Positions 1 through 64,000 of a DNA stretch of 64,000 bases are shown here, in pieces (within the stretch, counting starts at the first letter, position 1; every line of letters begins with the position of its first letter). The stretch covers positions 1 through 64,000 of the forward strand of contig UCKM01000022.1 of the NCBI GenBank assembly GCA_900473175.1. Direction: 5' to 3'. A model generated the notes under the pieces. That model was not told where the DNA came from. It saw nothing but the letters and a program-made list of their open reading frames with translations, and ran no database searches. The position numbers were made by a program, and so were the translations under genes. This DNA is from Hyphomicrobiales bacterium. GTDB taxonomy: Bacteria > Pseudomonadota > Alphaproteobacteria > Rhizobiales > Rhizobiaceae.

Positions 1-2882
1 TGGTCCTTGCGTTCGCCGCGATCATTCTGCGGCGAACCATTGCGCTCCGGCCTTGGCGCCCGCTGTTCAGCCGGATTGCCGCCGCGAGCCTCGCCGCCAC
101 GGGCATTGCCGCGCTTTTCCTGATTGCCGCGGTTGCCGCGTCCTTCGAAGCGCGCCTGGCGCCACAACAATACCGGCTTCGGCGCTTCCTCCGGCGCGGC
201 CGGCGCAGCGTCGCCGACTTCTGCAGCGGCTTCGCTGGATTCGGCAACCGGCTCTGCTGCCGCTTGCACCTCGGCAGACGGTTCAACTGTCGCCACAGCT
301 ACTTCCGCGACAGTCTCAACTTCGGCGGGGACAACTGCTTCAACCGCTATCTCGGTGGTCTCCTGCGGTGCCGCGGGCACGGCAACTGCATCGAGTTCAA
401 CGAGTTTGGCGGCAACGGCTGCTGCCTCGACGGCTTCCTGACGATAGCCGAGATTTTTCAGGATCTCCTCCATATCGTCGGCGGTCGCTCCGAGGATCGA
501 CATCATTGCCGGCGTAACGACGAAGCGCGTTCCATCATAGGCGCCGTCCGGACGGGTACCGGCACCGGGCTTCCAGGCAAGCGCCGGGCGGATGAGATCG
601 GCGAGCCGTTCAAGAATGTCGATGCGCACAGCACGGCGCCCGAGCAGCCTGTAACCGGCAAGACGGTAGAATGCGGGATCGAAACCCGGATCGGTTACGA
701 CCGACGTGCGGCCGGCGGACAGAACCTGCACGACATCGCCGTAGCCCGGCCGATCTTTTGCATCTTCCTTGAGCGCCCACAAGAGCGTCAGCAGTCCGGC
801 TGGAGCCGGTTTAAGCAGCAATGGCAGGAACACATGGTAGGCACCGAAGCGGACACCAAGGCGGCGAAGTGCGGCACGCGAATCCTGATCGAGACCACGT
901 ACCTCCTCGGCAACATCGCGGCGTTGCAGAACGCCGAAGTTCTCAACCAGCTGGAAGGCAAGCCCCTTGGTGATACCAACGAGCGCCTCGGCATTTGCAA
1001 GGTCAACAAGCGGCTTCAACACCGTTTCAATATGATGCGCCAGGAAGCGGTCAACCCGTGCCGCAACCTTGTCGCGAGCAGGGCCCGTCAATTGTTCGTC
1101 GGCCAGGAGCACAGCGCGGGGCTTCAGTGCCTGCTCGCCGGATACGACCGAAGCAACCGGTGCACCGATCCAGCGCAAGGTTCCATCCGACGCGAGGGCG
1201 AAGTCACCATTGGCGGACGCGGCAAAGCGCTCGGCGCGACTTTCGAACTCGGTCGCCAGGGCCTTTTGCGCCGCAGCTCTGATCGCTTTCGCGTCCGTTC
1301 CATCGACTTGGGCATCCGTGGTGAAACGGAATCCATCCAAACGTCCAACATGATGCCCTTCGACAACAACGTCCCCGGCAGGGCTAATTTCGGCTTCTAG
1401 CATTGTATTCTCTCTCAGGCGCCTCATAAGCACGCTTGTCCTGCGGTCTACGAAGCGTTTCGTCAACCTTTCATGCAGTGCATCTGACAATCTGTCCTCA
1501 ATTTCACGCGTCTTTTCTTGCCAATGTGCCTGATCTGCAAGCCATCCCGGCCTGTGAGACACAAAAGTCCAGGTTCTGATCTGCGCGATGCGCCGCGACA
1601 AAGCGTCGATATCGCCATCGATCGTATCAGCCTTTCGCACTTCCTCGGCCATATAATTTTCATTCACATGCCCGGTTTCCACGAGGTCGGTATAGATCGA
1701 TGCGATGATGTCAGCATGCTGAGCCGGCGCAATCTTGCGGTAGTCGGGAAGCGCGCAGGCATCCCACAGAAGCGCGACGCGCTCCGGCGTGTTGGCGAGC
1801 GGAGCCACATCCGGATCTGCCGACAGGAACTCCAGCGCCTGCTGGTCCACCGCCGGAAGTGCCCGTGTCAACCCTTCAATCGGCGCAGGCGTATCGATCG
1901 ACCGCTTCAGTGCATCAAGGCTCGAATAGTCAAAACGGGCCGTGCGCCATTGCAGGATCTTGACCGGATCGAACGCATGCGATTCGACACGCTGGACCAG
2001 TTCATCGGAAAAGCCCGAAAGCTGTCCCGTTACTCCGAAGGTGCCATCGCGCAAATGCCGGCCCGCACGCCCGGCTACCTGGCCGATTTCCGCCGACGAC
2101 AGGTTGCGGAACTGATAACCGTCGAATTTCCGGTCCTGGGCGAAGGCCACATGATCGACATCGAGGTTGAGCCCCATGCCGATGGCGTCGGTGGCGACAA
2201 GATAATCCACGTCGCCCGACTGGTAGAGCTCGACTTGTGCGTTGCGCGTGCGCGGACTGAGCGCGCCCATTACCACTGCGGCGCCGCCATTCTGGCGCCG
2301 GATCAGTTCCGCAATCGCATAGACTTCTTCGGCGGCAAACGCCACGACGGCCGTGCGCGGCGGCAAACGCGTGATCTTCTTCGATCCCGCATAGGCGAGA
2401 TGGGACAGTCGCGGGCGGGTGATCACCGAGATTCCGCGCAACAATTTTTCAAGAATGCCGCGCATGGTCGCTGCGCCGAGCAGCAGTGTTTCCTGGCGGC
2501 CACGTAGATGCAGTATCCTGTCGGTGAAGATATGGCCGCGCTCAAGATCATTGGCGAGCTGCACCTCGTCGATGGCGACGAAATCCAGATCCGTCTGGCG
2601 CGGCATGGCTTCAACCGTGCACACCGCATAGCGCGCGCCGGGCGGGTTGATCTTTTCCTCCCCGGTAATCAGCGCGACATTTGCCAATCCAACCCGCTCC
2701 ACCACACGATTATAGACTTCACGGGCGAGGAGCCTCAGCGGCAGGCCGATCATTCCGGTCTGGTGCGCCAGCATTCGTTCGATGGCGAGGTGCGTCTTGC
2801 CCGTATTGGTCGGTCCGAGAACCGCGGTGACATCACGGCCCGTCAGGACGAGGGGGAGTTCGGGAGTGGGCATAAGATTCAT
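1..2882 (-). CDS. SUV3-like superfamily II DNA/RNA helicase (partial, C-terminus beyond window)
   Basis: The reading frame runs leftward and leaves the window after about 960 codons, so the C-terminus is missing. Walker A GPTNTGKT lies at residues 23-30, the DEVQ form of motif II at 105-108, and motif VI GQVAGRAGR at 267-275, all typical of the Suv3/mitochondrial-type RNA helicase branch of superfamily II. ATP-dependent RNA or DNA unwinding is inferred from the family. The last part in the window is an Ala/Glu/Val-rich low-complexity stretch followed by an Arg/Gly/Asn-rich tail, a likely RNA-binding extension. Two in-frame ATGs (2882 and 2873) are possible and neither has a strong ribosome site. 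In related Rhizobiales the gene usually precedes a small S4-domain RNA-binding gene, which would lie outside this window. Confidence 0.85.
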   Translation of the reverse strand, partial: MNLMPTPELPLVLTGRDVTAVLGPTNTGKTHLAIERMLAHQTGMIGLPLRLLAREVYNRVVERVGLANVALITGEEKINPPGARYAVCTVEAMPRQTDLDFVAIDEVQLANDLERGHIFTDRILHLRGRQETLLLGAATMRGILEKLLRGISVITRPRLSHLAYAGSKKITRLPPRTAVVAFAAEEVYAIAELIRRQNGGAAVVMGALSPRTRNAQVELYQSGDVDYLVATDAIGMGLNLDVDHVAFAQDRKFDGYQFRNLSSAEIGQVAGRAGRHLRDGTFGVTGQLSGFSDELVQRVESHAFDPVKILQWRTARFDYSSLDALKRSIDTPAPIEGLTRALPAVDQQALEFLSADPDVAPLANTPERVALLWDACALPDYRKIAPAQHADIIASIYTDLVETGHVNENYMAEEVRKADTIDGDIDALSRRIAQIRTWTFVSHRPGWLADQAHWQEKTREIEDRLSDALHERLTKRFVDRRTSVLMRRLRENTMLEAEISPAGDVVVEGHHVGRLDGFRFTTDAQVDGTDAKAIRAAAQKALATEFESRAERFAASANGDFALASDGTLRWIGAPVASVVSGEQALKPRAVLLADEQLTGPARDKVAARVDRFLAHHIETVLKPLVDLANAEALVGITKGLAFQLVENFGVLQRRDVAEEVRGLDQDSRAALRRLGVRFGAYHVFLPLLLKPAPAGLLTLLWALKEDAKDRPGYGDVVQVLSAGRTSVVTDPGFDPAFYRLAGYRLLGRRAVRIDILERLADLIRPALAWKPGAGTRPDGAYDGTRFVVTPAMMSILGATADDMEEILKNLGYRQEAVEAAAVAAKLVELDAVAVPAAPQETTEIAVEAVVPAEVETVAEVAVATVEPSAEVQAAAEPVAESSEAAAEVGDAAPAAPEEAPKPVLLWRQARFEGRGNRGNQEKRGNARGGEARGGNPAEQRAPRPERNGSPQNDRGERKD

Positions 2883-3496
2883 CAATTACATTCCAATACC
2901 GGCACAGCGGCCTTGCGAGGCGAGCCGGGCATGCATTCCGCGTAGCATTTTCAGCGTCGGACTGAAAGTATGCGGGGCACGCCAGATAAACAATCGTGAA
3001 CCGATTCACGGAGTGTTCCATTGAGAAATAGAACGCGAGAAGAACGAATCAGCTACGAATCAGCGTTAGGATGGGATTCCTGATTTGTTCACGGCAATAT
3101 GTAGATTTTTGTCGCGCGAGTCTCACTACATGCTGAATCACGTGTAGTGGCCGCAGCGTTGTCACAGGGCGCAGTTCCAGCTCTCAAAAATTGATCGAAG
3201 CGCCATCGCTGAATGATGTGGCGAAAGTGAAACAGCAATCATTACAAATACATAATCAAAAATATGCAGGCACCAAATTCGCCGTCTCGCCAAGATTCGA
3301 TCGAATCGGCAAAAAACGCCGGCGAGCCTTTTACTGCCCACATTTCATGTTTTGTTCCAGGTTGAAAGCCGGCCGGCGTTGAATGCGCGGCAGGAATGCT
3401 GTCGCCGAGCACAACTGGACTAGGACAGGATTCAGCCAGCAACGGTTTGGAAACGCCGCGCAGTTTGACCGCGGCGCTGCTCATTTTCAGTGTAGA
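2883..3496. other. Gene-free stretch upstream of the helicase
   Basis: About 610 bases separate phbB from the helicase start. Short open frames here (3191-3382 plus, 3242-3484 minus) have no recognisable features and no good ribosome sites, so I do not call them. An inverted repeat CACTACA/TGTAGTG (3124-3130 and 3143-3149) could be a regulatory site for the helicase or a transcript end for phbB. No RNA gene was recognised. Confidence 0.5.
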
Positions 3497-4222
3497 TCAG
3501 CTAAAATACTGCCCGCCATTGGCTGAAAGCGTCGAGCCCGTGATGAAGCCCGCATCATCGGAAGCAAGGAACACAACACAGCGCGCCACTTCTTCCGGCT
3601 CGCCTAGACGCCCGACCGGGATCTGCGGGATGATGCGCTCGTTCAGGACTTTCTCGTCGATCGCGCGGACCATCTCCGTCCCGATATATCCGGGACAGAC
3701 GACATTGACGGTAATTCCGGCGCGCGCGCCTTCCTGGGCAAGAGCTTTGGTGAAGCCGATATCGCCGGCCTTCGCCGCCGAGTAGTTGGCCTGTCCGGCC
3801 TGGCCTTTTTGGCCGTTGATCGAAGAGATGTTGATCACCCGTCCGAACTTACGGTCACGCATGCCATTCCAGACGGGATGGGTCATGTTGAACAGGCCTG
3901 TCAGATTGGTATTGATGACCTCGCCCCACTGGGCGGGCGTCATCTTGTGGAACATTGCATCGCGGGTAATGCCGGCGTTGTTCACCAGCACGGCTACCGG
4001 GCCGAGATCAGCTTCGATCTTGGCAACGCCAGCAGTGCATTCCTCATAGTTGGACACGTCCCACTTGTAGGTGGGTATTCCCGTTTCCTTCGTGAATTTC
4101 GCCGCCGCCTCGTCATTGCCGGCATAATTTGCCGCGACCTTATAGCCAGCCGCCTTCAGAGCCACGGAAATGGCCGCGCCGATGCCGCGTGTTCCACCTG
4201 TCACGATTGCTGTTTTTGTCAT
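3497..4222 (-). CDS. phbB: Acetoacetyl-CoA reductase (NADPH), PhbB
   Basis: Second enzyme of polyhydroxybutyrate synthesis: reduces acetoacetyl-CoA to (R)-3-hydroxybutyryl-CoA in the cytoplasm. It is a 241-aa classical short-chain dehydrogenase with the nucleotide motif TGGTRGIG at residues 8-15, NNAG at 81-84, and the catalytic set Ser133/Ser134, Tyr147 and Lys151 in NYSAAK. The length and the C-terminal GSTLSANGGQYFS match the PhaB family. It follows phaA on the same strand after a 106-base gap holding two hairpins, and the pair probably forms one transcription unit. Confidence 0.95.
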   Translation of the reverse strand: MTKTAIVTGGTRGIGAAISVALKAAGYKVAANYAGNDEAAAKFTKETGIPTYKWDVSNYEECTAGVAKIEADLGPVAVLVNNAGITRDAMFHKMTPAQWGEVINTNLTGLFNMTHPVWNGMRDRKFGRVINISSINGQKGQAGQANYSAAKAGDIGFTKALAQEGARAGITVNVVCPGYIGTEMVRAIDEKVLNERIIPQIPVGRLGEPEEVARCVVFLASDDAGFITGSTLSANGGQYFS

Positions 4223-4264
4223 TGTCGCCCTCCCTTAAAACCGATTTCGATCAAATTGGCAGCG

Positions 4265-4318
4265 GGTGGCGATAACCGCCACCATGCGACGACCGGCTCG
4301 ATAAGAGACGAGCCGGTC
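4265..4318 (-). promoter_or_regulatory. Two hairpins between phaA and phbB
   Basis: Hairpin 1 pairs GACCGGCTCG (4291-4300) with CGAGCCGGTC (4309-4318) across an 8-base loop. Hairpin 2 pairs GGTGGCG (4265-4271) with CGCCACC (4277-4283) across ATAAC. Neither is followed by a T-run on the minus strand. They are therefore better read as mRNA processing, stabilising or attenuating structures than as full terminators. Confidence 0.5.
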
Positions 4319-4328
4319 CACGCGCGAT

Positions 4329-5776
<1,448 letters not shown>

Positions 5777-6388
5777 ATGGCAGGAAAAACTGGCGACGTC
5801 GTCATCAAGAAATATGCCAACCGGCGTCTCTACAATACCGGGACGAGCACCTATGTGACGCTTGAGGATCTGGCCGAAATGGTCAAGCGCAATGAGGACT
5901 TTACCGTACAGGACGCAAAGACCGGCGACGACATCACCCATTCGGTTCTGACCCAGATCATCTTCGAACTGGAGAACAAGGACGGGCAGAACATGCTGCC
6001 CATTCCATTCCTGCGTCAGCTGATCGCGTATTATGGCGATCAGATGCAAGTCGTGCTGCCGACATTCCTGGAACAGTCCATGCAGGCTTTCGCCAAGGAG
6101 CAGGAGCGCATGCGCGAGCAGCTGACAGCGGCGTTCGGCAAGTCACCCATGGACATGATGAATGTCAGCGCTCCGATCAAGCTTGTCGAGGAACAGGTTC
6201 GCCGCAACACGGAGATGCTGCAGCATGCCATGCGCATGTTCACACCCTTCCCTCTCAACAAGACGGCAGGCGCCGCTGAGTCCGACGCGACGAACGTTCC
6301 AGAGAAGCCCGCCAAGGATACGGGGCTCGACGAACTGAAGGAACAGATCGCCGCGATGCAGCGCAAACTCGACTCGCTCGATAAATAA
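5777..6388 (+). CDS. phaR: Polyhydroxyalkanoate synthesis repressor PhaR
   Basis: 203-aa regulator that senses polyhydroxybutyrate granules and represses phasin genes and its own promoter. The N-terminal PHB/PHA accumulation regulator DNA-binding domain is plain: IKKYANRRLYNTGTSTYV at about residues 10-27, then LEDLAEMVKRNEDFTVQDA. The middle region (VLTQIIFELENKDGQNMLP) is the second family domain. The C-terminal third is predicted helical and ends in a short coiled-coil-like segment. The gene is divergent from phaA across 263 bases with inverted repeats. Confidence 0.93.
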   Translation: MAGKTGDVVIKKYANRRLYNTGTSTYVTLEDLAEMVKRNEDFTVQDAKTGDDITHSVLTQIIFELENKDGQNMLPIPFLRQLIAYYGDQMQVVLPTFLEQSMQAFAKEQERMREQLTAAFGKSPMDMMNVSAPIKLVEEQVRRNTEMLQHAMRMFTPFPLNKTAGAAESDATNVPEKPAKDTGLDELKEQIAAMQRKLDSLDK

Positions 6389-6469
6389 CAAGCGACGTTT
6401 TCCTTCCGCTCGAAGCTCCTGCACGGAGCCGCTGATATTCCGCGAACACCAGATCCCAGAGAGACCATC

Positions 6470-6907
6470 ATGGCGCAGATTACACTCTCCAAAGCCAATA
6501 CAATTATCAAGGCTGCTCTTGCCAAGGGCACCGAACTGGGCTTGCGGCCGCTGTCGGTCGCCGTCCTCGACGCGGGTGGTCACCTCAAAGCGTTCCAGAA
6601 GCAGGACGGCGCATCGATGCTGAGGTTCGAGATCGCTTTCGGTAAGGCCTACGGCGCGCTGACCATCGGCGCGGGCTCCCGCACCGTTGAGAAGTTTGCG
6701 AAAGACCGGCCCCATTTCGTCGAGGGACTCGTCGCAGCTTCCAGCGGACGCGTCATCGCGGTTGCGGGCGGTGTTCTCGTCAAGAACGCCAAGGGCGAAG
6801 TGCTCGGCGCCGTCGGCATTACCGGCGACACCTCCGACAATGACGAAACCGCGGCTATCGCCGGCGTTGAGGCTGCAGGCTTTGTCGCTGACGGCGGCCA
6901 GAGCTGA
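6470..6907 (+). CDS. GlcG/HbpS family heme-binding-like protein
   Basis: 145-aa protein of the DUF336 (GlcG/HbpS) family. The opening ITLSKANTIIKAALAKGTE, the core VAVLDAGGHLKAF and the GGVLV...GAVGITGDTSDNDE segment are the family hallmarks. Some members bind heme or act beside glycolate or dehydrogenase operons, but there is no such neighbour here and no signal peptide, so a specific role cannot be given. It sits between phaR and the sigma-factor pair on the same strand. Confidence 0.8.
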   Translation: MAQITLSKANTIIKAALAKGTELGLRPLSVAVLDAGGHLKAFQKQDGASMLRFEIAFGKAYGALTIGAGSRTVEKFAKDRPHFVEGLVAASSGRVIAVAGGVLVKNAKGEVLGAVGITGDTSDNDETAAIAGVEAAGFVADGGQS

Positions 6908-6934
6908 AATAATCTCAAGAAAATCTGCAACTCA

Positions 6935-6961
6935 TGTCAAAATGCGCTTTGATGAGCCGTC
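6935..6961 (+). promoter_or_regulatory. Candidate ECF42-type autoregulated promoter
   Basis: TGTCAA (6935-6940) and CGTC (6958-6961) are separated by 17 bases, 50 bases before the YCII-family gene. ECF42 sigma factors, as I recall from work in Streptomyces venezuelae, recognise TGTCGA at -35 and CGA/TC at -10 in front of their DGPF partner genes. This site differs at one -35 base, and use by the adjacent sigma factor is inferred. Confidence 0.45.
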
Positions 6962-7010
6962 ATTGCATCGAGCGCATGTCTTTCGCGCTTTAAACCCGAA
7001 AGGAACTGCC

Positions 7011-7364
7011 ATGAATTATACGATTTTGGCCTATGAAACTGCAGACGCATATGCGGCGCGCACCGATCCAAATAAGCAGCAAACCTATCGCGCCGGATGG
7101 ATGGCATATTCCCAGGTCCTTAGGGACGCAGGTATCATGGTCACGGGTGCCGGGCTCCAGGCGCCTGACACGTCGACGACGGTTCGACTCAAGAATAGCC
7201 AGCCATTGGTCCAGGATGGGCCCTATGCCGACACCAAGGAGCAGCTGGGCGGTTTCTATGTGATTAATGTGCCGGATTTGGACACAGCGCTGAGTTGGGC
7301 CGCACGTTGCCCCGCCGCCGTCGCGGGCGGTGTCGTTGAGGTAAGGCCCAATATTCAGATGTGA
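7011..7364 (+). CDS. YCII/DGPF-domain protein, partner of an ECF42 sigma factor
   Basis: 117-aa protein with the YCII-related fold. The stretch LVQDGPYADTKEQLGGFYV carries the DGPF-type signature (here DGPY) of proteins that travel with ECF42 sigma factors. The ATG at 7011 follows an AAAGGA site. The open frame extends upstream to 6687, but that part overlaps the previous gene and lacks similarity. Its stop overlaps the next start in TGATG, so the two are probably translationally coupled. The function of this family is unsettled. Confidence 0.85.
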   Translation: MNYTILAYETADAYAARTDPNKQQTYRAGWMAYSQVLRDAGIMVTGAGLQAPDTSTTVRLKNSQPLVQDGPYADTKEQLGGFYVINVPDLDTALSWAARCPAAVAGGVVEVRPNIQM

Positions 7365-8608
7365 TGCCGATGGACGAAACGGACGCGCGCGGCGTCGTCG
7401 AGATGGCGGCGCGCAATTCCTACGGCCGCCTGGTTGCATTTCTGGCGGCACGTTCACGCGACGTTGCCGGCGCTGAAGATGCGCTCGCCGACGCTTTTGC
7501 TTCCGCCCTCGAAACCTGGCCCTACAGCGGCGTACCCAGCAAGCCGGAGGCCTGGCTGTTGACGGTTGCCCGCAACCGGATGACGGATGCAAGGCGTCGG
7601 GCCCGCGTCAGAGCAGAGGCAATTCCGGCTTTGCTGGCGGTTGCCGAAGAGGCTCATGCCTTGGCCGATACCGCCAATCCATTTCCGGATGAACGGTTGA
7701 AGCTGCTTTTCATCTGTGCCCATCCGGCGATTGAAGTCACGGCCCGCACGCCTCTCATGCTGCAGACTCTGCTTGGGCTCGACGCTGCGCGCATCGCCTC
7801 GGCGTTTTTGGTGCAACCCGCAGCGATGGGCCAGCGCCTTGCCCGAGCCAAACGCAAGATTCGCGACGCGGGGATCGCATTCGAGGTTCCCATGAGGAAC
7901 GATCTGCCGGCACGGCTGGGCTCGGTGCTTGAGGCCGTATACGCCGCCTATGGTAGCGGTTGGGATGACATGTCTGGCGCTGATCCTCGCAGCAACGGGC
8001 TTGCATGGGAGGCGATCGACATTTGCCGCCTGCTTATGCGGCTGATACCTGAACAGGCCGAGGTACAGGGCCTCCTGGCGCTCATGCTCTACTGTGAATC
8101 GCGGCGTAATGCCCGGCGCAATGATGCCGGCGACTATGTTCCCCTCGTGGAGCAGAACACCGCACTTTGGTCGCGGCCAATGATCAACGAAGCCGAAGCG
8201 CTAATGCGCACGGCGGCTCGATTAGGCCCCATTGGCCGCTTCCAGCTTGAAGCGGCAATTCAGTCGGTGCACACGCAACGCGTAGTCACGGGACGGACCG
8301 ATTGGGAGGAGATCGCGCTGCTCTATGAGGGTCTGGTTGTCCATGCGCCAACAATCGGGGCGATGGTTGGCCGCGCCGCCGCAGTTGCGGAGGCAAGGGG
8401 TGCGCCGGCCGGCTGGGCATTGCTCGCGGACATCCCTGGCGAGACGCTCAAAAATTACCAACCCTATTGGGCCCTTGCAGCGCATTTGCTGACGTCGCTC
8501 GAGCGGATGGGTGAAGCGCGCATCGCCTATGATCGCGCCATCGCGCTCAGCGCCGATCCGGCGACGCGGGCGTTTCTCACCGGGCGTCTCGAAGCATTGC
8601 CGAAATGA
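7364..8608 (+). CDS. ECF42-group RNA polymerase sigma factor with C-terminal TPR-like extension
   Basis: About 414 residues, twice the size of a simple ECF sigma factor. Sigma regions 2 and 4 occupy roughly residues 10-180, with region 2 ending in WLLTVARNRMTDARR. The family-typical FPDERLKLLFICAHPAI segment follows. The C-terminal half (residues 190-414) is alpha-helical with a TPR-like pattern, including the segment WALAAHLLTSLERMGEA and a repeat ending in AIALSADPATRAFL. No anti-sigma gene is nearby, as expected for this group, where the C-terminal extension is thought to control activity. Start alternatives are GTG 7361, ATG 7364 and ATG 7370. The ATG overlapping the upstream stop is preferred. 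Confidence 0.9.
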   Translation: MPMDETDARGVVEMAARNSYGRLVAFLAARSRDVAGAEDALADAFASALETWPYSGVPSKPEAWLLTVARNRMTDARRRARVRAEAIPALLAVAEEAHALADTANPFPDERLKLLFICAHPAIEVTARTPLMLQTLLGLDAARIASAFLVQPAAMGQRLARAKRKIRDAGIAFEVPMRNDLPARLGSVLEAVYAAYGSGWDDMSGADPRSNGLAWEAIDICRLLMRLIPEQAEVQGLLALMLYCESRRNARRNDAGDYVPLVEQNTALWSRPMINEAEALMRTAARLGPIGRFQLEAAIQSVHTQRVVTGRTDWEEIALLYEGLVVHAPTIGAMVGRAAAVAEARGAPAGWALLADIPGETLKNYQPYWALAAHLLTSLERMGEARIAYDRAIALSADPATRAFLTGRLEALPK

Positions 8609-8626
8609 ATGCCATCGCCAAAAACA

Positions 8627-8652
8627 AAAGACCGGCACGAGGCCGGTCTTTT
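8627..8652. terminator. Bidirectional terminator between sigma gene and rpmF
   Basis: AAAAGACCGG and CCGGTCTTTT form a stem with a short loop, giving a T-run on either strand. It lies 18 bases after the sigma gene and 22 bases after rpmF, so it can serve both convergent units. Confidence 0.85.
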
Positions 8653-8674
8653 GTCACGAACTCTAAAAAGGCGT

Positions 8675-8857
8675 TCAGCCTTCCTTCGGTGTCAGCACCT
8701 GGCGACCACGATACATGCCGGTCTTCAGATCGACATGATGCGGACGGCGCAGTTCACCGGAATTCTTGTCTTCGACGTAAGTCGGGGCCTTCAACGCGTC
8801 GGCGGAACGGCGCATACCGCGCTTCGACGGAGAAGTTTTTCTTTTAGGTACAGCCAT
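8675..8857 (-). CDS. rpmF: 50S ribosomal protein L32
   Basis: 60-aa basic protein that begins [20 protein letters not shown] and contains [18 protein letters not shown], the alphaproteobacterial L32 pattern lacking the zinc-binding cysteines. Part of the large ribosomal subunit. It follows mtgA on the same strand after 173 bases, an arrangement common in Rhizobiales. Confidence 0.97.
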
Positions 8858-9030
8858 TGTTGCAGCTCCAGTAATCAGTCAAATCCGGCACTGGCCCGAT
8901 TGAGCCTGTCACAATGGACAAAATTCCGGAAAGTTCGGCTGGGGCTATACACGGCTTGAGAGCTTTTGACCAGCATGACTCGCATATTTTTTGTCACAAA
9001 AGCTTTGAACGGCAGATCGCAGCCCCTCGT

Positions 9031-9813
9031 CTACTGGTTTATGCATCCGACATAGGCGCCCGCCGCCCTCGCCCGGCGCTCGTTGAGTCGCGCCAGCGTT
9101 TGCATGCCGCGTCCCGGCTTTGCCGGATTGCGCACGATCGGGTTGGGCAGGGTCACGGCAAGATAGGCCGCCTGCCGCGGCGAAAGCCTGGCTGCGCTCA
9201 CCTTGAAATGATACTGCGCCGCGGCTTCCACGCCGTAGATACCCGGGCCCCATTCGGCGATATTCAGGTAGATCTCCATCAGCCGCCGTTTTGGCAGGAT
9301 AAGGTCGGTAATCATGGCAAGCGGCACTTCCAGCCCCTTACGAATGAAGGAGCGGCTGGTCCACAGGAAGAGGTTCTTCGCCGTCTGCATCGTGATCGTC
9401 GATGCGCCGCGCGTCTGTTCTCCGTCTATCGCATCGGAAACAACGGAATTGAGCGCATCCCAATCGACGCCCGAATGAAAACAGAACCGCGCATCTTCCG
9501 ACATCATCACCGAATTGATGAGGACGGGCGATATCTGCTCGATCGGCACCCAGCGCCGGTCATAGCCCGAGAATGTTACGAGGTCTTTCACCATCAATGT
9601 GGAAACGGGGTGGACGAATGGGATGCGGTAGAGGCTCAAAAGAATGATCGGAAGCATGATCAGAATGATCCCGGCCAAAGTGACATACCGAATAACCCGG
9701 CCAAGAGGTGAACGGCCAGGGTCAACCAGATATCCTCGTCCCCGCTTATTTCTAACCAAAACCCTCGTCACACAGTCCGTCCGCGCTGAAATCCCCCGTT
9801 GGACATAGAGCAA
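9031..9813 (-). CDS. mtgA: Monofunctional biosynthetic peptidoglycan transglycosylase
   Basis: Glycosyltransferase family 51 enzyme that polymerises lipid II into glycan strands at the outer face of the inner membrane. One N-terminal membrane segment (about residues 43-62, [20 protein letters not shown]) is followed by the catalytic motif [18 protein letters not shown] with the key Glu, then [16 protein letters not shown], then the [19 protein letters not shown] signature. At 260 aa it is slightly longer than most MtgA. The first 15-20 residues look atypical, so an internal start is possible. Confidence 0.93.
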
Positions 9814-9938
9814 AGCGCAGCAGAAGGGAATTCATTCTGCGAATTTCCGCGCCATTCGCCTGAAGCCTGGTGCAAAATGACGATGAGCGCTCCACAGGGC
9901 CATTGACCGGATCACTATTTTCCGGTCATTGCCAGATC

Positions 9939-10859
9939 ATGATGACAGATCAAGGTTTCTCATTGTTCCAGATCACTTTGCAGCAGCGCGCCGCCTCGGT
10001 CGAGGCGCTGTTGACGGACGTGCTGTCCGACCGGCCGCAAAACGGCGAAATCAGCCGTCCACCGAGGCTTATGGCGGCAATGCGCCATGGCGTATTGAAT
10101 GGCGGCAAGCGCCTGCGCCCGTTCCTGGTGATGGAAAGCGCGGCCCTGTTTGGCGCCGACAATCTTGCGGCCCTGCGAGTTGCCGCTGCGCTCGAATGCA
10201 TCCACAGCTATTCGCTCGTCCATGACGATCTGCCGGCCATGGACAATGATGATTTGCGGCGCGGCCAGCCGACTGTACATCGCAAATTCGACGAAGCCGC
10301 GGCCATTCTTGCTGGCGATAGTCTCCTGACCTATGCCTTCCAGCTGATTGCCAGTGACGAGACCGAGCTTGCAGCGCAGCAGCGCGTGGAACTGATTGCG
10401 GCGCTTGCGCGTGCTGCTGGAATTGGTGGCATGACCGGCGGTCAGGCCCTCGATCTTGAAGCAGAAAAAGTCAAACCCGACGAGGATGGCATCATCCGCC
10501 TGCAGGCCATGAAGACCGGCGCCTTGATTCGCTTTGCCTGTGAGGCAGGCGCCATTATCGGCAATGCGGATGTCAAGGACCGTGAGCGTTTGGCGGAGTA
10601 TGGCTCGGCCATTGGCCTTGCTTTTCAGCTGGCTGATGACCTTCTGGATGTTACTGCTGACGCCAGCCATGTGGGCAAGGCGACCGGCAAGGATGCCGCC
10701 GCTGGCAAGGCCACGCTCGTCTCCCTGCATGGCATCGACTGGACAAAGCGCCAGCTGGCAGGCCTGGTCGAACAGGCGGAAGAACTTCTGTCCCCGTTCG
10801 GTGAGAAAGCAGCGCTTCTCAAGGACGCGGCCCACTTTATTGCCGAGCGGCGGAGCTAA
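9939..10859 (+). CDS. ispA: Polyprenyl synthetase (farnesyl/geranylgeranyl diphosphate synthase)
   Basis: Trans-prenyltransferase that builds C15 or C20 isoprenoid diphosphates. The first aspartate-rich motif is HDDLPAMDND, with the two-residue insertion between the aspartates of type II farnesyl synthases. The second is LAFQLADDLLD. GGKRLRPFL substrate-binding residues and GGQALDL are also present. The ATG pair at 9939/9942 gives about 306 residues, the usual length. The frame is open back to 9870 but that part adds unrelated sequence. Exact chain length of the product cannot be read from sequence alone. It is convergent with the next gene, five bases away. Confidence 0.9.
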   Translation: MMTDQGFSLFQITLQQRAASVEALLTDVLSDRPQNGEISRPPRLMAAMRHGVLNGGKRLRPFLVMESAALFGADNLAALRVAAALECIHSYSLVHDDLPAMDNDDLRRGQPTVHRKFDEAAAILAGDSLLTYAFQLIASDETELAAQQRVELIAALARAAGIGGMTGGQALDLEAEKVKPDEDGIIRLQAMKTGALIRFACEAGAIIGNADVKDRERLAEYGSAIGLAFQLADDLLDVTADASHVGKATGKDAAAGKATLVSLHGIDWTKRQLAGLVEQAEELLSPFGEKAALLKDAAHFIAERRS

Positions 10860-10864
10860 ATCGT

Positions 10865-11524
10865 TCATATCGGCGTCACAACCGGCAGCGCGAGATATCG
10901 CAGCTGACCGCCCATATGCATCGGTATCATTTCTGCCGGGTTTGAGGGCGGACGAAGGCCAATGCCGGGATAGGGATCGATAAATCCGCAATTGACAACA
11001 TTGGGACCCATGGGTGTCGGGATGAATGCTGCCGAGACCTGCACTATTGCATGTGTTGCGTTCCCCATGAGAAGTGGCCTCTCAGATTGCAACGCATCAA
11101 CGATTTGCGCATTGTTCAAGCCCAATATTCCGGCGTCGAGATCGTAAAGGCCCTGCATCTGGACTTGAAACTGTTTCCCATGGGCGTCCGCCCAATCGCG
11201 ATTCAGCTCCGCCGTAATTGTGGCTCCCGATTTAGCTGGCAGATTGTCCAATCTGCCATAGACCGCTGTGACAATGGCTTCCTGTGGCACGTCATAACCG
11301 TAGAAAGCAAAAATCATGGAAAGTGACGCTGCCCAGCACCATTGGCTTTCCTTTTGTGGGCGGTAAGCCGCCAGCAATTTGGCCGGATCGATCCCCGCCT
11401 CGCACATTTGACCGAACTGATTATAAGCCGGCATACAACGCTGATAGGCGAGGGCCTTGGTCGACACGGCGGATCCACCGAATGTTGCCCCCATAGCAGC
11501 AGCAAGAAAGTTTCTTCTGTGCAT
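10865..11524 (-). CDS. Exported papain-like cysteine protease
   Basis: 219-aa protein with an N-terminal export signal (MHRRNFLAAAMGATFGG..., cleavage plausible after KALA) whose RR pair and Ala-rich core could be Tat-type. The mature part holds KESQWCWAASLSMIFAFYG, the catalytic Cys region of AvrRpt2-type (C70) papain-like proteases. A His follows in GNATHAIVQVSA and an Asp in GFIDPYPGIG, completing a Cys-His-Asp triad in the right order. Proteases of this type occur as effectors or as secreted peptidases. No secretion partner lies nearby, so substrate and role are unknown. Confidence 0.75.
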   Translation of the reverse strand: MHRRNFLAAAMGATFGGSAVSTKALAYQRCMPAYNQFGQMCEAGIDPAKLLAAYRPQKESQWCWAASLSMIFAFYGYDVPQEAIVTAVYGRLDNLPAKSGATITAELNRDWADAHGKQFQVQMQGLYDLDAGILGLNNAQIVDALQSERPLLMGNATHAIVQVSAAFIPTPMGPNVVNCGFIDPYPGIGLRPPSNPAEMIPMHMGGQLRYLALPVVTPI

Positions 11525-11710
11525 CTATAACTCCAATATGAATTTGCTCACGGCTAGAGCCCAAATTGATCAAGACTATATGGCATTCAGAAACTGAAAC
11601 TATCGCGGATCCGCATCCCACCTCCCGATAATATTGTATCGGGAAGTATTGGACATGGATCCAAAGGCAACGTCGGTATTAAAGCAGAAACTGCACTACT
11701 TACAATCCAG

Positions 11711-12967
11711 TTACTCCGCAGCGTGCGATCCCGCACTTTGGCAGAAGCGGTTTTCGATATAATCGGCCACCATCTTCTGGAACTCCTGGGCGATACCCGC
11801 ACCCCGCAGGGTCGCCACCTTCTTCCCGTCGACAAAGACCGGTGCGGTGGGCGTTTCGCCGGTTCCGGGTAGCGAGATGCCGATATCGGCCATCTTCGAT
11901 TCGCCGGGCCCATTGACGATGCATCCCATGACCGCAACGTTGAGCGCCTCGACGCCGGGATATTTGTCGCGCCACACCGGCATGTTCTTGCGGATATCGT
12001 TCTGGATCGATTGCGCCAGTTCCTGAAACACCGTCGAGGTCGTCCGCCCGCATCCGGGGCAAGCCGCCACGATCGGGACAAACTGGCGAAAACCCATGGT
12101 CTGCAGCAATTCCTGCGCAACCTGCACTTCGCGGGTGCGGTCGCCGCCCGGTTCCGGCGTGAGTGAAATGCGGATCGTATCGCCAATGCCTTGTTGCAGG
12201 AGAATGCCAAGCGCCGCGGACGACGCGACGATGCCCTTGGAACCCATCCCGGCTTCGGTGAGGCCGAGGTGCAGCGCGTGGTCGCAGCGGCGCGCAAGCT
12301 CGGCGTACACGGCAATGAGATCCTGCACCTGGCTCACCTTGGCAGACAGAATAATCTTCGAGCGCGGCAAACCGATCTCTTCGGCAAGCTGTGCCGAAAT
12401 CAGTGCCGACTGGACGATTGCTTCGCGTGTTACCTGCTCTGCCGTCAGGGGAGCGCCTGCCGCATGGTTCTGATCCATCAGCGCCGTCAGGAGTTCCTGA
12501 TCGAGCGAGCCCCAGTTGACGCCGATACGTACCGGTTTGTCATAGCGGATCGCCATTTCGATGATCGCACCGAACTGCGCATCCTTCTTGTCCTTGAAAC
12601 CGACATTGCCCGGGTTGATGCGATATTTGGCCAAAGCCTCGGCGCAGGCCGGATGATCGGCCAGAAGCTTATGGCCGATATAGTGGAAATCACCGACCAG
12701 CGGCACCGGCAGGCCAAGGCGGTCGAGCCGCTCACGGATTTTCGGCACCGCAGCCGCGGATTCATCCCGATCGACGGTGATGCGCACGATTTGCGAGCCT
12801 GCACGTGACAGTGCCGCGACTTGCGCCACGGTACCGTCAATATCCGCAGTATCGGTATTGGTCATCGACTGGACGACGATCGGCGCGCCGCCGCCAACCA
12901 TGACGCCGCCGACATCCACACCAACCGAGGGTCGCCGGGCAAAGGGCTGAGAATAATAGTCAGTCAT
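11711..12967 (-). CDS. ispG: 4-hydroxy-3-methylbut-2-enyl diphosphate synthase (flavodoxin)
   Basis: Iron-sulfur enzyme of the MEP isoprenoid pathway that converts ME-cPP to HMBPP. The 418-aa form from the ATG at 12967 begins [20 protein letters not shown] and has a GGAG ribosome site about ten bases upstream. The longer frame to 13012 has no support. The 4Fe-4S ligands are visible in CPGCGRTT and CIVNGPGE near the C-terminus, and [15 protein letters not shown] marks the TIM-barrel start. It complements the prenyl synthase nearby, although the two are not an operon. Confidence 0.96.
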
Positions 12968-13244
12968 TATCAAGCTCCAGATATGCCGTTCACGTGGCGC
13001 AGCTATCGGCATTTGTCAACTCCGTGCGGGCTACAGAACCCATGCTACTCCCTCAGTGCAGACCTTGCATGACAAACTGTGCAGGCTCCAAGCCTAGTAA
13101 TCTTGCTGCGATGCAATATATTTCAGGAGTCCGCGCCACGCCCCGTTGAACTTAATCAAAGGAAATTATTGTCATGGCCAGGAACACTCCAATCGGTTGC
13201 GCTCAGATCACGCAAACGCTGCTTTCGGCAAGCCGGACGGCGGC

Positions 13245-14366
13245 ATGATGAGCGGTAAACCCAAGACCATCAATATCGCGCTGCAGGGCGGCGGATCGCA
13301 CGGCGCGTTCACCTGGGGTGTGCTCGACCGCATCCTCGAGGATGGCAGGTTGAATATCGAGGGCGTCTCCGGCACCAGCGCGGGCGCGATGAATGCCGTG
13401 GCACTGGCGGATGGCTGGTCGCATAATGGAGCCGAAGGTGCTCGCGCCAAACTGCACGACTTCTGGCGTGCGGTGGGGCGTACCGGGCAGTTCAGTCCGG
13501 TGCAGCGCTCGCCGTGGGACCGCTTCTTCGGCAACTGGTCCGTCGAAAATGGCCTTGGCTACAATCTCTTCGAACAGATTTCCCGGGTGTTTTCACCGTA
13601 TGAATTCAATCCCTTCAATCTCAATCCGCTGCGCGACGTCGTCGAGAAGGAGATCGATTTCGAACGGGTGAAGGCCTGTTCGAAGCTCAAGCTCTTCATT
13701 TCCGCGACAAATGTCGAGACCGGACGGCTGCGCGTCTTCTCGCAATCGGAGCTCGATGCTGATGTGGTCATGGCTTCCGCCTGCCTGCCCTATATTTTCC
13801 AGGCCGTGGAAATCGATGGCGAACCCTATTGGGATGGAGGCTATGGCGGCAACCCCGCCCTTTACCCGTTCTTCTATTCAAGCGAGAGCGAAGATGTCCT
13901 GCTGATCCAGATCAATCCGATCGAGCGGCGCGGCACGCCCAAGACAGCCCGCGAGATCAGCGATCGCATCGACGAGATCACCTTCAACGCCGCCTTGCTG
14001 CGTGAATTCCGCTCCATTGCCTTCGTCAATTCGCTGATCGAGGCCGGCAGACTTCAACATGGCGAATATCGGCATATCCGCATGCACCGGATCGACGCCG
14101 ATGAAGCCCTCGCCGGTCTTTCCGCCTCGTCCAAGATCAATGCTGAATGGGCTTTCCTCGAGTATCTGCGCGATCTCGGCCGTGCCGCTGCCGAGGACTG
14201 GCTCGAGGAGCACTGCGATTCCGTCGGCGAACACGCCACGCTCGACGTGTCGGGCGAACTCGCACCGGAAATGAATGTGGGTTTCAAGGCCACGAAGCCC
14301 GGCAGGCGGGTCAGCGATTTCCTCTTGCAGCGCAGGAAGCCGCCCGTGGTGGCGCGTCGCGCCTAG
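13245..14366 (+). CDS. Patatin-like phospholipase family protein
   Basis: Predicted lipid acyl hydrolase. It has the oxyanion-hole loop ALQGGGSHGAFTWGV, the nucleophile elbow GTSAG with Ser45, and the Asp of the dyad in WDGGYGGNPAL. The ATGs at 13245 and 13248 begin directly before KPKTINIALQGG. The frame is open 33 codons further upstream, but that part is not family-like. The stop TAG at 14364-14366 overlaps the stop of the convergent MFS gene inside one CCTAGG palindrome. Substrate unknown; no signal peptide seen. Confidence 0.9.
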   Translation: MMSGKPKTINIALQGGGSHGAFTWGVLDRILEDGRLNIEGVSGTSAGAMNAVALADGWSHNGAEGARAKLHDFWRAVGRTGQFSPVQRSPWDRFFGNWSVENGLGYNLFEQISRVFSPYEFNPFNLNPLRDVVEKEIDFERVKACSKLKLFISATNVETGRLRVFSQSELDADVVMASACLPYIFQAVEIDGEPYWDGGYGGNPALYPFFYSSESEDVLLIQINPIERRGTPKTAREISDRIDEITFNAALLREFRSIAFVNSLIEAGRLQHGEYRHIRMHRIDADEALAGLSASSKINAEWAFLEYLRDLGRAAAEDWLEEHCDSVGEHATLDVSGELAPEMNVGFKATKPGRRVSDFLLQRRKPPVVARRA

Positions 14367-15529
14367 GCCTGCTTCCTGTCAGCGCTTTTAGCGAGATTGG
14401 CCATGAGGCAAACAACAATCAGCAGCCCGGCGAGCACCATATAGACCGGTCCGAAACCGGTCTTGCCACCGACAAAGCCGATTGCCGATGGCGCGACGAG
14501 AATTCCCGAGTAGCCCATAAGCGTCACCATGCTGAGTGCGACGCCGGAGGAGGTTCCCTCCTGATTGCCGGCTGCCGAGAAGGCGATCGGCACCATATTG
14601 GCAATGCCAAGTCCAGAAAAGGCAAAGGCAAGGATTGCAATCCACGAATTGGGCGAAAGACTTGCGACCAGCATGCCGGATGCGCCGATCAGCGCTGACA
14701 CACGCAATGTATTGACCGCGCCGAAGCGGTCGCGCACGCCGTCGCCGAGGAAGCGCATCACCGACATGGTGCCGGAGAAGGCGGCAAAGGCGAAACCGGC
14801 TGTAGCGATATCGGCACCGCGTTCCTGTTGCAGATAGAGCGCGGCCCAATCCAGCACCGACCCTTCAGGCACCATGGAGAACAGGGCCATAAGACCGATG
14901 AGATAGATCAGCGGATTGCTCGGAAATACCAGCTTCTGCTTGTGGTGAACGACCGGCGTGTCCTCGGTGATCATATAACGAAAGGCTGCAAGTCCCAGCA
15001 CAATGGCGATAAGCGTGACGACGGCGGCGTGGGCGAGGTGCCCGTGCGCCTCAATCAGGATACCGCCCAGCCCGCCGCCGGCAAAGCCGCCGAGGCTCCA
15101 GAAACCGTGCGACGACGACATGACTGCACGGGATAGCTTCTTTTCGACCTCTACCGCATTGGCATTCATGGCGACGTCCATGCCGCCGATGACAGCACCA
15201 AAAAGGAAGAGCGCTGGCGCGGCGGTGTAGACGTTTGGCGCCAGTGCCACGAGCAGGAGCGAGAACGAGCAGAATACGGCAAAGCCCTTTACCACGGCGC
15301 GCGAACCATATCTTCCGATGAGGTAGCCGCACCAGGGCATGGAGGACAAAGCCCCGATGCCAAACACGAGGATGAGGAGGCCGAGTGTGAACTCGCTGAT
15401 CCCGAGGCGCGTCATGAATACAGGGATTTGCGGTGCCCAACTGCCGACCAGAAAGCCATTGAAGAAGAACGCGCTGGCAACGGCCCATCGCCCGTAAACA
15501 GCTTTCCTGAGGTAGATAGAGGCATCCAT
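14363..15529 (-). CDS. MFS transporter (sugar/FucP- or YbjJ-like)
   Basis: About 388 residues with twelve predicted membrane segments and the loop 2-3 type sequence GYLIGRYGSRAVVKG. The pattern NGFLVGSWAPQIPVFMTRLG near the N-terminus and GGMDVAMNANAVEVEKKLSR in the middle fit the YbjJ-type branch of the major facilitator family. The ATG at 15529 has GGTGA seven bases upstream; a GTG at 15577 is a weaker alternative. It sits 63 bases after a DeoR-type regulator on the same strand, which suggests that the regulator controls it and that the substrate is a sugar or sugar derivative. Substrate not proven. Confidence 0.85.
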   Translation of the reverse strand: MDASIYLRKAVYGRWAVASAFFFNGFLVGSWAPQIPVFMTRLGISEFTLGLLILVFGIGALSSMPWCGYLIGRYGSRAVVKGFAVFCSFSLLLVALAPNVYTAAPALFLFGAVIGGMDVAMNANAVEVEKKLSRAVMSSSHGFWSLGGFAGGGLGGILIEAHGHLAHAAVVTLIAIVLGLAAFRYMITEDTPVVHHKQKLVFPSNPLIYLIGLMALFSMVPEGSVLDWAALYLQQERGADIATAGFAFAAFSGTMSVMRFLGDGVRDRFGAVNTLRVSALIGASGMLVASLSPNSWIAILAFAFSGLGIANMVPIAFSAAGNQEGTSSGVALSMVTLMGYSGILVAPSAIGFVGGKTGFGPVYMVLAGLLIVVCLMANLAKSADRKQA

Positions 15530-15592
15530 TAGAGTATCACCGGTTAAACGTTGGAACTGGGCAGGCATTCCGCTCACCCAATTTATGAAACA

Positions 15593-16375
15593 TCATGCAA
15601 ACTGATCGTCGGCGACGATCACCTCGACGCCCTCCCCGCTTATCCGCTCCAGGATCGACCGATCCGCTGTCCTGTCGGTCACGAGGGTGGATATGATCGA
15701 AATCGGGCCAATGGCAAAGGGGGCCTGTTTGACAAGCTTTTCGCTGGTTGCCAGCAGTATGATCTCATTGCAGGCCTGACCGAGCGCCAGCTTCATGCGC
15801 GCATCATCATAATTCTCGGCGCGCAGCATCAGCCCTTCGTCGACGGCGCACGCGCCGAGCACACAATAATCGACCCGCATCGATTGGACTTCGGCCAGCG
15901 TGGACTGCCCGATGGCGCTACGGGTCAACCGGTTCAGGCTTCCCCCCAGCAAGATGACCTCGCAACAGGGATGATCGAGTGCGGCCGACGCGATATCGGG
16001 GGAACCAGTGATGATGCATGTCTGCAGGTCAGCAGGAAGCGCACGAACGAATTCGAGCACCGTCGTGCTCGAATCGAGGAGCATGGTCGTATTGGCCGGG
16101 ATGCGGGCAGCAGCAACGGCGGCAATCGCCTTCTTGCCGGCGGTCTCATCGCGGGCGCGCTGCTGGAAGCTTCGAGGGCCCGATCTGCTTCTGGCTGCGC
16201 CCCCGTGGAAGCGCTGGACGAGACCCTGCTCGGCCAGTTCGCGAAGATCCCGGCGTATCGAGTCTTCCGAGACGCCGAATTCAGATGCAACAGCATTAGC
16301 CAGCACGCGTCCGGACTCGTTGACCCTTTTGAGGATCATGATTTTTCTTTCGTCCGGTGACAGATCTTTCAGCAC
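15593..16375 (-). CDS. DeoR/GlpR-family transcriptional regulator
   Basis: 260-aa repressor: N-terminal winged helix (ERKIMILKRVNESGRVLANA then VSEDSIRRDLRELAEQG), and a C-terminal sugar-phosphate sensor domain of the DeoRC type with LLDSSTTVLEFVRALP and the Gly-rich segment VILLGGSLNR. The GTG at 16375 is chosen because GGAGGT lies seven bases upstream. An ATG at 16396 is in frame, but that ribosome site then falls inside the gene. A 14-bp perfect palindrome lies 35 bases upstream and may be its own operator. Confidence 0.9.
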   Translation of the reverse strand: MLKDLSPDERKIMILKRVNESGRVLANAVASEFGVSEDSIRRDLRELAEQGLVQRFHGGAARSRSGPRSFQQRARDETAGKKAIAAVAAARIPANTTMLLDSSTTVLEFVRALPADLQTCIITGSPDIASAALDHPCCEVILLGGSLNRLTRSAIGQSTLAEVQSMRVDYCVLGACAVDEGLMLRAENYDDARMKLALGQACNEIILLATSEKLVKQAPFAIGPISIISTLVTDRTADRSILERISGEGVEVIVADDQFA

Positions 16376-16409
16376 TGGGAATACCTCCACCAACATTTAT
16401 AGATCGAAA

Positions 16410-16445
16410 TGCCTATATAGGCAATATCAAATGCACATTTGTGCA
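16410..16445. promoter_or_regulatory. Candidate operator of the DeoR-type regulator
   Basis: A perfect palindrome TGCCTATATAGGCA covers 16410-16423. A second inverted repeat, TGCACA (16432-16437) and TGTGCA (16440-16445), follows nine bases later. Both lie between the pyc terminator and the regulator start, where the promoter should be. Binding by the regulator is inferred from position. Confidence 0.45.
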
Positions 16446-16491
16446 CATACGTGCAATAGTGACGTTGTGGGGCCAACCGGCGCTGAACGAA

Positions 16492-16514
16492 AAAAGCCCC
16501 TGTGCGGGGCTTTT
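16492..16514 (-). terminator. Terminator of pyc
   Basis: AAAAGCCCC (16492-16500) pairs with GGGGCTTTT (16506-16514) around a five-base loop, 37 bases after the pyc stop, with a T-run on the minus strand. Confidence 0.85.
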
Positions 16515-16550
16515 CGAGAATAGCGTTTCGGTCGTGAACCGCGATGAAGA

Positions 16551-19500
16551 CTACTCGTAGACGATCAGCAAGTCCTTGGCGTCGATCTGATCGCCAGCCC
16601 GGACAAGCACTTCCGCAACCGTGCCGTCGCGCTCCGCGCGCAACGCGGTTTCCATTTTCATCGCTTCGATGGAAAGCAGCACATCGCCTGCATTGACCTT
16701 CTGGCCGGTCGCAATGCCCACCGTCGAGACAATGCCCGGCATCGGGGCACCAACATGTTTGTCATTGCCAAGCTCAGCCTTGCGCCGGACGCCAGCGCCC
16801 CCGGCCGCGCGGGTGCGGTCCGGAACCTTCACGCGGCGCGGCTGGCCATTCAACTCGAAGAAGACCGTGCACATGCCCTTGTCGTCGGCTTCGCCCATGG
16901 CGAGATTGCGCACGACAAGCGTCTTGCCGCGCTCGATATCGAGGAAGACCTCTTCCTCCGGCGCAAGCCCATAGAAATAGACATGGGTCGGCAGAACGCT
17001 GGTCGGGCCGTAGGTGTCGTGCGTCACCGCGAAGTCGGTGAACACCTTGGGGTACATGAGATAGGACGCGAACTCCTGCTCGGTAACCTTGCGTTCGAGC
17101 TTGGTCTCGATCTCGCCGCGCTCGGCTTCAAGATCTGCCGCCTGCAGCAATGCGCCGGGCCGTTCGGTGAACGGCTTTTCGTCTTTCAGGACCTTCTTCT
17201 GAATATCCTTTGGCCAGCCCTTCGGCGGCTGTCCGAGGTCGCCGCGCATCATCGACACGACCGAATCCGGAAAGGCGATATCCTTGCTCGGGTTCTTTAC
17301 ATCCTCGACGGAAAGGTCCTGGCTGACCATCATCAGCGCCATGTCGCCCACGACCTTGGAGGACGGTGTAACCTTGACGATATCCCCGAACATCTGATTG
17401 ACGTCGGCATAGGCCTGGGCCACTTCGTGCCACCGGGTTTCGAGGCCAAGCGAACGGGCCTGCTCCTTGAGATTGGTGAACTGGCCGCCCGGCATCTCGT
17501 GCAGATAAACTTCGGAAGCCGGCCCCTTCAGGTCGCTTTCAAAAGCCGCATACTGGGTGCGCACCGCCTCCCAATAGAAGGAAATCCGGCGGATCCATTC
17601 CGGATCAAGGCCCGGGTCGCGCTCCGTACCTTTCAAGGCTTCTACGATCGAACCAAGGCATGGCTGCGAGGTATTGCCGGACAAGGCGTCCATGGCGGCG
17701 TCCACCACATCAACGCCCGCATCGACTGCGGCAAGCACAGTCGCGGCCGCAATGCCCGACGTGTCATGGGTGTGGAAATGCAAGGGAAGGTCAGTTGCCT
17801 CCCGCAACGCCTTGAACAGAACCTTGGCCGCACCCGGCTTCAACAACCCCGCCATGTCCTTGATGGCGATGATATGCGCCCCAGCCTTTTCGACTTGCTG
17901 GGCAAGATCGACATAGTATTTCAGATCATATTTCGGCCGGGCGGAGTTCAGGATGTCGCCGGTGTAGCAGATCGCCGCCTCGCACAGCTTGTTCTCCTCG
18001 ATCACCGCATCCATGCTGACGCGCATGTTCTCAACCCAGTTGAGGCTGTCGAACACGCGAAAGACGTCGATACCACCTCGTGCGGCCTGGCTGACGAAAT
18101 ATTTGACAACGTTGTCGGGGTAGCTCTTGTAGCCGACGCCGTTGGCGCCGCGCAGCAGCATCTGCAGCAAGATGTTCGGCGCCCGCTCGCGGACTTCAGC
18201 GAGGCGCTCCCACGGATCTTCGGTCAGAAACCGCATGGCGACGTCGAAGGTCGCGCCGCCCCAGCATTCCAGCGAGAAGAGTTGCGGCAGTGCCCGGGCA
18301 TAGGTGCCGGCGACGCGCGCAATGTCGAACGTGCGCATACGTGTCGCGAGCAGCGATTGATGCCCGTCGCGCATAGTGGTGTCGGTGAACAATACGCGCT
18401 TTTCGTTGCGCATCCATTCCGCGAACTTCTTTGGCCCAAGCTGGTCGAGAAGTTGCTTTGTACCATCGGGGATTGGCGCTTCGATGAAGGGTACGCGCGG
18501 CAGCGCCGCCTCCTTGGATGGCATGGCGCGGCCCTTGGTCTCGGGATGGCCATTGATCGTCACATCGGCGAGATAGGTCAGGAGTTTTGTGGCGCGGTCC
18601 TGCCGCTTGACCTGCGCGAACAGTTCGGGAGTCGTGTCGATGAACTTCGTCGTATAGGAATTGTCGATGAACTTCGGATGCGTAATGATCGCTTCCAGGA
18701 ACGTCAGGTTCGTCGCGACGCCGCGGATGCGGAATTCGCGCAGGGCACGGTGCATCCGGTGGATCGTCTCTTCGGCCGTGGGCGACCAGGCCGTGATTTT
18801 TTCAAGGAGCGGATCGTAGAAACGCGTGATAACCGCACCCGAATAGGCGGTGCCGCCGTCAAGGCGGATGCCGAAGCCCGTGGCCCCACGGTAGGCAGTG
18901 ATCCTGCCATAGTCCGGAATGAAGTTCTGCTCCGGATCTTCCGTGGTGATACGGCATTGCAGGGCATGGCCGTTAAGCTTGATGTCCTTTTGCGCAGGCA
19001 CGCCCGATTCCGGGGTACCGATCGTGGCGCCTTCAAGAATGCGGATCTGCGCCTTGACGATATCGATGCCGGTGACTTCTTCGGTAACCGTGTGCTCGAC
19101 CTGGATACGCGGATTGACTTCGATGAAATAGAAGGCGCTGGTATCGGAATCCATCAGGAACTCGATCGTTCCGGCACCGATATAATTGGTGGCCTTGGCG
19201 ATCTTCAGGCCATAGTCGCAGATTTCCTTGCGCTGCGCATCGCTAAGGTAGGGGGCAGGCGCGCGTTCGACGACTTTCTGGTTGCGGCGCTGGATCGAGC
19301 AATCGCGCTCGAAAAGGTGAACCGCATTGCCATGCGTATCACCGAGGATCTGCACTTCGACATGCCGTGCGCGCTGCACCAGCTTTTCGAGATAGACCTC
19401 ATCCTTGCCGAACGCTGCCTTGGCTTCGCGCTTGCCTTCCGTCACCTCACGGGCAATGTCTTCCGGTTTGAAGATCGCTCGCATGCCGCGTCCGCCACCG

Positions 19501-20009
19501 CCCCAGGAGGCTTTGAGCATGACCGGGTAGCCGATCTGCTCGGCCATGGCTTTGACCGCGTCCATGTCGTCCGGCAGCGGATCGGTGGCGGGAACCACGG
19601 GAACACCGATCTCGATGGCCAGATTGCGCGCGGCGACCTTGTTGCCGAGCCGGCGCATCGTTTCCGGCTTCGGACCGATAAAGATGATCCCGGCCTCGGC
19701 GCAAGCCTCGGCAAATTCCGGGCTTTCCGAAAGCAGGCCATAGCCCGGATGAATAGCGTCCGCACCGGAAAGCTTGGCAACGCGCATGATTTCCTCGATC
19801 GACAGATAGCTTTCGATCGGGCCCATGTCCTTGGCGAGATGCGGGCCGCGCCCGACCTGATAGGATTCGTCCGCCTTGAACCGGTGCAGCGCCAGCTTGT
19901 CCTCTTCCGCCCATATCGCCACGGTTTTCATCCCAAGCTCGTTGGCGGCGCGGAATACACGGATCGCAATTTCTGATCTGTTGGCGACGAGGATTTTCTT
20001 GATAGGCAA
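16551..20009 (-). CDS. pyc: Pyruvate carboxylase
   Basis: Anaplerotic biotin enzyme that makes oxaloacetate from pyruvate, bicarbonate and ATP. The 1152-aa chain has the full architecture. Biotin carboxylase is N-terminal, with KILVANRSEIAIRVFRAA at the start and the ATP-grasp loop SWGGGGRGM. The carboxyltransferase is central, with TDTTMRDGHQSLLATRMRT for metal and pyruvate binding. A biotinyl domain is C-terminal, with EAMKME and the biotin-accepting Lys at about residue 1118. It is monocistronic with its own terminator. A long antisense frame (16755-19976) is a shadow of its codon bias. Confidence 0.98.
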   Translation of the reverse strand: MPIKKILVANRSEIAIRVFRAANELGMKTVAIWAEEDKLALHRFKADESYQVGRGPHLAKDMGPIESYLSIEEIMRVAKLSGADAIHPGYGLLSESPEFAEACAEAGIIFIGPKPETMRRLGNKVAARNLAIEIGVPVVPATDPLPDDMDAVKAMAEQIGYPVMLKASWGGGGRGMRAIFKPEDIAREVTEGKREAKAAFGKDEVYLEKLVQRARHVEVQILGDTHGNAVHLFERDCSIQRRNQKVVERAPAPYLSDAQRKEICDYGLKIAKATNYIGAGTIEFLMDSDTSAFYFIEVNPRIQVEHTVTEEVTGIDIVKAQIRILEGATIGTPESGVPAQKDIKLNGHALQCRITTEDPEQNFIPDYGRITAYRGATGFGIRLDGGTAYSGAVITRFYDPLLEKITAWSPTAEETIHRMHRALREFRIRGVATNLTFLEAIITHPKFIDNSYTTKFIDTTPELFAQVKRQDRATKLLTYLADVTINGHPETKGRAMPSKEAALPRVPFIEAPIPDGTKQLLDQLGPKKFAEWMRNEKRVLFTDTTMRDGHQSLLATRMRTFDIARVAGTYARALPQLFSLECWGGATFDVAMRFLTEDPWERLAEVRERAPNILLQMLLRGANGVGYKSYPDNVVKYFVSQAARGGIDVFRVFDSLNWVENMRVSMDAVIEENKLCEAAICYTGDILNSARPKYDLKYYVDLAQQVEKAGAHIIAIKDMAGLLKPGAAKVLFKALREATDLPLHFHTHDTSGIAAATVLAAVDAGVDVVDAAMDALSGNTSQPCLGSIVEALKGTERDPGLDPEWIRRISFYWEAVRTQYAAFESDLKGPASEVYLHEMPGGQFTNLKEQARSLGLETRWHEVAQAYADVNQMFGDIVKVTPSSKVVGDMALMMVSQDLSVEDVKNPSKDIAFPDSVVSMMRGDLGQPPKGWPKDIQKKVLKDEKPFTERPGALLQAADLEAERGEIETKLERKVTEQEFASYLMYPKVFTDFAVTHDTYGPTSVLPTHVYFYGLAPEEEVFLDIERGKTLVVRNLAMGEADDKGMCTVFFELNGQPRRVKVPDRTRAAGGAGVRRKAELGNDKHVGAPMPGIVSTVGIATGQKVNAGDVLLSIEAMKMETALRAERDGTVAEVLVRAGDQIDAKDLLIVYE

Positions 20010-20112
20010 GGCGACGGCTCCGAATATGAAAATAGTATGGTTTGGCGGCTACAGATTGCTGCACTGCAAACAACGCATAATGATCACAACAGAATGAAAT
20101 GTCCAATAGCAA

Positions 20113-20137
20113 AATGCCCGGCACAGGGCCGGGCATT
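20113..20137 (-). terminator. Terminator of the branched-chain amino acid operon
   Basis: AATGCCCGGC (20113-20122) pairs with GCCGGGCATT (20128-20137), followed by TTTT on the minus strand, 27 bases after the stop of the binding-protein gene. Confidence 0.85.
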
Positions 20138-20163
20138 CGCTGATCATACCAGTTGCGAAAGGC

Positions 20164-21279
20164 TTACTGCTGGAAGTAGCTGTACTTGCCGTCTTCGCCC
20201 TTCTTCCATTCGTACATGACATAGCCAGGAAGCTTGGGGTCACCCTTTTCGTCGAAGGCGATGTCGCCGAGAACGGTCTTGAACGGACCCTTTTCCTTCA
20301 TCGTCTTGGCAACGGTCTCAGGATCGTTCGATCCTGCGGCCTTGGCGGCATCGGCAATAACCTGCGCTGCAGCATATGCGTAGAGTGTGTAGGCTTCCGG
20401 CTCAAAGCCCTGCGCGCGGAACTTCTCGACGAGTTCCTTGTTGGCGGGGTTCTTGCTCGGATCCGGACCGAAGGTGTTGAGGGTGCCTGCGACAGCGTCG
20501 CCAGCGATCGAAGCGAGTTCGTTCGAAACGATACCGTCACCCGAGATGAAGGTGACCTTGAGGCCCTGGTCAGCCAGCTGGCGGATGATCAGGCCAGCTT
20601 CGGTGTGAAGACCACCCCAATAAAGGACCGTAACGCTGGCTTCCTTTGCCTTGGCGATGAGCGCGGAGAAATCCTTGTCGCCGACGTTAACGCCTTCGTA
20701 CATGACTTCCTTCATGCCCTTGGCATTCAGCGTCTTCTTGGTTTCGTCAGCGAGACCCTGGCCATATGGCGTCTTGTCGTGAACAACCGCAACCTTGGCG
20801 TCCTTGAACTTCTCGGCAATGTAGGTGCCGGCTACCACGCCCTGCTGATCATCGCGACCGCAAGTACGGAAGGTGTTCCACAGACCACGTTCGGTGAAGA
20901 CCGGGTTGGTCGCGGCAGGGGTGATCTCGAGAATGCCGTTTTCAGCGTAGACTTCCGATGCCGGGATCGAAACACCCGAGTTGAAGTGGCCGATAACGAA
21001 CTTCACGCCGTCAGCAACAAACTTGTTGGCAACGGAAATACCCTGCTTCGGATCGGAAACATCATCGCCGAGCGAAAGCTTGACCTGCTCACCATTGATT
21101 CCGCCGGCGGCGTTGATCTCGGCAATTGCGGCTTCTGCGCCCTTCTGCAGCTGTGCGCCGAAAGCGGCGTTCGGGCCGGTCAACGGACCGCCGACACCGA
21201 TCAGAAGATCGGCATAGGCGTGACCGCTCAAAGCGAGCATCGCAGCAAATGCGACGCCCGAGAACAGTGACTTCTTCAT
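20164..21279 (-). CDS. livK: Branched-chain amino acid ABC transporter, periplasmic binding protein
   Basis: 371-aa precursor with a clear Sec signal ([23 protein letters not shown], cut before DLLIG). The mature protein is a type I periplasmic binding protein, recognised by [19 protein letters not shown] and [19 protein letters not shown]. The start at 21279 is chosen because it begins the signal peptide; the frame is open 24 codons further up. It is the last gene of the liv operon, 126 bases after the DUF6867 gene, and probably delivers Leu/Ile/Val or related amino acids to LivHM. Confidence 0.93.
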
Positions 21280-21405
21280 TTGAAAACTCCCATTTTCTAG
21301 GTACTTACCAAACCCCTCGCGATACCTTTTGTAATCGCTTGAAGTGCACATTTGCCGATTTCCCGGCGGTTGTCACGCTGATTCATTTCGCATCAGCGAG
21401 ATTGA

Positions 21406-21759
21406 TTAGGCTCTCGTTTTTTCCTTCCAGGAGAACGGGGAAACTTTTTCGTAAAGCCAGTGATATTGCCGGATCATCTGGTTGGTCCGGGTATAGCGGT
21501 AGCCGAGCGTGCCAATGATGATCAGCACGATCGTGTCGACGATATAATAGTGCAATGTCACCATCGTACCGCCGAAAAGGGCGAAATGGATGAAGCGTAC
21601 GGCAACACCGAGCAGCAGCATGTAGAACACGAGGATCGCGATCGGGCGCCAGGTCTTGGCGCAGGCACGCCCCGTCATCCAGGCAGCCCAGCCGCCCATG
21701 ACGCAGGTCACCAGCAGGAACAGAAAGATTGAGGGCTCTTCGTACAAAATGCCTTGCAT
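21406..21759 (-). CDS. DUF6867-type small membrane protein of the liv operon
   Basis: 117 residues with about three membrane segments (LFLLVTCVMGGWAAWMTG, AILVFYMLLLGVAVRFIHFA, YIVDTIVLIIIGTLGYRY) and a short basic C-terminal tail. Small proteins of this kind are found inside branched-chain amino acid transporter operons of Rhizobiales, between livF and the binding protein, as here. A role in assembly or regulation of the permease is possible but not shown. Confidence 0.8.
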   Translation of the reverse strand: MQGILYEEPSIFLFLLVTCVMGGWAAWMTGRACAKTWRPIAILVFYMLLLGVAVRFIHFALFGGTMVTLHYYIVDTIVLIIIGTLGYRYTRTNQMIRQYHWLYEKVSPFSWKEKTRA

Positions 21760-21811
21760 GGCGGTAGTCTCCTTGGTCCATCCTGACGCCTGGACAATGA
21801 CCGTTATCTGT

Positions 21812-22543
21812 TTAGTGACGCCCGCCTTCGAGATAGGCCGCCCGCACCTCCGGGTCGGCCAGAAGATCGGCGCTCGATCCGCTCATCGTCACGATGCCAT
21901 TGACCATCACATAGCCACGATCGGCCAGCTTCAAGGCGCCGAACGCGTTCTGCTCGACAAGGAACACCGTCAGGCCGGTATTCTTGTTGAGAGCCTTGAT
22001 AGCCTCGAAAATGTGCTTGATGATCAGTGGTGCCAGACCGAGCGAAGGCTCATCCAAAAGCAACAGGCGTGGACGTGCCATGAGCGCGCGGCCAATGGCA
22101 AGCATCTGCTGCTCGCCGCCGGAAAGCGTGCCGCCGCGCTGATTGATGCGCTCCTTGAGCCGCGGGAAGAGGTCGAAGACCATGCGTGAATCTTCATCGA
22201 AATGCTGAAGATTATCGAGGCTTGCGCCCATCTGCAGATTTTCCTGCACCGTCATGCGCGGGAAAATGCGCCGGCCTTCCGGCGATTGCGCAATACGCAG
22301 ACGCGCGATCTCATGCGTCGGCATCTGCGTGATGTCCTTGCCGTCAAAAATGATGCGGCCGGTTCGAGCGCGTGGCATGCCGAAGATCGTCATCATCAGC
22401 GTCGACTTGCCGGCGCCGTTGGCGCCGATCAGCGTAACGATTTCGCCGGGATTGGCGTGAACCGTGACACCACTGAGGGCACGAATGTTGCCATAGTAGG
22501 TTTCAACATTCTCGATTCTGAGAAGGGCTTTGTTTTCCGACAT
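21812..22543 (-). CDS. livF: Branched-chain amino acid ABC transporter ATP-binding protein LivF
   Basis: 243-aa ABC ATPase. Walker A GANGAGKST, signature GGTLSGGEQQMLAIGRALM, Walker B LLLLDEPSLGLAP and the LivF-type ending (VFLVEQNAFGALKLADRGYVM) are all present. The start ATG overlaps the livG stop by one base (TAATG), so translation is coupled. It pairs with LivG to power the LivHM permease at the inner membrane. Confidence 0.96.
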   Translation of the reverse strand: MSENKALLRIENVETYYGNIRALSGVTVHANPGEIVTLIGANGAGKSTLMMTIFGMPRARTGRIIFDGKDITQMPTHEIARLRIAQSPEGRRIFPRMTVQENLQMGASLDNLQHFDEDSRMVFDLFPRLKERINQRGGTLSGGEQQMLAIGRALMARPRLLLLDEPSLGLAPLIIKHIFEAIKALNKNTGLTVFLVEQNAFGALKLADRGYVMVNGIVTMSGSSADLLADPEVRAAYLEGGRH

Positions 22544-23895
22544 TACTTAGCCCCTCCGGTCTTCTTGGGCGCCGGTTTCGCCTGGCTCTCTTTTGCCAGT
22601 TTCTTTGCCTGGCCGATCCAGTCCTCGCGCGCTATGCGTCCATCGAAAGCGAGATAGGCTTCAGCGGCGATCACGTCGGCTTTCTTCCACGCGGCGATCT
22701 GGTCGAAATGGAATATGCCGTGCTCGTTGAGCTTGCGCTCGTTGACCGGCCCGATGCCCTTGATCAGGATGAGTGGATCGGGTTTGCCGCCGCGCGGCTC
22801 CGCCAATGCGTTCGATGTCGCACCGGCTTTGATCACGCCGGTCTTTGCGGGCGCGCCTGCCTTTGAAGAAGCGGGCTTTGCTGGGGCCTTCCTGGCGGAA
22901 GGCGCCTTGGCAGCCGGTGTCTCGACAAGAGTTGACGCGGGAATGAGCTCTACAGGCTTCGCATCAGGGTGCGTTTCCTCGATCTCGTGCAATGCCTCCG
23001 TCGACAGCAGGTCAACCGCGGCGGTGATGTCATCAACGCCGGCTTCTTCTGCCTTCTCGATCAGTTCGACGACTTCCTCGTCTTCGACGCCGAGATAGGC
23101 AGCGATGACCTTTGGATCGTTCTTGACGGTGTCGGGCGTGCCGTCGGAGATTTTCGTACCGTATTCGAGCACAACCACGTGGTCGGATATTTCCATGACC
23201 ACGGACATGTCGTGTTCGATGAGGAGGATAGACGTGCCGGTCTCAGCGCGAATATCCAGCAAGAGCTTGTTCAGATCGGCCGATTCGCGGGCATTCAGAC
23301 CTGCGGCCGGTTCGTCCAGACAGAGCAATTCCGGCTCGGTGCACATGGCGCGAGCAATTTCGAGCCGGCGTTGCGCACCGTAGGGAAGATCACCTGCCGG
23401 ATCGTCGGCGCGGTTGACCAGATTGATCTTTTCCAGCCAGAAGCGCGCTTTCTCGATCGCATCCGCGGCCGCCTTCCTATAGGTCGGAAAACCGAGGAGC
23501 CCAAGGATGGTGAAGCCGGACGAAAGCATCAGCGGATTGTGCTGGGCGACCAGCAGGTTTTCCAGGACGGTCAGGCCTGAAAACAGGCGGATATTCTGGA
23601 ACGTGCGGGCCACCTTTGCCCGCTTGGTGATGACGTGGTCGCTCATCCGCTCCAGGAGATATTCCTCGCCATTTTGACGGGTCAACGTCAGCATGCCTTC
23701 GGTCGGCTTGTAGAAGCCGGTGATGCAGTTGAACACCGTGGTCTTGCCGGCGCCGTTCGGGCCGATAAGGGCGGTAATTGCACCACGCTTTGCTTCGAAG
23801 TTGAGGTCGTTGATGGCGATAAGGCCACCGAATTTCATGGAGAGGCGTTCAACGCGCAGGATTGCGCTGGCATTCTTCTGCACTTCCGAAATCAT
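22543..23895 (-). CDS. livG: LivG ATP-binding protein with C-terminal helix-hairpin-helix extension
   Basis: Residues 1 to about 265 are a normal LivG ABC ATPase: Walker A GPNGAGKTTVFN, signature GDLPYGAQRRLEIARAM, Walker B LLCLDEPAAGLN, and the typical ending YGTKISDGTPDTVKNDPKV. The other 185 residues are unusual. First comes an acidic stretch, then an Ala/Pro/Lys-rich linker, then a domain from about residue 370 with LILIKGIGPVNERKLNEHGI followed by FHFDQIAAWKK and GRIAREDWIGQAKKLAKE. That domain resembles the helix-hairpin-helix tail on NuoE of rhizobia. The stop overlaps the livF start. What the tail does for the transporter is unknown. Confidence 0.93.
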   Translation of the reverse strand: MISEVQKNASAILRVERLSMKFGGLIAINDLNFEAKRGAITALIGPNGAGKTTVFNCITGFYKPTEGMLTLTRQNGEEYLLERMSDHVITKRAKVARTFQNIRLFSGLTVLENLLVAQHNPLMLSSGFTILGLLGFPTYRKAAADAIEKARFWLEKINLVNRADDPAGDLPYGAQRRLEIARAMCTEPELLCLDEPAAGLNARESADLNKLLLDIRAETGTSILLIEHDMSVVMEISDHVVVLEYGTKISDGTPDTVKNDPKVIAAYLGVEDEEVVELIEKAEEAGVDDITAAVDLLSTEALHEIEETHPDAKPVELIPASTLVETPAAKAPSARKAPAKPASSKAGAPAKTGVIKAGATSNALAEPRGGKPDPLILIKGIGPVNERKLNEHGIFHFDQIAAWKKADVIAAEAYLAFDGRIAREDWIGQAKKLAKESQAKPAPKKTGGAK

Positions 23896-25292
23896 CAGCC
23901 GTGCCCTTCTTTCGTAAACTCGCCTGATATCATCTTGCGTTCATGCAAGAAGGCACTTGGTTCTCGACTGCCGGCAAAGCCACGCGGTTTCCAGACCATG
24001 ACCACGATCATGGCAAGGCCAAACAGCAGCATGCGGTACAGCTCCGGTGTGAAATCGGGTCCGAAAATGAGTTTGAGGAATTCCAGTTCGCGCAGCAGCT
24101 CCGTGCCGCCGATCATGACGGCAGCCGCAATAGCGATGCCGACAAGCGACCCCATGCCGCCGAGAACCACCATTGCCAGAATGATCGCGGATTCAAGGAA
24201 GACGAAGGATTCAGGGCTGACGAAGCCCTGGCGGGCAGCGAAGAACGACCCGGCGAAGCCGCCGAACATTGCGCCGGTGGCAAAGGCGGTCAGCTTTGTC
24301 GTCGTCGTATTGATGCCGAGCGATCGGCAGGCAATCTCATCTTCGCGCAGGGCTTCCCAGGCGCGACCGATCGGCATGCGGCGCAGACGGATTGTCACCC
24401 AAGCTGTAAGCAGTGCGAGGCCGAGAATGAGGTAGTAGAGGAAAATCTTGTAGTAGACGCCGGAATTCGGCAGTCCGAGCAGCGCAGCAAAACCGGTGGG
24501 TCCAGGGGTGAAGGGAATGCCGAACAGCGTCGCCTTGGCGATGCCGGAAATTCCGAATGTACCCTTGGTGACCGCGGTCCAGTTGATGAGGATCAACCGG
24601 ATGATCTCACCGAAGGCAAGCGTTACGATGGCAAGATAGTCACCGCGCAGACGCAGGACGGGGAAACCAAGGATGACGCCCCACGTCGCGGCAAAGATGC
24701 CTGCCATCGGAAGCAACAGCCAGAACGAGAAGCCGAAATGGGTCGAGAGCAATGCGTATGAATAGGCGCCGACCGCATAGAATGCGACATAACCAAGATC
24801 GAGCAGACCGGCGAGGCCAACGACGATGTTCAACCCCCAGGCCAGCATTACATAGATCAGGATCTGAATGCCGAAATTGTCGACATATTTGAGCGAAGCT
24901 TGCAGGCCTCCCATCATCGACCCCTGATAGGCGCTGAGAATCAGGATCACCAGGAGCGGGTAGAGAAGGAGCAGTCCGAGGCCGATCTTCGGGAAGCTGC
25001 GCCGGAAAGCCGAGGGTTCCTTTGCTACGGCAACCGCACGCTTGATCTTCTTGCGCTCCGCACGCAAGGGCGCGGTGTAGGTAATCACGAAACGCAGGAT
25101 CGCCGCGCCAAGTACGAAGATTGTCAACAAGCCCCAACGGTGCGTGAGGATGAGCTCATTGCGAATGTTCTGTTCGGTACGGAAACCGACGACGAGGCAG
25201 AACAGCCCGAGGGCCAACGCGCCGGCGATGAGCCCTTCCTTCAGGGCTTTCGCAAGGACGGAATCCGGTTCTGTAGTTTGGGTAACGGCCAT
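23895..25292 (-). CDS. livM: Branched-chain amino acid ABC transporter permease LivM
   Basis: 465-aa inner-membrane permease with many hydrophobic segments. [23 protein letters not shown] and the cytoplasmic coupling loop [20 protein letters not shown] are LivM hallmarks. The N-terminal 140 residues add membrane helices and a basic segment ([11 protein letters not shown]), as in other Rhizobiales LivM. Its stop touches the livG start (shared base 23895), so expression is coupled. Confidence 0.95.
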
Positions 25293-25296
25293 GCGC

Positions 25297-26205
<909 letters not shown>

Positions 26206-26236
26206 CGCAACGATACCCCTCATTTTTTATTGGGAA

Positions 26237-26262
26237 TTTTTTTATCCGGTTTTTTTATCCGG
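26237..26262 (-). repeat. Tandem 13-bp repeat in the livH leader
   Basis: TTTTTTTATCCGG occurs twice in direct contact (26237-26249 and 26250-26262), 32-57 bases before the livH start. On the transcript strand it reads CCGGATAAAAAAA twice. A regulator-binding site or recent slippage duplication are both possible. The rest of the 269-base gap up to the next gene is AT-rich with no gene. Confidence 0.7.
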
Positions 26263-26474
26263 TTCCCGTTTACCCCAATATCTTTACACCTAGCGTCTGC
26301 GCTAAAGAAAGCAACTGCTTTTTTGGCACAGACGAAAACGTTACATTTGCTCGCACATATTGAACCGAAGGTTTCACCAAATATCACGCGATTTGCAAAT
26401 GATAATTAGGCTATTCATGCATTCTTAGACTAATTATCTATCGCCGCCATATTTTTCCGATCATATTCAGCCGC

Positions 26475-27476
26475 TTATTTCACCACAAATCCATGCGCAA
26501 AAGGATCGCGGTCATCGATGAAGATGGTGTTGTAACCGGTCATCCGCGCCCAGCCCGCGACCGATGGAATGATGGCAGGCCTTCCTGCCACGCTTGCCGA
26601 CTGTTCGACCCGCCCGTGGAAGAGGGAGCCTATAATTGATTCGTGCACGAAGTCGTCGCCGGGCTTCAACTTTCCTTGGGCGGCAAGTTGCGCCATGCGC
26701 GCCGATGTGCCCGTGCCACAGGGCGAACGGTCGATAGCCTTTTCGCCGTAGAACACCGCATTGCGGGCGTGGGCTTCCGTTTGCGTCGGCGCACCGGTCC
26801 AAAGAATGTGGCTCAGCACATTGATGTCGGGCTTTTCCGGATGCTGGAACGTGTAACGTTCGTTGAGGCGTTCGCGCAGGACCGGGCTCCAGCCAATGAG
26901 GTCGAGCGCGCGATAGTCGGCAAGATCATTGAAGTTCTCCTGGGAATCGATGATGGCGTAGAAGTTGCCGCCATAGGCGACGTCCACGAAGAGCGTGCCG
27001 AGATCGGGGCACTCGACTTCGAGCCCTTCCGCATAGAGAAAGGCGGGCACATTGGTGAGGCGAACACTGGTCACATATTGCCCCTCCTGCGCGTATTCGG
27101 CCACGACAAGGCCCGCAGGCGTATCCAGCCGAAGGACGCCCGGCGTTTTGGGCGTGATAAGCCCGTGCTCTATCGCCATGGTCACCGTCCCGATCGTTCC
27201 GTGACCACACATGGGCAGGCAGCCGGACGTCTCGATGAAAAGCACCGCGACATCGCAATCGTCACGCGTCGGTGGATAGAGGATCGATCCGGACATCATG
27301 TCGTGTCCGCGCGGCTCGAACATAAGGCCCGTGCGAATCCAGTCGAATTCGGCGAGGAAATGCGCGCGCTTTTCCATCATCGTCGCGCCGGTAAGATTGG
27401 GTCCGCCGCCCGCCACCAGCCGGACCGGATTGCCACAGGTATGACCATCGACACAGAAGAAGGAATGACGCGCCAT
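26475..27476 (-). CDS. 4-hydroxyproline 2-epimerase (proline racemase family)
   Basis: 333-aa enzyme that interconverts trans-4-hydroxy-L-proline and cis-4-hydroxy-D-proline, the first step of hydroxyproline use. The two catalytic cysteines are Cys90 in MCGHGTIG and Cys253 in DRSPCGTGTSARMA, which separates epimerase/racemase members from the Thr-containing dehydratases. Start at ATG 27476, with GAGGAG close upstream; a TTG further up is unlikely. Last gene of a three-gene operon with an FAD oxidase and a DapA-like deaminase, which supports hydroxyproline over proline as substrate. Confidence 0.92.
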   Translation of the reverse strand: MARHSFFCVDGHTCGNPVRLVAGGGPNLTGATMMEKRAHFLAEFDWIRTGLMFEPRGHDMMSGSILYPPTRDDCDVAVLFIETSGCLPMCGHGTIGTVTMAIEHGLITPKTPGVLRLDTPAGLVVAEYAQEGQYVTSVRLTNVPAFLYAEGLEVECPDLGTLFVDVAYGGNFYAIIDSQENFNDLADYRALDLIGWSPVLRERLNERYTFQHPEKPDINVLSHILWTGAPTQTEAHARNAVFYGEKAIDRSPCGTGTSARMAQLAAQGKLKPGDDFVHESIIGSLFHGRVEQSASVAGRPAIIPSVAGWARMTGYNTIFIDDRDPFAHGFVVK

Positions 27477-27484
27477 GATGCTCC

Positions 27485-28738
27485 TCAAAAACGCTGCGGA
27501 TGAAATGGATCGATCGAAATCGGCGGCTCCTTACCGCTGATGAGATCGCTGATCAAACGTCCTGTCGCGGCCGCCTGGGTCAGCCCGAGATGGCCGTGAC
27601 CGAATGCATAGAGAACATTTTTGTTGGTTCTTGCATAGCCGATTACAGGAAGGGAATCCGGAAGTGAAGGACGGTAACCCATCCATTGCTTGCCGCCCGC
27701 CGTTTCAAGAGCGGGCATGAATTTCTTTGCCTTGGTCAACATCGCTTGGGAACGCTTATAGTTTGGTGGAAGATCGAGCCCGCCGAGCTCCACCGCGCCG
27801 CCAATGCGCACGCCGGTTTCCAAGGGCGTCACGACAAAGCCGTGACCTGAAAAGATCAGCTGACGCTTCAGATCGAAAGCTCCCACGGGCAGCGTCGTGT
27901 TGTAACCGCGCTCTGTTTCGAGCGGAATTGTGTCACCCAGATCCTTGGCCAACCGATGCGACCAGGCGCCAGCCGCAACAATCAGCTTGGCCGTTTCAAT
28001 GTGCTGGCCATTGGCCAATCGGACGGCGGCGCCCCCGGCGCTTGGAGTAATGAACCGGACTTCAGCCTGCAGGAACGTCGCCCCGAGGCGGTTCGCATAG
28101 GCCCACAGACCCTCGCCGACGCGTTGCGGATCACTGACCGTTTTCCAGCCGGGGACGAACGTGCCAACGACAAATTGACCGGCGAGACCGGGCTGACAAT
28201 CGGCAAGCGCTTCGCCGCGCAGGTGTTCGAAGGCAATGCCGGCTTGCTTGCGCGCCTCCCAGCCGGGCAGGGAGGCGCCGAGTTCTTCCTCGCTTTCATA
28301 GAGCTCGAGCGAACCGTCTTCGCGCACCATGTCGCGAATGCCAGCCCGCTGCATCAGGTCGAGCATTTCCGGCTCGGCAAGACGCATCATTGCACCCTGC
28401 GCCAGCGTGGTCTTTGCGAGTAAGTCGGCACGGCTGGCACGCCAGAACCTGTAGAGCCACGGCGTGAGCTTCGGAAGGTAGGATGGCCGAATGGTGAAGG
28501 GTCCGAGAGGATCCGCAAGCCAGCCGGGGACTTTGGCGATAACGCCTTTGGAGGCCATGGGCAGGATATCGGAAAAGGCCAAAGCCCCGGCATTGCCGGA
28601 GCTTGCGCCTTCACAGATGCCTTGCCTGTCGATGACGAGCACCTTGCGCCCGACCTCTGACAGAAGGGCGGCAATGGCGATGCCGACGATGCCGGCACCG
28701 ATGACGACGATGTCCTGTTTACCCGGCGACGCGTCCAT
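27485..28738 (-). CDS. FAD-dependent D-amino acid dehydrogenase (cis-4-hydroxy-D-proline oxidase)
   Basis: 417-aa DadA-type flavoprotein: IVVIGAGIVGIAIAALLSEVG at residues 10-30 is the FAD Rossmann motif, SSGNAGALAFSDILPMAS follows, and the C-terminal YAFGHGHLGLTQAAATG closes the FAD site. From its place between the epimerase and the deaminase it should oxidise cis-4-hydroxy-D-proline to 1-pyrroline-4-hydroxy-2-carboxylate, passing electrons to the respiratory chain. The substrate is inferred from neighbours. Confidence 0.9.
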   Translation of the reverse strand: MDASPGKQDIVVIGAGIVGIAIAALLSEVGRKVLVIDRQGICEGASSGNAGALAFSDILPMASKGVIAKVPGWLADPLGPFTIRPSYLPKLTPWLYRFWRASRADLLAKTTLAQGAMMRLAEPEMLDLMQRAGIRDMVREDGSLELYESEEELGASLPGWEARKQAGIAFEHLRGEALADCQPGLAGQFVVGTFVPGWKTVSDPQRVGEGLWAYANRLGATFLQAEVRFITPSAGGAAVRLANGQHIETAKLIVAAGAWSHRLAKDLGDTIPLETERGYNTTLPVGAFDLKRQLIFSGHGFVVTPLETGVRIGGAVELGGLDLPPNYKRSQAMLTKAKKFMPALETAGGKQWMGYRPSLPDSLPVIGYARTNKNVLYAFGHGHLGLTQAAATGRLISDLISGKEPPISIDPFHPQRF

Positions 28739-28755
28739 AAATCGGCCGGCCGAGC

Positions 28756-29649
28756 TTAGAGGGCGGGCAGCGCCGGGCGGGATTCAATCGCATTTCTGAC
28801 TACCGCCTCAACGGCTTCCCGACGTGCGCCACGCAGCGGCTGGCGCGGCAGTCTGACCCGGTCATTGGTGCCGATTTCCAATACTTCGGCGAGTTTGATG
28901 TTCTGCACCAGATAGGTCGACACATCCAGGTCGAGCAGTGGGCGGAACCAGCGATAGATTTGCAGCGCCTCGGCGTAGCGGCCAGCCAGCACCAGCTTGT
29001 AGATCGCAACCGTTTCCTTGGGGAACGCGGTGACGAGGCCGGCAACCCAGCCGATCGCACCAGCGGTCAATGCTTCGAAGGCAAGATTATCGACGCCGGT
29101 GAACAGATCGAAGCGCGTGCCGAACGTGTTAATGATATCGGTCGTGCGGCGGATATCGTCAGAGGATTCCTTGATGGCGACAAAGAGCTCGTCCGAGGCA
29201 AGTTCCGCCAGGATCTCATTGGTCACATCCACGCGGTAGGCGATGCGATTGGAATAGATCATGACTGGCAATTCACCTGCGGCAGCCACGGCCTTCAGCG
29301 TCGTCACCGTCTCTTCCGGGTCGGTGTGATAGATCGGGCTTGGCACGAGCATCAAGCCAGCAGCGCCTGCTTTGGCGGCGCGCCTGGCCAGTGCGGCGCC
29401 ATCGCGGGTCGCTGCCTCGTTGATTGTGAGGAGGACCGGCTTGCCGTTTGCAACGTTCTGCGCGGTCTTCAAGACCTCGAGTTTTTCGTCATGGCTGAGC
29501 ATCGGGCCTTCGCCAAGCGATCCAGCGACGATCAGACCGTCGCAGCCAGCATCCATCAGGAGCGAGAAGCAACGTTCCATTTCCTTATGATCAAGATTAT
29601 CATCTTGCGTGAATTTGCTTGTAACTGCCGGAAATACACCTGACCACAT
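28756..29649 (-). CDS. DapA-family lyase, probable 1-pyrroline-4-hydroxy-2-carboxylate deaminase
   Basis: 297-aa member of the dihydrodipicolinate synthase family. The Schiff-base Lys160 lies in VAIKESSDD and the assisting Tyr132 in MIYSNRIAY. GSLGEGPMLSHDEK replaces the usual GTTGE. In hydroxyproline pathways this family makes 2-oxoglutarate semialdehyde and ammonia. First gene of the operon; the start lies 82 bases from the divergent GntR gene, with an AT-rich inverted repeat between. Confidence 0.88.
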   Translation of the reverse strand: MWSGVFPAVTSKFTQDDNLDHKEMERCFSLLMDAGCDGLIVAGSLGEGPMLSHDEKLEVLKTAQNVANGKPVLLTINEAATRDGAALARRAAKAGAAGLMLVPSPIYHTDPEETVTTLKAVAAAGELPVMIYSNRIAYRVDVTNEILAELASDELFVAIKESSDDIRRTTDIINTFGTRFDLFTGVDNLAFEALTAGAIGWVAGLVTAFPKETVAIYKLVLAGRYAEALQIYRWFRPLLDLDVSTYLVQNIKLAEVLEIGTNDRVRLPRQPLRGARREAVEAVVRNAIESRPALPAL

Positions 29650-29665
29650 GTCTCTTCTCCTTCTT

Positions 29666-29684
29666 GATATATCAGAAATATATC
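29666..29684. promoter_or_regulatory. Candidate GntR operator
   Basis: GATATAT (29666-29672) and ATATATC (29678-29684) form an inverted repeat with a five-base spacer in the 82-base divergent gap between the hydroxyproline operon and its GntR gene. Position and symmetry suit a FadR-type regulator; binding is inferred. Confidence 0.5.
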
Positions 29685-29731
29685 TATAACATTCCTTTCT
29701 GTCAATCCTGATAAATCGAAAGATTCGACGT

Positions 29732-30385
29732 ATGTATCAAACCGCAGTCCATACCATTGCCCAGACAGGCGAGAGCCTGGCCGAGCTCGCCTACCGCCAG
29801 ATCGAAGAGATGATCGTGACGCTGAAGCTGGAACCCGGTGCGATCGTCAACGAGCGGGCGTTGACGGATATTACCGGCATGGGCCGCACGCCGGTGCGGG
29901 AAGCGGTGCAAAAGCTCGCCTGGGAAGGGTTGATGGAAATCCGTCCACGGTCGGGTATAGCGATTGCGGCACTCAATCCCCAGGACTTCGGCAAGGTGCT
30001 CGACGCGCGCGAAGGGGTTGAGCGGGTTCTCGCCCGGGACGCGGCCCGCTACGGTGCGGCGCTTCACCACGAGCGGCTGAAGGATGCCTCCGATGCCATG
30101 AGCATTGCGCTTGCAGCCAATGACGTGAATGGTTTTCTAACGGCTGACAAGGTTTTTGACATCGTGCTCGGCCAAGCTGCGGAAAATCCCTTCGCCGCCC
30201 GTCTGGCGTCGCCCTTGCAGACCCACAGCCGCCGCTTCTGGTTCCGTTTGCAAAGGCCAGGGAGCCTGCAGCAATCCGCTGGAGCGCACAGGGCGCTCAT
30301 CGACGCGATCATTGACAGGAAACCCGAGCGGGCTGCCGACGAGGCAACCAGACTCATCGATCATCTGCGCTCGCTCGCACCGTAA
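29732..30385 (+). CDS. GntR-family transcriptional regulator (FadR/FCD type)
   Basis: 217-aa regulator: N-terminal winged helix with LAYRQIEEMIVTLKLEPGAIVNE and MGRTPVREAVQKLAWEGLMEI, then an all-helical ligand-binding domain with HRALIDAIIDRKPERAADEATR at its end. Divergent from the hydroxyproline operon, which it probably represses in the absence of hydroxyproline or a pathway intermediate. It shares a strong bidirectional terminator with mmsA. Confidence 0.9.
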   Translation: MYQTAVHTIAQTGESLAELAYRQIEEMIVTLKLEPGAIVNERALTDITGMGRTPVREAVQKLAWEGLMEIRPRSGIAIAALNPQDFGKVLDAREGVERVLARDAARYGAALHHERLKDASDAMSIALAANDVNGFLTADKVFDIVLGQAAENPFAARLASPLQTHSRRFWFRLQRPGSLQQSAGAHRALIDAIIDRKPERAADEATRLIDHLRSLAP

Positions 30386-30393
30386 CCAAGAAA

Positions 30394-30421
30394 AAGGCCG
30401 CGGTATCACTACCGCGGCCTT
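30394..30421. terminator. Bidirectional terminator between gntR and mmsA
   Basis: AAGGCCGCGGT (30394-30404) pairs with ACCGCGGCCTT (30411-30421) around a six-base loop. It is A-flanked on the left and T-rich on the right, so it can end transcription in both directions between these convergent genes. Confidence 0.85.
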
Positions 30422-30443
30422 CTTTCTGGTTCCCGATGCGGGA

Positions 30444-31940
30444 TTACTTCATGGTCGGGATGACGAATTCCGCGCCATCCTTCACACCGGAGGGCCAGCG
30501 TGACGTAACGGTCTTGGTCTTGGTGTAGAAGCGGAATGCGTCCGGGCCATGTTGGTTGAGATCGCCGAAGCCGGAACCCTTCCAGCCGCCGAATGTGTAG
30601 TAGGCAATCGGAACCGGAATCGGCACGTTGATGCCAACCATGCCGACCTGCACACGCGAGGCGAAGTCGCGGGCAGCATCGCCGTCGCGAGTGAAGATTG
30701 CAACGCCATTGCCGTATTCGTGTTCGTTCGGCAGGCGGATTGCATCTTCATAGGTATCGGCGCGTACAATGCCCAGAACCGGTCCAAAGATTTCTTCCTT
30801 GTAGATGCGCATGTCAGACGTCACATGGTCGAACAGGCAGCCACCCATATAGTAGCCGTTTTCATAGCCCTGCATCTTGAAACCGCGGCCATCGACGACG
30901 AGCTTGGCGCCTTCCTCAATGCCGAGATTGACATAACCCTTGATCCGGTCCAGCGCCTGCTTGGTAACGACCGGGCCGTAATCGGCCGACATGTCGGTCG
31001 AAGGTCCGACTTTCAGGCTTTCAACACGCGGGATCAGCCGCTCCACCAGGCGATCGGCAGTGTCCTTGCCAACCGGCACGGCAACCGAGATCGCCATGCA
31101 GCGTTCACCCGCCGAACCGTAGCCAGCACCAATCAGCGCGTCGACCGTCTGGTCCATGTCGGCGTCGGGCATGATGATCATGTGGTTCTTGGCGCCGCCG
31201 AAGCACTGGGCGCGCTTGCCGTTTGCCGTTGCGCGGCTGTAGATATACTGGGCAATCGGGGTCGAGCCGACAAAGCCGACAGCCTTGATGTCCGGATCGT
31301 CGAGGATGGCGTCGACGGCCCCCTTGTCACCGTTGACGACGTTAAAGATGCCGGCGGGAAGACCTGCCTCGATGAAAAGTTCCGCAAGGCGCATCGGCAC
31401 GCCAGGATCGCGTTCCGATGGCTTCAAAATGAAGGCGTTGCCGCAGATAATGGCAGGGCCGGCCTTCCACAACGGGATCATTGCGGGGAAATTGAATGGT
31501 GTAATGCCCGCCACAACGCCGAGCGGCTGGCGCATGGAATAGACGTCGATGCCGGTACCGGCATTGTCGGAAAATTCACCCTTGAGCATGTGCGCCGCTC
31601 CAAGGCAAACCTCGACGACTTCCAGACCGCGCTGGATATCACCCTTGGCATCGGGAATGGTCTTGCCATGCTCGCGTGCCAGCAACTCGGCCAGTGAGTC
31701 ATATTCTGCTTCGACCAGTTCGAGGAACTTGCGCATGACGCGGATACGGCGCTGCGGATTGGTGGCAGCCCATTTTGGCTGTGCAGCCTTGGCGTCTTCG
31801 ATGGCAGCACGCACCTCGGCGGGACTGGCAAGGGCAACGCGCCCCTGAACGGTACCGTCCATGGGCTGGAATATTTCGGTTGTCCGTCCGCTTGTTCCGG
31901 CGACATGCTTGCCGCCGATAAAATGTCCAACTTCACGCAT
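30444..31940 (-). CDS. mmsA: CoA-acylating methylmalonate-semialdehyde dehydrogenase
   Basis: 498-aa aldehyde dehydrogenase that converts (methyl)malonate semialdehyde to propionyl- or acetyl-CoA in valine, inositol and beta-alanine breakdown. GHFIGGKHV at the start, TPFNFPAMIPLW, the segment QCFGGAKNHMIIMPDADM, and the nucleophile Cys281 in GSAGERCMAIS are diagnostic of the MMSDH branch. ATG 31940 has GGGAGG nine bases upstream; the frame is open 19 codons further but lacks support. A LysR gene is divergent. It is not the 2-oxoglutarate semialdehyde dehydrogenase of the hydroxyproline route. Confidence 0.94.
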   Translation of the reverse strand: MREVGHFIGGKHVAGTSGRTTEIFQPMDGTVQGRVALASPAEVRAAIEDAKAAQPKWAATNPQRRIRVMRKFLELVEAEYDSLAELLAREHGKTIPDAKGDIQRGLEVVEVCLGAAHMLKGEFSDNAGTGIDVYSMRQPLGVVAGITPFNFPAMIPLWKAGPAIICGNAFILKPSERDPGVPMRLAELFIEAGLPAGIFNVVNGDKGAVDAILDDPDIKAVGFVGSTPIAQYIYSRATANGKRAQCFGGAKNHMIIMPDADMDQTVDALIGAGYGSAGERCMAISVAVPVGKDTADRLVERLIPRVESLKVGPSTDMSADYGPVVTKQALDRIKGYVNLGIEEGAKLVVDGRGFKMQGYENGYYMGGCLFDHVTSDMRIYKEEIFGPVLGIVRADTYEDAIRLPNEHEYGNGVAIFTRDGDAARDFASRVQVGMVGINVPIPVPIAYYTFGGWKGSGFGDLNQHGPDAFRFYTKTKTVTSRWPSGVKDGAEFVIPTMK

Positions 31941-32071
31941 TGTGAGCAGCCTCCCTGCAATTGATGGATTTATCTTGTCCTCATCATCGCGCTTCAAAAT
32001 ATTAATTGCAAGCCACGTAAAAGCGTATCCGTTGTGCGAAAATTAAAGTAGTACTGGATTTGGAGGCGTTC

Positions 32072-32953
32072 ATGAATTGGGATGATGTGCGTATTTTTCT
32101 GGCGGTGGCACGTTCGGGGCAAATCCTCGGCGCCGCCAAGCGCCTTGGCGTCAACCATGCGACGGTGGCGCGGCGGCTGACGGCACTCGAGCACGATCTC
32201 AATACGAAACTCCTGACGCGGCGCACGAATGGCTGCGAACTTACCCATGCCGGTGAGGAATTCCTGCTCTCGGCCGAACGGATGGAGGCAGAGATGCTTT
32301 CGATCCGCTCATCGCTCGGCGATGCCGATGTCTCCATTTCCGGCTCTGTCCGCATCGGTGCGCCTGACGGTTTTGGCGTGACATTCCTTGCGCCGCGCCT
32401 GGCATCGCTGACCGCCCGCTATCCCGACCTCAAAATCCAGCTTGTCCCTGTTCCACGCTCCTTTTCTCTCTCCCGTCGCGAGGCCGATATCGCAATTACC
32501 GTCGACCGGCCCGACCAGGGCCGCCTCGTTGCCCGTAAACTGGTCGATTATAGTCTCTGCCTCTACGCAAGCCGCGCCTATCTCGACGCCCATCCCGCCC
32601 CGCACTCTATCGATGAACTCGCAAGCCATCGTCTGGTCGGTTATGTCGACGATCTCGTCATCAGCCAGTCGCTGAACTATGCGCCCGAGATCAGCCGCGA
32701 CTGGCGCCCTGCTTTCGAGATATCTAGCGCTCTCGGCCAGGTCGAGGCGGTTAGAGCGGGTGCAGGGATCGGCATTCTGCACATGTTCATCGCCCGCGAA
32801 CACGATGATCTCGTGCCGGTCATGCCGGAGCGGACAATTCGCCGTTCATACTGGCTCGCCTATCATGAATCGGTCCGCACGCTTCGGCGCATCACCGCCG
32901 TTTCCAGCTTCATTTCGGATCTCGTGAACAGCGAAACAGGGCGATTTTCATGA
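32072..32953 (+). CDS. LysR-family transcriptional regulator
   Basis: 293-aa regulator with an N-terminal HTH (WDDVRIFLAVARSGQILGAAKRLGVNHATVARRL is spread over residues 3-37) and a LysR substrate-binding domain. Start at ATG 32072 with TGGAGG upstream. Divergent from mmsA across 131 bases, so regulation of mmsA is likely. Such mmsA-linked LysR genes are common in Rhizobiales. Confidence 0.9.
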   Translation: MNWDDVRIFLAVARSGQILGAAKRLGVNHATVARRLTALEHDLNTKLLTRRTNGCELTHAGEEFLLSAERMEAEMLSIRSSLGDADVSISGSVRIGAPDGFGVTFLAPRLASLTARYPDLKIQLVPVPRSFSLSRREADIAITVDRPDQGRLVARKLVDYSLCLYASRAYLDAHPAPHSIDELASHRLVGYVDDLVISQSLNYAPEISRDWRPAFEISSALGQVEAVRAGAGIGILHMFIAREHDDLVPVMPERTIRRSYWLAYHESVRTLRRITAVSSFISDLVNSETGRFS

Positions 32954-33069
32954 AGCAAATTTTATGTCTTGGCAAAGACAAATGTGATTGTATCGGCGGA
33001 ACAAAATTAACCGTTTCGACTTCACGTGGTGCACGATAAGTTCGGTTGAATCTGGATCGGAGAGGAAAA

Positions 33070-33447
33070 ATGTACCGATATGTCCTGGCGTTCATTGTTG
33101 CCCTTGGAGGTGCACAATTCTTTGTTTCCACACCGGCACAGGCACAGAACGCGGTGCGGTGTGAATCGCGTCATTTCAAGTATCGGGAATGTGGCGCCGA
33201 CATGCGCCGCCCCCGCGTAGCTCGACAGCTATCCGGCTCGCCCTGCATTGCCGGCGACACGTGGGGCTACAGCCGCGGAATACTGTGGGTCGACAGGGGT
33301 TGTGGCGCCGTCTTCGCCGACTCCGGAGGCAGGCCACCGCGCTATTACAGCAATCGCGGCTATTACCCGGATGACCGTTATCAGCGCCGCAATTATGATG
33401 ATCGCTACTATGATCCCTATCGCGGCGATCCGATGGACGATTGGTGA
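33070..33447 (+). CDS. Small secreted DUF3011-type protein
   Basis: 125 residues. The signal peptide MYRYVLAFIVALGGAQFFVS is cut near AQA. The mature part has RCESRHFKYRECGADM, QLSGSPCIAGDTWGYS and VDRGCGAVFAD, the four-cysteine DUF3011 pattern. The tail is rich in Tyr, Arg and Asp (YYPDDRYQRRNYDDRYYDPY). GAGAGG lies in front of the ATG at 33070. Function unknown; periplasmic or surface location expected. Confidence 0.8.
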   Translation: MYRYVLAFIVALGGAQFFVSTPAQAQNAVRCESRHFKYRECGADMRRPRVARQLSGSPCIAGDTWGYSRGILWVDRGCGAVFADSGGRPPRYYSNRGYYPDDRYQRRNYDDRYYDPYRGDPMDDW

Positions 33448-33455
33448 GTGGAACC

Positions 33456-35399
33456 CTATTCTGAACTGAGAGCTACTGCCGGTTGCAGCCTCGAAGCGTT
33501 TCGCGCCGGCAGGTAGCCAAAAACGAGGCCCGTCAGGAACGAACAGGCAAAGGCGAGCGCCACGGGACCTATAGTGAAGCTTATGGGCGCCCCGAGGACC
33601 TTGGCAAGCACGCCCGTCCCAAGACCCGCGACAACGCCGATCGCGCCGCCGATAGCAGACACCACAAGGGCTTCGATGATAAATTGCAGCAAGATGTCGC
33701 GCCGGCGCGCGCCCGTTGCCATGCGAACGCCGATCTCGCGGGTCCGCTCGCTGACACTCACCAGCATGATGTTCATCACACCGATACCGCCTACGAGCAG
33801 CGAGATCGCCGCGACCGCGCCAAGGAAGAGTTTCAGCGTGTTCGACGTCTCGGTCACCGCTTCACGAATTGAAGCCATGTTGGTTATCTGCGTGTCCTGC
33901 TTCTTGTGCCTGCGGTCGAGCAGCGCCTGCAGTGTATCCTGCGTCGCATCAATGGCCGCGCCATCCTTCACCTGAACCGTTATGGAACGCACGTTGCGCT
34001 GACCGAACAGCCGCATGCTGCCCGTCGTCAGCGGAACGAGGATAGTGTCGTCCTGATCGTTGCCGCCCGGCCCGGCGCCCATTTCGCTCATCACACCGAT
34101 GATCTGGAACGGAATCTTGTTGACCAGCACATATTTGCCGAGCGGGCTTTCGCCGTCCGGAAAGAGTGTTTTCTCCACCGTCCGGCCCAGCACCGCGACC
34201 GGCGCGTAGCTCTCCATATCATCCCGGTTGATGAACTCACCCTTGCCGATCTTCCAGGATTTTGCCGTGGTAAATTGTGGCACCGTGCCATTCGCCGACG
34301 TCTGATAATCGACATTGCCGTAACGTACCGTAACGGTACTGGTCATCTCCGGCACCGCGAAGGCAACGTTAGGCACTTCGAGAATGGCGTCCGCATCGGC
34401 CGGAATAAGCGTTACGTTACTGCCGCCGCTGGTGCCGCGAAAATTCGCCATGCTCGGTCGGATTACCAACAGGTCGGAGCCCATGGCCGATATGCGATCG
34501 AGCACGGAATTCTGCGCACCCGTACCGATGGCGAGCATCGCCACGACGGAGCCGACACCAATGACAATGCCAAGGAGGGTCAGGATCGTCCTGAACAGAT
34601 TGGCGTGCAGGGCGCGCAATGCCATTTTGATGGCTTCCGTCACGTCAGCGATCGCCGCAACGCCCTCGACGGCCTTCTGCTTGAGCCCTGATGCAGCCTC
34701 GGGATTGCTTCGTCCCTTTTTGGTGCGATCGGAGATGATGCGACCGTCCCGCAGTTCGATCAGGCGGTCGGCCTGCTCGGCGACTTCGCGCGAGTGGGTG
34801 ATGACGATGATGGTATGCCCGCTCTCGTTCATGCTGCGGAGCAGCGCCAGGACCTCCTCGCCGCTCTGGCTGTCAAGGGCGCCGGTCGGCTCATCTGCGA
34901 GGATGATGCGGCCCCCATTCATCAGCGCTCGCGCAATGGAAACGCGTTGCTGCTGCCCGCCGGACAGCTGGTTTGGTCGATGATCGAGCCGGTCACCCAG
35001 TTTCAGCGAATTGAGCAGCGCCTCCGCCCGGTCACGTCGATCACGTGCAGTCGCTCCTGCATAGACCGCGGGAACCTCGACATTTTCCTGCGCGCTGGCC
35101 GTCGGTATCAGATTGTAGCTCTGGAAGACGAAGCCAAATGTGCGCCGCCGCAGGCCCGCCAGTTCATCCGGCTCGAAGCCGGAGACATGCTCGCCATCCA
35201 GCAGATAGTCGCCGCTTGTGGGCCGATCGAGACAGCCAAGAATATTCATCAGGGTTGACTTGCCGGAGCCGGATTGTCCAATGATGGCAACGAATTCGCC
35301 AGCCTCAATATCGAGCGAGATGCCATGCAGTACCTCAACGGCGAGATCGCCGTTGTAGTAGGTCTTGCTGATATCCTTGAGCGAGATAATGGCGGTCAT
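33456..35399 (-). CDS. macB: MacB-type ABC transporter, fused ATPase and permease
   Basis: 647 residues. ATPase domain 1-230: Walker [13 protein letters not shown], signature [15 protein letters not shown], Walker [14 protein letters not shown]. Then a linker, one membrane helix ([20 protein letters not shown]), a periplasmic MacB domain and three C-terminal FtsX helices. With the adaptor gene just upstream it should form a tripartite efflux pump together with an outer-membrane factor encoded elsewhere. Macrolides, peptides or lipoproteins are possible substrates. Confidence 0.93.
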
Positions 35400-35401
35400 G
35401 A

Positions 35402-36703
35402 TCAGAACATCGGCGGCATGCGCATGCTGCGCTGCGAGCGATTGCCGGAATTGTTCGAAGTCTTGGCGAGCGACGCATCGCTGCCGGTTCCGACGACCAC
35501 GAGTTCGCCTTCTTTCAGGCCGCTCTTGATTTCGGCATTCACACGATTGCGGATACCCACCTCAACCGTACGGGTTTCAGTTGCGCCAGCAGGCGTCACC
35601 ACCGTGACTTCGCCCTTGCGCGGTGCGGCATTGGCGCCCTCCCGCCGCGAACCACCGTTCGAGGTGATCGCCGAACTTGGCACGACGAGGACATCCTTGG
35701 CCGCCGATTCGACGAAGAACACTTGCGCGCTCATCGAGATCATCAAATCGCCATCCGGATTGGGCACGTCGAACAGGGCGTAATAGAGTACGACATTGTT
35801 CTCGATATCAGGTGTCGGCTGGATCTGTCGCAATTTGCCGACGTACCGCTTGCCCGGCTGGCCGAGCAGCGTGAAGTAGGCGTCCATGCCGATCTTGAGC
35901 TTGCTGACGTCGGCCTCGGATACCTGGGCCTTCACCGTCATCGTTGAGAGATCAGCGATGGTAACGATGGTCGGCGCTGTCTGGCTGGCATTGAGCGTCT
36001 GCCCTTCCTTCACCGGAACCGCTGCGATCGTTCCGGCCATGGGCGCGTAGATCTTGGTATAACCAAGGTCGACTTGATCGCCGGCGAGCGTTGCCTGCTG
36101 CTTGCGGATCTGTGCTTCTAGCGCATTGACGTCGGCTTCCGCTGCAGCGAGATCGGCGATGGCCTGATCGAGCACGGACTGCGAGACGCTGCGCGTTGCC
36201 ACAAGATTGCGCTGGCGATCGATATTGGCCTGCTTCAAGACGAGTTGCGCGTGCTTCGACACGAGCTGCGCCTGCAGATTGGCCAGTTCCGCCTGGTCGA
36301 TCTCGATCTTGTTCTTGATGGTAGCGGGATCGATCTCGCCGATGAGCTGGTTCTGCTCGACCTTGTCGCCAATCTCGACATGCAACACCTTCAATTGTCC
36401 CGAGACCTGCGCGCCCGCATCAACAGACTTGATAGAATCAAGTGTACCGACGGCAGTTACGGCGTTTTCGATATCACCGCGCACAACAGGTTGCGTTACG
36501 ACAGCAGCTGTCGAAGCCGAGTGGTTATATTGGCTCCAGGCGTAATAGCCGGCGCCCGCAACAACCAGAACAACGGGAAGCCACACCCACAGGCGCGAGC
36601 GCTTCTTCTTGCGTCCTGGCGGAACAGCGCCTGGAATAAAGGTGACGTTGGATGTGGCAGGCGACACCTTCTCCTGCTTGGCTCTTGTGGCTATCTCTTT
36701 CAT
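35402..36703 (-). CDS. macA: MacA-type periplasmic adaptor (HlyD/RND family)
   Basis: 433 residues from ATG 36703. An N-terminal basic segment (GRKKKRSR) is followed by one membrane helix ([19 protein letters not shown]), a lipoyl half-motif ([21 protein letters not shown]), a long hairpin coiled coil and a second lipoyl half ([20 protein letters not shown]). It links MacB to an outer-membrane channel. Two bases separate it from macB. No regulator adjoins it. In many relatives peptidase genes follow rlmH at this position, so macAB may be an insertion in the block. Confidence 0.92.
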
Positions 36704-36864
36704 CCAACCCACTCCATTGCGTGTGCAGACGAACTCATCCTGACACATACTATCAAGAAATAGAGATGAGTGGTTCGCCCGAAAAGCATTGAGATGATTA
36801 TATTTTGGTAATGATCGTCAGGCGGTAATTATCAGCAGCGCGCATGAACAAGGGCTGAATGGTT

Positions 36865-37347
36865 CTATACCCGGTGGTAGGGATGCCCCGAGAGGATCGT
36901 GGTCGCGCGGTATAGTTGCTCGGCGACAAGAATACGGACGATCTGGTGCGGCCAGGTCATCGCACCGAGCGCGAGAACAAGGTCGGCCCTGTCGCGCAGC
37001 GCCGCATCATGGCCGTCAGGCCCGCCGATGGCGAGCAACAGCTGGCGTTTGCCATCGTCGCGAAACCGTGCAATCGCCCGGGCGAAGGCTTCCGAGGGCA
37101 TTGTCTTGCCGCGCTCGTCAAGCAGGACGAGCACCCCTCCCTGGTCCAGCGCCTCGATAACTTTCGCAGATTCTTCCTGCTTGCGCAGGTCAGGCTGCTG
37201 GGCCCGGCTTTCCGTAATTTCAGTGACCGAAGAGAACTCGAGGCCGAGCGGGGCGCCAGTCTTTTTCAAACGGTCGAAGTAGCGGCCTGCCAATTCCCGT
37301 TCGGGGCCAGATTTCATCCGGCCCACGGCAAAAACGGTGATACGCAT
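36865..37347 (-). CDS. rlmH: 23S rRNA (pseudouridine1915-N3)-methyltransferase RlmH
   Basis: 160-aa SPOUT methyltransferase acting on helix 69 of 23S rRNA. It has the start MRITVFAVGRMKSGPE, the SAM-binding knot (LLLAIGGPDGHDAAL) and the C-terminal HQIVRILVAEQLYRATTILSGHPYHR, which is nearly invariant in the family. The ATG at 37347 has GGAG six bases upstream. Follows rsfS as in most bacteria. Confidence 0.97.
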   Translation of the reverse strand: MRITVFAVGRMKSGPERELAGRYFDRLKKTGAPLGLEFSSVTEITESRAQQPDLRKQEESAKVIEALDQGGVLVLLDERGKTMPSEAFARAIARFRDDGKRQLLLAIGGPDGHDAALRDRADLVLALGAMTWPHQIVRILVAEQLYRATTILSGHPYHRV

Positions 37348-37496
37348 GACAAACTCCATCTTCGGAGCAGCGAGGTCCGACCGACATCCCTCGGCTCCTG
37401 TGTTCCGGCTCGACAAAACCACTCCGGTAAGCAACCGGCCAGATATGTCAGCCGCTCAGGACGTCGCTTGAGGCGTCGGACGTCCCGATCCGTCGA

Positions 37497-37880
37497 TCAG
37501 TGTACGGTCTCTCCGTCGAGTTCGGGAGCCTGCCACATCTTTTCGAGATTGTAGAACTCACGCACCTCGGGACGGAAAATATGGATGATGATATCGCCCG
37601 TGTCGATCAGCACCCAATCACCGCCGGCAAGACCTTCGACCTTGACGCCGTTGCCATGCCCGCTCTCTTTCAGGGCGCGCAAAAGCTGGTCCGCAACCGC
37701 CGATACGTGGCGATGCGAACGCCCGGACGCGATGATCATGTGATCACCGATGACGGACTTGCCTCTAAGGTCGATGGGGACAATGTTTTCAGCCTTGGAG
37801 TCGTCGAGACTGGCAAGAACTGATTGAAGGGCAAGAGATACGGAATTGATACCGTTCATCTCTGCCGCTGAAGGTGCCAA
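37497..37880 (-). CDS. rsfS: Ribosome silencing factor RsfS
   Basis: 127-aa Iojap/RsfS protein that binds L14 and blocks subunit joining during starvation. LASLDDSKAENIVPIDLRGKS, HMIIASGRSHRHVSAVAD and the ending IIIHIFRPEVREFYNLEKMW are diagnostic. The TTG at 37880 has GAAGGA just upstream; an ATG at 37859 is the alternative start. Lies between nadD and rlmH. Confidence 0.94.
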   Translation of the reverse strand: MAPSAAEMNGINSVSLALQSVLASLDDSKAENIVPIDLRGKSVIGDHMIIASGRSHRHVSAVADQLLRALKESGHGNGVKVEGLAGGDWVLIDTGDIIIHIFRPEVREFYNLEKMWQAPELDGETVH

Positions 37881-38028
37881 GGCATCCTTCTTCTGAAATG
37901 CTGTTCTCAGTGTAATTCCTTTCCCTTAAGAACAACGCAACGCAGCTGGTAACCATACTGCACGTTACTAAGATAGGCAGAGTCGCATGACACTTTCAAG
38001 ACATCACAAGGGAGCATTCGATCACGTT

Positions 38029-38691
38029 TCATTCTGATGTCTTGGCCGTTCCATTGCGGATCGCCGTAGAAGAAAGCAAGGAACGCGGCCCGTGAATGAA
38101 GGTCCATGCTGGCGCTTTCGAACGCGGAAGGATTGACGCATCGTCTTCATCGATGCGCGCATAGTCGAATGTCCTTGCCATGCGCGATGACAAGAACGCC
38201 AGCGTCGACCCCGGCCTGTCAATGACCGCAATCGGAAAAGTCAGGGCAATCTGCCGCCAGCGCTGCCAGCGGTGGAAATCGGCAAGATTATCCGCCCCCA
38301 TGATCCAGACGAAATTGACGCCAGGATTGCGCGCCCTGATCAGCGCCAGCGTATCCGCCGTATAGCGGATGTGGTGCGCCGCCTCGAAAGCCGTGATCTT
38401 GATGCGCGGATCGTGCAGCAAATCTTCGCAAAGCACCAGTCGCTCCGCCAGGGGCGCGAGGTGACGCGTATTTTTCAGCGGATTGCCCGGCGTGACGATC
38501 CACCAGAGCTGGTCGAGTTTCAGGCGCCGCAGCGCGATCTCCGCGACCAATGCATGGCCGGCATGCGGCGGATTGAACGACCCGCCAAACAGGCCGACCG
38601 CCATGCCCTTTTCGGCGAAGGGCATGCGCAGGTGCGTCTCGCGCACTCCAGGAAAGCTAGAGCTTTTTCGCAGCGCGTCGCTTGATGTCAC
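38029..38691 (-). CDS. nadD: Nicotinate-nucleotide adenylyltransferase
   Basis: 220-aa enzyme of NAD synthesis. The nucleotidyltransferase motif [14 protein letters not shown], the [11 protein letters not shown] loop and the C-terminal [10 protein letters not shown] match NadD. The GTG start overlaps the proA stop in GTGA, a coupling arrangement. An internal ATG (residue 23, MPFAEKG) is a less likely start. Confidence 0.95.
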
Positions 38692-39971
38692 GGGCGCGTC
38701 TGGCCAATGCCGCGCACGCGGTATTTGAATGACGTCAATTGCTCCACACCGACCGGACCGCGCGCATGCATCTTGCCCGTGGCGATGCCGATCTCGGCGC
38801 CCATTCCGAACTCACCGCCATCGGCAAATTGCGTGGAGGCGTTGTGCAGGAGGATCGCCGAATCGATCTCGTTGAAGAACCGTTCGACGACGTTTCGATC
38901 CTCGGCGATCACCGCCTCCGTATGGTGGGACGAATAGCGGTTTATATGGTCGATAGCGCCAGTGATGCCGTCGACCAGTTTTACCGAGATGATGGCGTCG
39001 AGATATTCGGTCGACCAGTCTGCCTCTGTGGCCGGCTTGGCATCGGCAAATAGCGCAGTTACTGAAGCATCCCCGCGAATTTCGCAACCCGCAGCTTGAA
39101 GGTCCTCAAGCAACGGCACCAGATGCGTCGACATAGCGAGGCGGTCAACCAGAAGCGTCTCCGCCGAACCGCAGACGCCAGTGCGGCGCATCTTGGCGTT
39201 GACGGCGATCTTCCGCGCCATTGCGAGGTCGGCCGACGCATCGACGTAGAGGTGGCAGAGACCCTCGAGGTGGGCAAACACCGGCACGCGCGCTTCGTTC
39301 TGTACAAGGGCCACGAGGCTCTTCCCGCCGCGCGGGATGATCACATCGAGATTGCCGCCGAGGCCCTTGAGCATTTCGCCGACAGCGGCGCGATCCGTGG
39401 TCGGAACCAATTGGATCGCGTCGCGTGGTAGCCCCGCGGCCTCCAACCCGTCTAGCAAGGCAGCATGAATGGCCTTCGACGAATGGGCCGAATCGGAACC
39501 GCCGCGAAGGATCACCGCATTGCCTGATTTGAGGCATAGTGCCCCCGCATCAGCCGTCACGTTGGGCCGGCTTTCATAAATGACCCCGATGACGCCAAGC
39601 GGGGTCCGTACGCGCTCGATGTGAAGCCCATTCGGGCGGTCCCATTCGGCAATGACGTCGCCAACCGGATCACCGAGCGCGGCGATGGCGCGGATGCTTT
39701 CTGAGATCGCCGAGATGCGCTTGTCGTCGAGGAGTAGCCGGTCGAGCAGCGCCGCAGTCATGGCAGCCGCTTCGCCGTTCGCCATGTCGCGTTGATTGGC
39801 TTCAAGAATTTCGCCCTTGCGACGATCGATAGCGTCAGCCATGGCGATGAGAGCAGCCGTTTTCTGGCCCGGGGAAGCGATGGCAAGCGGCTGTGCAGCT
39901 GACCGCGCCTTGCGGCCCATATCGGCCATCAATTCAGCAACGGTGGGTTCTGCATCCAGGCGTCCCAACAT
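38688..39971 (-). CDS. proA: Gamma-glutamyl phosphate reductase
   Basis: 427 residues. NADPH-dependent reduction of glutamyl phosphate to glutamate semialdehyde, second step of proline synthesis. [27 protein letters not shown], the catalytic Cys in [13 protein letters not shown], and the ending [18 protein letters not shown] are family signatures. Two bases follow proB, and the stop overlaps nadD, so proB-proA-nadD act as one unit. Confidence 0.97.
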
Positions 39972-39973
39972 CT

Positions 39974-41146
39974 CTACTCCTTCTCCGCGCCAACACGTTT
40001 GGCCGCACGCACCACCAGATCATCGCGATGAATCATCGCCGAACGGGCATCATAGCCGAGAATTGCTGCAATCTCATTGGTCTTGCGCCCCGCAATTCTG
40101 ATGGCATCCGCCGCATCATACGCGACAAGCCCGCGCGCTGCCTCGCGCCCGTCGGGTCCCACCACCGCAACCGTGTCGCCGCGCATGAACTGACCAGCTA
40201 CATCGCGCACCCCAGCAGCCAGCAGTGATTTGCCGGATTTGAGCGCCACCAGCGCACCCTCGTCAATGATGAGGCGGCCGGAGGGTTCAAGATTGCCAGA
40301 TATCCAGGTTTTCCAGGCATTGACCGGCGTCGAGCTCGCCTTGAACAGGGTCGAACGCTCGCCCTTGTCGATGGCGGCCAGCGGATTTAGCCGCGTCCCC
40401 GACGCGATGATCATTGCAGTCCCCGCCGCATTGGCGATCTTGCCGGCATCGAGCTTGGTTTTCATGCCGCCGCGCGAATACTCAGAGGCCGCGGCACCCG
40501 CCATGGCCTCGATGTCGGGCGTAATGGCCTCGACGACCGGCAGGAACTGCGCATTGGGATTCTGATGCGGCGGCGCCGTATAGAGCCCATCGATGTCCGA
40601 TAGCAGGATCAGGAGGTCGGCGCCCATCATCGTTGCGACACGGGCCGCAAGGCGGTCATTATCGCCGTAGCGTATCTCGGTCGTCGCCACAGTGTCATTT
40701 TCATTGATCACCGGGATTGCTTTCAGTCGCAGCAGCGTGCCGACCGTGGCGCGCGCATTGAGGTAGCGGCGCCGCTCTTCGGTGTCGGAGAGGGTAAGGA
40801 GAATTTGCCCTGCCCGCAGTTTGTGATGGCTCAACACCTCGGAATAGGCCTGGGCAAGCTCAATCTGACCGGCCGCGGCTGCCGCCTGGCTTTCCTCGAG
40901 CCGCAAGGCGCCCTTGGGCAGGCCGAGGACAGTACGCCCCAGCGCAATGGCACCCGACGATACGATCATCATCTCCACGCCCGTTGCAGCAAGCGCTGCA
41001 ACGTCAGCCCCAAGGCTTTCGAGCCAATCCCGCTTCAGGCCGCTCGTACGATCAACGAGCAGCGCCGAGCCAATCTTCACCACGATCCGGCGGTAGGAGG
41101 AAAGTTTAACTGACTGATGGAGTGGAGCCATCTTGTTCATTGTCAT
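39974..41146 (-). CDS. proB: Glutamate 5-kinase
   Basis: About 390 residues: amino-acid kinase domain ([51 protein letters not shown]) with a C-terminal PUA RNA-binding-like domain ([23 protein letters not shown]). First step of proline synthesis, feedback-inhibited by proline in the family. Several starts (GTG 41149, ATG 41146, 41140, 41131) are possible right after the obgE stop. Confidence 0.96.
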
Positions 41147-41149
41147 CAC

Positions 41150-42190
<1,041 letters not shown>

Positions 42191-42243
42191 TCAGTCCTTG
42201 TTGATGTTGCGAGGCATTACAGGAAAATGCCCCAGAAGAAAAC

Positions 42244-42274
42244 TGGCCGTCCCAAACCAATGTCGGAACGGCCA
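42244..42274 (-). terminator. Terminator after the GNAT gene
   Basis: A ten-pair stem (42244-42253 with 42265-42274, one G-U pair) is followed by GTTTTC on the minus strand, eight bases after the acetyltransferase stop and 60 before obgE. Confidence 0.7.
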
Positions 42275-42281
42275 ATCGATG

Positions 42282-42899
42282 TTACGAGGTCCAGCTGCGC
42301 AGACCAATCCAGGTGCGCCGGTCGAGCATGTAGCGCTCGACGGGCACGTTGCCCGCAGCCAGCGAATCCATCATGCCGGTGTTGGCATACTGGAATCCGC
42401 TCTTGTAGATCACCCGGCGCGAGGCGATGTTCGACACACGGCAGGAAGCGTGCAGCTTTTCCACCTGCGTTGCCCGGAACACCAGGTCGACCAGCGCGTG
42501 CGCGGCTTCCGTCGCGTAACCCTTGCCCCAATGGGGCTCGCCCAGCCAGTACCCGATCTCCAACTCATCCCTGTGGGACATGCTGTGCTCGTCTCTGCGC
42601 CGGTAGTTGATGCCGCAACAGCCGATGAAGGTTCCGGATTGGGCGAGCGTAATCGCGTAGACGCATTTGCCGATCTCGCCCGCATTGGCGCGGCGCACGA
42701 AATCCACCGCATGATCCTTCGTATAGGGATGCGGCATGCGCGAGAGCATTTCGGCCACATGAAGGTTGTCGGCGAGACGGGCAATTGCATCGACATCCTC
42801 GTTACGTGGCGCTCGCAGAACGAGGCGTTCCGTAACGAGAACGGGACAGTCTATCAGATCCAGCCGTTCTTCATCGTCTTCCAGTAATTCAGCAACCAT
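42282..42899 (-). CDS. GNAT-family N-acetyltransferase (RimJ/RimL-like)
   Basis: 205 residues from ATG 42899, which has GGAGG eight bases upstream. VLVTERLVLRAPRNEDVDAIARL at the start and the acetyl-CoA loop YWLGEPHWGKGYATEAAHALVD followed by SNIASRRVIYKSGF are typical of the ribosomal-protein-acetylase-like branch. Located between rpmA and obgE as in other Rhizobiales. The substrate is unknown. Confidence 0.9.
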   Translation of the reverse strand: MVAELLEDDEERLDLIDCPVLVTERLVLRAPRNEDVDAIARLADNLHVAEMLSRMPHPYTKDHAVDFVRRANAGEIGKCVYAITLAQSGTFIGCCGINYRRRDEHSMSHRDELEIGYWLGEPHWGKGYATEAAHALVDLVFRATQVEKLHASCRVSNIASRRVIYKSGFQYANTGMMDSLAAGNVPVERYMLDRRTWIGLRSWTS

Positions 42900-42920
42900 T
42901 TGTCGTTCCTCCAGACACGA

Positions 42921-42953
42921 AAAGGGAGATGGGTGGTAATCCCATCTCCCTTT
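42921..42953 (-). terminator. Terminator of rplU-rpmA
   Basis: A perfect 13-bp stem, AAAGGGAGATGGG (42921-42933) with CCCATCTCCCTTT (42941-42953), with a seven-base loop and TTTTC following on the minus strand, 62 bases after the rpmA stop. Confidence 0.85.
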
Positions 42954-43015
42954 GATCTTTTGGCGGTTGCCATTCACCGGGTCCGATGGGACGCCGGTGC
43001 TTCAAGCAGGACCGG

Positions 43016-43288
43016 CTATTCTGCTGCTTCGGCGATCGGGTTGACGATCGACACGTAGCTACGGCCGTTGGCTTTGGTGCGGAAGGAAACAACGCCTGCT
43101 TCAAGAGCAAACAATGTGTGATCCTTGCCCAGGCCAACATTGACGCCGGGATGCCATTTGGTGCCGCGTTGACGCACGAGGATGTTGCCGGCAAGTACCT
43201 TCTCGCCACCAAACTTCTTCACGCCAAGGCGCTTCGATTCGGAATCACGACCGTTACGTGACGAACCACCAGCTTTTTTATGTGCCAT
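43016..43288 (-). CDS. rpmA: 50S ribosomal protein L27
   Basis: 90 residues beginning [20 protein letters not shown] with no N-terminal cleavable extension, followed by [14 protein letters not shown]-type sequence (here [14 protein letters not shown]). Part of the large subunit near the peptidyl transferase centre. 23 bases after rplU in the same operon. Confidence 0.98.
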
Positions 43289-43311
43289 CGGATTGCTCCT
43301 TAAACTTCTTC

Positions 43312-43794
43312 TTACTCGCCCTTAGCGGGCTTCTCAGCCTTGGCGGCAGCCTTCTTCGGCGCAGCCTTGGCCTTTGGGGCGGCTTTCGTCTCGGTTGCAT
43401 CCGCGACAGCGGCGGCTTCCGCCTTCGGAGCAGCTTCCTTCTTGGCCGGCTTTTCAGCGGCCTTCTTGGAAGGCTTTGCGCCGTCGGTCAGGATTTCCGA
43501 GATGCGGATCGTCGTCAATTCCTGGCGATGACCACGAGTCCGCTTGGAATTCTGGCGGCGACGCTTCTTGAAGGCGATGACCTTGCGGGCACGGCCCTGC
43601 TCAACGACTTCGGCCGTGACCAGCGCGCCATTGACAACAGGAGCACCGATCGTTGCGTCAGCTCCGACGCCGACCATCAGAACTTCGGCAAATTCAACGA
43701 TATCACCGGCATTGCCGGTAACTTTCTCGACCTTCAGGAGGTCATTGGCGGCAACGCGATACTGCTTACCACCGGTCTTGATGACTGCGAACAT
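43312..43794 (-). CDS. rplU: 50S ribosomal protein L21 with Lys/Ala-rich C-terminal tail
   Basis: 160 residues from [14 protein letters not shown] at 43794. The frame is open 38 codons further up but that part is non-homologous. The L21 core ends near residue 100 ([19 protein letters not shown]). The last 55 residues are a Lys/Ala/Pro-rich low-complexity tail ([18 protein letters not shown] and similar), as in other Rhizobiales L21. Confidence 0.97.
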
Positions 43795-43960
43795 TTTTTC
43801 CCTTTCGGCGTTCGGTTCGGTCTTGTGCCGTTTTTCGGCAATGACCGTCTTTTTGTCAGTCGTGACAGATTGATCGAAAGGCGCTTTGACCCGTAAGAAT
43901 AAAGGCACCCGAATTCAAAAACAAACGGCGCGGAGAATCCCCCACGCCAGTCGTTGGGCG

Positions 43961-43990
43961 CTTATAAGATCAGCTTCGTCGCAGAGTCAA
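43961..43990 (-). promoter_or_regulatory. Probable sigma-70 promoter of rplU-rpmA
   Basis: On the minus strand TTGACT (43990-43985) and TATAAG (43966-43961) are 18 bases apart. This predicts a leader of about 160 bases before rplU, room for autoregulation. The rest of the 350-base gap between rplU and the tRNA contains nothing else that I recognise. Confidence 0.6.
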
Positions 43991-44145
43991 GAAATTTAAC
44001 GCAAAATTGCTCTTGTATCTCGAAGCTTTGCCCGCTATCTAGCACGCCGCACGCTCAAGCCAAGCCCGAAAGGGCATCGCGGCACCGGCAGGGACCTCAA
44101 TTCCCGGCCGACATATCCGGGATCGTTCAAATCGGTTCCACACGC

Positions 44146-44235
44146 GGAGAGGTGGCTGAGTGGTTGAAAGCACCGCACTCGAAATGCGGCATGGGGGCAA
44201 CTCCATCGGGGGTTCAAATCCCTCCCTCTCCGCCA
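44146..44235 (+). tRNA. tRNA-Ser(CGA)
   Basis: 90 bases including CCA. The acceptor stem is GGAGAGG/CCTCTCC with discriminator G. D-arm region TGGCTGAGTGGTTGAAAGCA, anticodon loop CTCGAAA with anticodon CGA (reads UCG), a long variable arm typical of serine tRNAs, and T-arm GGGGGTTCAAATCCCTC. Its 3' end is the integration site of the element to its right. Confidence 0.96.
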
Positions 44236-44238
44236 TCG
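44222..44238 (+). repeat. attL core (tRNA 3' end)
   Basis: CTCCCTCTCCGCCATCG, identical to 54196-54212. The first 14 bases are the end of the tRNA-Ser, so integration left the tRNA intact. Confidence 0.88.
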
Positions 44239-44290
44239 AATTCCAACAAATAATTGATTTAATTGAATAATATTTCACCGGCAGTATCGC

Positions 44291-44312
44291 GATCCTAGCA
44301 ATAGTCCTAGCA
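44291..44312 (+). repeat. Left arm-type site pair, CCTAGCA twice
   Basis: GATCCTAGC, five variable bases, then TCCTAGCA. The two CCTAGCA copies start at 44294 and 44306, 12 bases apart. The same arrangement occurs at 54045-54066. It lies 53 bases inside attL and probably binds the integrase arm-recognition domain. Confidence 0.65.
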
Positions 44313-44315
44313 AAC

Positions 44316-45155
44316 TTACGGAAGCGTTACGCCAATTAATGCTGCGGCCCATTTGAGAGTATCATAAGCTTCCTTGAAGCGAGGCGTGAAGGAGATCGCG
44401 CCTGCAACACCAGTTATCAGCGCTTTGACCTTTGATGCGTTGGGCGTATCTTTGGCGACCTCAGTCTGTGCCTCAGACACCATTTCAGCGATCTCTCTGC
44501 GGTCAAAGTCGGCATCGTTGCTTGCGTTTTTAAGAGCTTCTTCGACACGAAGGAGTGCCCTTTCAATATCCGCACGGGACGATGCATCAATGTTTTGATT
44601 GGCTGTTCCGTAGCTACCCGGACCGGACTGAACCAAGCCGACAGGAGCATTAAATACATAGGTCTGACTTGCTGGCGATGTTGACAATGAGCCGCGAGCA
44701 TTGGAGGCGGCGATTAAATTGCACTCTCCGATTGCACGTTTAATCTCCAGATCGCCCAACGTTGTAAGGTTTGCAATTAATGGTTCGCCTCCAAACTTCG
44801 CTATCGCAGTGTCACCATATGGGGATGCTGATGCTAAGACCTCTTGCAACTGGGCAATTTGTGAGTTGGTCCACTGCCGCAGTGTAGAGATAGTCTCCTC
44901 TTTGTTGTCCTCCGTTAGTGCTACCCCATGCGCAGTCATTGAGCGCAATAGAATATTAAGAGCAGTTTGGACCCGTGTCGGTATCGAACGCCCTGCGTCT
45001 GTGAATACGGCGCGCAATCCAGCCGTACCGTGAAGATTTCCGGTTCGCACCAATTGATTGACTGTGCTTTGTACATCTAATTGTAACTGACGATCGAGTT
45101 TCTCGACCTCGACCGACACCAAAATATCAAAATCACGCTTGATTTCTTCCTTCAT
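44316..45155 (-). CDS. Hypothetical protein at the element's left edge (possible cargo or defence gene)
   Basis: 279 residues, not assigned to a family. The first 140 residues look helical and charged (MKEEIKRDFDILVSVEVEKL...). The centre has a Gly/Asn/Gln-rich, strand-prone segment, TYVFNAPVGLVQSGPGSYGT followed by ANQNID. Two helical segments follow, with a hydrophobic one near the end (VKALITGVAGAISFTPRF). The central motif resembles the GPVGAVQTG-type segments seen in several bacterial defence-associated or amyloid-prone proteins, but this is a visual likeness only. Its place beside attL, composition and isolation from the replication genes suit a cargo gene. Confidence 0.6.
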   Translation of the reverse strand: MKEEIKRDFDILVSVEVEKLDRQLQLDVQSTVNQLVRTGNLHGTAGLRAVFTDAGRSIPTRVQTALNILLRSMTAHGVALTEDNKEETISTLRQWTNSQIAQLQEVLASASPYGDTAIAKFGGEPLIANLTTLGDLEIKRAIGECNLIAASNARGSLSTSPASQTYVFNAPVGLVQSGPGSYGTANQNIDASSRADIERALLRVEEALKNASNDADFDRREIAEMVSEAQTEVAKDTPNASKVKALITGVAGAISFTPRFKEAYDTLKWAAALIGVTLP

Positions 45156-45341
45156 AGGAGTCCGTACCTCTCGTCACTTCCCGCGAACACGAACAACAAT
45201 CTATACTGATCAATCATAAAAGGTTCCGTATCGCAACGAGAACAGCGCGACTGATGGGGGGGGCGAAAGAATAGTCGCCGCAAAGGCGCGCATGAGTGTT
45301 GGATTTACCAAGTGAAGAGGAGTATCGGCTTCCTCCCTACC

Positions 45342-45608
45342 TTACCGCCTCCCGTGCAGCTGATCATTTTCCTTCTTGGCGGCTGCCCGACACTTATCGA
45401 TCCAATCCGCCAAGTCTTGTATGTGGACCCCTTTCGCCGCTTTCTGGCTGTTCTCTATTCGAGTTACGGGAATATCGATTTCTCCAGCAGTGACCTTACG
45501 AGCGAACTGGACCGGCGTCAGGTGGCTAAAATAGTCGCGACATACCGTTTCCAGGGGTACGATCGCTATCGCCCCATACTGCGCCATAAGCAAAAAAGCT
45601 GTGTTCAT
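45342..45608 (-). CDS. PrtN-family pyocin activator protein
   Basis: 88 residues matching the pyocin activator (PrtN) family along nearly the whole length: MNTAFLLMAQYGAIAIVPLE, then CRDYFSHLTPVQFARKVTAGEI, then RIENSQKAAKGVHIQDLADW. In Pseudomonas PrtN activates pyocin genes after the PrtR repressor is cleaved. Here it is downstream of a 90-aa gene in a unit whose promoter carries an RHH-type operator. The protein should be a DNA-binding activator of element genes; its targets are unknown. Confidence 0.85.
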   Translation of the reverse strand: MNTAFLLMAQYGAIAIVPLETVCRDYFSHLTPVQFARKVTAGEIDIPVTRIENSQKAAKGVHIQDLADWIDKCRAAAKKENDQLHGRR

Positions 45609-45644
45609 ATCTATCAGGCCTCCCTACCGGTGAAATCATCAGGT

Positions 45645-45917
45645 TCAATACGCACTTCTGCTGCACCCATAACGCTGCCAATACTTCCCATCCAGCCATG
45701 CATCTGCCATTTCCTTAACTGCGTTGTCCAAGCCACCATTGACCGGCAGGGCGGCGATCTGCTCCGCAATCTCATACACGGGATCGCTGGCAGCATTGAC
45801 CAAGGCGCACCATGGCTCAGGGGCGATATCGTCCGGAATTGCGTCCATGACAACTTTCGCCGCCGTTGCCGCGCGGTGAAGTGCGATGCCCATCGAAATG
45901 AGGTTGGAATTCTCCAT
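45645..45917 (-). CDS. Hypothetical phage protein, first gene of the PrtN operon
   Basis: 90 acidic, helical residues (MENSNLISMGIALHRAATAA, ending WLDGKYWQRYGCSRSAY). No family recognised. The ATG has AGGAGA five bases upstream, and a strong TTGACA/TATAGA promoter lies 40-68 bases before it. 36 bases separate it from the prtN-like gene, so the two are very likely co-transcribed. Confidence 0.65.
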   Translation of the reverse strand: MENSNLISMGIALHRAATAAKVVMDAIPDDIAPEPWCALVNAASDPVYEIAEQIAALPVNGGLDNAVKEMADAWLDGKYWQRYGCSRSAY

Positions 45918-45956
45918 GATGATCTCCTTTAAGATGCTGGATTAAACAATGGATCA

Positions 45957-46048
45957 TCTATAAACGATATCGTAAACTTTGTCAATTAACGATATCGTTT
46001 ATTCTCATGCCAACTCGAATTGACATAATATTCGATATCGTTTATTTC
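45957..46048. promoter_or_regulatory. Divergent promoters with three CGATATCG operators
   Basis: Minus promoter: TTGACA (45985-45980), 17-base spacer, TATAGA (45962-45957). Plus promoter: TTGACA (46020-46025), 17-base spacer, TATTTC (46043-46048). The palindrome CGATATCG occurs at 45965-45972 (inside the minus spacer), 45990-45997 (between the promoters) and 46033-46040 (inside the plus spacer). The first two extend to ACGATATCGT. All three have an adjoining TTTA on at least one side. The layout is that of a repressor switch. Confidence 0.7.
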
Positions 46049-46054
46049 TTAGCA

Positions 46055-46228
46055 ATGGGCAGACCTCCTTTAAATATGACGGCGACTGTTGTGCGATTTC
46101 CGGACGAAACTCTGGAGCGCATCGATAATCTCGTCGGCAATAAACAGCGCGCGAAATTCATTCGAGAAGCAGTCGTCAACGAGATCGAAAATCGTGAGAA
46201 GGTGGCTGCTCAGCAAAACTCCGAATAA
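46055..46228 (+). CDS. Ribbon-helix-helix (CopG/Arc-type) repressor, probably leaderless
   Basis: 57 residues from MGRPPLNMTATVVRFPDETL. The RHH fold is seen as a strand (TATVVRFP) followed by DETLERIDNLVGNKQRAKFIREAVVNEIE. The ATG at 46055 has no Shine-Dalgarno sequence and lies seven bases after the predicted -10 box, so the transcript should start at or next to the start codon, as for lambda cI from PRM. The frame is open 16 codons upstream, but that part spans the operator. Likely the element's repressor, acting on itself and on the PrtN operon. Confidence 0.8.
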   Translation: MGRPPLNMTATVVRFPDETLERIDNLVGNKQRAKFIREAVVNEIENREKVAAQQNSE

Positions 46229-46564
46229 TCGAAAATGTTCAAATTAGTCTCCTCAAGATAGTAGACATCTCGGCGGCATGAGAATTATATCAAATAAAAA
46301 ACGGCTTGGATTTAGCAAATATCGCAAAAGTTGATGTAAAAAATACAACGCGTTGCTATAATAACACCACGTGTTGCGAAAATTACAACGAACGACTTGC
46401 CGATTATTTGTAAATCTTATGACTGTCTCCGATTAACGTGAACCCAACAACCAGTTGATCATTGCAGATCGACCGACTGCGATCCGCAGGATCGCCCCAT
46501 CAGCGACAAGGCGAACGCCGAGAACCCGGCGTTCGTTGTAGATTTCGGCGATCTGAGACGCCTA
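46229..46564. other. Gene-free gap with promoter-like box and palindromes
   Basis: 336 AT-rich bases between convergent genes. TATAAT at 46357-46362 has TTGATG 20 bases upstream (46331-46336). A perfect palindrome CAACGCGTTG (46346-46355) and a related CACGTGTTGC 20 bases later overlap this promoter-like region. A hairpin pairs CGAACGCCG (46512-46520) with CGGCGTTCG (46527-46535). No open frame follows, so a small RNA is possible. Confidence 0.4.
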
Positions 46565-47731
46565 TTACCCGGCAGGCGTTGCAAAGATATTCGTGCCTAC
46601 CGCTGAATTCGCACCGGCAGTGATCGTGTACGACGATCCCCGAAAGGAATTGAAGCAGACTATATTGTAGTTGGATCCGACGCTATCGACGTAAATCTCA
46701 TAATTGGTGCTGGTCCGGGACATCTGCTTCGCGAAGTGGTTGTTCGTAATTTTGCAGGCGGTCATGTTCGAAACAAAGATGATGTCGTTGTCGATATTCC
46801 CGTCGAACTCGTTGCCATCGATTATCGAGGCCTGGGCGTAAACGATCGAGCTTGAGGCGTTGATCCCATGCCGGTTGTTTACGATCCGGTTCTTCGTGAT
46901 GAACACACGGGGACTGTCGATGATGACGACACCCTTACGTGTCGTCGCTCCGCCGTTGCTGGAGATATAGCAACTGTCAACCGTGACATCCATGCACTTG
47001 TTCAAGTAGATCGCAGCCTCGCCGCCGCTTCCCAAATCCCATCCGCATTTACCGATGTAGACCGACTGCCAGCCCAGAATGCGCAGATTGATGTTTGTCG
47101 CATTAATATTGTTACAGCTATCGAAGAACAAGCCATTCGAATAACCGTCAGCAAGCGGATCGTCGGCATATACCAACGTGTCATCGAACGACATGATATC
47201 GCGGAAATGCCAAAACGATGCTCCGCGCTCAAGGTAGATCGAGACCGTATTCGCCTGGAAGAAGCAACTTACGACATGAGACTGCCCCGTCCACTTTGAG
47301 TAGATCGCTCGCTCAAACCCGTAGAAAAAGCAGTTGTACACCCGAAGGTAGGTGTTGGCCGCGTTATCATCAAAGCCCATCATCTGGATCGCATATGATC
47401 CGGCAGTCTTGGGGTTGCCGTTCAACTGGAACATCAACCCGTCAAAGCTGACCACACTTGGTTGCTTGCCTGTTGTCCGAGCGTATTTGAACATCGGTTT
47501 TGCAGTGGTGAACATGCGAAGCTCGACCGTTCGCTGACCCGGCCCGGTAAACCGTAGGTTCTTTTCTAGCGGGATATTGATCGTGTCAGTGAACTTATAC
47601 GAAGCGCTGCCGAGCGCCGTTACAGGGAAATGCAGGCTATCGTTGTTCTTCATTACGTTGACAGCCGCTTGGACGTTCGTCGTCACGTCAGTCGTTGCGT
47701 CGTCAATGGCCCCGAACCAAGTGGCAATCAT
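46565..47731 (-). CDS. Tail-spike-like right-handed beta-helix protein (N-terminally truncated fragment)
   Basis: The 388-aa frame has the repeating short strands of a pectate-lyase-type beta-helix (YIGKCGWDLGSGGEAAIYLN, CYISSNGGATTRKGVVII, NRIVNNRHGINASS, NEFDGNIDNDIIFV). The opening WFGAIDDATTDVTTNVQAAV is the usual lead-in to phage spike beta-helices. Spike-like coding sequence continues upstream of this ATG to about 47891, including GAFKWTTGTFTTQIAADTQ and KANAIAASAGAWVRIYDG, with no start, and then hits a stop. The ATG used here overlaps the stop of the terminase gene (ATGA). A gene fragment left by deletion; it may still be translated by coupling. Confidence 0.7.
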   Translation of the reverse strand: MIATWFGAIDDATTDVTTNVQAAVNVMKNNDSLHFPVTALGSASYKFTDTINIPLEKNLRFTGPGQRTVELRMFTTAKPMFKYARTTGKQPSVVSFDGLMFQLNGNPKTAGSYAIQMMGFDDNAANTYLRVYNCFFYGFERAIYSKWTGQSHVVSCFFQANTVSIYLERGASFWHFRDIMSFDDTLVYADDPLADGYSNGLFFDSCNNINATNINLRILGWQSVYIGKCGWDLGSGGEAAIYLNKCMDVTVDSCYISSNGGATTRKGVVIIDSPRVFITKNRIVNNRHGINASSSIVYAQASIIDGNEFDGNIDNDIIFVSNMTACKITNNHFAKQMSRTSTNYEIYVDSVGSNYNIVCFNSFRGSSYTITAGANSAVGTNIFATPAG

Positions 47732-48423
47732 TGGGCCGTCATAGATACGAACCCATGCACCAGCCGAGGCCGCAATAGCGTTAGCCTTGATGTAGATACC
47801 TTCCTGCGTATCGGCTGCAATTTGCGTTGTGAACGTGCCAGTAGTCCATTTGAACGCGCCTGATCGAGAGCCTTCCAGCAGGATATGATCGTTGGGTCGT
47901 CACCCCGCCTCATAGCGCGTTCCATGCGATCCGCGAGGCCATCAAGCCCCTTAACCGCAATCTGATCCTGAAACGCATTGACGCGGATATGTTTGCCGAT
48001 CAGTTCTAGGCGGCGAATGCGATCCGACAGCTTTAGTTTCTTGACGACCCCGATCTGCTTTCGGCCCTCACCTTGCCCGTCGAACAGAGCATCGATCTCA
48101 ATTCCGGTAACGAGGCCCTGTTGCCAAATCAGGGGCCATTCATGAACAGATTTGAGGTCGCCGTTCTCGTCGTACAGATCAGCAATATTCGCGGTTGCTT
48201 CGTCCGCGAGGCGCTTTAGGACCCATACCGCGTCGATCTTGGTTTCTTCCGAGCGTTCAATCTTGGCAGCGTCGATTGCGGCCATCACGTCCGCATTCTC
48301 CAACAGGCGCGGTCCTTGTTGGTTAGCCGTCGCCTCACTATACCCGGCGCGGATTGCGGCCTGGGTAGCGTTCAGGTCGATCAAATAGTTTTCGACAAAG
48401 CGCGCTTGTTTTGGGGTCAACAT
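47728..48423 (-). CDS. Terminase small subunit with foreign C-terminus
   Basis: Residues 1 to about 175 are a Terminase_2-type small subunit: MLTPKQARFVENYLIDLNAT then QAAIRAGYSEATANQQGPRLL then IRRLELIGKHIRVNAFQDQI. The last 55 residues, after RAMRRGDD, are basic and unlike TerS. They are the out-of-frame reading of spike-gene sequence whose true frame is +1 to this one. The junction is near 47885-47900. The DNA-recognition half is intact, so DNA-packaging function is possible, but the oligomerisation or large-subunit contact part is replaced. No large terminase gene is present. Confidence 0.82.
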   Translation of the reverse strand: MLTPKQARFVENYLIDLNATQAAIRAGYSEATANQQGPRLLENADVMAAIDAAKIERSEETKIDAVWVLKRLADEATANIADLYDENGDLKSVHEWPLIWQQGLVTGIEIDALFDGQGEGRKQIGVVKKLKLSDRIRRLELIGKHIRVNAFQDQIAVKGLDGLADRMERAMRRGDDPTIISCWKALDQARSNGLLARSQRKLQPIRRKVSTSRLTLLRPRLVHGFVSMTAQ

Positions 48424-49054
48424 CCGAAATGGAACTCCGAGAAATTCATTCTCAAAGTCTATTGATGGATAGTTGCCGCCCGTTTCCGGATTTCCAGGAA
48501 ACCAACATTTACCAACGTGTCACGGGCGATGAAGTTCGCTCAGCCTATAGGGCCGGGTATGGCTGGTTTGTTACGAAAGTTACGTGTTACGACATTTTTC
48601 GAGGTTTTAACTCTGTAATATAGGGGAAGTTGTCTATATACCGACCTTTACCCTGTATTGATTGTTTCATTCATAAAAATCGTAACATCGTAACAAGAGC
48701 AATTTATCCAATTATCTCAAATGATTGGCTGTTACGAAGTGGCGGCAAAGTCCGTAATAAAAAGTAACATCCAAGACAATCGTAACGATTGTAAAATACC
48801 GTACACGCGACGAGGTCACCCCTGTGGAAAAGAGGTAAGTGGAGGGCGCGATATCCCCATTCTTGCCTGTGAATTATGGGGATTCACACGTGGAATCGAT
48901 TTTGATATGATTCGCTTTGCCTTCGTAGTTAGGTGATTTCAGAACGTGCGACACGGTGAAATTCTGCAGGCCGTAACACCGTCTTGGGACGGGAGTGCTA
49001 TGTAGGGTTAATTGCAGGCCCTATCACGTTCAAATCGGCGGTGGATAGTTCGCG
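48424..49054. other. Gene-free region between TerS and the PBECR-like gene
   Basis: About 630 AT-rich bases. Two short plus-strand frames (48411-48623, 48721-48936) have no ribosome sites or family likeness. The region holds the GTTACGA heptamer cluster listed separately, and GTGGAAAAGAGG-type purine-rich sequence after it. Confidence 0.55.
48570..48786. repeat. Cluster of GTTACGA/TCGTAAC heptamers (iteron-like)
   Basis: GTTACGA at 48570-48576, 48586-48592 and 48731-48737. GTTACGT at 48579-48585. The reverse form TCGTAAC is at 48680-48686, 48688-48694 and 48780-48786. Spacings within groups are 7-9 bases. In 217 bases the chance number of a 7-mer on both strands is about 0.03, so this is not random. 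Candidate binding sites for a replication initiator or a regulator of the element. Confidence 0.65.
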
Positions 49055-49065
49055 CTATCCACCGC
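49038..49065 (-). terminator. Hairpin overlapping the end of the PBECR-like gene
   Basis: GCGGTGGATAG (49038-49048) pairs perfectly with CTATCCACCGC (49055-49065) around a six-base loop. The gene's stop codon lies inside the stem. There is no T-run. Confidence 0.55.
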
Positions 49066-49468
49066 TACCCATTCGGCAAATGGGATCATATCTCCGCAGG
49101 AGCGAATTCCACTGGGACGGTTTGCACTGATGGAATGTCGTTATGTACGTCTCGTATCCTCCACCAGCGGATTTTATCGCGCCCTTAAAGCGTTTTCCGT
49201 TGTCCCGGTTCTCATACAGGACGCATGCTGAATTGCCGTTATTGGGAAGCCAAATGCCGTCACGGATCATCCACGGCAAGCAAAGCATATCAATGAGAGT
49301 GATGTCTGGATGTTTCTCCAGAATATGCTGCAACGAAACCCCCGAGATATATGCAATGCTGGTCGGACAACCGAGGTAATGGGAAACCGGGAGCGGCAGG
49401 TGACAAACGTTTACGTTGCCCTTTGGGTTGTTCCGTAAATTATCTAACTGCGAAAGTTCTAACGACAT
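49055..49468 (-). CDS. Hypothetical protein, possible PBECR-type (BECR-fold) nuclease domain
   Basis: 137 residues. The core YISGVSLQHILEKHPDITLI, then WMIRDGIWLPNNGNSACVLYE, then KRFKGAIKSAGGGYETYITT and FHQCKPSQWNSLLRRY follows the order seen in phage-borne BECR-fold domains: a His-containing helix, an aliphatic strand pair and a terminal THFH-like strand. The family call is by pattern only and could be wrong. Such domains occur in toxins and in phage proteins. No antitoxin-like partner is obvious unless it is the upstream HTH gene. Confidence 0.55.
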   Translation of the reverse strand: MSLELSQLDNLRNNPKGNVNVCHLPLPVSHYLGCPTSIAYISGVSLQHILEKHPDITLIDMLCLPWMIRDGIWLPNNGNSACVLYENRDNGKRFKGAIKSAGGGYETYITTFHQCKPSQWNSLLRRYDPICRMGSGG

Positions 49469-49490
49469 GCAATGAAGGTTCGACTAACAT

Positions 49491-49520
49491 GAGTGGCCAG
49501 AACACTGGTTCTGGCCACTC
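49491..49520 (-). terminator. Strong hairpin after the small HTH gene
   Basis: GAGTGGCCAGAAC (49491-49503) pairs with GTTCTGGCCACTC (49508-49520) around ACTG, seven bases after the stop. Thirteen perfect pairs; no T-run. Confidence 0.65.
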
Positions 49521-49526
49521 AAACTC

Positions 49527-49730
49527 CTAAGCGGCCCTATTGAGCCGTTTGATCGCATCCTCTCGGCTACCGATGTGCTTTTTGCCGGTTTTGATTTCGG
49601 AGATGCGGCCGATATTGGTGTCAAAATGGGCTGCTACCCGGCTCTGCAACTCGCCACGGAGCAACATAAGATGCACTTCTATAGCGTCTTCATACGTGAG
49701 CCTACGGCTCGGCATTCTCAGTATGGCCAT
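49527..49730 (-). CDS. Small helix-turn-helix DNA-binding protein
   Basis: 67 residues from ATG 49730 (AAGG nine bases upstream). LTYEDAIEVHLMLLRGELQS then RVAAHFDTNIGRISEIKTGKKH reads as a homeodomain-like or Cro-type HTH with the recognition helix GRISEIKTG. Similar short proteins occur in Rhizobiales prophages. Probably a regulator of the neighbouring element genes. Confidence 0.65.
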   Translation of the reverse strand: MAILRMPSRRLTYEDAIEVHLMLLRGELQSRVAAHFDTNIGRISEIKTGKKHIGSREDAIKRLNRAA

Positions 49731-50045
49731 CTGCCAATACCTTTCTACAAAAGGCCATGGCAAGGCTTGACATGCAACACGAATACGACAATTGTCGGCT
49801 CGTGATCACATATTGCCGCCCCACCATGGCGGTTTCTACACAAAAGACCGGTTCCGTGTATCAGACGGGACCGGTCTATTCTTTTGGGACAGAATCACCC
49901 AAAACGAACGCTGTCATGATTCCCCAAGATTACATTAATGTACAACCCAAAATGTTGTGTTAATACGTTGTTTACCCAAACAAAAAGCCCGCAAACAAGC
50001 GGGCCTCTTAAAGTGCGTGTCCATATTTGCGGTAGCATTGTTGTC
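49731..50045. terminator. Gap with two terminators after the VirE-type gene
   Basis: 315 bases without a gene. GCCCGC (49987-49992) and GCGGGC (49999-50004) form a stem followed by TTTTT on the minus strand, 42 bases after the helicase stop. A longer stem, 49845-49857 with 49865-49877 (13 pairs, one G-U), is followed by TTTT on the minus strand. Together they end the helicase transcript before the small HTH gene. Confidence 0.75.
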
Positions 50046-51731
50046 TTAAAATGCTTCATCCCTATATGGGTCGTTCGGCTCAAACACGATCCGGCCAGCC
50101 GAATATACAGCCCATTGAGCCTTTCCAACATCGCCGCGAATGTAGGCCCGGCAAGTGCCGCCGCCGTTCCTGACAACCTGTGACGGCACCTTGAAGCCAA
50201 GTCCTGACAGTGCGGAATGGAGGTGAGGTCGCCACCCTGGGAGCATCCGCAGTGTATCTTCACTGCCGCCTGTTAGCAGCTTTCGCGCTTCCGTGGCGGG
50301 TAACAACATGTCGCCGTTCGGGATGAGGTCGCAGATCAGTTCGAATGTTGGACCGTAATCGGTCTTGGTCTTGTTCAGATCATCGAGCGCGGCTTGCAAC
50401 TGCGGATCGTCCAGCCATAACGCTTCACTGCGGTGTACTGCCAAGACTTCGGCCCATATCTGATCCCGATCAGCCCTTATGCGATCAAGATCAATCCTTG
50501 CCGGGACAACTGGCCACCAACGCCGATTGCCAGTAGCATCAGTAAGAAACTCATCGCGATTTGTCGTAGCGTAAAAAACGAATTGGCGCGGCACTGTATC
50601 CGTTTTTCGCTTGTATGCGCCGCGCGCCTTGTCGTGAGTGACGGTGATGAATTTTTTGACAGCCTCGACTTCTTTGTTCGATTTTCCTGCAAGCTCGGCC
50701 AATTCAACAATGAGAATGCCACTGGTGTTTTCGATGACCTCTCTCGATTTGTCGGCCACGTTCACGCCTTCGCTCACCCACTCAGCGAGCGGTACCAGCG
50801 CCTTGCCAAATTCGGATTTCCCGAGGCCCTGAGCGCCTTGCAGGACCAGAACATGATCAAACTTACAACCCGGCTTAAACACGCGCCAGACGGCAGCGCA
50901 AAGCCATTTGCGACCAATAGCGCGGGTAAGCGGCGTATCCGGGGCTCCGAGATAAACCGTGAGAAAAGTGTCCAGCCGGTTGTTGCCATCCCATACCGGC
51001 AGGGATGCAAAGTAGTTCCTCACCGGATGATACGGCCTTCGCGCCGCAATTTTTTCGATCACAGGCGCGATGGTCGATATTTTGGGCGTCAAGTGCAGTC
51101 GCTCCAGCCATTCGACAGCTTCGGAGAGGTCAACGTCTTTGACCGGGCGGGGCACCCATTTCCCCCTGCTTACGTCCCAAGGTGGACGGCTGACGAACAT
51201 GGTCTCATTGGCAAACTCATCATAGGCCAGCATGTCTTTCGTCTCGGGAAGGTTTTCGAGGAACAGCGTCCAATTGCGAGTAAGATTGGGCAATGTCTTG
51301 CCGTCAGCATTTGTTACAAGCCCGGTGCGCCAGTCAGCATCGACAGCCGTAGGGATTGAAAGAATAAGGGGACAGTCCATCACCAACACCGGCGCATCTT
51401 CGCCCTCATCCTCGTCATCCGGTTTGCGATCGATGACAGTAGCAGGCAGCACGACGCCGTAGTCGTCAGGTCCATTGATCGGCGGCGCTTCCGACAGCCA
51501 GGGCATATCGTCAACCAGATCGCGTTCCTGGGGCTTCCTTGGCGATTTTTCATTTAGCGCCACACCAGGGAACAAATCTTCGAACTTTGTTTCGCCGGTA
51601 ACGGTAACGACCATTGCCCGCATGTACGCTTCGAGATCGACTTTCGTCCATCCGTCTTCAATAGCTTCGGCACAATCCCATCCCTTGGGCGGCAGCGCGC
51701 CCGATCGCCAATCTGAAAAGCTATAGGTCAT
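50046..51731 (-). CDS. VirE-family (PF05272-type) P-loop helicase/primase-like replication protein
   Basis: 561 residues. The C-terminal two thirds is a virulence-associated E-type ATPase: VRNYFASLPVWDGNNRLDTF, Walker A LQGAQGLGKSEFGKAL, Walker B-like GILIVELAELAG, RQFVFYATTNRDEFLTD and the arginine segment TGNRRWWPV. The first 170 residues are acidic and lack a visible primase zinc motif, so a separate or host primase may be needed. This is the usual replication protein of small integrated phage elements. Eight bases after a 136-aa gene. Confidence 0.85.
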   Translation of the reverse strand: MTYSFSDWRSGALPPKGWDCAEAIEDGWTKVDLEAYMRAMVVTVTGETKFEDLFPGVALNEKSPRKPQERDLVDDMPWLSEAPPINGPDDYGVVLPATVIDRKPDDEDEGEDAPVLVMDCPLILSIPTAVDADWRTGLVTNADGKTLPNLTRNWTLFLENLPETKDMLAYDEFANETMFVSRPPWDVSRGKWVPRPVKDVDLSEAVEWLERLHLTPKISTIAPVIEKIAARRPYHPVRNYFASLPVWDGNNRLDTFLTVYLGAPDTPLTRAIGRKWLCAAVWRVFKPGCKFDHVLVLQGAQGLGKSEFGKALVPLAEWVSEGVNVADKSREVIENTSGILIVELAELAGKSNKEVEAVKKFITVTHDKARGAYKRKTDTVPRQFVFYATTNRDEFLTDATGNRRWWPVVPARIDLDRIRADRDQIWAEVLAVHRSEALWLDDPQLQAALDDLNKTKTDYGPTFELICDLIPNGDMLLPATEARKLLTGGSEDTLRMLPGWRPHLHSALSGLGFKVPSQVVRNGGGTCRAYIRGDVGKAQWAVYSAGRIVFEPNDPYRDEAF

Positions 51732-51739
51732 ACCGCCAC

Positions 51740-52150
51740 CTAAATGTCGTCATCGACAAGAACGGGCACATTCATGCTGTCTTCATGGACGTGAGCATCG
51801 TATTTGCGTTCGATCTGATCTAGGTACTCTTCGACCCTCCAGATAAAACCAGACATGGCGTCGATCTGCCCGGCGATATCATCAGCAGCAGACCACACGT
51901 GAGCATAACGAGGTCGGAGTTCCGTAATCCATATAGGTTGATCGCGGGCGCTTCGCCAAAGGTAGCGGTCAGAACTTTGTAGGCCCGCATATGATCTCAA
52001 CAGGATATCCCGCTCAAAATTAGTAAGCTGAGCTAGTCGGAACATATGCTCAACACGAAGGCCGAGTTCTTCAATTTTTGGATGATTGAACGGTAAACGA
52101 TGGTTATTTCCGCACGAAGAACGCGGGGGGACGAGGGTATGTTCAGTCAT
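51740..52150 (-). CDS. Hypothetical protein between AlpA and the helicase
   Basis: 136 residues, mostly helical (KIEELGLRVEHMFRLAQLTN, FIWRVEEYLDQIERKYDAHV), acidic C-terminus ending VLVDDDI. Family unknown. It has AAGG before the ATG at 52150 and lies in the run AlpA - this gene - helicase, so a replication or control role is likely. Confidence 0.6.
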   Translation of the reverse strand: MTEHTLVPPRSSCGNNHRLPFNHPKIEELGLRVEHMFRLAQLTNFERDILLRSYAGLQSSDRYLWRSARDQPIWITELRPRYAHVWSAADDIAGQIDAMSGFIWRVEEYLDQIERKYDAHVHEDSMNVPVLVDDDI

Positions 52151-52275
52151 AATGCTGCCCTTGTTGGCTTGCTTTGGGCGGCTTTTGATGCAATAAACAC
52201 AACAGCGACGTAGTATTTATTGAGCCGACCTGGTGTTGTAACGACGCCGGGTTTTGCTTTTCCCGGCACGGCGGA

Positions 52276-52458
52276 TCATGCGGCATACACGGGGCGGCTT
52301 GCTGCAAACTCTGCGAGATCATCAGGGCGGAACATCGTCCGGTCACCGATCTTAACGGCCTTTAGGTCGCCTTTTTTGATGAGCGCATAGATATTCGTCC
52401 TACCGAGGCCGGTCACTTTGATGACTTCGTTGACACTGAGAAAGAGCTTCTGTTCCAC
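52276..52458 (-). CDS. AlpA/excisionase-type helix-turn-helix regulator
   Basis: 60 residues with LFLSVNEVIKVTGLGRTNIY then ALIKKGDLKAVKIGDRTMFR then PDDLAEFAAS, the MerR-like HTH_17 fold of AlpA and Xis proteins. GTG start with AAAGGA eight bases upstream. In P4-like elements AlpA switches on excision and integrase expression. Here the integrase is 250 bases further on the same strand, with repeats in between. Confidence 0.85.
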   Translation of the reverse strand: MEQKLFLSVNEVIKVTGLGRTNIYALIKKGDLKAVKIGDRTMFRPDDLAEFAASRPVYAA

Positions 52459-52804
52459 TTGGTAATTCCTTTCGTTTGTGCGCCAGTTTGCGCGTTAGTT
52501 CGCCTATGAATGGGACCCTAAAGCTCGAATGGTTGCCGCCAGTTATCGTTTTGCCATTTTCTTTTCATGACAGTTTCGCAACGTTCACTTTGGTTCACCT
52601 ATGAACGACGCTAACTCAAGGAATTCATTATGTTAATCATCGCGGTCTGGTTTAATGGTGACACGGTTTTTCAAAAATTTTAGGATGATCGCAAACGCTT
52701 GAAATACCTAGCGTTTGCGAGTTCACCATTGCCCAATGAAAGATTTTTCAGAGGTTTTGAGATGGCCCGAAACGCCAATTATCCACCGCTTGGCCGCCCA
52801 AATT
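52459..52804. promoter_or_regulatory. Control region between integrase and AlpA with repeats
   Basis: GTTCRCCTATGAAYG occurs at 52498-52512 and 52593-52607, and the shorter GTTCACC again at 52721. CGCAAACGC (52690-52698) and GCGTTTGCG (52711-52719) form a 9-bp inverted repeat with a 12-base loop, 86 bases after the integrase stop. Likely AlpA/Xis sites, the alpA promoter and an integrase transcript end. No gene seen. Confidence 0.5.
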
Positions 52805-54025
52805 TCAGGATATTTTCTTTTTTTTGGCCTCGCAGTAGTTCGCCCACGCTACCATCAGCTTGCGGCGTTTCTCCAAGGCATCGCCCCGCCGATATGCGCG
52901 CTCTGTCTCGTCTCCAATGACGTGGGCAAGCGCGGCCTCGGCTACCTCTCGCGGGAACGTGGAAACTTCTCCGCACCAATCGCGGAACGACGATCGAAAG
53001 CCGTGAACGGTGACGTAGATTTTCATTCTGCGCATCAACATGGTCATTGCGAGGTTGGACAGAGGCTTGCCCTTCTGTTTGCCGGGAAATACGAAGCCAG
53101 CAGGATCACTGCCAAGTGCGGCCATTTCCTCCAGGATAGCAATGCAGCGAGATGTGAGGGGAACTCTATGCTCCCGGCCAGCCTTCATCCGTTGTGGCGG
53201 CACAGTCCATACCTTCGCCTTCGTGTCGATCTCGGCCCAGGTAGCTCCGTACACCTCTCCCGATCGAGCGGCAGTGAGGATTGTAAATTCCAAGGCTCGG
53301 GCAGCAGTTGCAGGCCGGCTGCACAGATCGGCAACCAAACCAGGCACATCGGAATATGCCATTGCTGCATGATGACCGCGCTGGAGCTTCTTGCGCCTCT
53401 TCAGGATCGCGTCCAGATGTCCGCGCCACAACGCGGGGTTCTCTCCCGTCCTAAGCCTCTTGGCCTTGGCAGCGTCCAATACTCGCTCGATACGTCCGCG
53501 TATCCTGGACGCGGTTTCGGCCTTTGTGTGCCAGATCGGCTCCAGAACGGCTAGGACGTGGTCCGTCTCGATCTCATCTACTTTCTTGTTGCGCAGTGCC
53601 TTGCAATAGGTGTCACCTAACGTCATACGCCACTGTTCGACGTGCTTTACATTTCTAAATTCTCCGGCAAGGTGATCGTCAATCAGCGCGTCCGCAAACT
53701 CACCAAACGTGGGCACTGCGCTGACAGCTTTGCGCGCCTCCATGGGGTCGATGCCTTTCGCGATCGCTGCTCGCGCGGCAGTGGCCTTCTGCCGGGCATC
53801 AGCTAATGAAACATACTCGTACCGTTCACCCTTCTCGGTTTTCACCGGCAGGAATGCGCCCATCCCGATTTCTTTTTGCCGGCCTTGCCAACGGTACATG
53901 AAGACCCATTGCCGCCGACCCTCTGGAAGCACCTTGAGATACAAGCCCCCACCGTCACTATGCCGTCCCGGTCGGGAGAGGGCTTCTACTGCCTTAGCCG
54001 AAAATTTGTTGATTGGCCTTGCCAT
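52805..54025 (-). CDS. Tyrosine integrase (P4/phage type)
   Basis: 406 residues from MARPINKFSAKAVEAL. N-terminal DUF4102-type domain (GRHSDGGGLYLKVLPEGRRQ), SAM-like core-binding domain, then the catalytic domain with Arg in LTAARSGEVYGATW, HGFRSSFRDW (His-x-x-Arg), LAHVIGDETERAYRRGD carrying the later His and the Tyr nucleophile. Frame open to 54100, but that part crosses the arm sites. The start lies 20 bases from these sites, so Int may control its own promoter. Located 171 bases inside attR. Confidence 0.94.
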   Translation of the reverse strand: MARPINKFSAKAVEALSRPGRHSDGGGLYLKVLPEGRRQWVFMYRWQGRQKEIGMGAFLPVKTEKGERYEYVSLADARQKATAARAAIAKGIDPMEARKAVSAVPTFGEFADALIDDHLAGEFRNVKHVEQWRMTLGDTYCKALRNKKVDEIETDHVLAVLEPIWHTKAETASRIRGRIERVLDAAKAKRLRTGENPALWRGHLDAILKRRKKLQRGHHAAMAYSDVPGLVADLCSRPATAARALEFTILTAARSGEVYGATWAEIDTKAKVWTVPPQRMKAGREHRVPLTSRCIAILEEMAALGSDPAGFVFPGKQKGKPLSNLAMTMLMRRMKIYVTVHGFRSSFRDWCGEVSTFPREVAEAALAHVIGDETERAYRRGDALEKRRKLMVAWANYCEAKKKKIS

Positions 54026-54044
54026 GGGAACTCGCGCTGTAATT

Positions 54045-54066
54045 GATCCTAGCGCCGATCCTAGCA
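54045..54066 (+). repeat. Right arm-type site pair, CCTAGC twice
   Basis: GATCCTAGC, five variable bases, TCCTAGCA. CCTAGC copies start at 54048 and 54060, again 12 bases apart as at the left end. Overlaps the region just upstream of the integrase start. Confidence 0.65.
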
Positions 54067-54195
54067 CAATGCTTGATTGTTGACGAATGCAAAAATACAT
54101 AGCCGAACAGGAATGCGCCTAATACCCAGTATATATAAGGATTTCAGAGACAATATCGCATGTGAGTGAACTTCAGTGAATGATAGTTAGGCGGA

Positions 54196-54212
54196 CTCCC
54201 TCTCCGCCATCG
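54196..54212 (+). repeat. attR core
   Basis: Second copy of CTCCCTCTCCGCCATCG. The bases on both sides differ from the tRNA context, so this is the right end of the element, carrying only the displaced copy of the tRNA 3' end. Confidence 0.88.
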
Positions 54213-54296
54213 TCTGTCCATATCGCGTTGGTTTGGATTGCTTCCCGGTAACGGTCAATTGACCCTTTAAGGTGACAAGAAAAGCCTGCGCGCTGC

Positions 54297-54788
54297 TTAT
54301 TTCTGAGCGGCTTGACACTCGCGCAATGCCTTGAACGCATCGTCGGTGCCAGTGAGATTTACCACTACGGTCTTATATCCTTTCGAGGTGATCGTCAGCG
54401 CTTTCTTCTTGGCAAGATCATAGATGAAATCGAGATTGTCGAAGGGAACAAATGCGCCGCCATATCCCTGCATCTGCTGCCCTTTGGCCACGCCGGTGTA
54501 CTTTTGGCCATCGACATCGAATTCGACCGAGAGCGTTTCACCTGCGGTAATCTTTGTCGGCTTCTTGGTGTAGAGCGCGAGATAGCCGCGCGGGGCGGCA
54601 GTCGCATCAATGCCAATTTGCGCCTGTGTTTCACCGTCGGGGTTATCCCGCATGATAACGCAACCAGGGCCCATGCTGTCATCGACATATATGTCCCAGC
54701 CCGCCGCTGAGCCATATTTTGTGACTGCGGCTTCACATGGAACGGTGAGGACGGCAACTGCTAACGCAGCGCGAGCGAATGAATGCAT
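54297..54788 (-). CDS. Exported hypothetical protein
   Basis: 163 residues. Sec signal MHSFARAALAVAVLTVPCEA, then a mature part with strands and single cysteines near both ends (GPGCVIMRD, LRECQAAQK) that could form a disulfide. The segment with AFVPFDNLDFIYDLAKKKAL resembles IalB-like or periplasmic stress proteins of Rhizobiales, but I do not assign a family. First chromosomal gene right of the element. Confidence 0.65.
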   Translation of the reverse strand: MHSFARAALAVAVLTVPCEAAVTKYGSAAGWDIYVDDSMGPGCVIMRDNPDGETQAQIGIDATAAPRGYLALYTKKPTKITAGETLSVEFDVDGQKYTGVAKGQQMQGYGGAFVPFDNLDFIYDLAKKKALTITSKGYKTVVVNLTGTDDAFKALRECQAAQK

Positions 54789-55039
54789 GATCTCCTCCTG
54801 TAGCTCTGGTTTGAATGGAAACGGCGCGACGATATGTGACGCGTCAAAAACTTTAACATAATTGGGTTCACAGTACTATTTTCCGCAGCGTTGTGAGACA
54901 CGTTGTGGTTGAGATCATGATGACCTGCCCGCCGAGCCGTGCGGGGAAGATTTCACTCCGGAGAAAAACCCGCCATTCCGCGTAGTTCGAAAAATGGTTG
55001 AGAAACTGGTCTTCCGCCGCTGGATGCCAAGGGCAGCGG

Positions 55040-56845
55040 TCAAATGGCTCGACCGGGATGCGTTAGCCGCGCGATCTTTTTCATATGGTTCACCGCCGCG
55101 CTGCCACCCGTCGTCTTGGTAAAGAGATCAAGTTTTTCGTCACCATCAGCGCCCACCGGCATCAGGGCCTGATCCATGTACGTCCTTGATCCGGGATTCT
55201 GCGAAATTACAAAAGCGGTTGCGACCAGTCGAACGATCGCACCCGCGAGAATGGCGTGCTTGCCAAGCGTCTCCCAGACAAAGCGAGGCCAAAAGATCGA
55301 GGGATTCTCTCGCGGCATTCCGGGACGCCGTTCCGACGGATGCTTCATACGCAGGAGGCCGCTCTGCAGCGGGTGAACCTTTTCGAGGTGTACCATCGTC
55401 GAGAAGGCCACAAGCACCTTGACGAGACTGCCGATTGGAACGCCCGTCGCAATTGCGCGGTGCAACAGCGTCTTCATGTGTTTCGGCGTGTAGTAGAGTG
55501 ACCACGCTTCGCGATAGATGGCCTCCCACTCCCGCTTGCTCATCCTTGCATGGGCGGTGCAGACGTGCTCAACGTCGTAGATGTTGAGATCGGCGTCCAT
55601 TTCAACGCCATTTTTCCACAGCGTCTGATGATCCTCTGAGCCGGGCAATGGTGTCAGGCAGAAAAACTCGATGACATCGAGCGGCAATTCTTCCTGAATG
55701 ATCGCAATATCGCGCCGGATTGTTTCTGGCGTGTCAGACGGAAAGCCAAGGATATAACCGGCCAGGGTCATGATGCCCTGCGCCTTCCAGGCGAGCAACA
55801 TCTTGCGGTATTCGGTGATCTTGTTCTGGCCCTTCTTGGCAGCGGCGAGATTATCCGGATTGACGTTCTCCAATCCGATGAAAACGCGGGTGACGCCGGC
55901 GCGTTTCGCCTTCTCCACGAACCGATCTATCTTGTGGCAAAGCGTATCGACCTGGATCATCAAGCCAAGCGGGATTCCGTCTCTCTCCTTCAGTGCGATA
56001 AGCCGATCGAAGATCGCTTCCCATTCCTTGTTTCTGGCGAAATTGTCGTCGGTAATGAAGAATTTGTGAATACCTTGCGCCCAGTTCATGCGCACCAGTT
56101 TCTCCACGTCGTCGGCGGAGCGAAAACGCGATTTGCGGCCCTGCACATTGATGATGGTGCAGAACGAGCATTGATAGGGACAGCCGCGCCCGGCGTCGAA
56201 GCTGGCGCTAAGACCAAGCGTGTGCTCGACATAGCGTTTCGGCAGATAAGGAACCGGCGCGCGCTCGATGCCCGGCAGATCATCCATGAAGTTGTAGAGC
56301 GGTTGCAGCCTGCCCGATGCAGCATCGCGCAGCACTGTCTCCAGCCGGCCTTCGGCTTCCCCGGCAAATATGGAAATTCCCATATCGCGACAAGAGCCGA
56401 GTTCGACGGCCTGCCCGTCAAGCATCGCCAGACAGCCGGAGACATGAAAGCCTCCCATGGCGACGGGTAACCCTGCGCTACGGAACGGCCGGGCAATGTC
56501 GAGCGCGCGCGGATACTGATTGGACTGGACGCCTACCAGAGCGACCATTCCGAAATTGTTGTGACGCCTAAGTTTGGCGCGAAGCGCCGGGACATTGACA
56601 CGCGTGTTGGTCTCGTCAATGACCGTGATATCTATGGCGATACCGGGTCCTAGCACCGCACGATCCGCGCAGTCTGCGGCAATGCCGTAGAGGGCCGCGA
56701 GCGAATTCGAGGGGATCATGGCTCGCCACCAGCGGATCACATATCCATCGTCATCGTAGTGCGACGGCTTGATCAGGATCAACTGAAAGCGTGGGTCTCT
56801 GGCCTCTGAAACATGCGACAAAATCAGTCTTTCGGTTGGAGGCAA
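55040..56845 (-). CDS. B12-binding-domain-type radical SAM protein of unknown function
   Basis: 601 residues. Residues 20-170 fit a cobalamin-binding-like Rossmann domain (FQLILIKPSHYDDDGYVIRW, FGMVALVGVQSNQYPRALDI, AMGGFHVSG), though no DxHxxG is seen. The radical SAM core follows, with the cluster motif Cys222-x3-Cys226-x2-Cys229 (GCPYQCSFCT), VFIGLENVNPDNLAAAKKGQ and LAGYILGFPSDTPETIRRDI. The C-terminal 170 residues include a hydrophobic stretch (HAILAGAIVRLVATAFVI), so membrane attachment is possible. No pathway partners nearby. Confidence 0.82.
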   Translation of the reverse strand: MPPTERLILSHVSEARDPRFQLILIKPSHYDDDGYVIRWWRAMIPSNSLAALYGIAADCADRAVLGPGIAIDITVIDETNTRVNVPALRAKLRRHNNFGMVALVGVQSNQYPRALDIARPFRSAGLPVAMGGFHVSGCLAMLDGQAVELGSCRDMGISIFAGEAEGRLETVLRDAASGRLQPLYNFMDDLPGIERAPVPYLPKRYVEHTLGLSASFDAGRGCPYQCSFCTIINVQGRKSRFRSADDVEKLVRMNWAQGIHKFFITDDNFARNKEWEAIFDRLIALKERDGIPLGLMIQVDTLCHKIDRFVEKAKRAGVTRVFIGLENVNPDNLAAAKKGQNKITEYRKMLLAWKAQGIMTLAGYILGFPSDTPETIRRDIAIIQEELPLDVIEFFCLTPLPGSEDHQTLWKNGVEMDADLNIYDVEHVCTAHARMSKREWEAIYREAWSLYYTPKHMKTLLHRAIATGVPIGSLVKVLVAFSTMVHLEKVHPLQSGLLRMKHPSERRPGMPRENPSIFWPRFVWETLGKHAILAGAIVRLVATAFVISQNPGSRTYMDQALMPVGADGDEKLDLFTKTTGGSAAVNHMKKIARLTHPGRAI

Positions 56846-57023
56846 TTACCCGAGCATAGCAGAGCCGCGCGCGCACGCAAATTCCGGACCATGCTTGTGA
56901 GAATGCTTGCGGGGCGATCGCGAGCACAACTCACAAAACGGGCCTATCCTGCAACGTCACTTTACCGGTCGAATATGCCCATGTAGATTGGGACCGTCCA
57001 ACAAGGCGATGGCGGGAATTGGG

Positions 57024-58208
57024 ATGCATTCTGCGCTTGGTCGCATCGTCTTCAAAAGGTTCCAGGCAATTGTACCGATCGTAATGGCCATTGTGCTTGG
57101 CGCATGCGCGTCGCCGTCACAGGGGGTTCTCACGCCAGTCGCCGGCTCGGCCCCGGGGACTGCCAAGGTCGATCTGCTGGTGGCGACCACACGCGCCCCG
57201 ACGGATATGCGCGGCGTTTACTTCAGCGGCGAGCGTGGCCCGGACCTCAGCCTGGCCAATATCGTCGTTTCAATTCCGCCGAACCGGAAACCCGGCACCA
57301 TTCAATGGCCAAGCCGCGTTCCCGGCAATCCTGCCCGCAATTTCGTAACCACTACGGTCGAGCCCATCAACATCAAGGATATTCGGCCCTGGTACCGGGC
57401 GCATTCGGTCAAGGGCCGGCGTGTTCTCATCTTCGTGCATGGCTTCAATTCAAAGTACGACGATTCCGTATTCCGTTTCGCGCAGATCATTCATGATTCC
57501 CGCGCCAACGTGACGCCGGTCCTGTTCTCCTGGCCATCGCGCGGTGCCCTGTTCGACTACAATTACGACCGGGAGAGCACCAATTTTTCACGAACCGAAC
57601 TGGCCTTTGTCATCCAACAAGCGGTGAGCAGTCCTGACGTGTCAGAGATCACGATCATGGCTCATTCAATGGGGAGCTGGGCGGTGATGGAAGCGCTGCG
57701 CGATATAGCGCTCCAAAATGGCAGCGTCTCGCCCAAGGTCACCGACGTCATCCTCGCCTCGCCTGACCTCGATATCGATGTTTTCGGCAAGCAGTTGCTG
57801 GACTTGGGTCCGAAGCGGCCGCATTTCTCGATATTCATATCCGCGAATGATCGGGCGCTCAGGCTGTCGCGTCTCCTATCCGGTCGGGTGACACGGGTGG
57901 GCGCAGTCGATCTTTCGCAGGAAAATTATAGAGCCAAGCTTGAGCAGGCGTCCGGAATTACCGTGTTTGATCTTAGTGAGCTGCGGAACGGCGACAGCCT
58001 CAATCACAGCCAGTTCGCCACAAGTCCAGAGGTCGTTCGGCTTGTCGGCGAGCGACTTTTGGCCGGGCAGCCGATCTCGGAAACCGATGTCGGGGCACCG
58101 GGCCATCTTGCCGCCACCGCCATTGGCACGGGGCAGACCATCGGCTCTGTCACCGGAGCTGCCTTGACTGCCCCCATCCGCATTTTTGAAAGCGCCACCC
58201 AGCGATAG
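57024..58208 (+). CDS. DUF900-type alpha/beta hydrolase, probable lipoprotein
   Basis: About 394 residues. Signal segment IVPIVMAIVLGACAS with lipobox LGAC. Hydrolase domain with VLIFVHGFNSKYDDSVFR (oxyanion region), the Ser elbow IMAHSMGSWAVMEAL, Asp in LASPDLDIDVF and a His in LNHSQFATSP. The ATG at 57024 begins the signal peptide; ATG 57009 is equally possible and the open frame reaches 56907. Likely anchored in the envelope. Substrate unknown. Confidence 0.8.
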   Translation: MHSALGRIVFKRFQAIVPIVMAIVLGACASPSQGVLTPVAGSAPGTAKVDLLVATTRAPTDMRGVYFSGERGPDLSLANIVVSIPPNRKPGTIQWPSRVPGNPARNFVTTTVEPINIKDIRPWYRAHSVKGRRVLIFVHGFNSKYDDSVFRFAQIIHDSRANVTPVLFSWPSRGALFDYNYDRESTNFSRTELAFVIQQAVSSPDVSEITIMAHSMGSWAVMEALRDIALQNGSVSPKVTDVILASPDLDIDVFGKQLLDLGPKRPHFSIFISANDRALRLSRLLSGRVTRVGAVDLSQENYRAKLEQASGITVFDLSELRNGDSLNHSQFATSPEVVRLVGERLLAGQPISETDVGAPGHLAATAIGTGQTIGSVTGAALTAPIRIFESATQR

Positions 58209-58648
58209 GGCCGCGCAGATATACGCGTTGACACAATAAAACTTTAAGTTGTTACTCCTTGAGCCATAGACCTACGCCTGCTCGGAGGAGAGCCATGTTT
58301 TCATGCACGCCAGTTGAAGTGGATGATTTGCCAGGTTTACGGGTTGCCTTTGCCACCGACCCGAAATCCAGCTTCTCACGCGCCGGATCAATCTCATTGC
58401 AAATCCCGACAAGAATATCCTTATCATCATGAAGGACGGAACGATCTACAAGGGTAAGCTCAACCCATGAGGTCCTTTCGTCTTTGCGGACAAACAGCTG
58501 ACTGGTTTCGTTCACGCAAATGGAATCTGACGCGAACTTTTGGGATTCCTTGCCAATCACAAGAACGCCACTGAAGGGCTAGGGTGGGTGCCGTCGGCCA
58601 AGCAATGATAAACGCCGGCGCTTGGTAGGCTTTGGGGAGAAGACCGCT
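58209..58648. other. Gap holding a gene remnant
   Basis: 440 bases between two hydrolase genes. The only recognisable content is the C-terminal remnant of an amidohydrolase at 58372-58470. A short frame starting at ATG 58295 behind GGAGGAG encodes 45 residues without likeness. A minus frame at 58252-58560 is antisense to the remnant. Confidence 0.5.
58372..58470 (+). pseudogene. C-terminal remnant of an amidohydrolase
   Basis: The frame encodes LLTRRINLIANPDKN then ILIIMKDGTIYKGKLNP and a stop. This matches the usual ending of metal-dependent amidohydrolases of the imidazolonepropionase/prolidase-like group (NxxLIMKDGKIYKN-type). No upstream part of such a gene remains, because the frame has a stop at 58324. 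Confidence 0.5.
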
Positions 58649-60325
58649 TTGAAAGCTTCGATTTCTGGAATGGCAAAGTCATTTTCCGCTGTCGGTCTTC
58701 TTGGCGGCATCATGTTTTTCGCCGCTTCCCTCACGCCGAGCCTGATGCCGCGATCTTACCTGGTGCAGGGCGCGCTTTCGGGGTTCTGCGCCGCGCTTGG
58801 CTATGTTGTCGGCGTTCTATGCCTGTGGCTTTGGTACTATCTCGAGATCCCGGTACCCAGCACAAGATTCCAGAAGAAGGCAAAACGGGTTGCCATTGTC
58901 GCCAGCATCGCCGTTGCCGCCGTGTTTCTTTGGAAAGCCGCCGAATGGCAAGACACCGTCCGCCATTTGATGGGGCTGGGTTCGGTAGAGAGCGTAGAAC
59001 CGGTCGAACTCGCCATTGTCGCCCTCGTTGTCTTCCTGCTGGTACTGATGCTGGCACGCCTTTTCCAGCGGACGCTGCGTTTGTTCTCCCGTTGGCTCAA
59101 CCGGGTCGTTCCGCGCCGCGTTTCCAATGTAGTCGGTACGCTGCTTGCAATAGCATTGTTCTGGTCCCTCGCCGAAGGTGTACTGTTCCGCGTTGCGCTG
59201 CGGATGGTGGATACGTCCTTTCGCGAGCTCGATGCCCGGATTGACGACAATTCGGTGCCGCCTTCAGACCCCGCCAAACCGGGAAGTACAGCGTCGGTGC
59301 TCGATTGGGGGGAAATGGGACGCCAAGGCCGAGCGTTCATTTCGTCAGGGCCAACAGCTTCCGACATTGGCGGCTTCTTTCATAAAAAGGCCCTCGACCC
59401 CATTCGCGTTTATGTCGGGCTGAATGCCGCGGAAACCGTTGAAGAGAGAGCGCGGCTGGCGCTTCAGGAACTGAAGCGTGATGGCGCCTTCGACCGATCC
59501 ATCCTGGTGATCATCGTTCCAACCGGGACGGGCTGGGTAGACCCCGCCGGAATCGACACGGTCGAATATCTCCACCACGGCGACATGGCGAGCGTCGCCA
59601 TGCAATATTCATATCTCAGCAGTTGGCTGTCCCTGCTCGCCGAGCCGGGCTATGGAGCCGACGCGGGAAGGGCTCTTTTCAACGAGGTCTATCGCTACTG
59701 GGTCACGCTTCCCCATGCCACTCGCCCCAAGCTCTATCTGCACGGTTTGAGTCTGGGTGCGATGAACTCGGAACTCTCGGCGGATCTTTTTGATGTAATT
59801 GCCGACCCGTTCCAGGGCGCCCTTTGGAGCGGTCCACCGTTTCCAAGCCGCGTATGGACATCTGTGACAGCCGGCCGCAACGCCGACTCCCCCGCCTGGC
59901 TTCCGCGTTTCCGCGATGGCTCCATCATCCGCTTTACCAACCAGAACAACGCGTTGAACATCCCCGGATCGGTTTGGGGTCCCATACGGATCGTCTATCT
60001 GCAATATGCCAGCGACCCCGTGACGTTTTTCGATTTTCACGCATTCTATCGGGAACCGGATTGGATGAAAAACCCACGCGGGCCGGATGTTTCGCCTCGG
60101 CTCCACTGGATACCGGGCGTGACAATGCTTCAGCTCTTGTTTGACATGGCGATCGCCACGACGTCTCCAATCGGATACGGTCATGTTTACGCGCCCGAAC
60201 ACTATATCGACGGCTGGGTTGCGGTTACTGATCCTCAGGGTCTCGATCCGGCCGACGTTTCTCGTCTCAAGGCATTCTTCGTCGAGAAGTTTAGGACCGA
60301 CCCGAATTTCGATCCAGGAGACTGA
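58649..60325 (+). CDS. Membrane-anchored alpha/beta-hydrolase (Abhydrolase_9 type)
   Basis: About 558 residues. The N-terminal 190 contain four or five membrane helices (VGLLGGIMFFAASLTPSLMP, GFCAALGYVVGVLCLWLWYY, LAIVALVVFLLVLMLARLF, VVGTLLAIALFWSLAEGVLF). The C-terminal hydrolase domain has RVYVGLNAAETVEERARLAL, IIVPTGTGWVDPAG, the nucleophile segment YLHGLSLGAMNSE and a late His region (YGHVYAPEHYIDGW). TTG 58649 has GGGGAGA nine bases upstream; ATG 58670 is the alternative. This two-part family is known from actinobacteria and alphaproteobacteria; its reaction is not established. Confidence 0.85.
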   Translation: MKASISGMAKSFSAVGLLGGIMFFAASLTPSLMPRSYLVQGALSGFCAALGYVVGVLCLWLWYYLEIPVPSTRFQKKAKRVAIVASIAVAAVFLWKAAEWQDTVRHLMGLGSVESVEPVELAIVALVVFLLVLMLARLFQRTLRLFSRWLNRVVPRRVSNVVGTLLAIALFWSLAEGVLFRVALRMVDTSFRELDARIDDNSVPPSDPAKPGSTASVLDWGEMGRQGRAFISSGPTASDIGGFFHKKALDPIRVYVGLNAAETVEERARLALQELKRDGAFDRSILVIIVPTGTGWVDPAGIDTVEYLHHGDMASVAMQYSYLSSWLSLLAEPGYGADAGRALFNEVYRYWVTLPHATRPKLYLHGLSLGAMNSELSADLFDVIADPFQGALWSGPPFPSRVWTSVTAGRNADSPAWLPRFRDGSIIRFTNQNNALNIPGSVWGPIRIVYLQYASDPVTFFDFHAFYREPDWMKNPRGPDVSPRLHWIPGVTMLQLLFDMAIATTSPIGYGHVYAPEHYIDGWVAVTDPQGLDPADVSRLKAFFVEKFRTDPNFDPGD

Positions 60326-60459
60326 AAGCGATGCGCCGTGGAAAAAGAAACTCAGTGCACGCCCATGGGATTTGGCGCTAATGTCGCGAGCGCCCGGGGC
60401 ACGATATAGTTCCCGCGCACGGCTTAACCTTACCCGTTCGTTTGCATATAGGAGCCCTC

Positions 60460-60951
60460 ATGTCTGATCTCATTGTCATCGTGTATCCCACCGAGGCCAA
60501 GGCCGAAGAGGTGCGCAACCGACTAGTCGAACTGCAAAAGGAATATCTCATCACGCTTGGCGACGCGGTCATTGCGACGAAGACTGACGCCGGAAAGATC
60601 AAGCTCAACCAGATGGTAAGCACGACGGCGGCCGGGGCGGTTTCGGGAAGCTTCTGGGGATTGCTGATCGGCGTGCTGTTTCTCAACCCGCTGTTGGGGG
60701 CCGCCGTGGGCGCGGCCTCGGGCGCCTTGGGAGGTGCGCTCACCGACGTCGGCATCAATGATGCCTTCATGAAGGATCTTGCCGGCAGCATTCAGCCGGG
60801 CAACGCCGCCTTGTTTGTGCTCGTCAAAGAGATGACCGCGGACAAGGTGCTGAAAGAGATTTCAGGCTTTGGCGGTGTGGTGCTCAAGACCTCGCTGGAC
60901 GAAACGAAGGAGCAGGTTCTGCGCGACGCCCTGCAAAAGGCTTCGGCCTAG
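60460..60951 (+). CDS. DUF1269 family membrane protein
   Basis: 163 residues from ATG 60460 with GGAG upstream. MSDLIVIVYPTEAKAEEVRNRL at the start and a central Gly/Ala-rich double hydrophobic hairpin (SGSFWGLLIGVLFLNPLLGA, AVGAASGALGGALTDVGI) are family features. Often found with stress or envelope genes; function unknown. Confidence 0.88.
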   Translation: MSDLIVIVYPTEAKAEEVRNRLVELQKEYLITLGDAVIATKTDAGKIKLNQMVSTTAAGAVSGSFWGLLIGVLFLNPLLGAAVGAASGALGGALTDVGINDAFMKDLAGSIQPGNAALFVLVKEMTADKVLKEISGFGGVVLKTSLDETKEQVLRDALQKASA

Positions 60952-60988
60952 CGCCCGACTGAATGGAAAAGGGCCAGGGGGATCGTCT

Positions 60989-61330
60989 GTGTTCGACGCC
61001 GCCACAATCATCCCGATCATCGTCGAGATGATTTGCGGGGCAGCGGGTGGCATGGCTGTCGCCCATTCGGCTGGGAGCCTCCGGCTGACCAATGGCGGCA
61101 GTGCCCTGACCGGTGCGATCGGCGGACTGGTTCTGACCTGGCTGGCGGGGCGGATACCTGGCATCAACCGCTTGGTGGGGCATGTCGAGCAGGCGGTCGA
61201 TGCCGCCGTCGTAGGCGCTGGCGGGCTTAGCCCGGCCGTGATCGTCGGCGTTGGCATTTCTGGACTGTTAGGCGGAGTTCTTCTGACCATTCTCGTTGGC
61301 CTCGCACGAAAGAACGCGTCGACCGGCTAA
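60989..61330 (+). CDS. Small hydrophobic membrane protein
   Basis: 113 residues from GTG 60989 with AGGGGGA upstream. The frame is open to 60869, but that part is the basic antisense-like reading of the previous gene. Three Gly/Ala-rich hydrophobic segments (AATIIPIIVEMICGAAGGMA, LTGAIGGLVLTWLAGRI, GVGISGLLGGVLLTILVGLA). Possibly co-transcribed with the DUF1269 gene. Function unknown. Confidence 0.7.
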   Translation: MFDAATIIPIIVEMICGAAGGMAVAHSAGSLRLTNGGSALTGAIGGLVLTWLAGRIPGINRLVGHVEQAVDAAVVGAGGLSPAVIVGVGISGLLGGVLLTILVGLARKNASTG

Positions 61331-61385
61331 ACTTCAATTACAAATGGGCGAATAGCATCTACGCAATCGGACGAGTTGAGCGCGC

Positions 61386-62447
61386 ATGGCAGTTCAAAGT
61401 GAAAAAAGAATGATTGGATACCTTGCTACCGGCGTCCTTGTTCTTGCCATGCTCCGCTTCGGGCAGGCAATCTTTGTTCCCCTCGTCTTCTCATTGTTCA
61501 TCATTGCCCTCGTCAGCCCGCTCCAGATCAGGCTGCAGCGTTGGATACCGCAACTCCTGGCGCTGCTCGTTTCTCTTGCGGCCACGATTTTTGTCATCGT
61601 CGCCGTTGGTTCCTCTGTCACGTGGGGCCTCAGCAAACTCGGCCAATGGCTATTCATCAATGCCCACCGGTTTCAGGCCGTCTATGTCACCTGGACGGAT
61701 TGGCTGGAGGGCCATGGCATCGCCATCGCCGGCCCCCTCGCCGACCGCTTTGACGTAACCTGGCTCGTCGGGTTCACTCAGGGAATGGCGGGGCGGCTCA
61801 ATAGTTTCGTTGGGTTTGCGCTCTTGGTCTTTGTCTTCGTCATGCTCGGCCTGCTCGAGATCGACGATTTCGGTAAACGGCTTCGTGCTCCGGCGGCTCA
61901 GCCGCAGGGCACGCTTATCCTGCAAGCCAACCGTGAAATTTCAGCGAAGTTGCGCCGCTTCATGCTGGTTCGTACGCTCGCGAGCGTCCTGACCGGCCTC
62001 GTCGTCTGGGGGTTCGCTCTCCTCGCCGGGCTTGAACTCGCCCCGGCCTGGGGCGCTATCGCCTTCGCCCTCAACTACATACCTTTTCTGGGGCCTTTCG
62101 TCGCCACGGTCCTGCCAACCCTGTTTGCCATTGGCCAATTTGACACCTGGCAGATGGCAGTTGCCGTCTTCGTCGGGCTCAACCTGATCCAGTTTCTTAT
62201 CGGCAGCTATCTCGAACCACTGCTGATCGGTAGTTCATTGGCGATCTCGCCCTTTGCCGTGATTTTTTCAGTGTTCTTCTGGAGCTTCATGTGGGGTGTT
62301 CCAGGCGCCTTTATCGGCGTCCCCATTCTCATCGTCTTCATCGTCTACTGCGAGAAAGCGCCCGCAAGCAGATGGATCGCCGCCTTGCTTTCGGCCAAAC
62401 CCGTTGGCGGGACGCAGAACGCCCCCAAAGAAGATCAATCGGCGTAA
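61386..62447 (+). CDS. AI-2E family (PerM/YdiK-like) transporter
   Basis: 353 residues with about eight membrane segments. PLVFSLFIIALVSPLQIRLQ near the start, the soluble insert (WTDWLEGHGIAIAGPLADRF) and the C-terminal ALNYIPFLGPFVATVLPTLF with SYLEPLLIGSSLAISPFAVI and WGVPGAFIGVPIL are diagnostic. Family members export varied solutes; AI-2 export is proven for few. Substrate open. Confidence 0.9.
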   Translation: MAVQSEKRMIGYLATGVLVLAMLRFGQAIFVPLVFSLFIIALVSPLQIRLQRWIPQLLALLVSLAATIFVIVAVGSSVTWGLSKLGQWLFINAHRFQAVYVTWTDWLEGHGIAIAGPLADRFDVTWLVGFTQGMAGRLNSFVGFALLVFVFVMLGLLEIDDFGKRLRAPAAQPQGTLILQANREISAKLRRFMLVRTLASVLTGLVVWGFALLAGLELAPAWGAIAFALNYIPFLGPFVATVLPTLFAIGQFDTWQMAVAVFVGLNLIQFLIGSYLEPLLIGSSLAISPFAVIFSVFFWSFMWGVPGAFIGVPILIVFIVYCEKAPASRWIAALLSAKPVGGTQNAPKEDQSA

Positions 62448-62793
62448 TAACGCAACCGGCTGCAATGTGTAACTCTGCTTCGAAGCGCCGTGGCGCGAAA
62501 GAACAGTGGGTGCAGCACAACCGATAAGTGCTTTTTGTAACAGTAACGTACTGATCAAGTTGCATGACGTGTGCCATTCTTGTTTGCAGCCGTTCGCAGT
62601 CAATCAGGCTTCTAGGGTCAGGACCCTAGCTTCCGCGCCCATTTTTTGGAGTAGCGATGTCAAAACGAGTTGTCCCGTTAGGCACTATCGTCAGGATTGT
62701 TGCATTCTGCGCCAGATCAAACATGGAAGACGACGGTGACATAGCTGATCCTGGCAATGCGGGCGAAGAGTCTATTCAACAAAGAATGGTGCC
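62448..62793. other. Gap before the AraC-type gene
   Basis: 346 bases. It holds one near-perfect inverted repeat, CTAGGGTC (62612-62619) and GACCCTAG (62622-62629), with a two-base centre, 165 bases before the AraC start. This could be an operator. The plus frame 62506-62739 has no likeness. Nothing else recognised. Confidence 0.5.
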
Positions 62794-63924
62794 ATGAGTC
62801 CCGAGGACGCGATGGGATCCGAAATGCCTCTCAACAGAGTGGCAACGGTTTGGGATGTTCCTGGAACACAAACGATGTCGTGGATTCCTGATGTATCCGG
62901 TGTACCTGCCTTCAAGCTCGACACCCATGAATTGCCGCCCGACCACCAGTTCGAAGCCTGGCGCAACAGCTTCGCGCCAATGCTCGAATTCGCCGAACCC
63001 GATAACAAGTCGGCTGGTTTCGGCGGAGAGCAGGTCATATGGGATCTCGGTTGCCTTGTCTTTTCCCGTATCAAGACCGACGCGCTCGAATTTGCAAGCA
63101 TCCGGGGTCATACGCGTCGGGATCCGCTCGACCACTGGACGATGACCCTCGTGCTCAACGGCAGCATCAACACAATCGCGCCGACCAGAACCTTTGAGGG
63201 AGGTGCAGGTGTGGTACAAGTCCACTCACTCTGCCGCCGGTTTGAGGGAGCTGTCACAAAAAGCGACATGCTGATGTTGTTCATACCGCGCGATTTCTGC
63301 GGCGAGGTGGAGCACGTTCTCAACGCTGCGGAATTCTCGACGATCGATAGTGGGATGGGCCGGTTGCTGTCCGACTACTTCGTTGGTCTTGCCAAGCGAC
63401 TGCCGATCGTCGATACGACGAACCTTCCCGGGCTGGTGGCTGCCACCCGTGCGATGATCCTCGCCTGCGCATCGCCGTCTGCCGATCATATGGACGAAGC
63501 GCAGGGACCGATCACCATAGTCCTGCATGAAAGGGCTCGCCGTTTCGTTCAGGCCAGGCTGTTCGATCCGAACCTCAACCCCGAATTGTTGCGGCGCGAG
63601 CTTGGTATCTCACGCACGGGCCTCTACCGGCTGTTCGAGCCCTTCGGCGGTGTTATGCGCTACATCCAGCACCGGCGTCTTCTCGATGCCCATTCGGCGT
63701 TGGCAGACCCGAACGACCAGCGCCGGATCGCGGAGATCGCCGAACAGCGGTGCTTTGCCGACGGCGGCGAATTCAGCCGCGCTTTCAAGCGCGAGTTCGG
63801 TTATACGCCGAGCGAAGTGAAATTCGGAAACAGAACCGGTATACCCAGCAGACCCCTGGTCGACCTCACCACCAGTACCCCCGAGGAGCGGTTGGGAGTG
63901 CTTCTGCGCAAGCTTCACGGCTGA
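62794..63924 (+). CDS. AraC-family transcriptional regulator
   Basis: 376 residues. N-terminal AraC_binding_2-like sensor region (about 40-220; FEAWRNSFAPMLEF, HWTMTLVLNGSINTI). C-terminal double HTH: ELLRRELGISRTGLYRLFEP, then RRIAEIAEQRCFADGGEFSR and AFKREFGYTPSEVK, the family signature. No adjacent target inside the window. Start ATG 62794 has a weak ribosome site; an ATG 30 bases downstream is possible. Confidence 0.88.
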   Translation: MSPEDAMGSEMPLNRVATVWDVPGTQTMSWIPDVSGVPAFKLDTHELPPDHQFEAWRNSFAPMLEFAEPDNKSAGFGGEQVIWDLGCLVFSRIKTDALEFASIRGHTRRDPLDHWTMTLVLNGSINTIAPTRTFEGGAGVVQVHSLCRRFEGAVTKSDMLMLFIPRDFCGEVEHVLNAAEFSTIDSGMGRLLSDYFVGLAKRLPIVDTTNLPGLVAATRAMILACASPSADHMDEAQGPITIVLHERARRFVQARLFDPNLNPELLRRELGISRTGLYRLFEPFGGVMRYIQHRRLLDAHSALADPNDQRRIAEIAEQRCFADGGEFSRAFKREFGYTPSEVKFGNRTGIPSRPLVDLTTSTPEERLGVLLRKLHG

Positions 63925-64000
63925 CGGCCCTGAACGAGCTCTCTATTTCGCGTGCACGATCAGATTGCGAATCCACGATAATAGGGAAAAAGCACCGGCC

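What the first reader, a model, noticed from the sequence alone, without database searches (positions are those of the whole stretch)
44222..54212. 10-kb phage-derived element in tRNA-Ser(CGA) with replication and TerS but no structural module
Seen: a 17-bp core repeat at both ends, the tRNA intact at the left, an integrase at the right. Gene order is integrase, AlpA, unknown, VirE-type helicase, HTH, PBECR-like, TerS, spike fragment, RHH, PrtN operon, unknown. Known: P4-like and PICI satellites carry int-alpA-primase/helicase and sometimes TerS, and steal helper capsids. Inference: an alphaproteobacterial satellite, or a decayed prophage that converged on this form.
Basis: partly seen in the sequence, partly recalled or inferred. 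Interest (0 to 1): 0.72.

Follow-up and report, generated by a model that had tools for sequence, protein, structure and literature searches.

The report
Gutted prophage in a tRNA-Ser gene
A 10-kb mobile element in a bacterial genome looks like a 'satellite' that parasitises viruses, but is best read as a virus genome that lost its particle-building genes in an internal deletion, while its genes for moving and copying itself still look intact.

Summary
In detail: a 17-bp repeat bounds 44222-54212, with intact tRNA-Ser(CGA) at the left and an integrase at the right. The PBECR and RHH labels are unconfirmed. The satellite inference is weaker. The 'TerS' frame is a chimera: TerS homology ends at 47893-47905, and a tail-spike gene starts mid-protein at 47875, where six relatives examined have 74-313 more open-frame residues before that point. 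The two genes meet at a scar where terminase, portal, capsid and tail genes would lie. A same-genus prophage (G403) has TerS (61% identical), TerL, portal, capsid and a spike in that order, 21.6 kb between the two points, and a 77%-identical PrtN. Of 24 non-own TerS relatives checked, 19 have TerL within 4 kb. The same genome holds a deader 3.8-kb remnant in tRNA-Ser(GGA) with a related spike. Integrase, PrtN-type excisionase, VapE helicase and a candidate iteron origin look intact, so excision and replication are plausible. Repeat arrays 3' of VapE, a layout reported as private to PICI satellites, occur in 30 of 94 VapE relatives and 4 of 6 phage records, so they do not diagnose a satellite.

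The parts
44146..44235 (+). tRNA-Ser(CGA), intact attachment gene
44222..44238 (+). attL core, 17-bp repeat overlapping the tRNA 3' end
44316..45155 (-). 279-aa accessory protein at the element edge; weak match to PADLOC candidate PDC-M14B; homologue beside tRNA-Glu in G086
45342..45608 (-). PrtN-family protein, probable recombination directionality factor (excisionase)
   Evidence: RdfN precedent in PMC8409611 (passages)
45645..45917 (-). 90-aa protein of unknown family, next to PrtN on the same strand
   Evidence: no family hit
45962..46043 (.). three CGATATCG palindromes (45965, 45990, 46033) between the PrtN-side genes and the divergent RHH gene; candidate operators
46007..46228 (+). ribbon-helix-helix-like small protein, the only listed gene on the other strand; candidate repressor (true start may lie further in)
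   Evidence: read from sequence; no Pfam hit
46565..47875 (-). tail-spike gene lacking its N-terminal part; ATG-started ORF 46565-47731
47876..47904 (-). deletion junction interval between the end of TerS homology (47893-47905) and the start of spike homology (47875)
47728..48423 (-). terminase small subunit frame (231 aa), first 173-177 residues TerS, remainder chimeric
48570..48786 (.). iteron array: three GTTACG at the left, then a 68% AT stretch (48593-48680), then two CGTAAC, one GTTACG and one CGTAAC; candidate replication origin
49055..49468 (-). 137-aa protein, 'PBECR-like' not confirmed
49527..49763 (-). 78-aa HTH-like protein, label from sequence only
50046..51731 (-). VapE-like replication helicase, 561 aa
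51740..52150 (-). 136-aa protein of unknown family
52276..52458 (-). AlpA-like regulator/excisionase, 60 aa
52805..54100 (-). tyrosine-type integrase, 431 aa
54196..54212 (+). attR core, 17-bp repeat

Best explanation
A temperate prophage, probably of podovirus type, integrated in tRNA-Ser(CGA) and then lost one block, from the 3' end of TerS to inside its tail-spike gene (about residue 80-310 in relatives). That removed TerL, portal, capsid and tail genes and left a 10-kb mosaic remnant. Shown: the att repeat, the chimeric TerS frame, the truncated spike, and the same two genes on either side of the structural block in a same-genus prophage. Inferred: that it was a single event, the podovirus type, and that integrase, PrtN/AlpA, VapE and the iteron origin still work. 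If they do, the element can excise (PrtN as directionality factor, probably held down by the RHH protein at the CGATATCG sites) and replicate from the iterons. It cannot make particles, and would spread only if a helper phage's terminase accepted its altered TerS or packaged it by chance.
For: TerS aligns to residue 173 in G227, G403 and L075, and at most to 177 in the phage records listed; the frame then runs on in spike DNA. The spike starts mid-protein: the six homologues examined have open frame before that point, 243 and 313 residues in phages RHph_X2_24 and 16-3 (annotated coding 243 and 247) and 74, 213, 231 and 291 in four of the seven other family genomes with a match. G403 prophage: TerS 60.7%, then TerL, portal (phrog_332), major head protein, tail protein, endolysin-type protein, a 2198-aa protein, spike; TerS end to spike point 21.6 kb; PrtN 77.3%. 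TerL within 4 kb of TerS in 19 of 24 non-own relatives given. Three of five loci with both an Int and a VapE match carry phage structural genes beyond VapE: L181, L032, L030. Same genome: a second, deader remnant in tRNA-Ser(GGA) with a 77%-identical spike piece. No other copy of the element in 393 family or 19 genus genomes.
Against: The exact ancestor was not found. G403 has another integrase, another place (beside a dusA-like gene, label recalled) and another gene order, no att repeat was found for it, and its VapE likeness is only in residues 3-41. The sister VapE (L024, 65.5%, support 1.0) sits among transporter, methylase and helicase genes with no structural gene found. G227 has AlpA-like, VapE (45%), repeats and TerS (64%) in the same order with no TerL found on its contig. 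Of the five Int-plus-VapE loci, L055 and L069 gave no structural match by tblastn (not family-scanned). The spike-bearing frame of the second remnant had no match in the G403 stretch at E 1. No stop or frameshift was noticed in the retained genes apart from the junction (not tested systematically), so decay is recent or opposed by selection. TerL was not found near TerS in 5 of 24 relatives.
Confidence: 0.75

Rival explanations
1. A PICI- or P4-like satellite lineage (int, alpA, VapE helicase, iteron origin, terS) whose distal part recombined with a prophage late region, picking up the spike fragment. It excises, replicates and uses TerS to enter helper particles.
For: Order and direction match the Gram-negative PICI description in the passages read of PMC6092414: int, regulator, replication gene, origin, then terS, with all listed genes but one on one strand; repeats lie on both sides of an AT-rich stretch. 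The sister VapE (L024) and the VapE-TerS pair of G227 lie where no structural gene was found. TerS residues 1-173 align with phage TerS.
Against: TerS is nearest by path to a full-length prophage (G403 0.77, G227 0.82, L075 0.85; fork unresolved, bootstrap not settled). Arrays 3' of VapE are not satellite-specific. By tree path the next VapE after L024 is L030, which has a capsid gene. The spike fragment is unexplained by satellite function. No second copy. The only phrog_2 TerL found in the own genome lies in a cluster that looks like a gene transfer agent (label recalled), so no resident helper is evident; but that genome search also missed the TerL of G403, so the absence is weak.
Confidence: 0.15
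2. A mosaic island built from several prophage pieces (integrase-VapE part from one element, TerS-spike part and PrtN from others), kept for its edge gene (279-aa protein) as a defence or other accessory island.
For: PrtN is 77% identical to that of a prophage beside dusA, not tRNA-Ser. The 279-aa protein weakly matches a PADLOC candidate family (8.9e-6), and its homologue in G086 also sits next to a tRNA.
Against: One deletion in a mosaic phage explains the same map with fewer events. The 279-aa protein was found in only 1 of 246 other family genomes. The PADLOC match covers only residues 184-259.
Confidence: 0.1

Closest known systems
Defective (cryptic) prophages with internal deletions
   Same: att sites, integrase and early genes kept, structural block gone, truncated late genes at the scar
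   Different: damage noticed only at the scar, and the kept set mimics a satellite
Gram-negative PICIs (PMC6092414, passages read)
   Same: int, alpA-type regulator, replication gene, repeats on both sides of an AT-rich stretch, terS, mostly one direction of transcription
   Different: carries a phage spike fragment, TerS is chimeric, the array is 1.26 kb rather than immediately 3' of the replication gene and not cleanly two opposed sets, no demonstrated helper
   Same: TerS 61%, PrtN 77%, spike module 34% over 71 residues, VapE N-terminus 64% over 39 residues; DNA matches of 71-82% in PrtN, TerS and VapE
   Different: about 46 kb by gene content (ends not defined), different integrase and site, complete structural block
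Locus L024 in Rhizobiales bacterium AFS069108
   Same: VapE sister (65.5%) with a repeat array just after it
   Different: no match to the element's integrase, AlpA or TerS; DNA methylase, helicase and Mrr/IrrE-type genes instead

Membership tests
Defective prophage | Recombination module and att sites of a temperate phage | tested here: met
Defective prophage | Phage late genes truncated or missing compared with full-length relatives | tested here: met
Defective prophage | Close full-length relative with the same integrase and site (helpful, not strictly required) | tested here: not met
   G403 has another integrase and place; none or 63
PICI (Gram-negative), criteria from PMC6092414 | int, replication module and master regulator in conserved order | tested here: met
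   criteria
[quoted passage not shown]
   388-codon spike ORF remains
PICI (Gram-negative), criteria from PMC6092414 | Attachment site never occupied by prophages | tested here: inconclusive
   7 of 18 other same-genus loci inspected; ORF lists of 4 read by eye without a family scan, no prophage recognised; weak partial AlpA matches in 2. A phage remnant uses tRNA-Ser(GGA)
PICI (Gram-negative), criteria from PMC6092414 | Origin with two iteron sets flanking an AT-rich region immediately 3' of the replication gene | tested here: inconclusive
   repeats on both sides of an AT-rich stretch, but 1.26 kb from VapE and of mixed orientation on one side; arrays also follow VapE in phages, so not diagnostic
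PICI (Gram-negative), criteria from PMC6092414 | Size about 12-15 kb | tested here: inconclusive
   9.99 kb
PICI (Gram-negative), criteria from PMC6092414 | Helper-dependent induction, packaging and transfer | not testable with these tools
   needs experiment
P4-like satellites (features recalled) | alpha-type primase-helicase, Psu/Sid/Delta capsid-hijack genes | tested here: not met
   VapE-type helicase instead; no such match among the 10 proteins given to PHROGs (RHH and HTH78 not given)

The most novel reading that the evidence does not exclude
This is a satellite at birth. One deletion has reduced a temperate phage to the integrase-regulator-helicase-origin-TerS set of a PICI, still able to excise and replicate and perhaps to be packaged through its own TerS. 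Together with G227 it would represent a VapE-iteron-TerS satellite form in this family, and the PICI-type origin would be inherited from VapE phages rather than private to satellites.
Probability: 0.12. Interest if true: 0.65.

Novelty: new member of a known kind. Interest (0 to 1): 0.36.

Why it matters
Short elements with int, alpA, a helicase and terS can be called satellites from gene content alone. This case shows that an internal deletion can give the same content, and that a frame check at TerS helps tell the two apart. The side result is more general. [quoted passage not shown] If the full layout is confirmed there, it should not be used alone to identify PICIs, and it bears on where their replication module came from.

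Tried and rejected
Viral-contig scans: the spike matched no pattern, and the 279-aa protein gave no relative. tblastn of the 279-aa protein found no phage record and 1 plasmid (Beijerinckia indica, 26%). Megablast of the element against plasmids: no match. The predicted structure of the 279-aa protein was poor (mean pLDDT 54) and is not used. A tblastx printed nothing (the program may be absent), so it is no evidence. I considered the iterons as a packaging site because they lie next to TerS. CGTAAC arrays were not seen upstream of TerS in six relatives, while arrays follow VapE in many, so I favour an origin; G227 has repeats between VapE and TerS that fit either. I considered L024 as a full-length prophage; its neighbours are transporter, methylase, helicase and SDR genes. 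Integrase relatives in 12 family genomes (51-68%) and G397 (55%) have no VapE or TerS match in the fetched stretches of 16-20 kb, one showing a weak AlpA match, so they are not copies of the element. Weak TerS rows G219, G271 and G280 (E 3e-4 to 8e-4) were left out of the TerL count, and L114 as a near copy of L113. Spike rows G237, G062 and G013 were not examined for their N-terminus. Paper searches were seen as listings; passages of two papers were read.
Full report
WHAT IS THERE. The element runs from 44222 to 54212. A perfect 17-bp repeat bounds it; the left copy is the 3' end of an intact tRNA-Ser(CGA), and the right copy lies 96 bp beyond the start of the integrase. Chance recurrence of any 17-mer of a tRNA in 20 kb is about 9e-5, and GC is 0.513 against 0.586 outside. 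A ribbon-helix-helix-like gene alone is on the other strand.

THE SCAR. TerS alignments with G227, G403 and L075 end at residue 173 (window 47905); G111 reaches 175, and the longest of the phage records listed reach 177 (47893). The element's frame then continues to 231 codons. The spike frame is recognisable from 47875 downwards. It matches tail fibres of Rhizobium phages RHph_X2_24 (58%) and 16-3 (51%) from its first residue. In those phages 243 and 313 open-frame residues precede that point (243 and 247 by annotation), and 74, 213, 231 and 291 in four of the seven other family genomes with a spike match. So within about 30 bp a TerS gene loses its end and a spike gene starts in its middle, out of frame with TerS. 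That is what a deletion from TerS to the spike leaves.

THE FULL-LENGTH RELATIVE. A DNA search of 20 genus genomes, own included, led to G403. Its contig C1 holds a prophage of about 46 kb by gene content, beside a dusA-like gene (name recalled); its ends are not defined. Its order on one strand is TerS (60.7% to the element), TerL (phrog_2, 6e-35), portal (phrog_332, 8e-154; podovirus type recalled), major head protein, tail protein, an endolysin-type protein, a 2198-aa protein of a PHROG without function, and a 654-aa spike whose matching part (34% over 71 residues) begins after 80 residues. A VapE-region primase, an endolysin and an integrase follow, and PrtN (77.3%) lies at the other end. 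DNA matches of 71-82% lie in PrtN, TerS and the VapE start. From TerS end to spike point is 21.6 kb. Two viral records have the element's order with the block present: L113 has VapE, TerS (28%), TerL (64% to G403), portal and capsid; G406 (L075, L272) has VapE (31%), TerS (59%), TerL (75%), portal and capsid. Of five loci with both an Int and a VapE match, three carry structural genes beyond VapE: L181 (internal-virion-protein family phrog_418, endolysin), L032 (TerL, tape measure) and L030 (capsid, PF05065); L055 and L069 gave none by tblastn and were not family-scanned.

HOW OFTEN TERS IS FOLLOWED BY TERL. I gave 24 non-own genomes or records with a TerS relative: 16 of the 19 non-own genomes, G403, and seven viral records. 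TerL lies within about 4 kb on the same strand in 19: nine genomes and five viral records by phrog_2 (the match in G411 is weak, 1.3e-6, with stops inside), G403 by direct scan (the genome search missed it), and G279, G161, G406 and G407 by tblastn. G174 has portal and capsid matches but no TerL found. G189, G264, G034 (contig ends about 1.3 kb on) and G227 have none found. TerL, portal, capsid and one virion-protein query found nothing in the window.

A SECOND REMNANT. On contig C23 of the same genome, tRNA-Ser(GGA) at 16758-16848 and an 18-bp repeat at 16832 and 20651 bound a 3.8-kb relic. It holds a spike piece 77% identical to the element's over residues 12-239, run on to an internal-virion-protein fragment (phrog_6651), a resolvase, and a 182-aa piece with only a DUF6538 domain, probably an integrase N-terminus. 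Its spike-bearing frame had no match in the G403 stretch. I infer that this genome has lost phage structural blocks more than once.

HOW IT MOST LIKELY WORKS. Integrase and att sites look complete. PrtN-family proteins include a proven recombination directionality factor: in a dusA island of Vibrio, deleting rdfN abolished excision (PMC8409611, passages read). PHROGs files the family as excisionase. Three CGATATCG palindromes between the PrtN side and the divergent RHH gene suggest RHH repression of excision; this is inference. VapE resembles a solved VapE homologue (7pds, 2e-42). Seven CGTAAC/GTTACG hexamers lie in 217 bp (48570-48786): three on the left, then a 68% AT stretch, then four of mixed orientation. 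It is the densest hexamer cluster of the whole window; 60 shuffles of the element reached at most 5. I read it as the origin. Excision and replication are plausible; self-packaging is not.

THE ARRAY IS GENERAL. In a first count, 32 of 103 VapE loci had at least five copies of one 7-mer in 220 bp within 1.5 kb downstream, against 3 of 103 upstream. In a second, of 128 loci with a VapE relative, 12 were too short and 22 were dropped as near copies; of the remaining 94, 30 had such an array downstream, against 1 of 470 shuffles, and 29 of the 30 start within 80 nt of the stop codon. Of the 20 viral records among the 30, 7 carry a phrog_2 TerL at E 0.001, three of them strongly (below 1e-25); 11 of 14 control genomes also ring at that threshold. 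Of six phage records, picked by hand from the 20 listed of 774 with a VapE match, four show an array (Marinobacter PS3, Corynebacterium Adelaide and StAB, Pseudomonas LPPA36, the last 380 nt after the stop); two Bacteroides phages do not. [quoted passage not shown] I counted dense arrays only; the two-set AT-rich layout was looked at by eye in the element and L181. A search for 'VapE' with 'iterons' found no paper in the held library; another on iterons with phage and satellite terms listed five, one of them PMC6092414.

THE CASE FOR A SATELLITE. The sister VapE (L024, support 1.0) and the VapE-TerS pair of G227 lie where no structural gene was found, and the retained gene set and direction are PICI-like. 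Against this stand the spike fragment, the chimeric TerS, a TerS tree that gives no separate satellite clade (unresolved; it held the element twice), L030 with a capsid gene as the next VapE by path, and the absence of a second copy in 393 other family genomes and 19 other genus genomes (in one search only two candidate places per genome were scored). The only phrog_2 TerL found in the own genome is in a cluster that looks like a gene transfer agent (label recalled), not an obvious helper.

VERDICT. A gutted mosaic prophage, probably podoviral, with live-looking recombination and replication modules: 0.75. Satellite lineage 0.15, multi-piece accessory island 0.10.

Noticed in passing
own genome contig C23, 16758-20668 (L177 16758-20000, L178 1-668): A 3.8-kb dead prophage relic in tRNA-Ser(GGA) with an 18-bp att repeat, a related spike piece run on to an internal-virion-protein fragment, a resolvase and a probable integrase N-terminal piece.
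   Followed up: yes
48570-48786: Iteron array between TerS and the 137-aa gene; arrays of other words follow VapE genes in about a third of relatives and in complete phages.
   Followed up: yes
L279 and L283, just 3' of the VapE-type gene: Corynebacterium phages Adelaide and StAB have similarly placed arrays built from different words (GGGACAA against GAACAAC); whether origin and helicase co-vary is worth testing.
   Followed up: no
44316-45155; G086 contig C337 7789-8628 (L237): The 279-aa protein weakly matches a PADLOC defence candidate (PDC-M14B), and its 41% homologue also sits beside a tRNA gene, in a stretch with HicAB-like genes (label recalled).
   Followed up: partly
G397 contig C33, just after tRNA-Ser(CGA) (L262, L266): GATCCTAGCA repeats like those near both ends of the element follow this tRNA, with no match to the element's integrase there: possible scar of an old integration and possible integrase arm sites.
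   Followed up: partly
L204 4277-7853 (G227 contig C21): AlpA-like (label from sequence), 132-aa, VapE and TerS genes in the element's order, with TGGAACC-type repeats between VapE and TerS, then an IS21-type insertion and an Eco57I-type methylase.
   Followed up: partly
G000 contig C33, 68564-83540 (L284, L285): Terminase and capsid matches in a cluster that looks like a gene transfer agent (label recalled); the only phrog_2 terminase found in this genome.
   Followed up: partly
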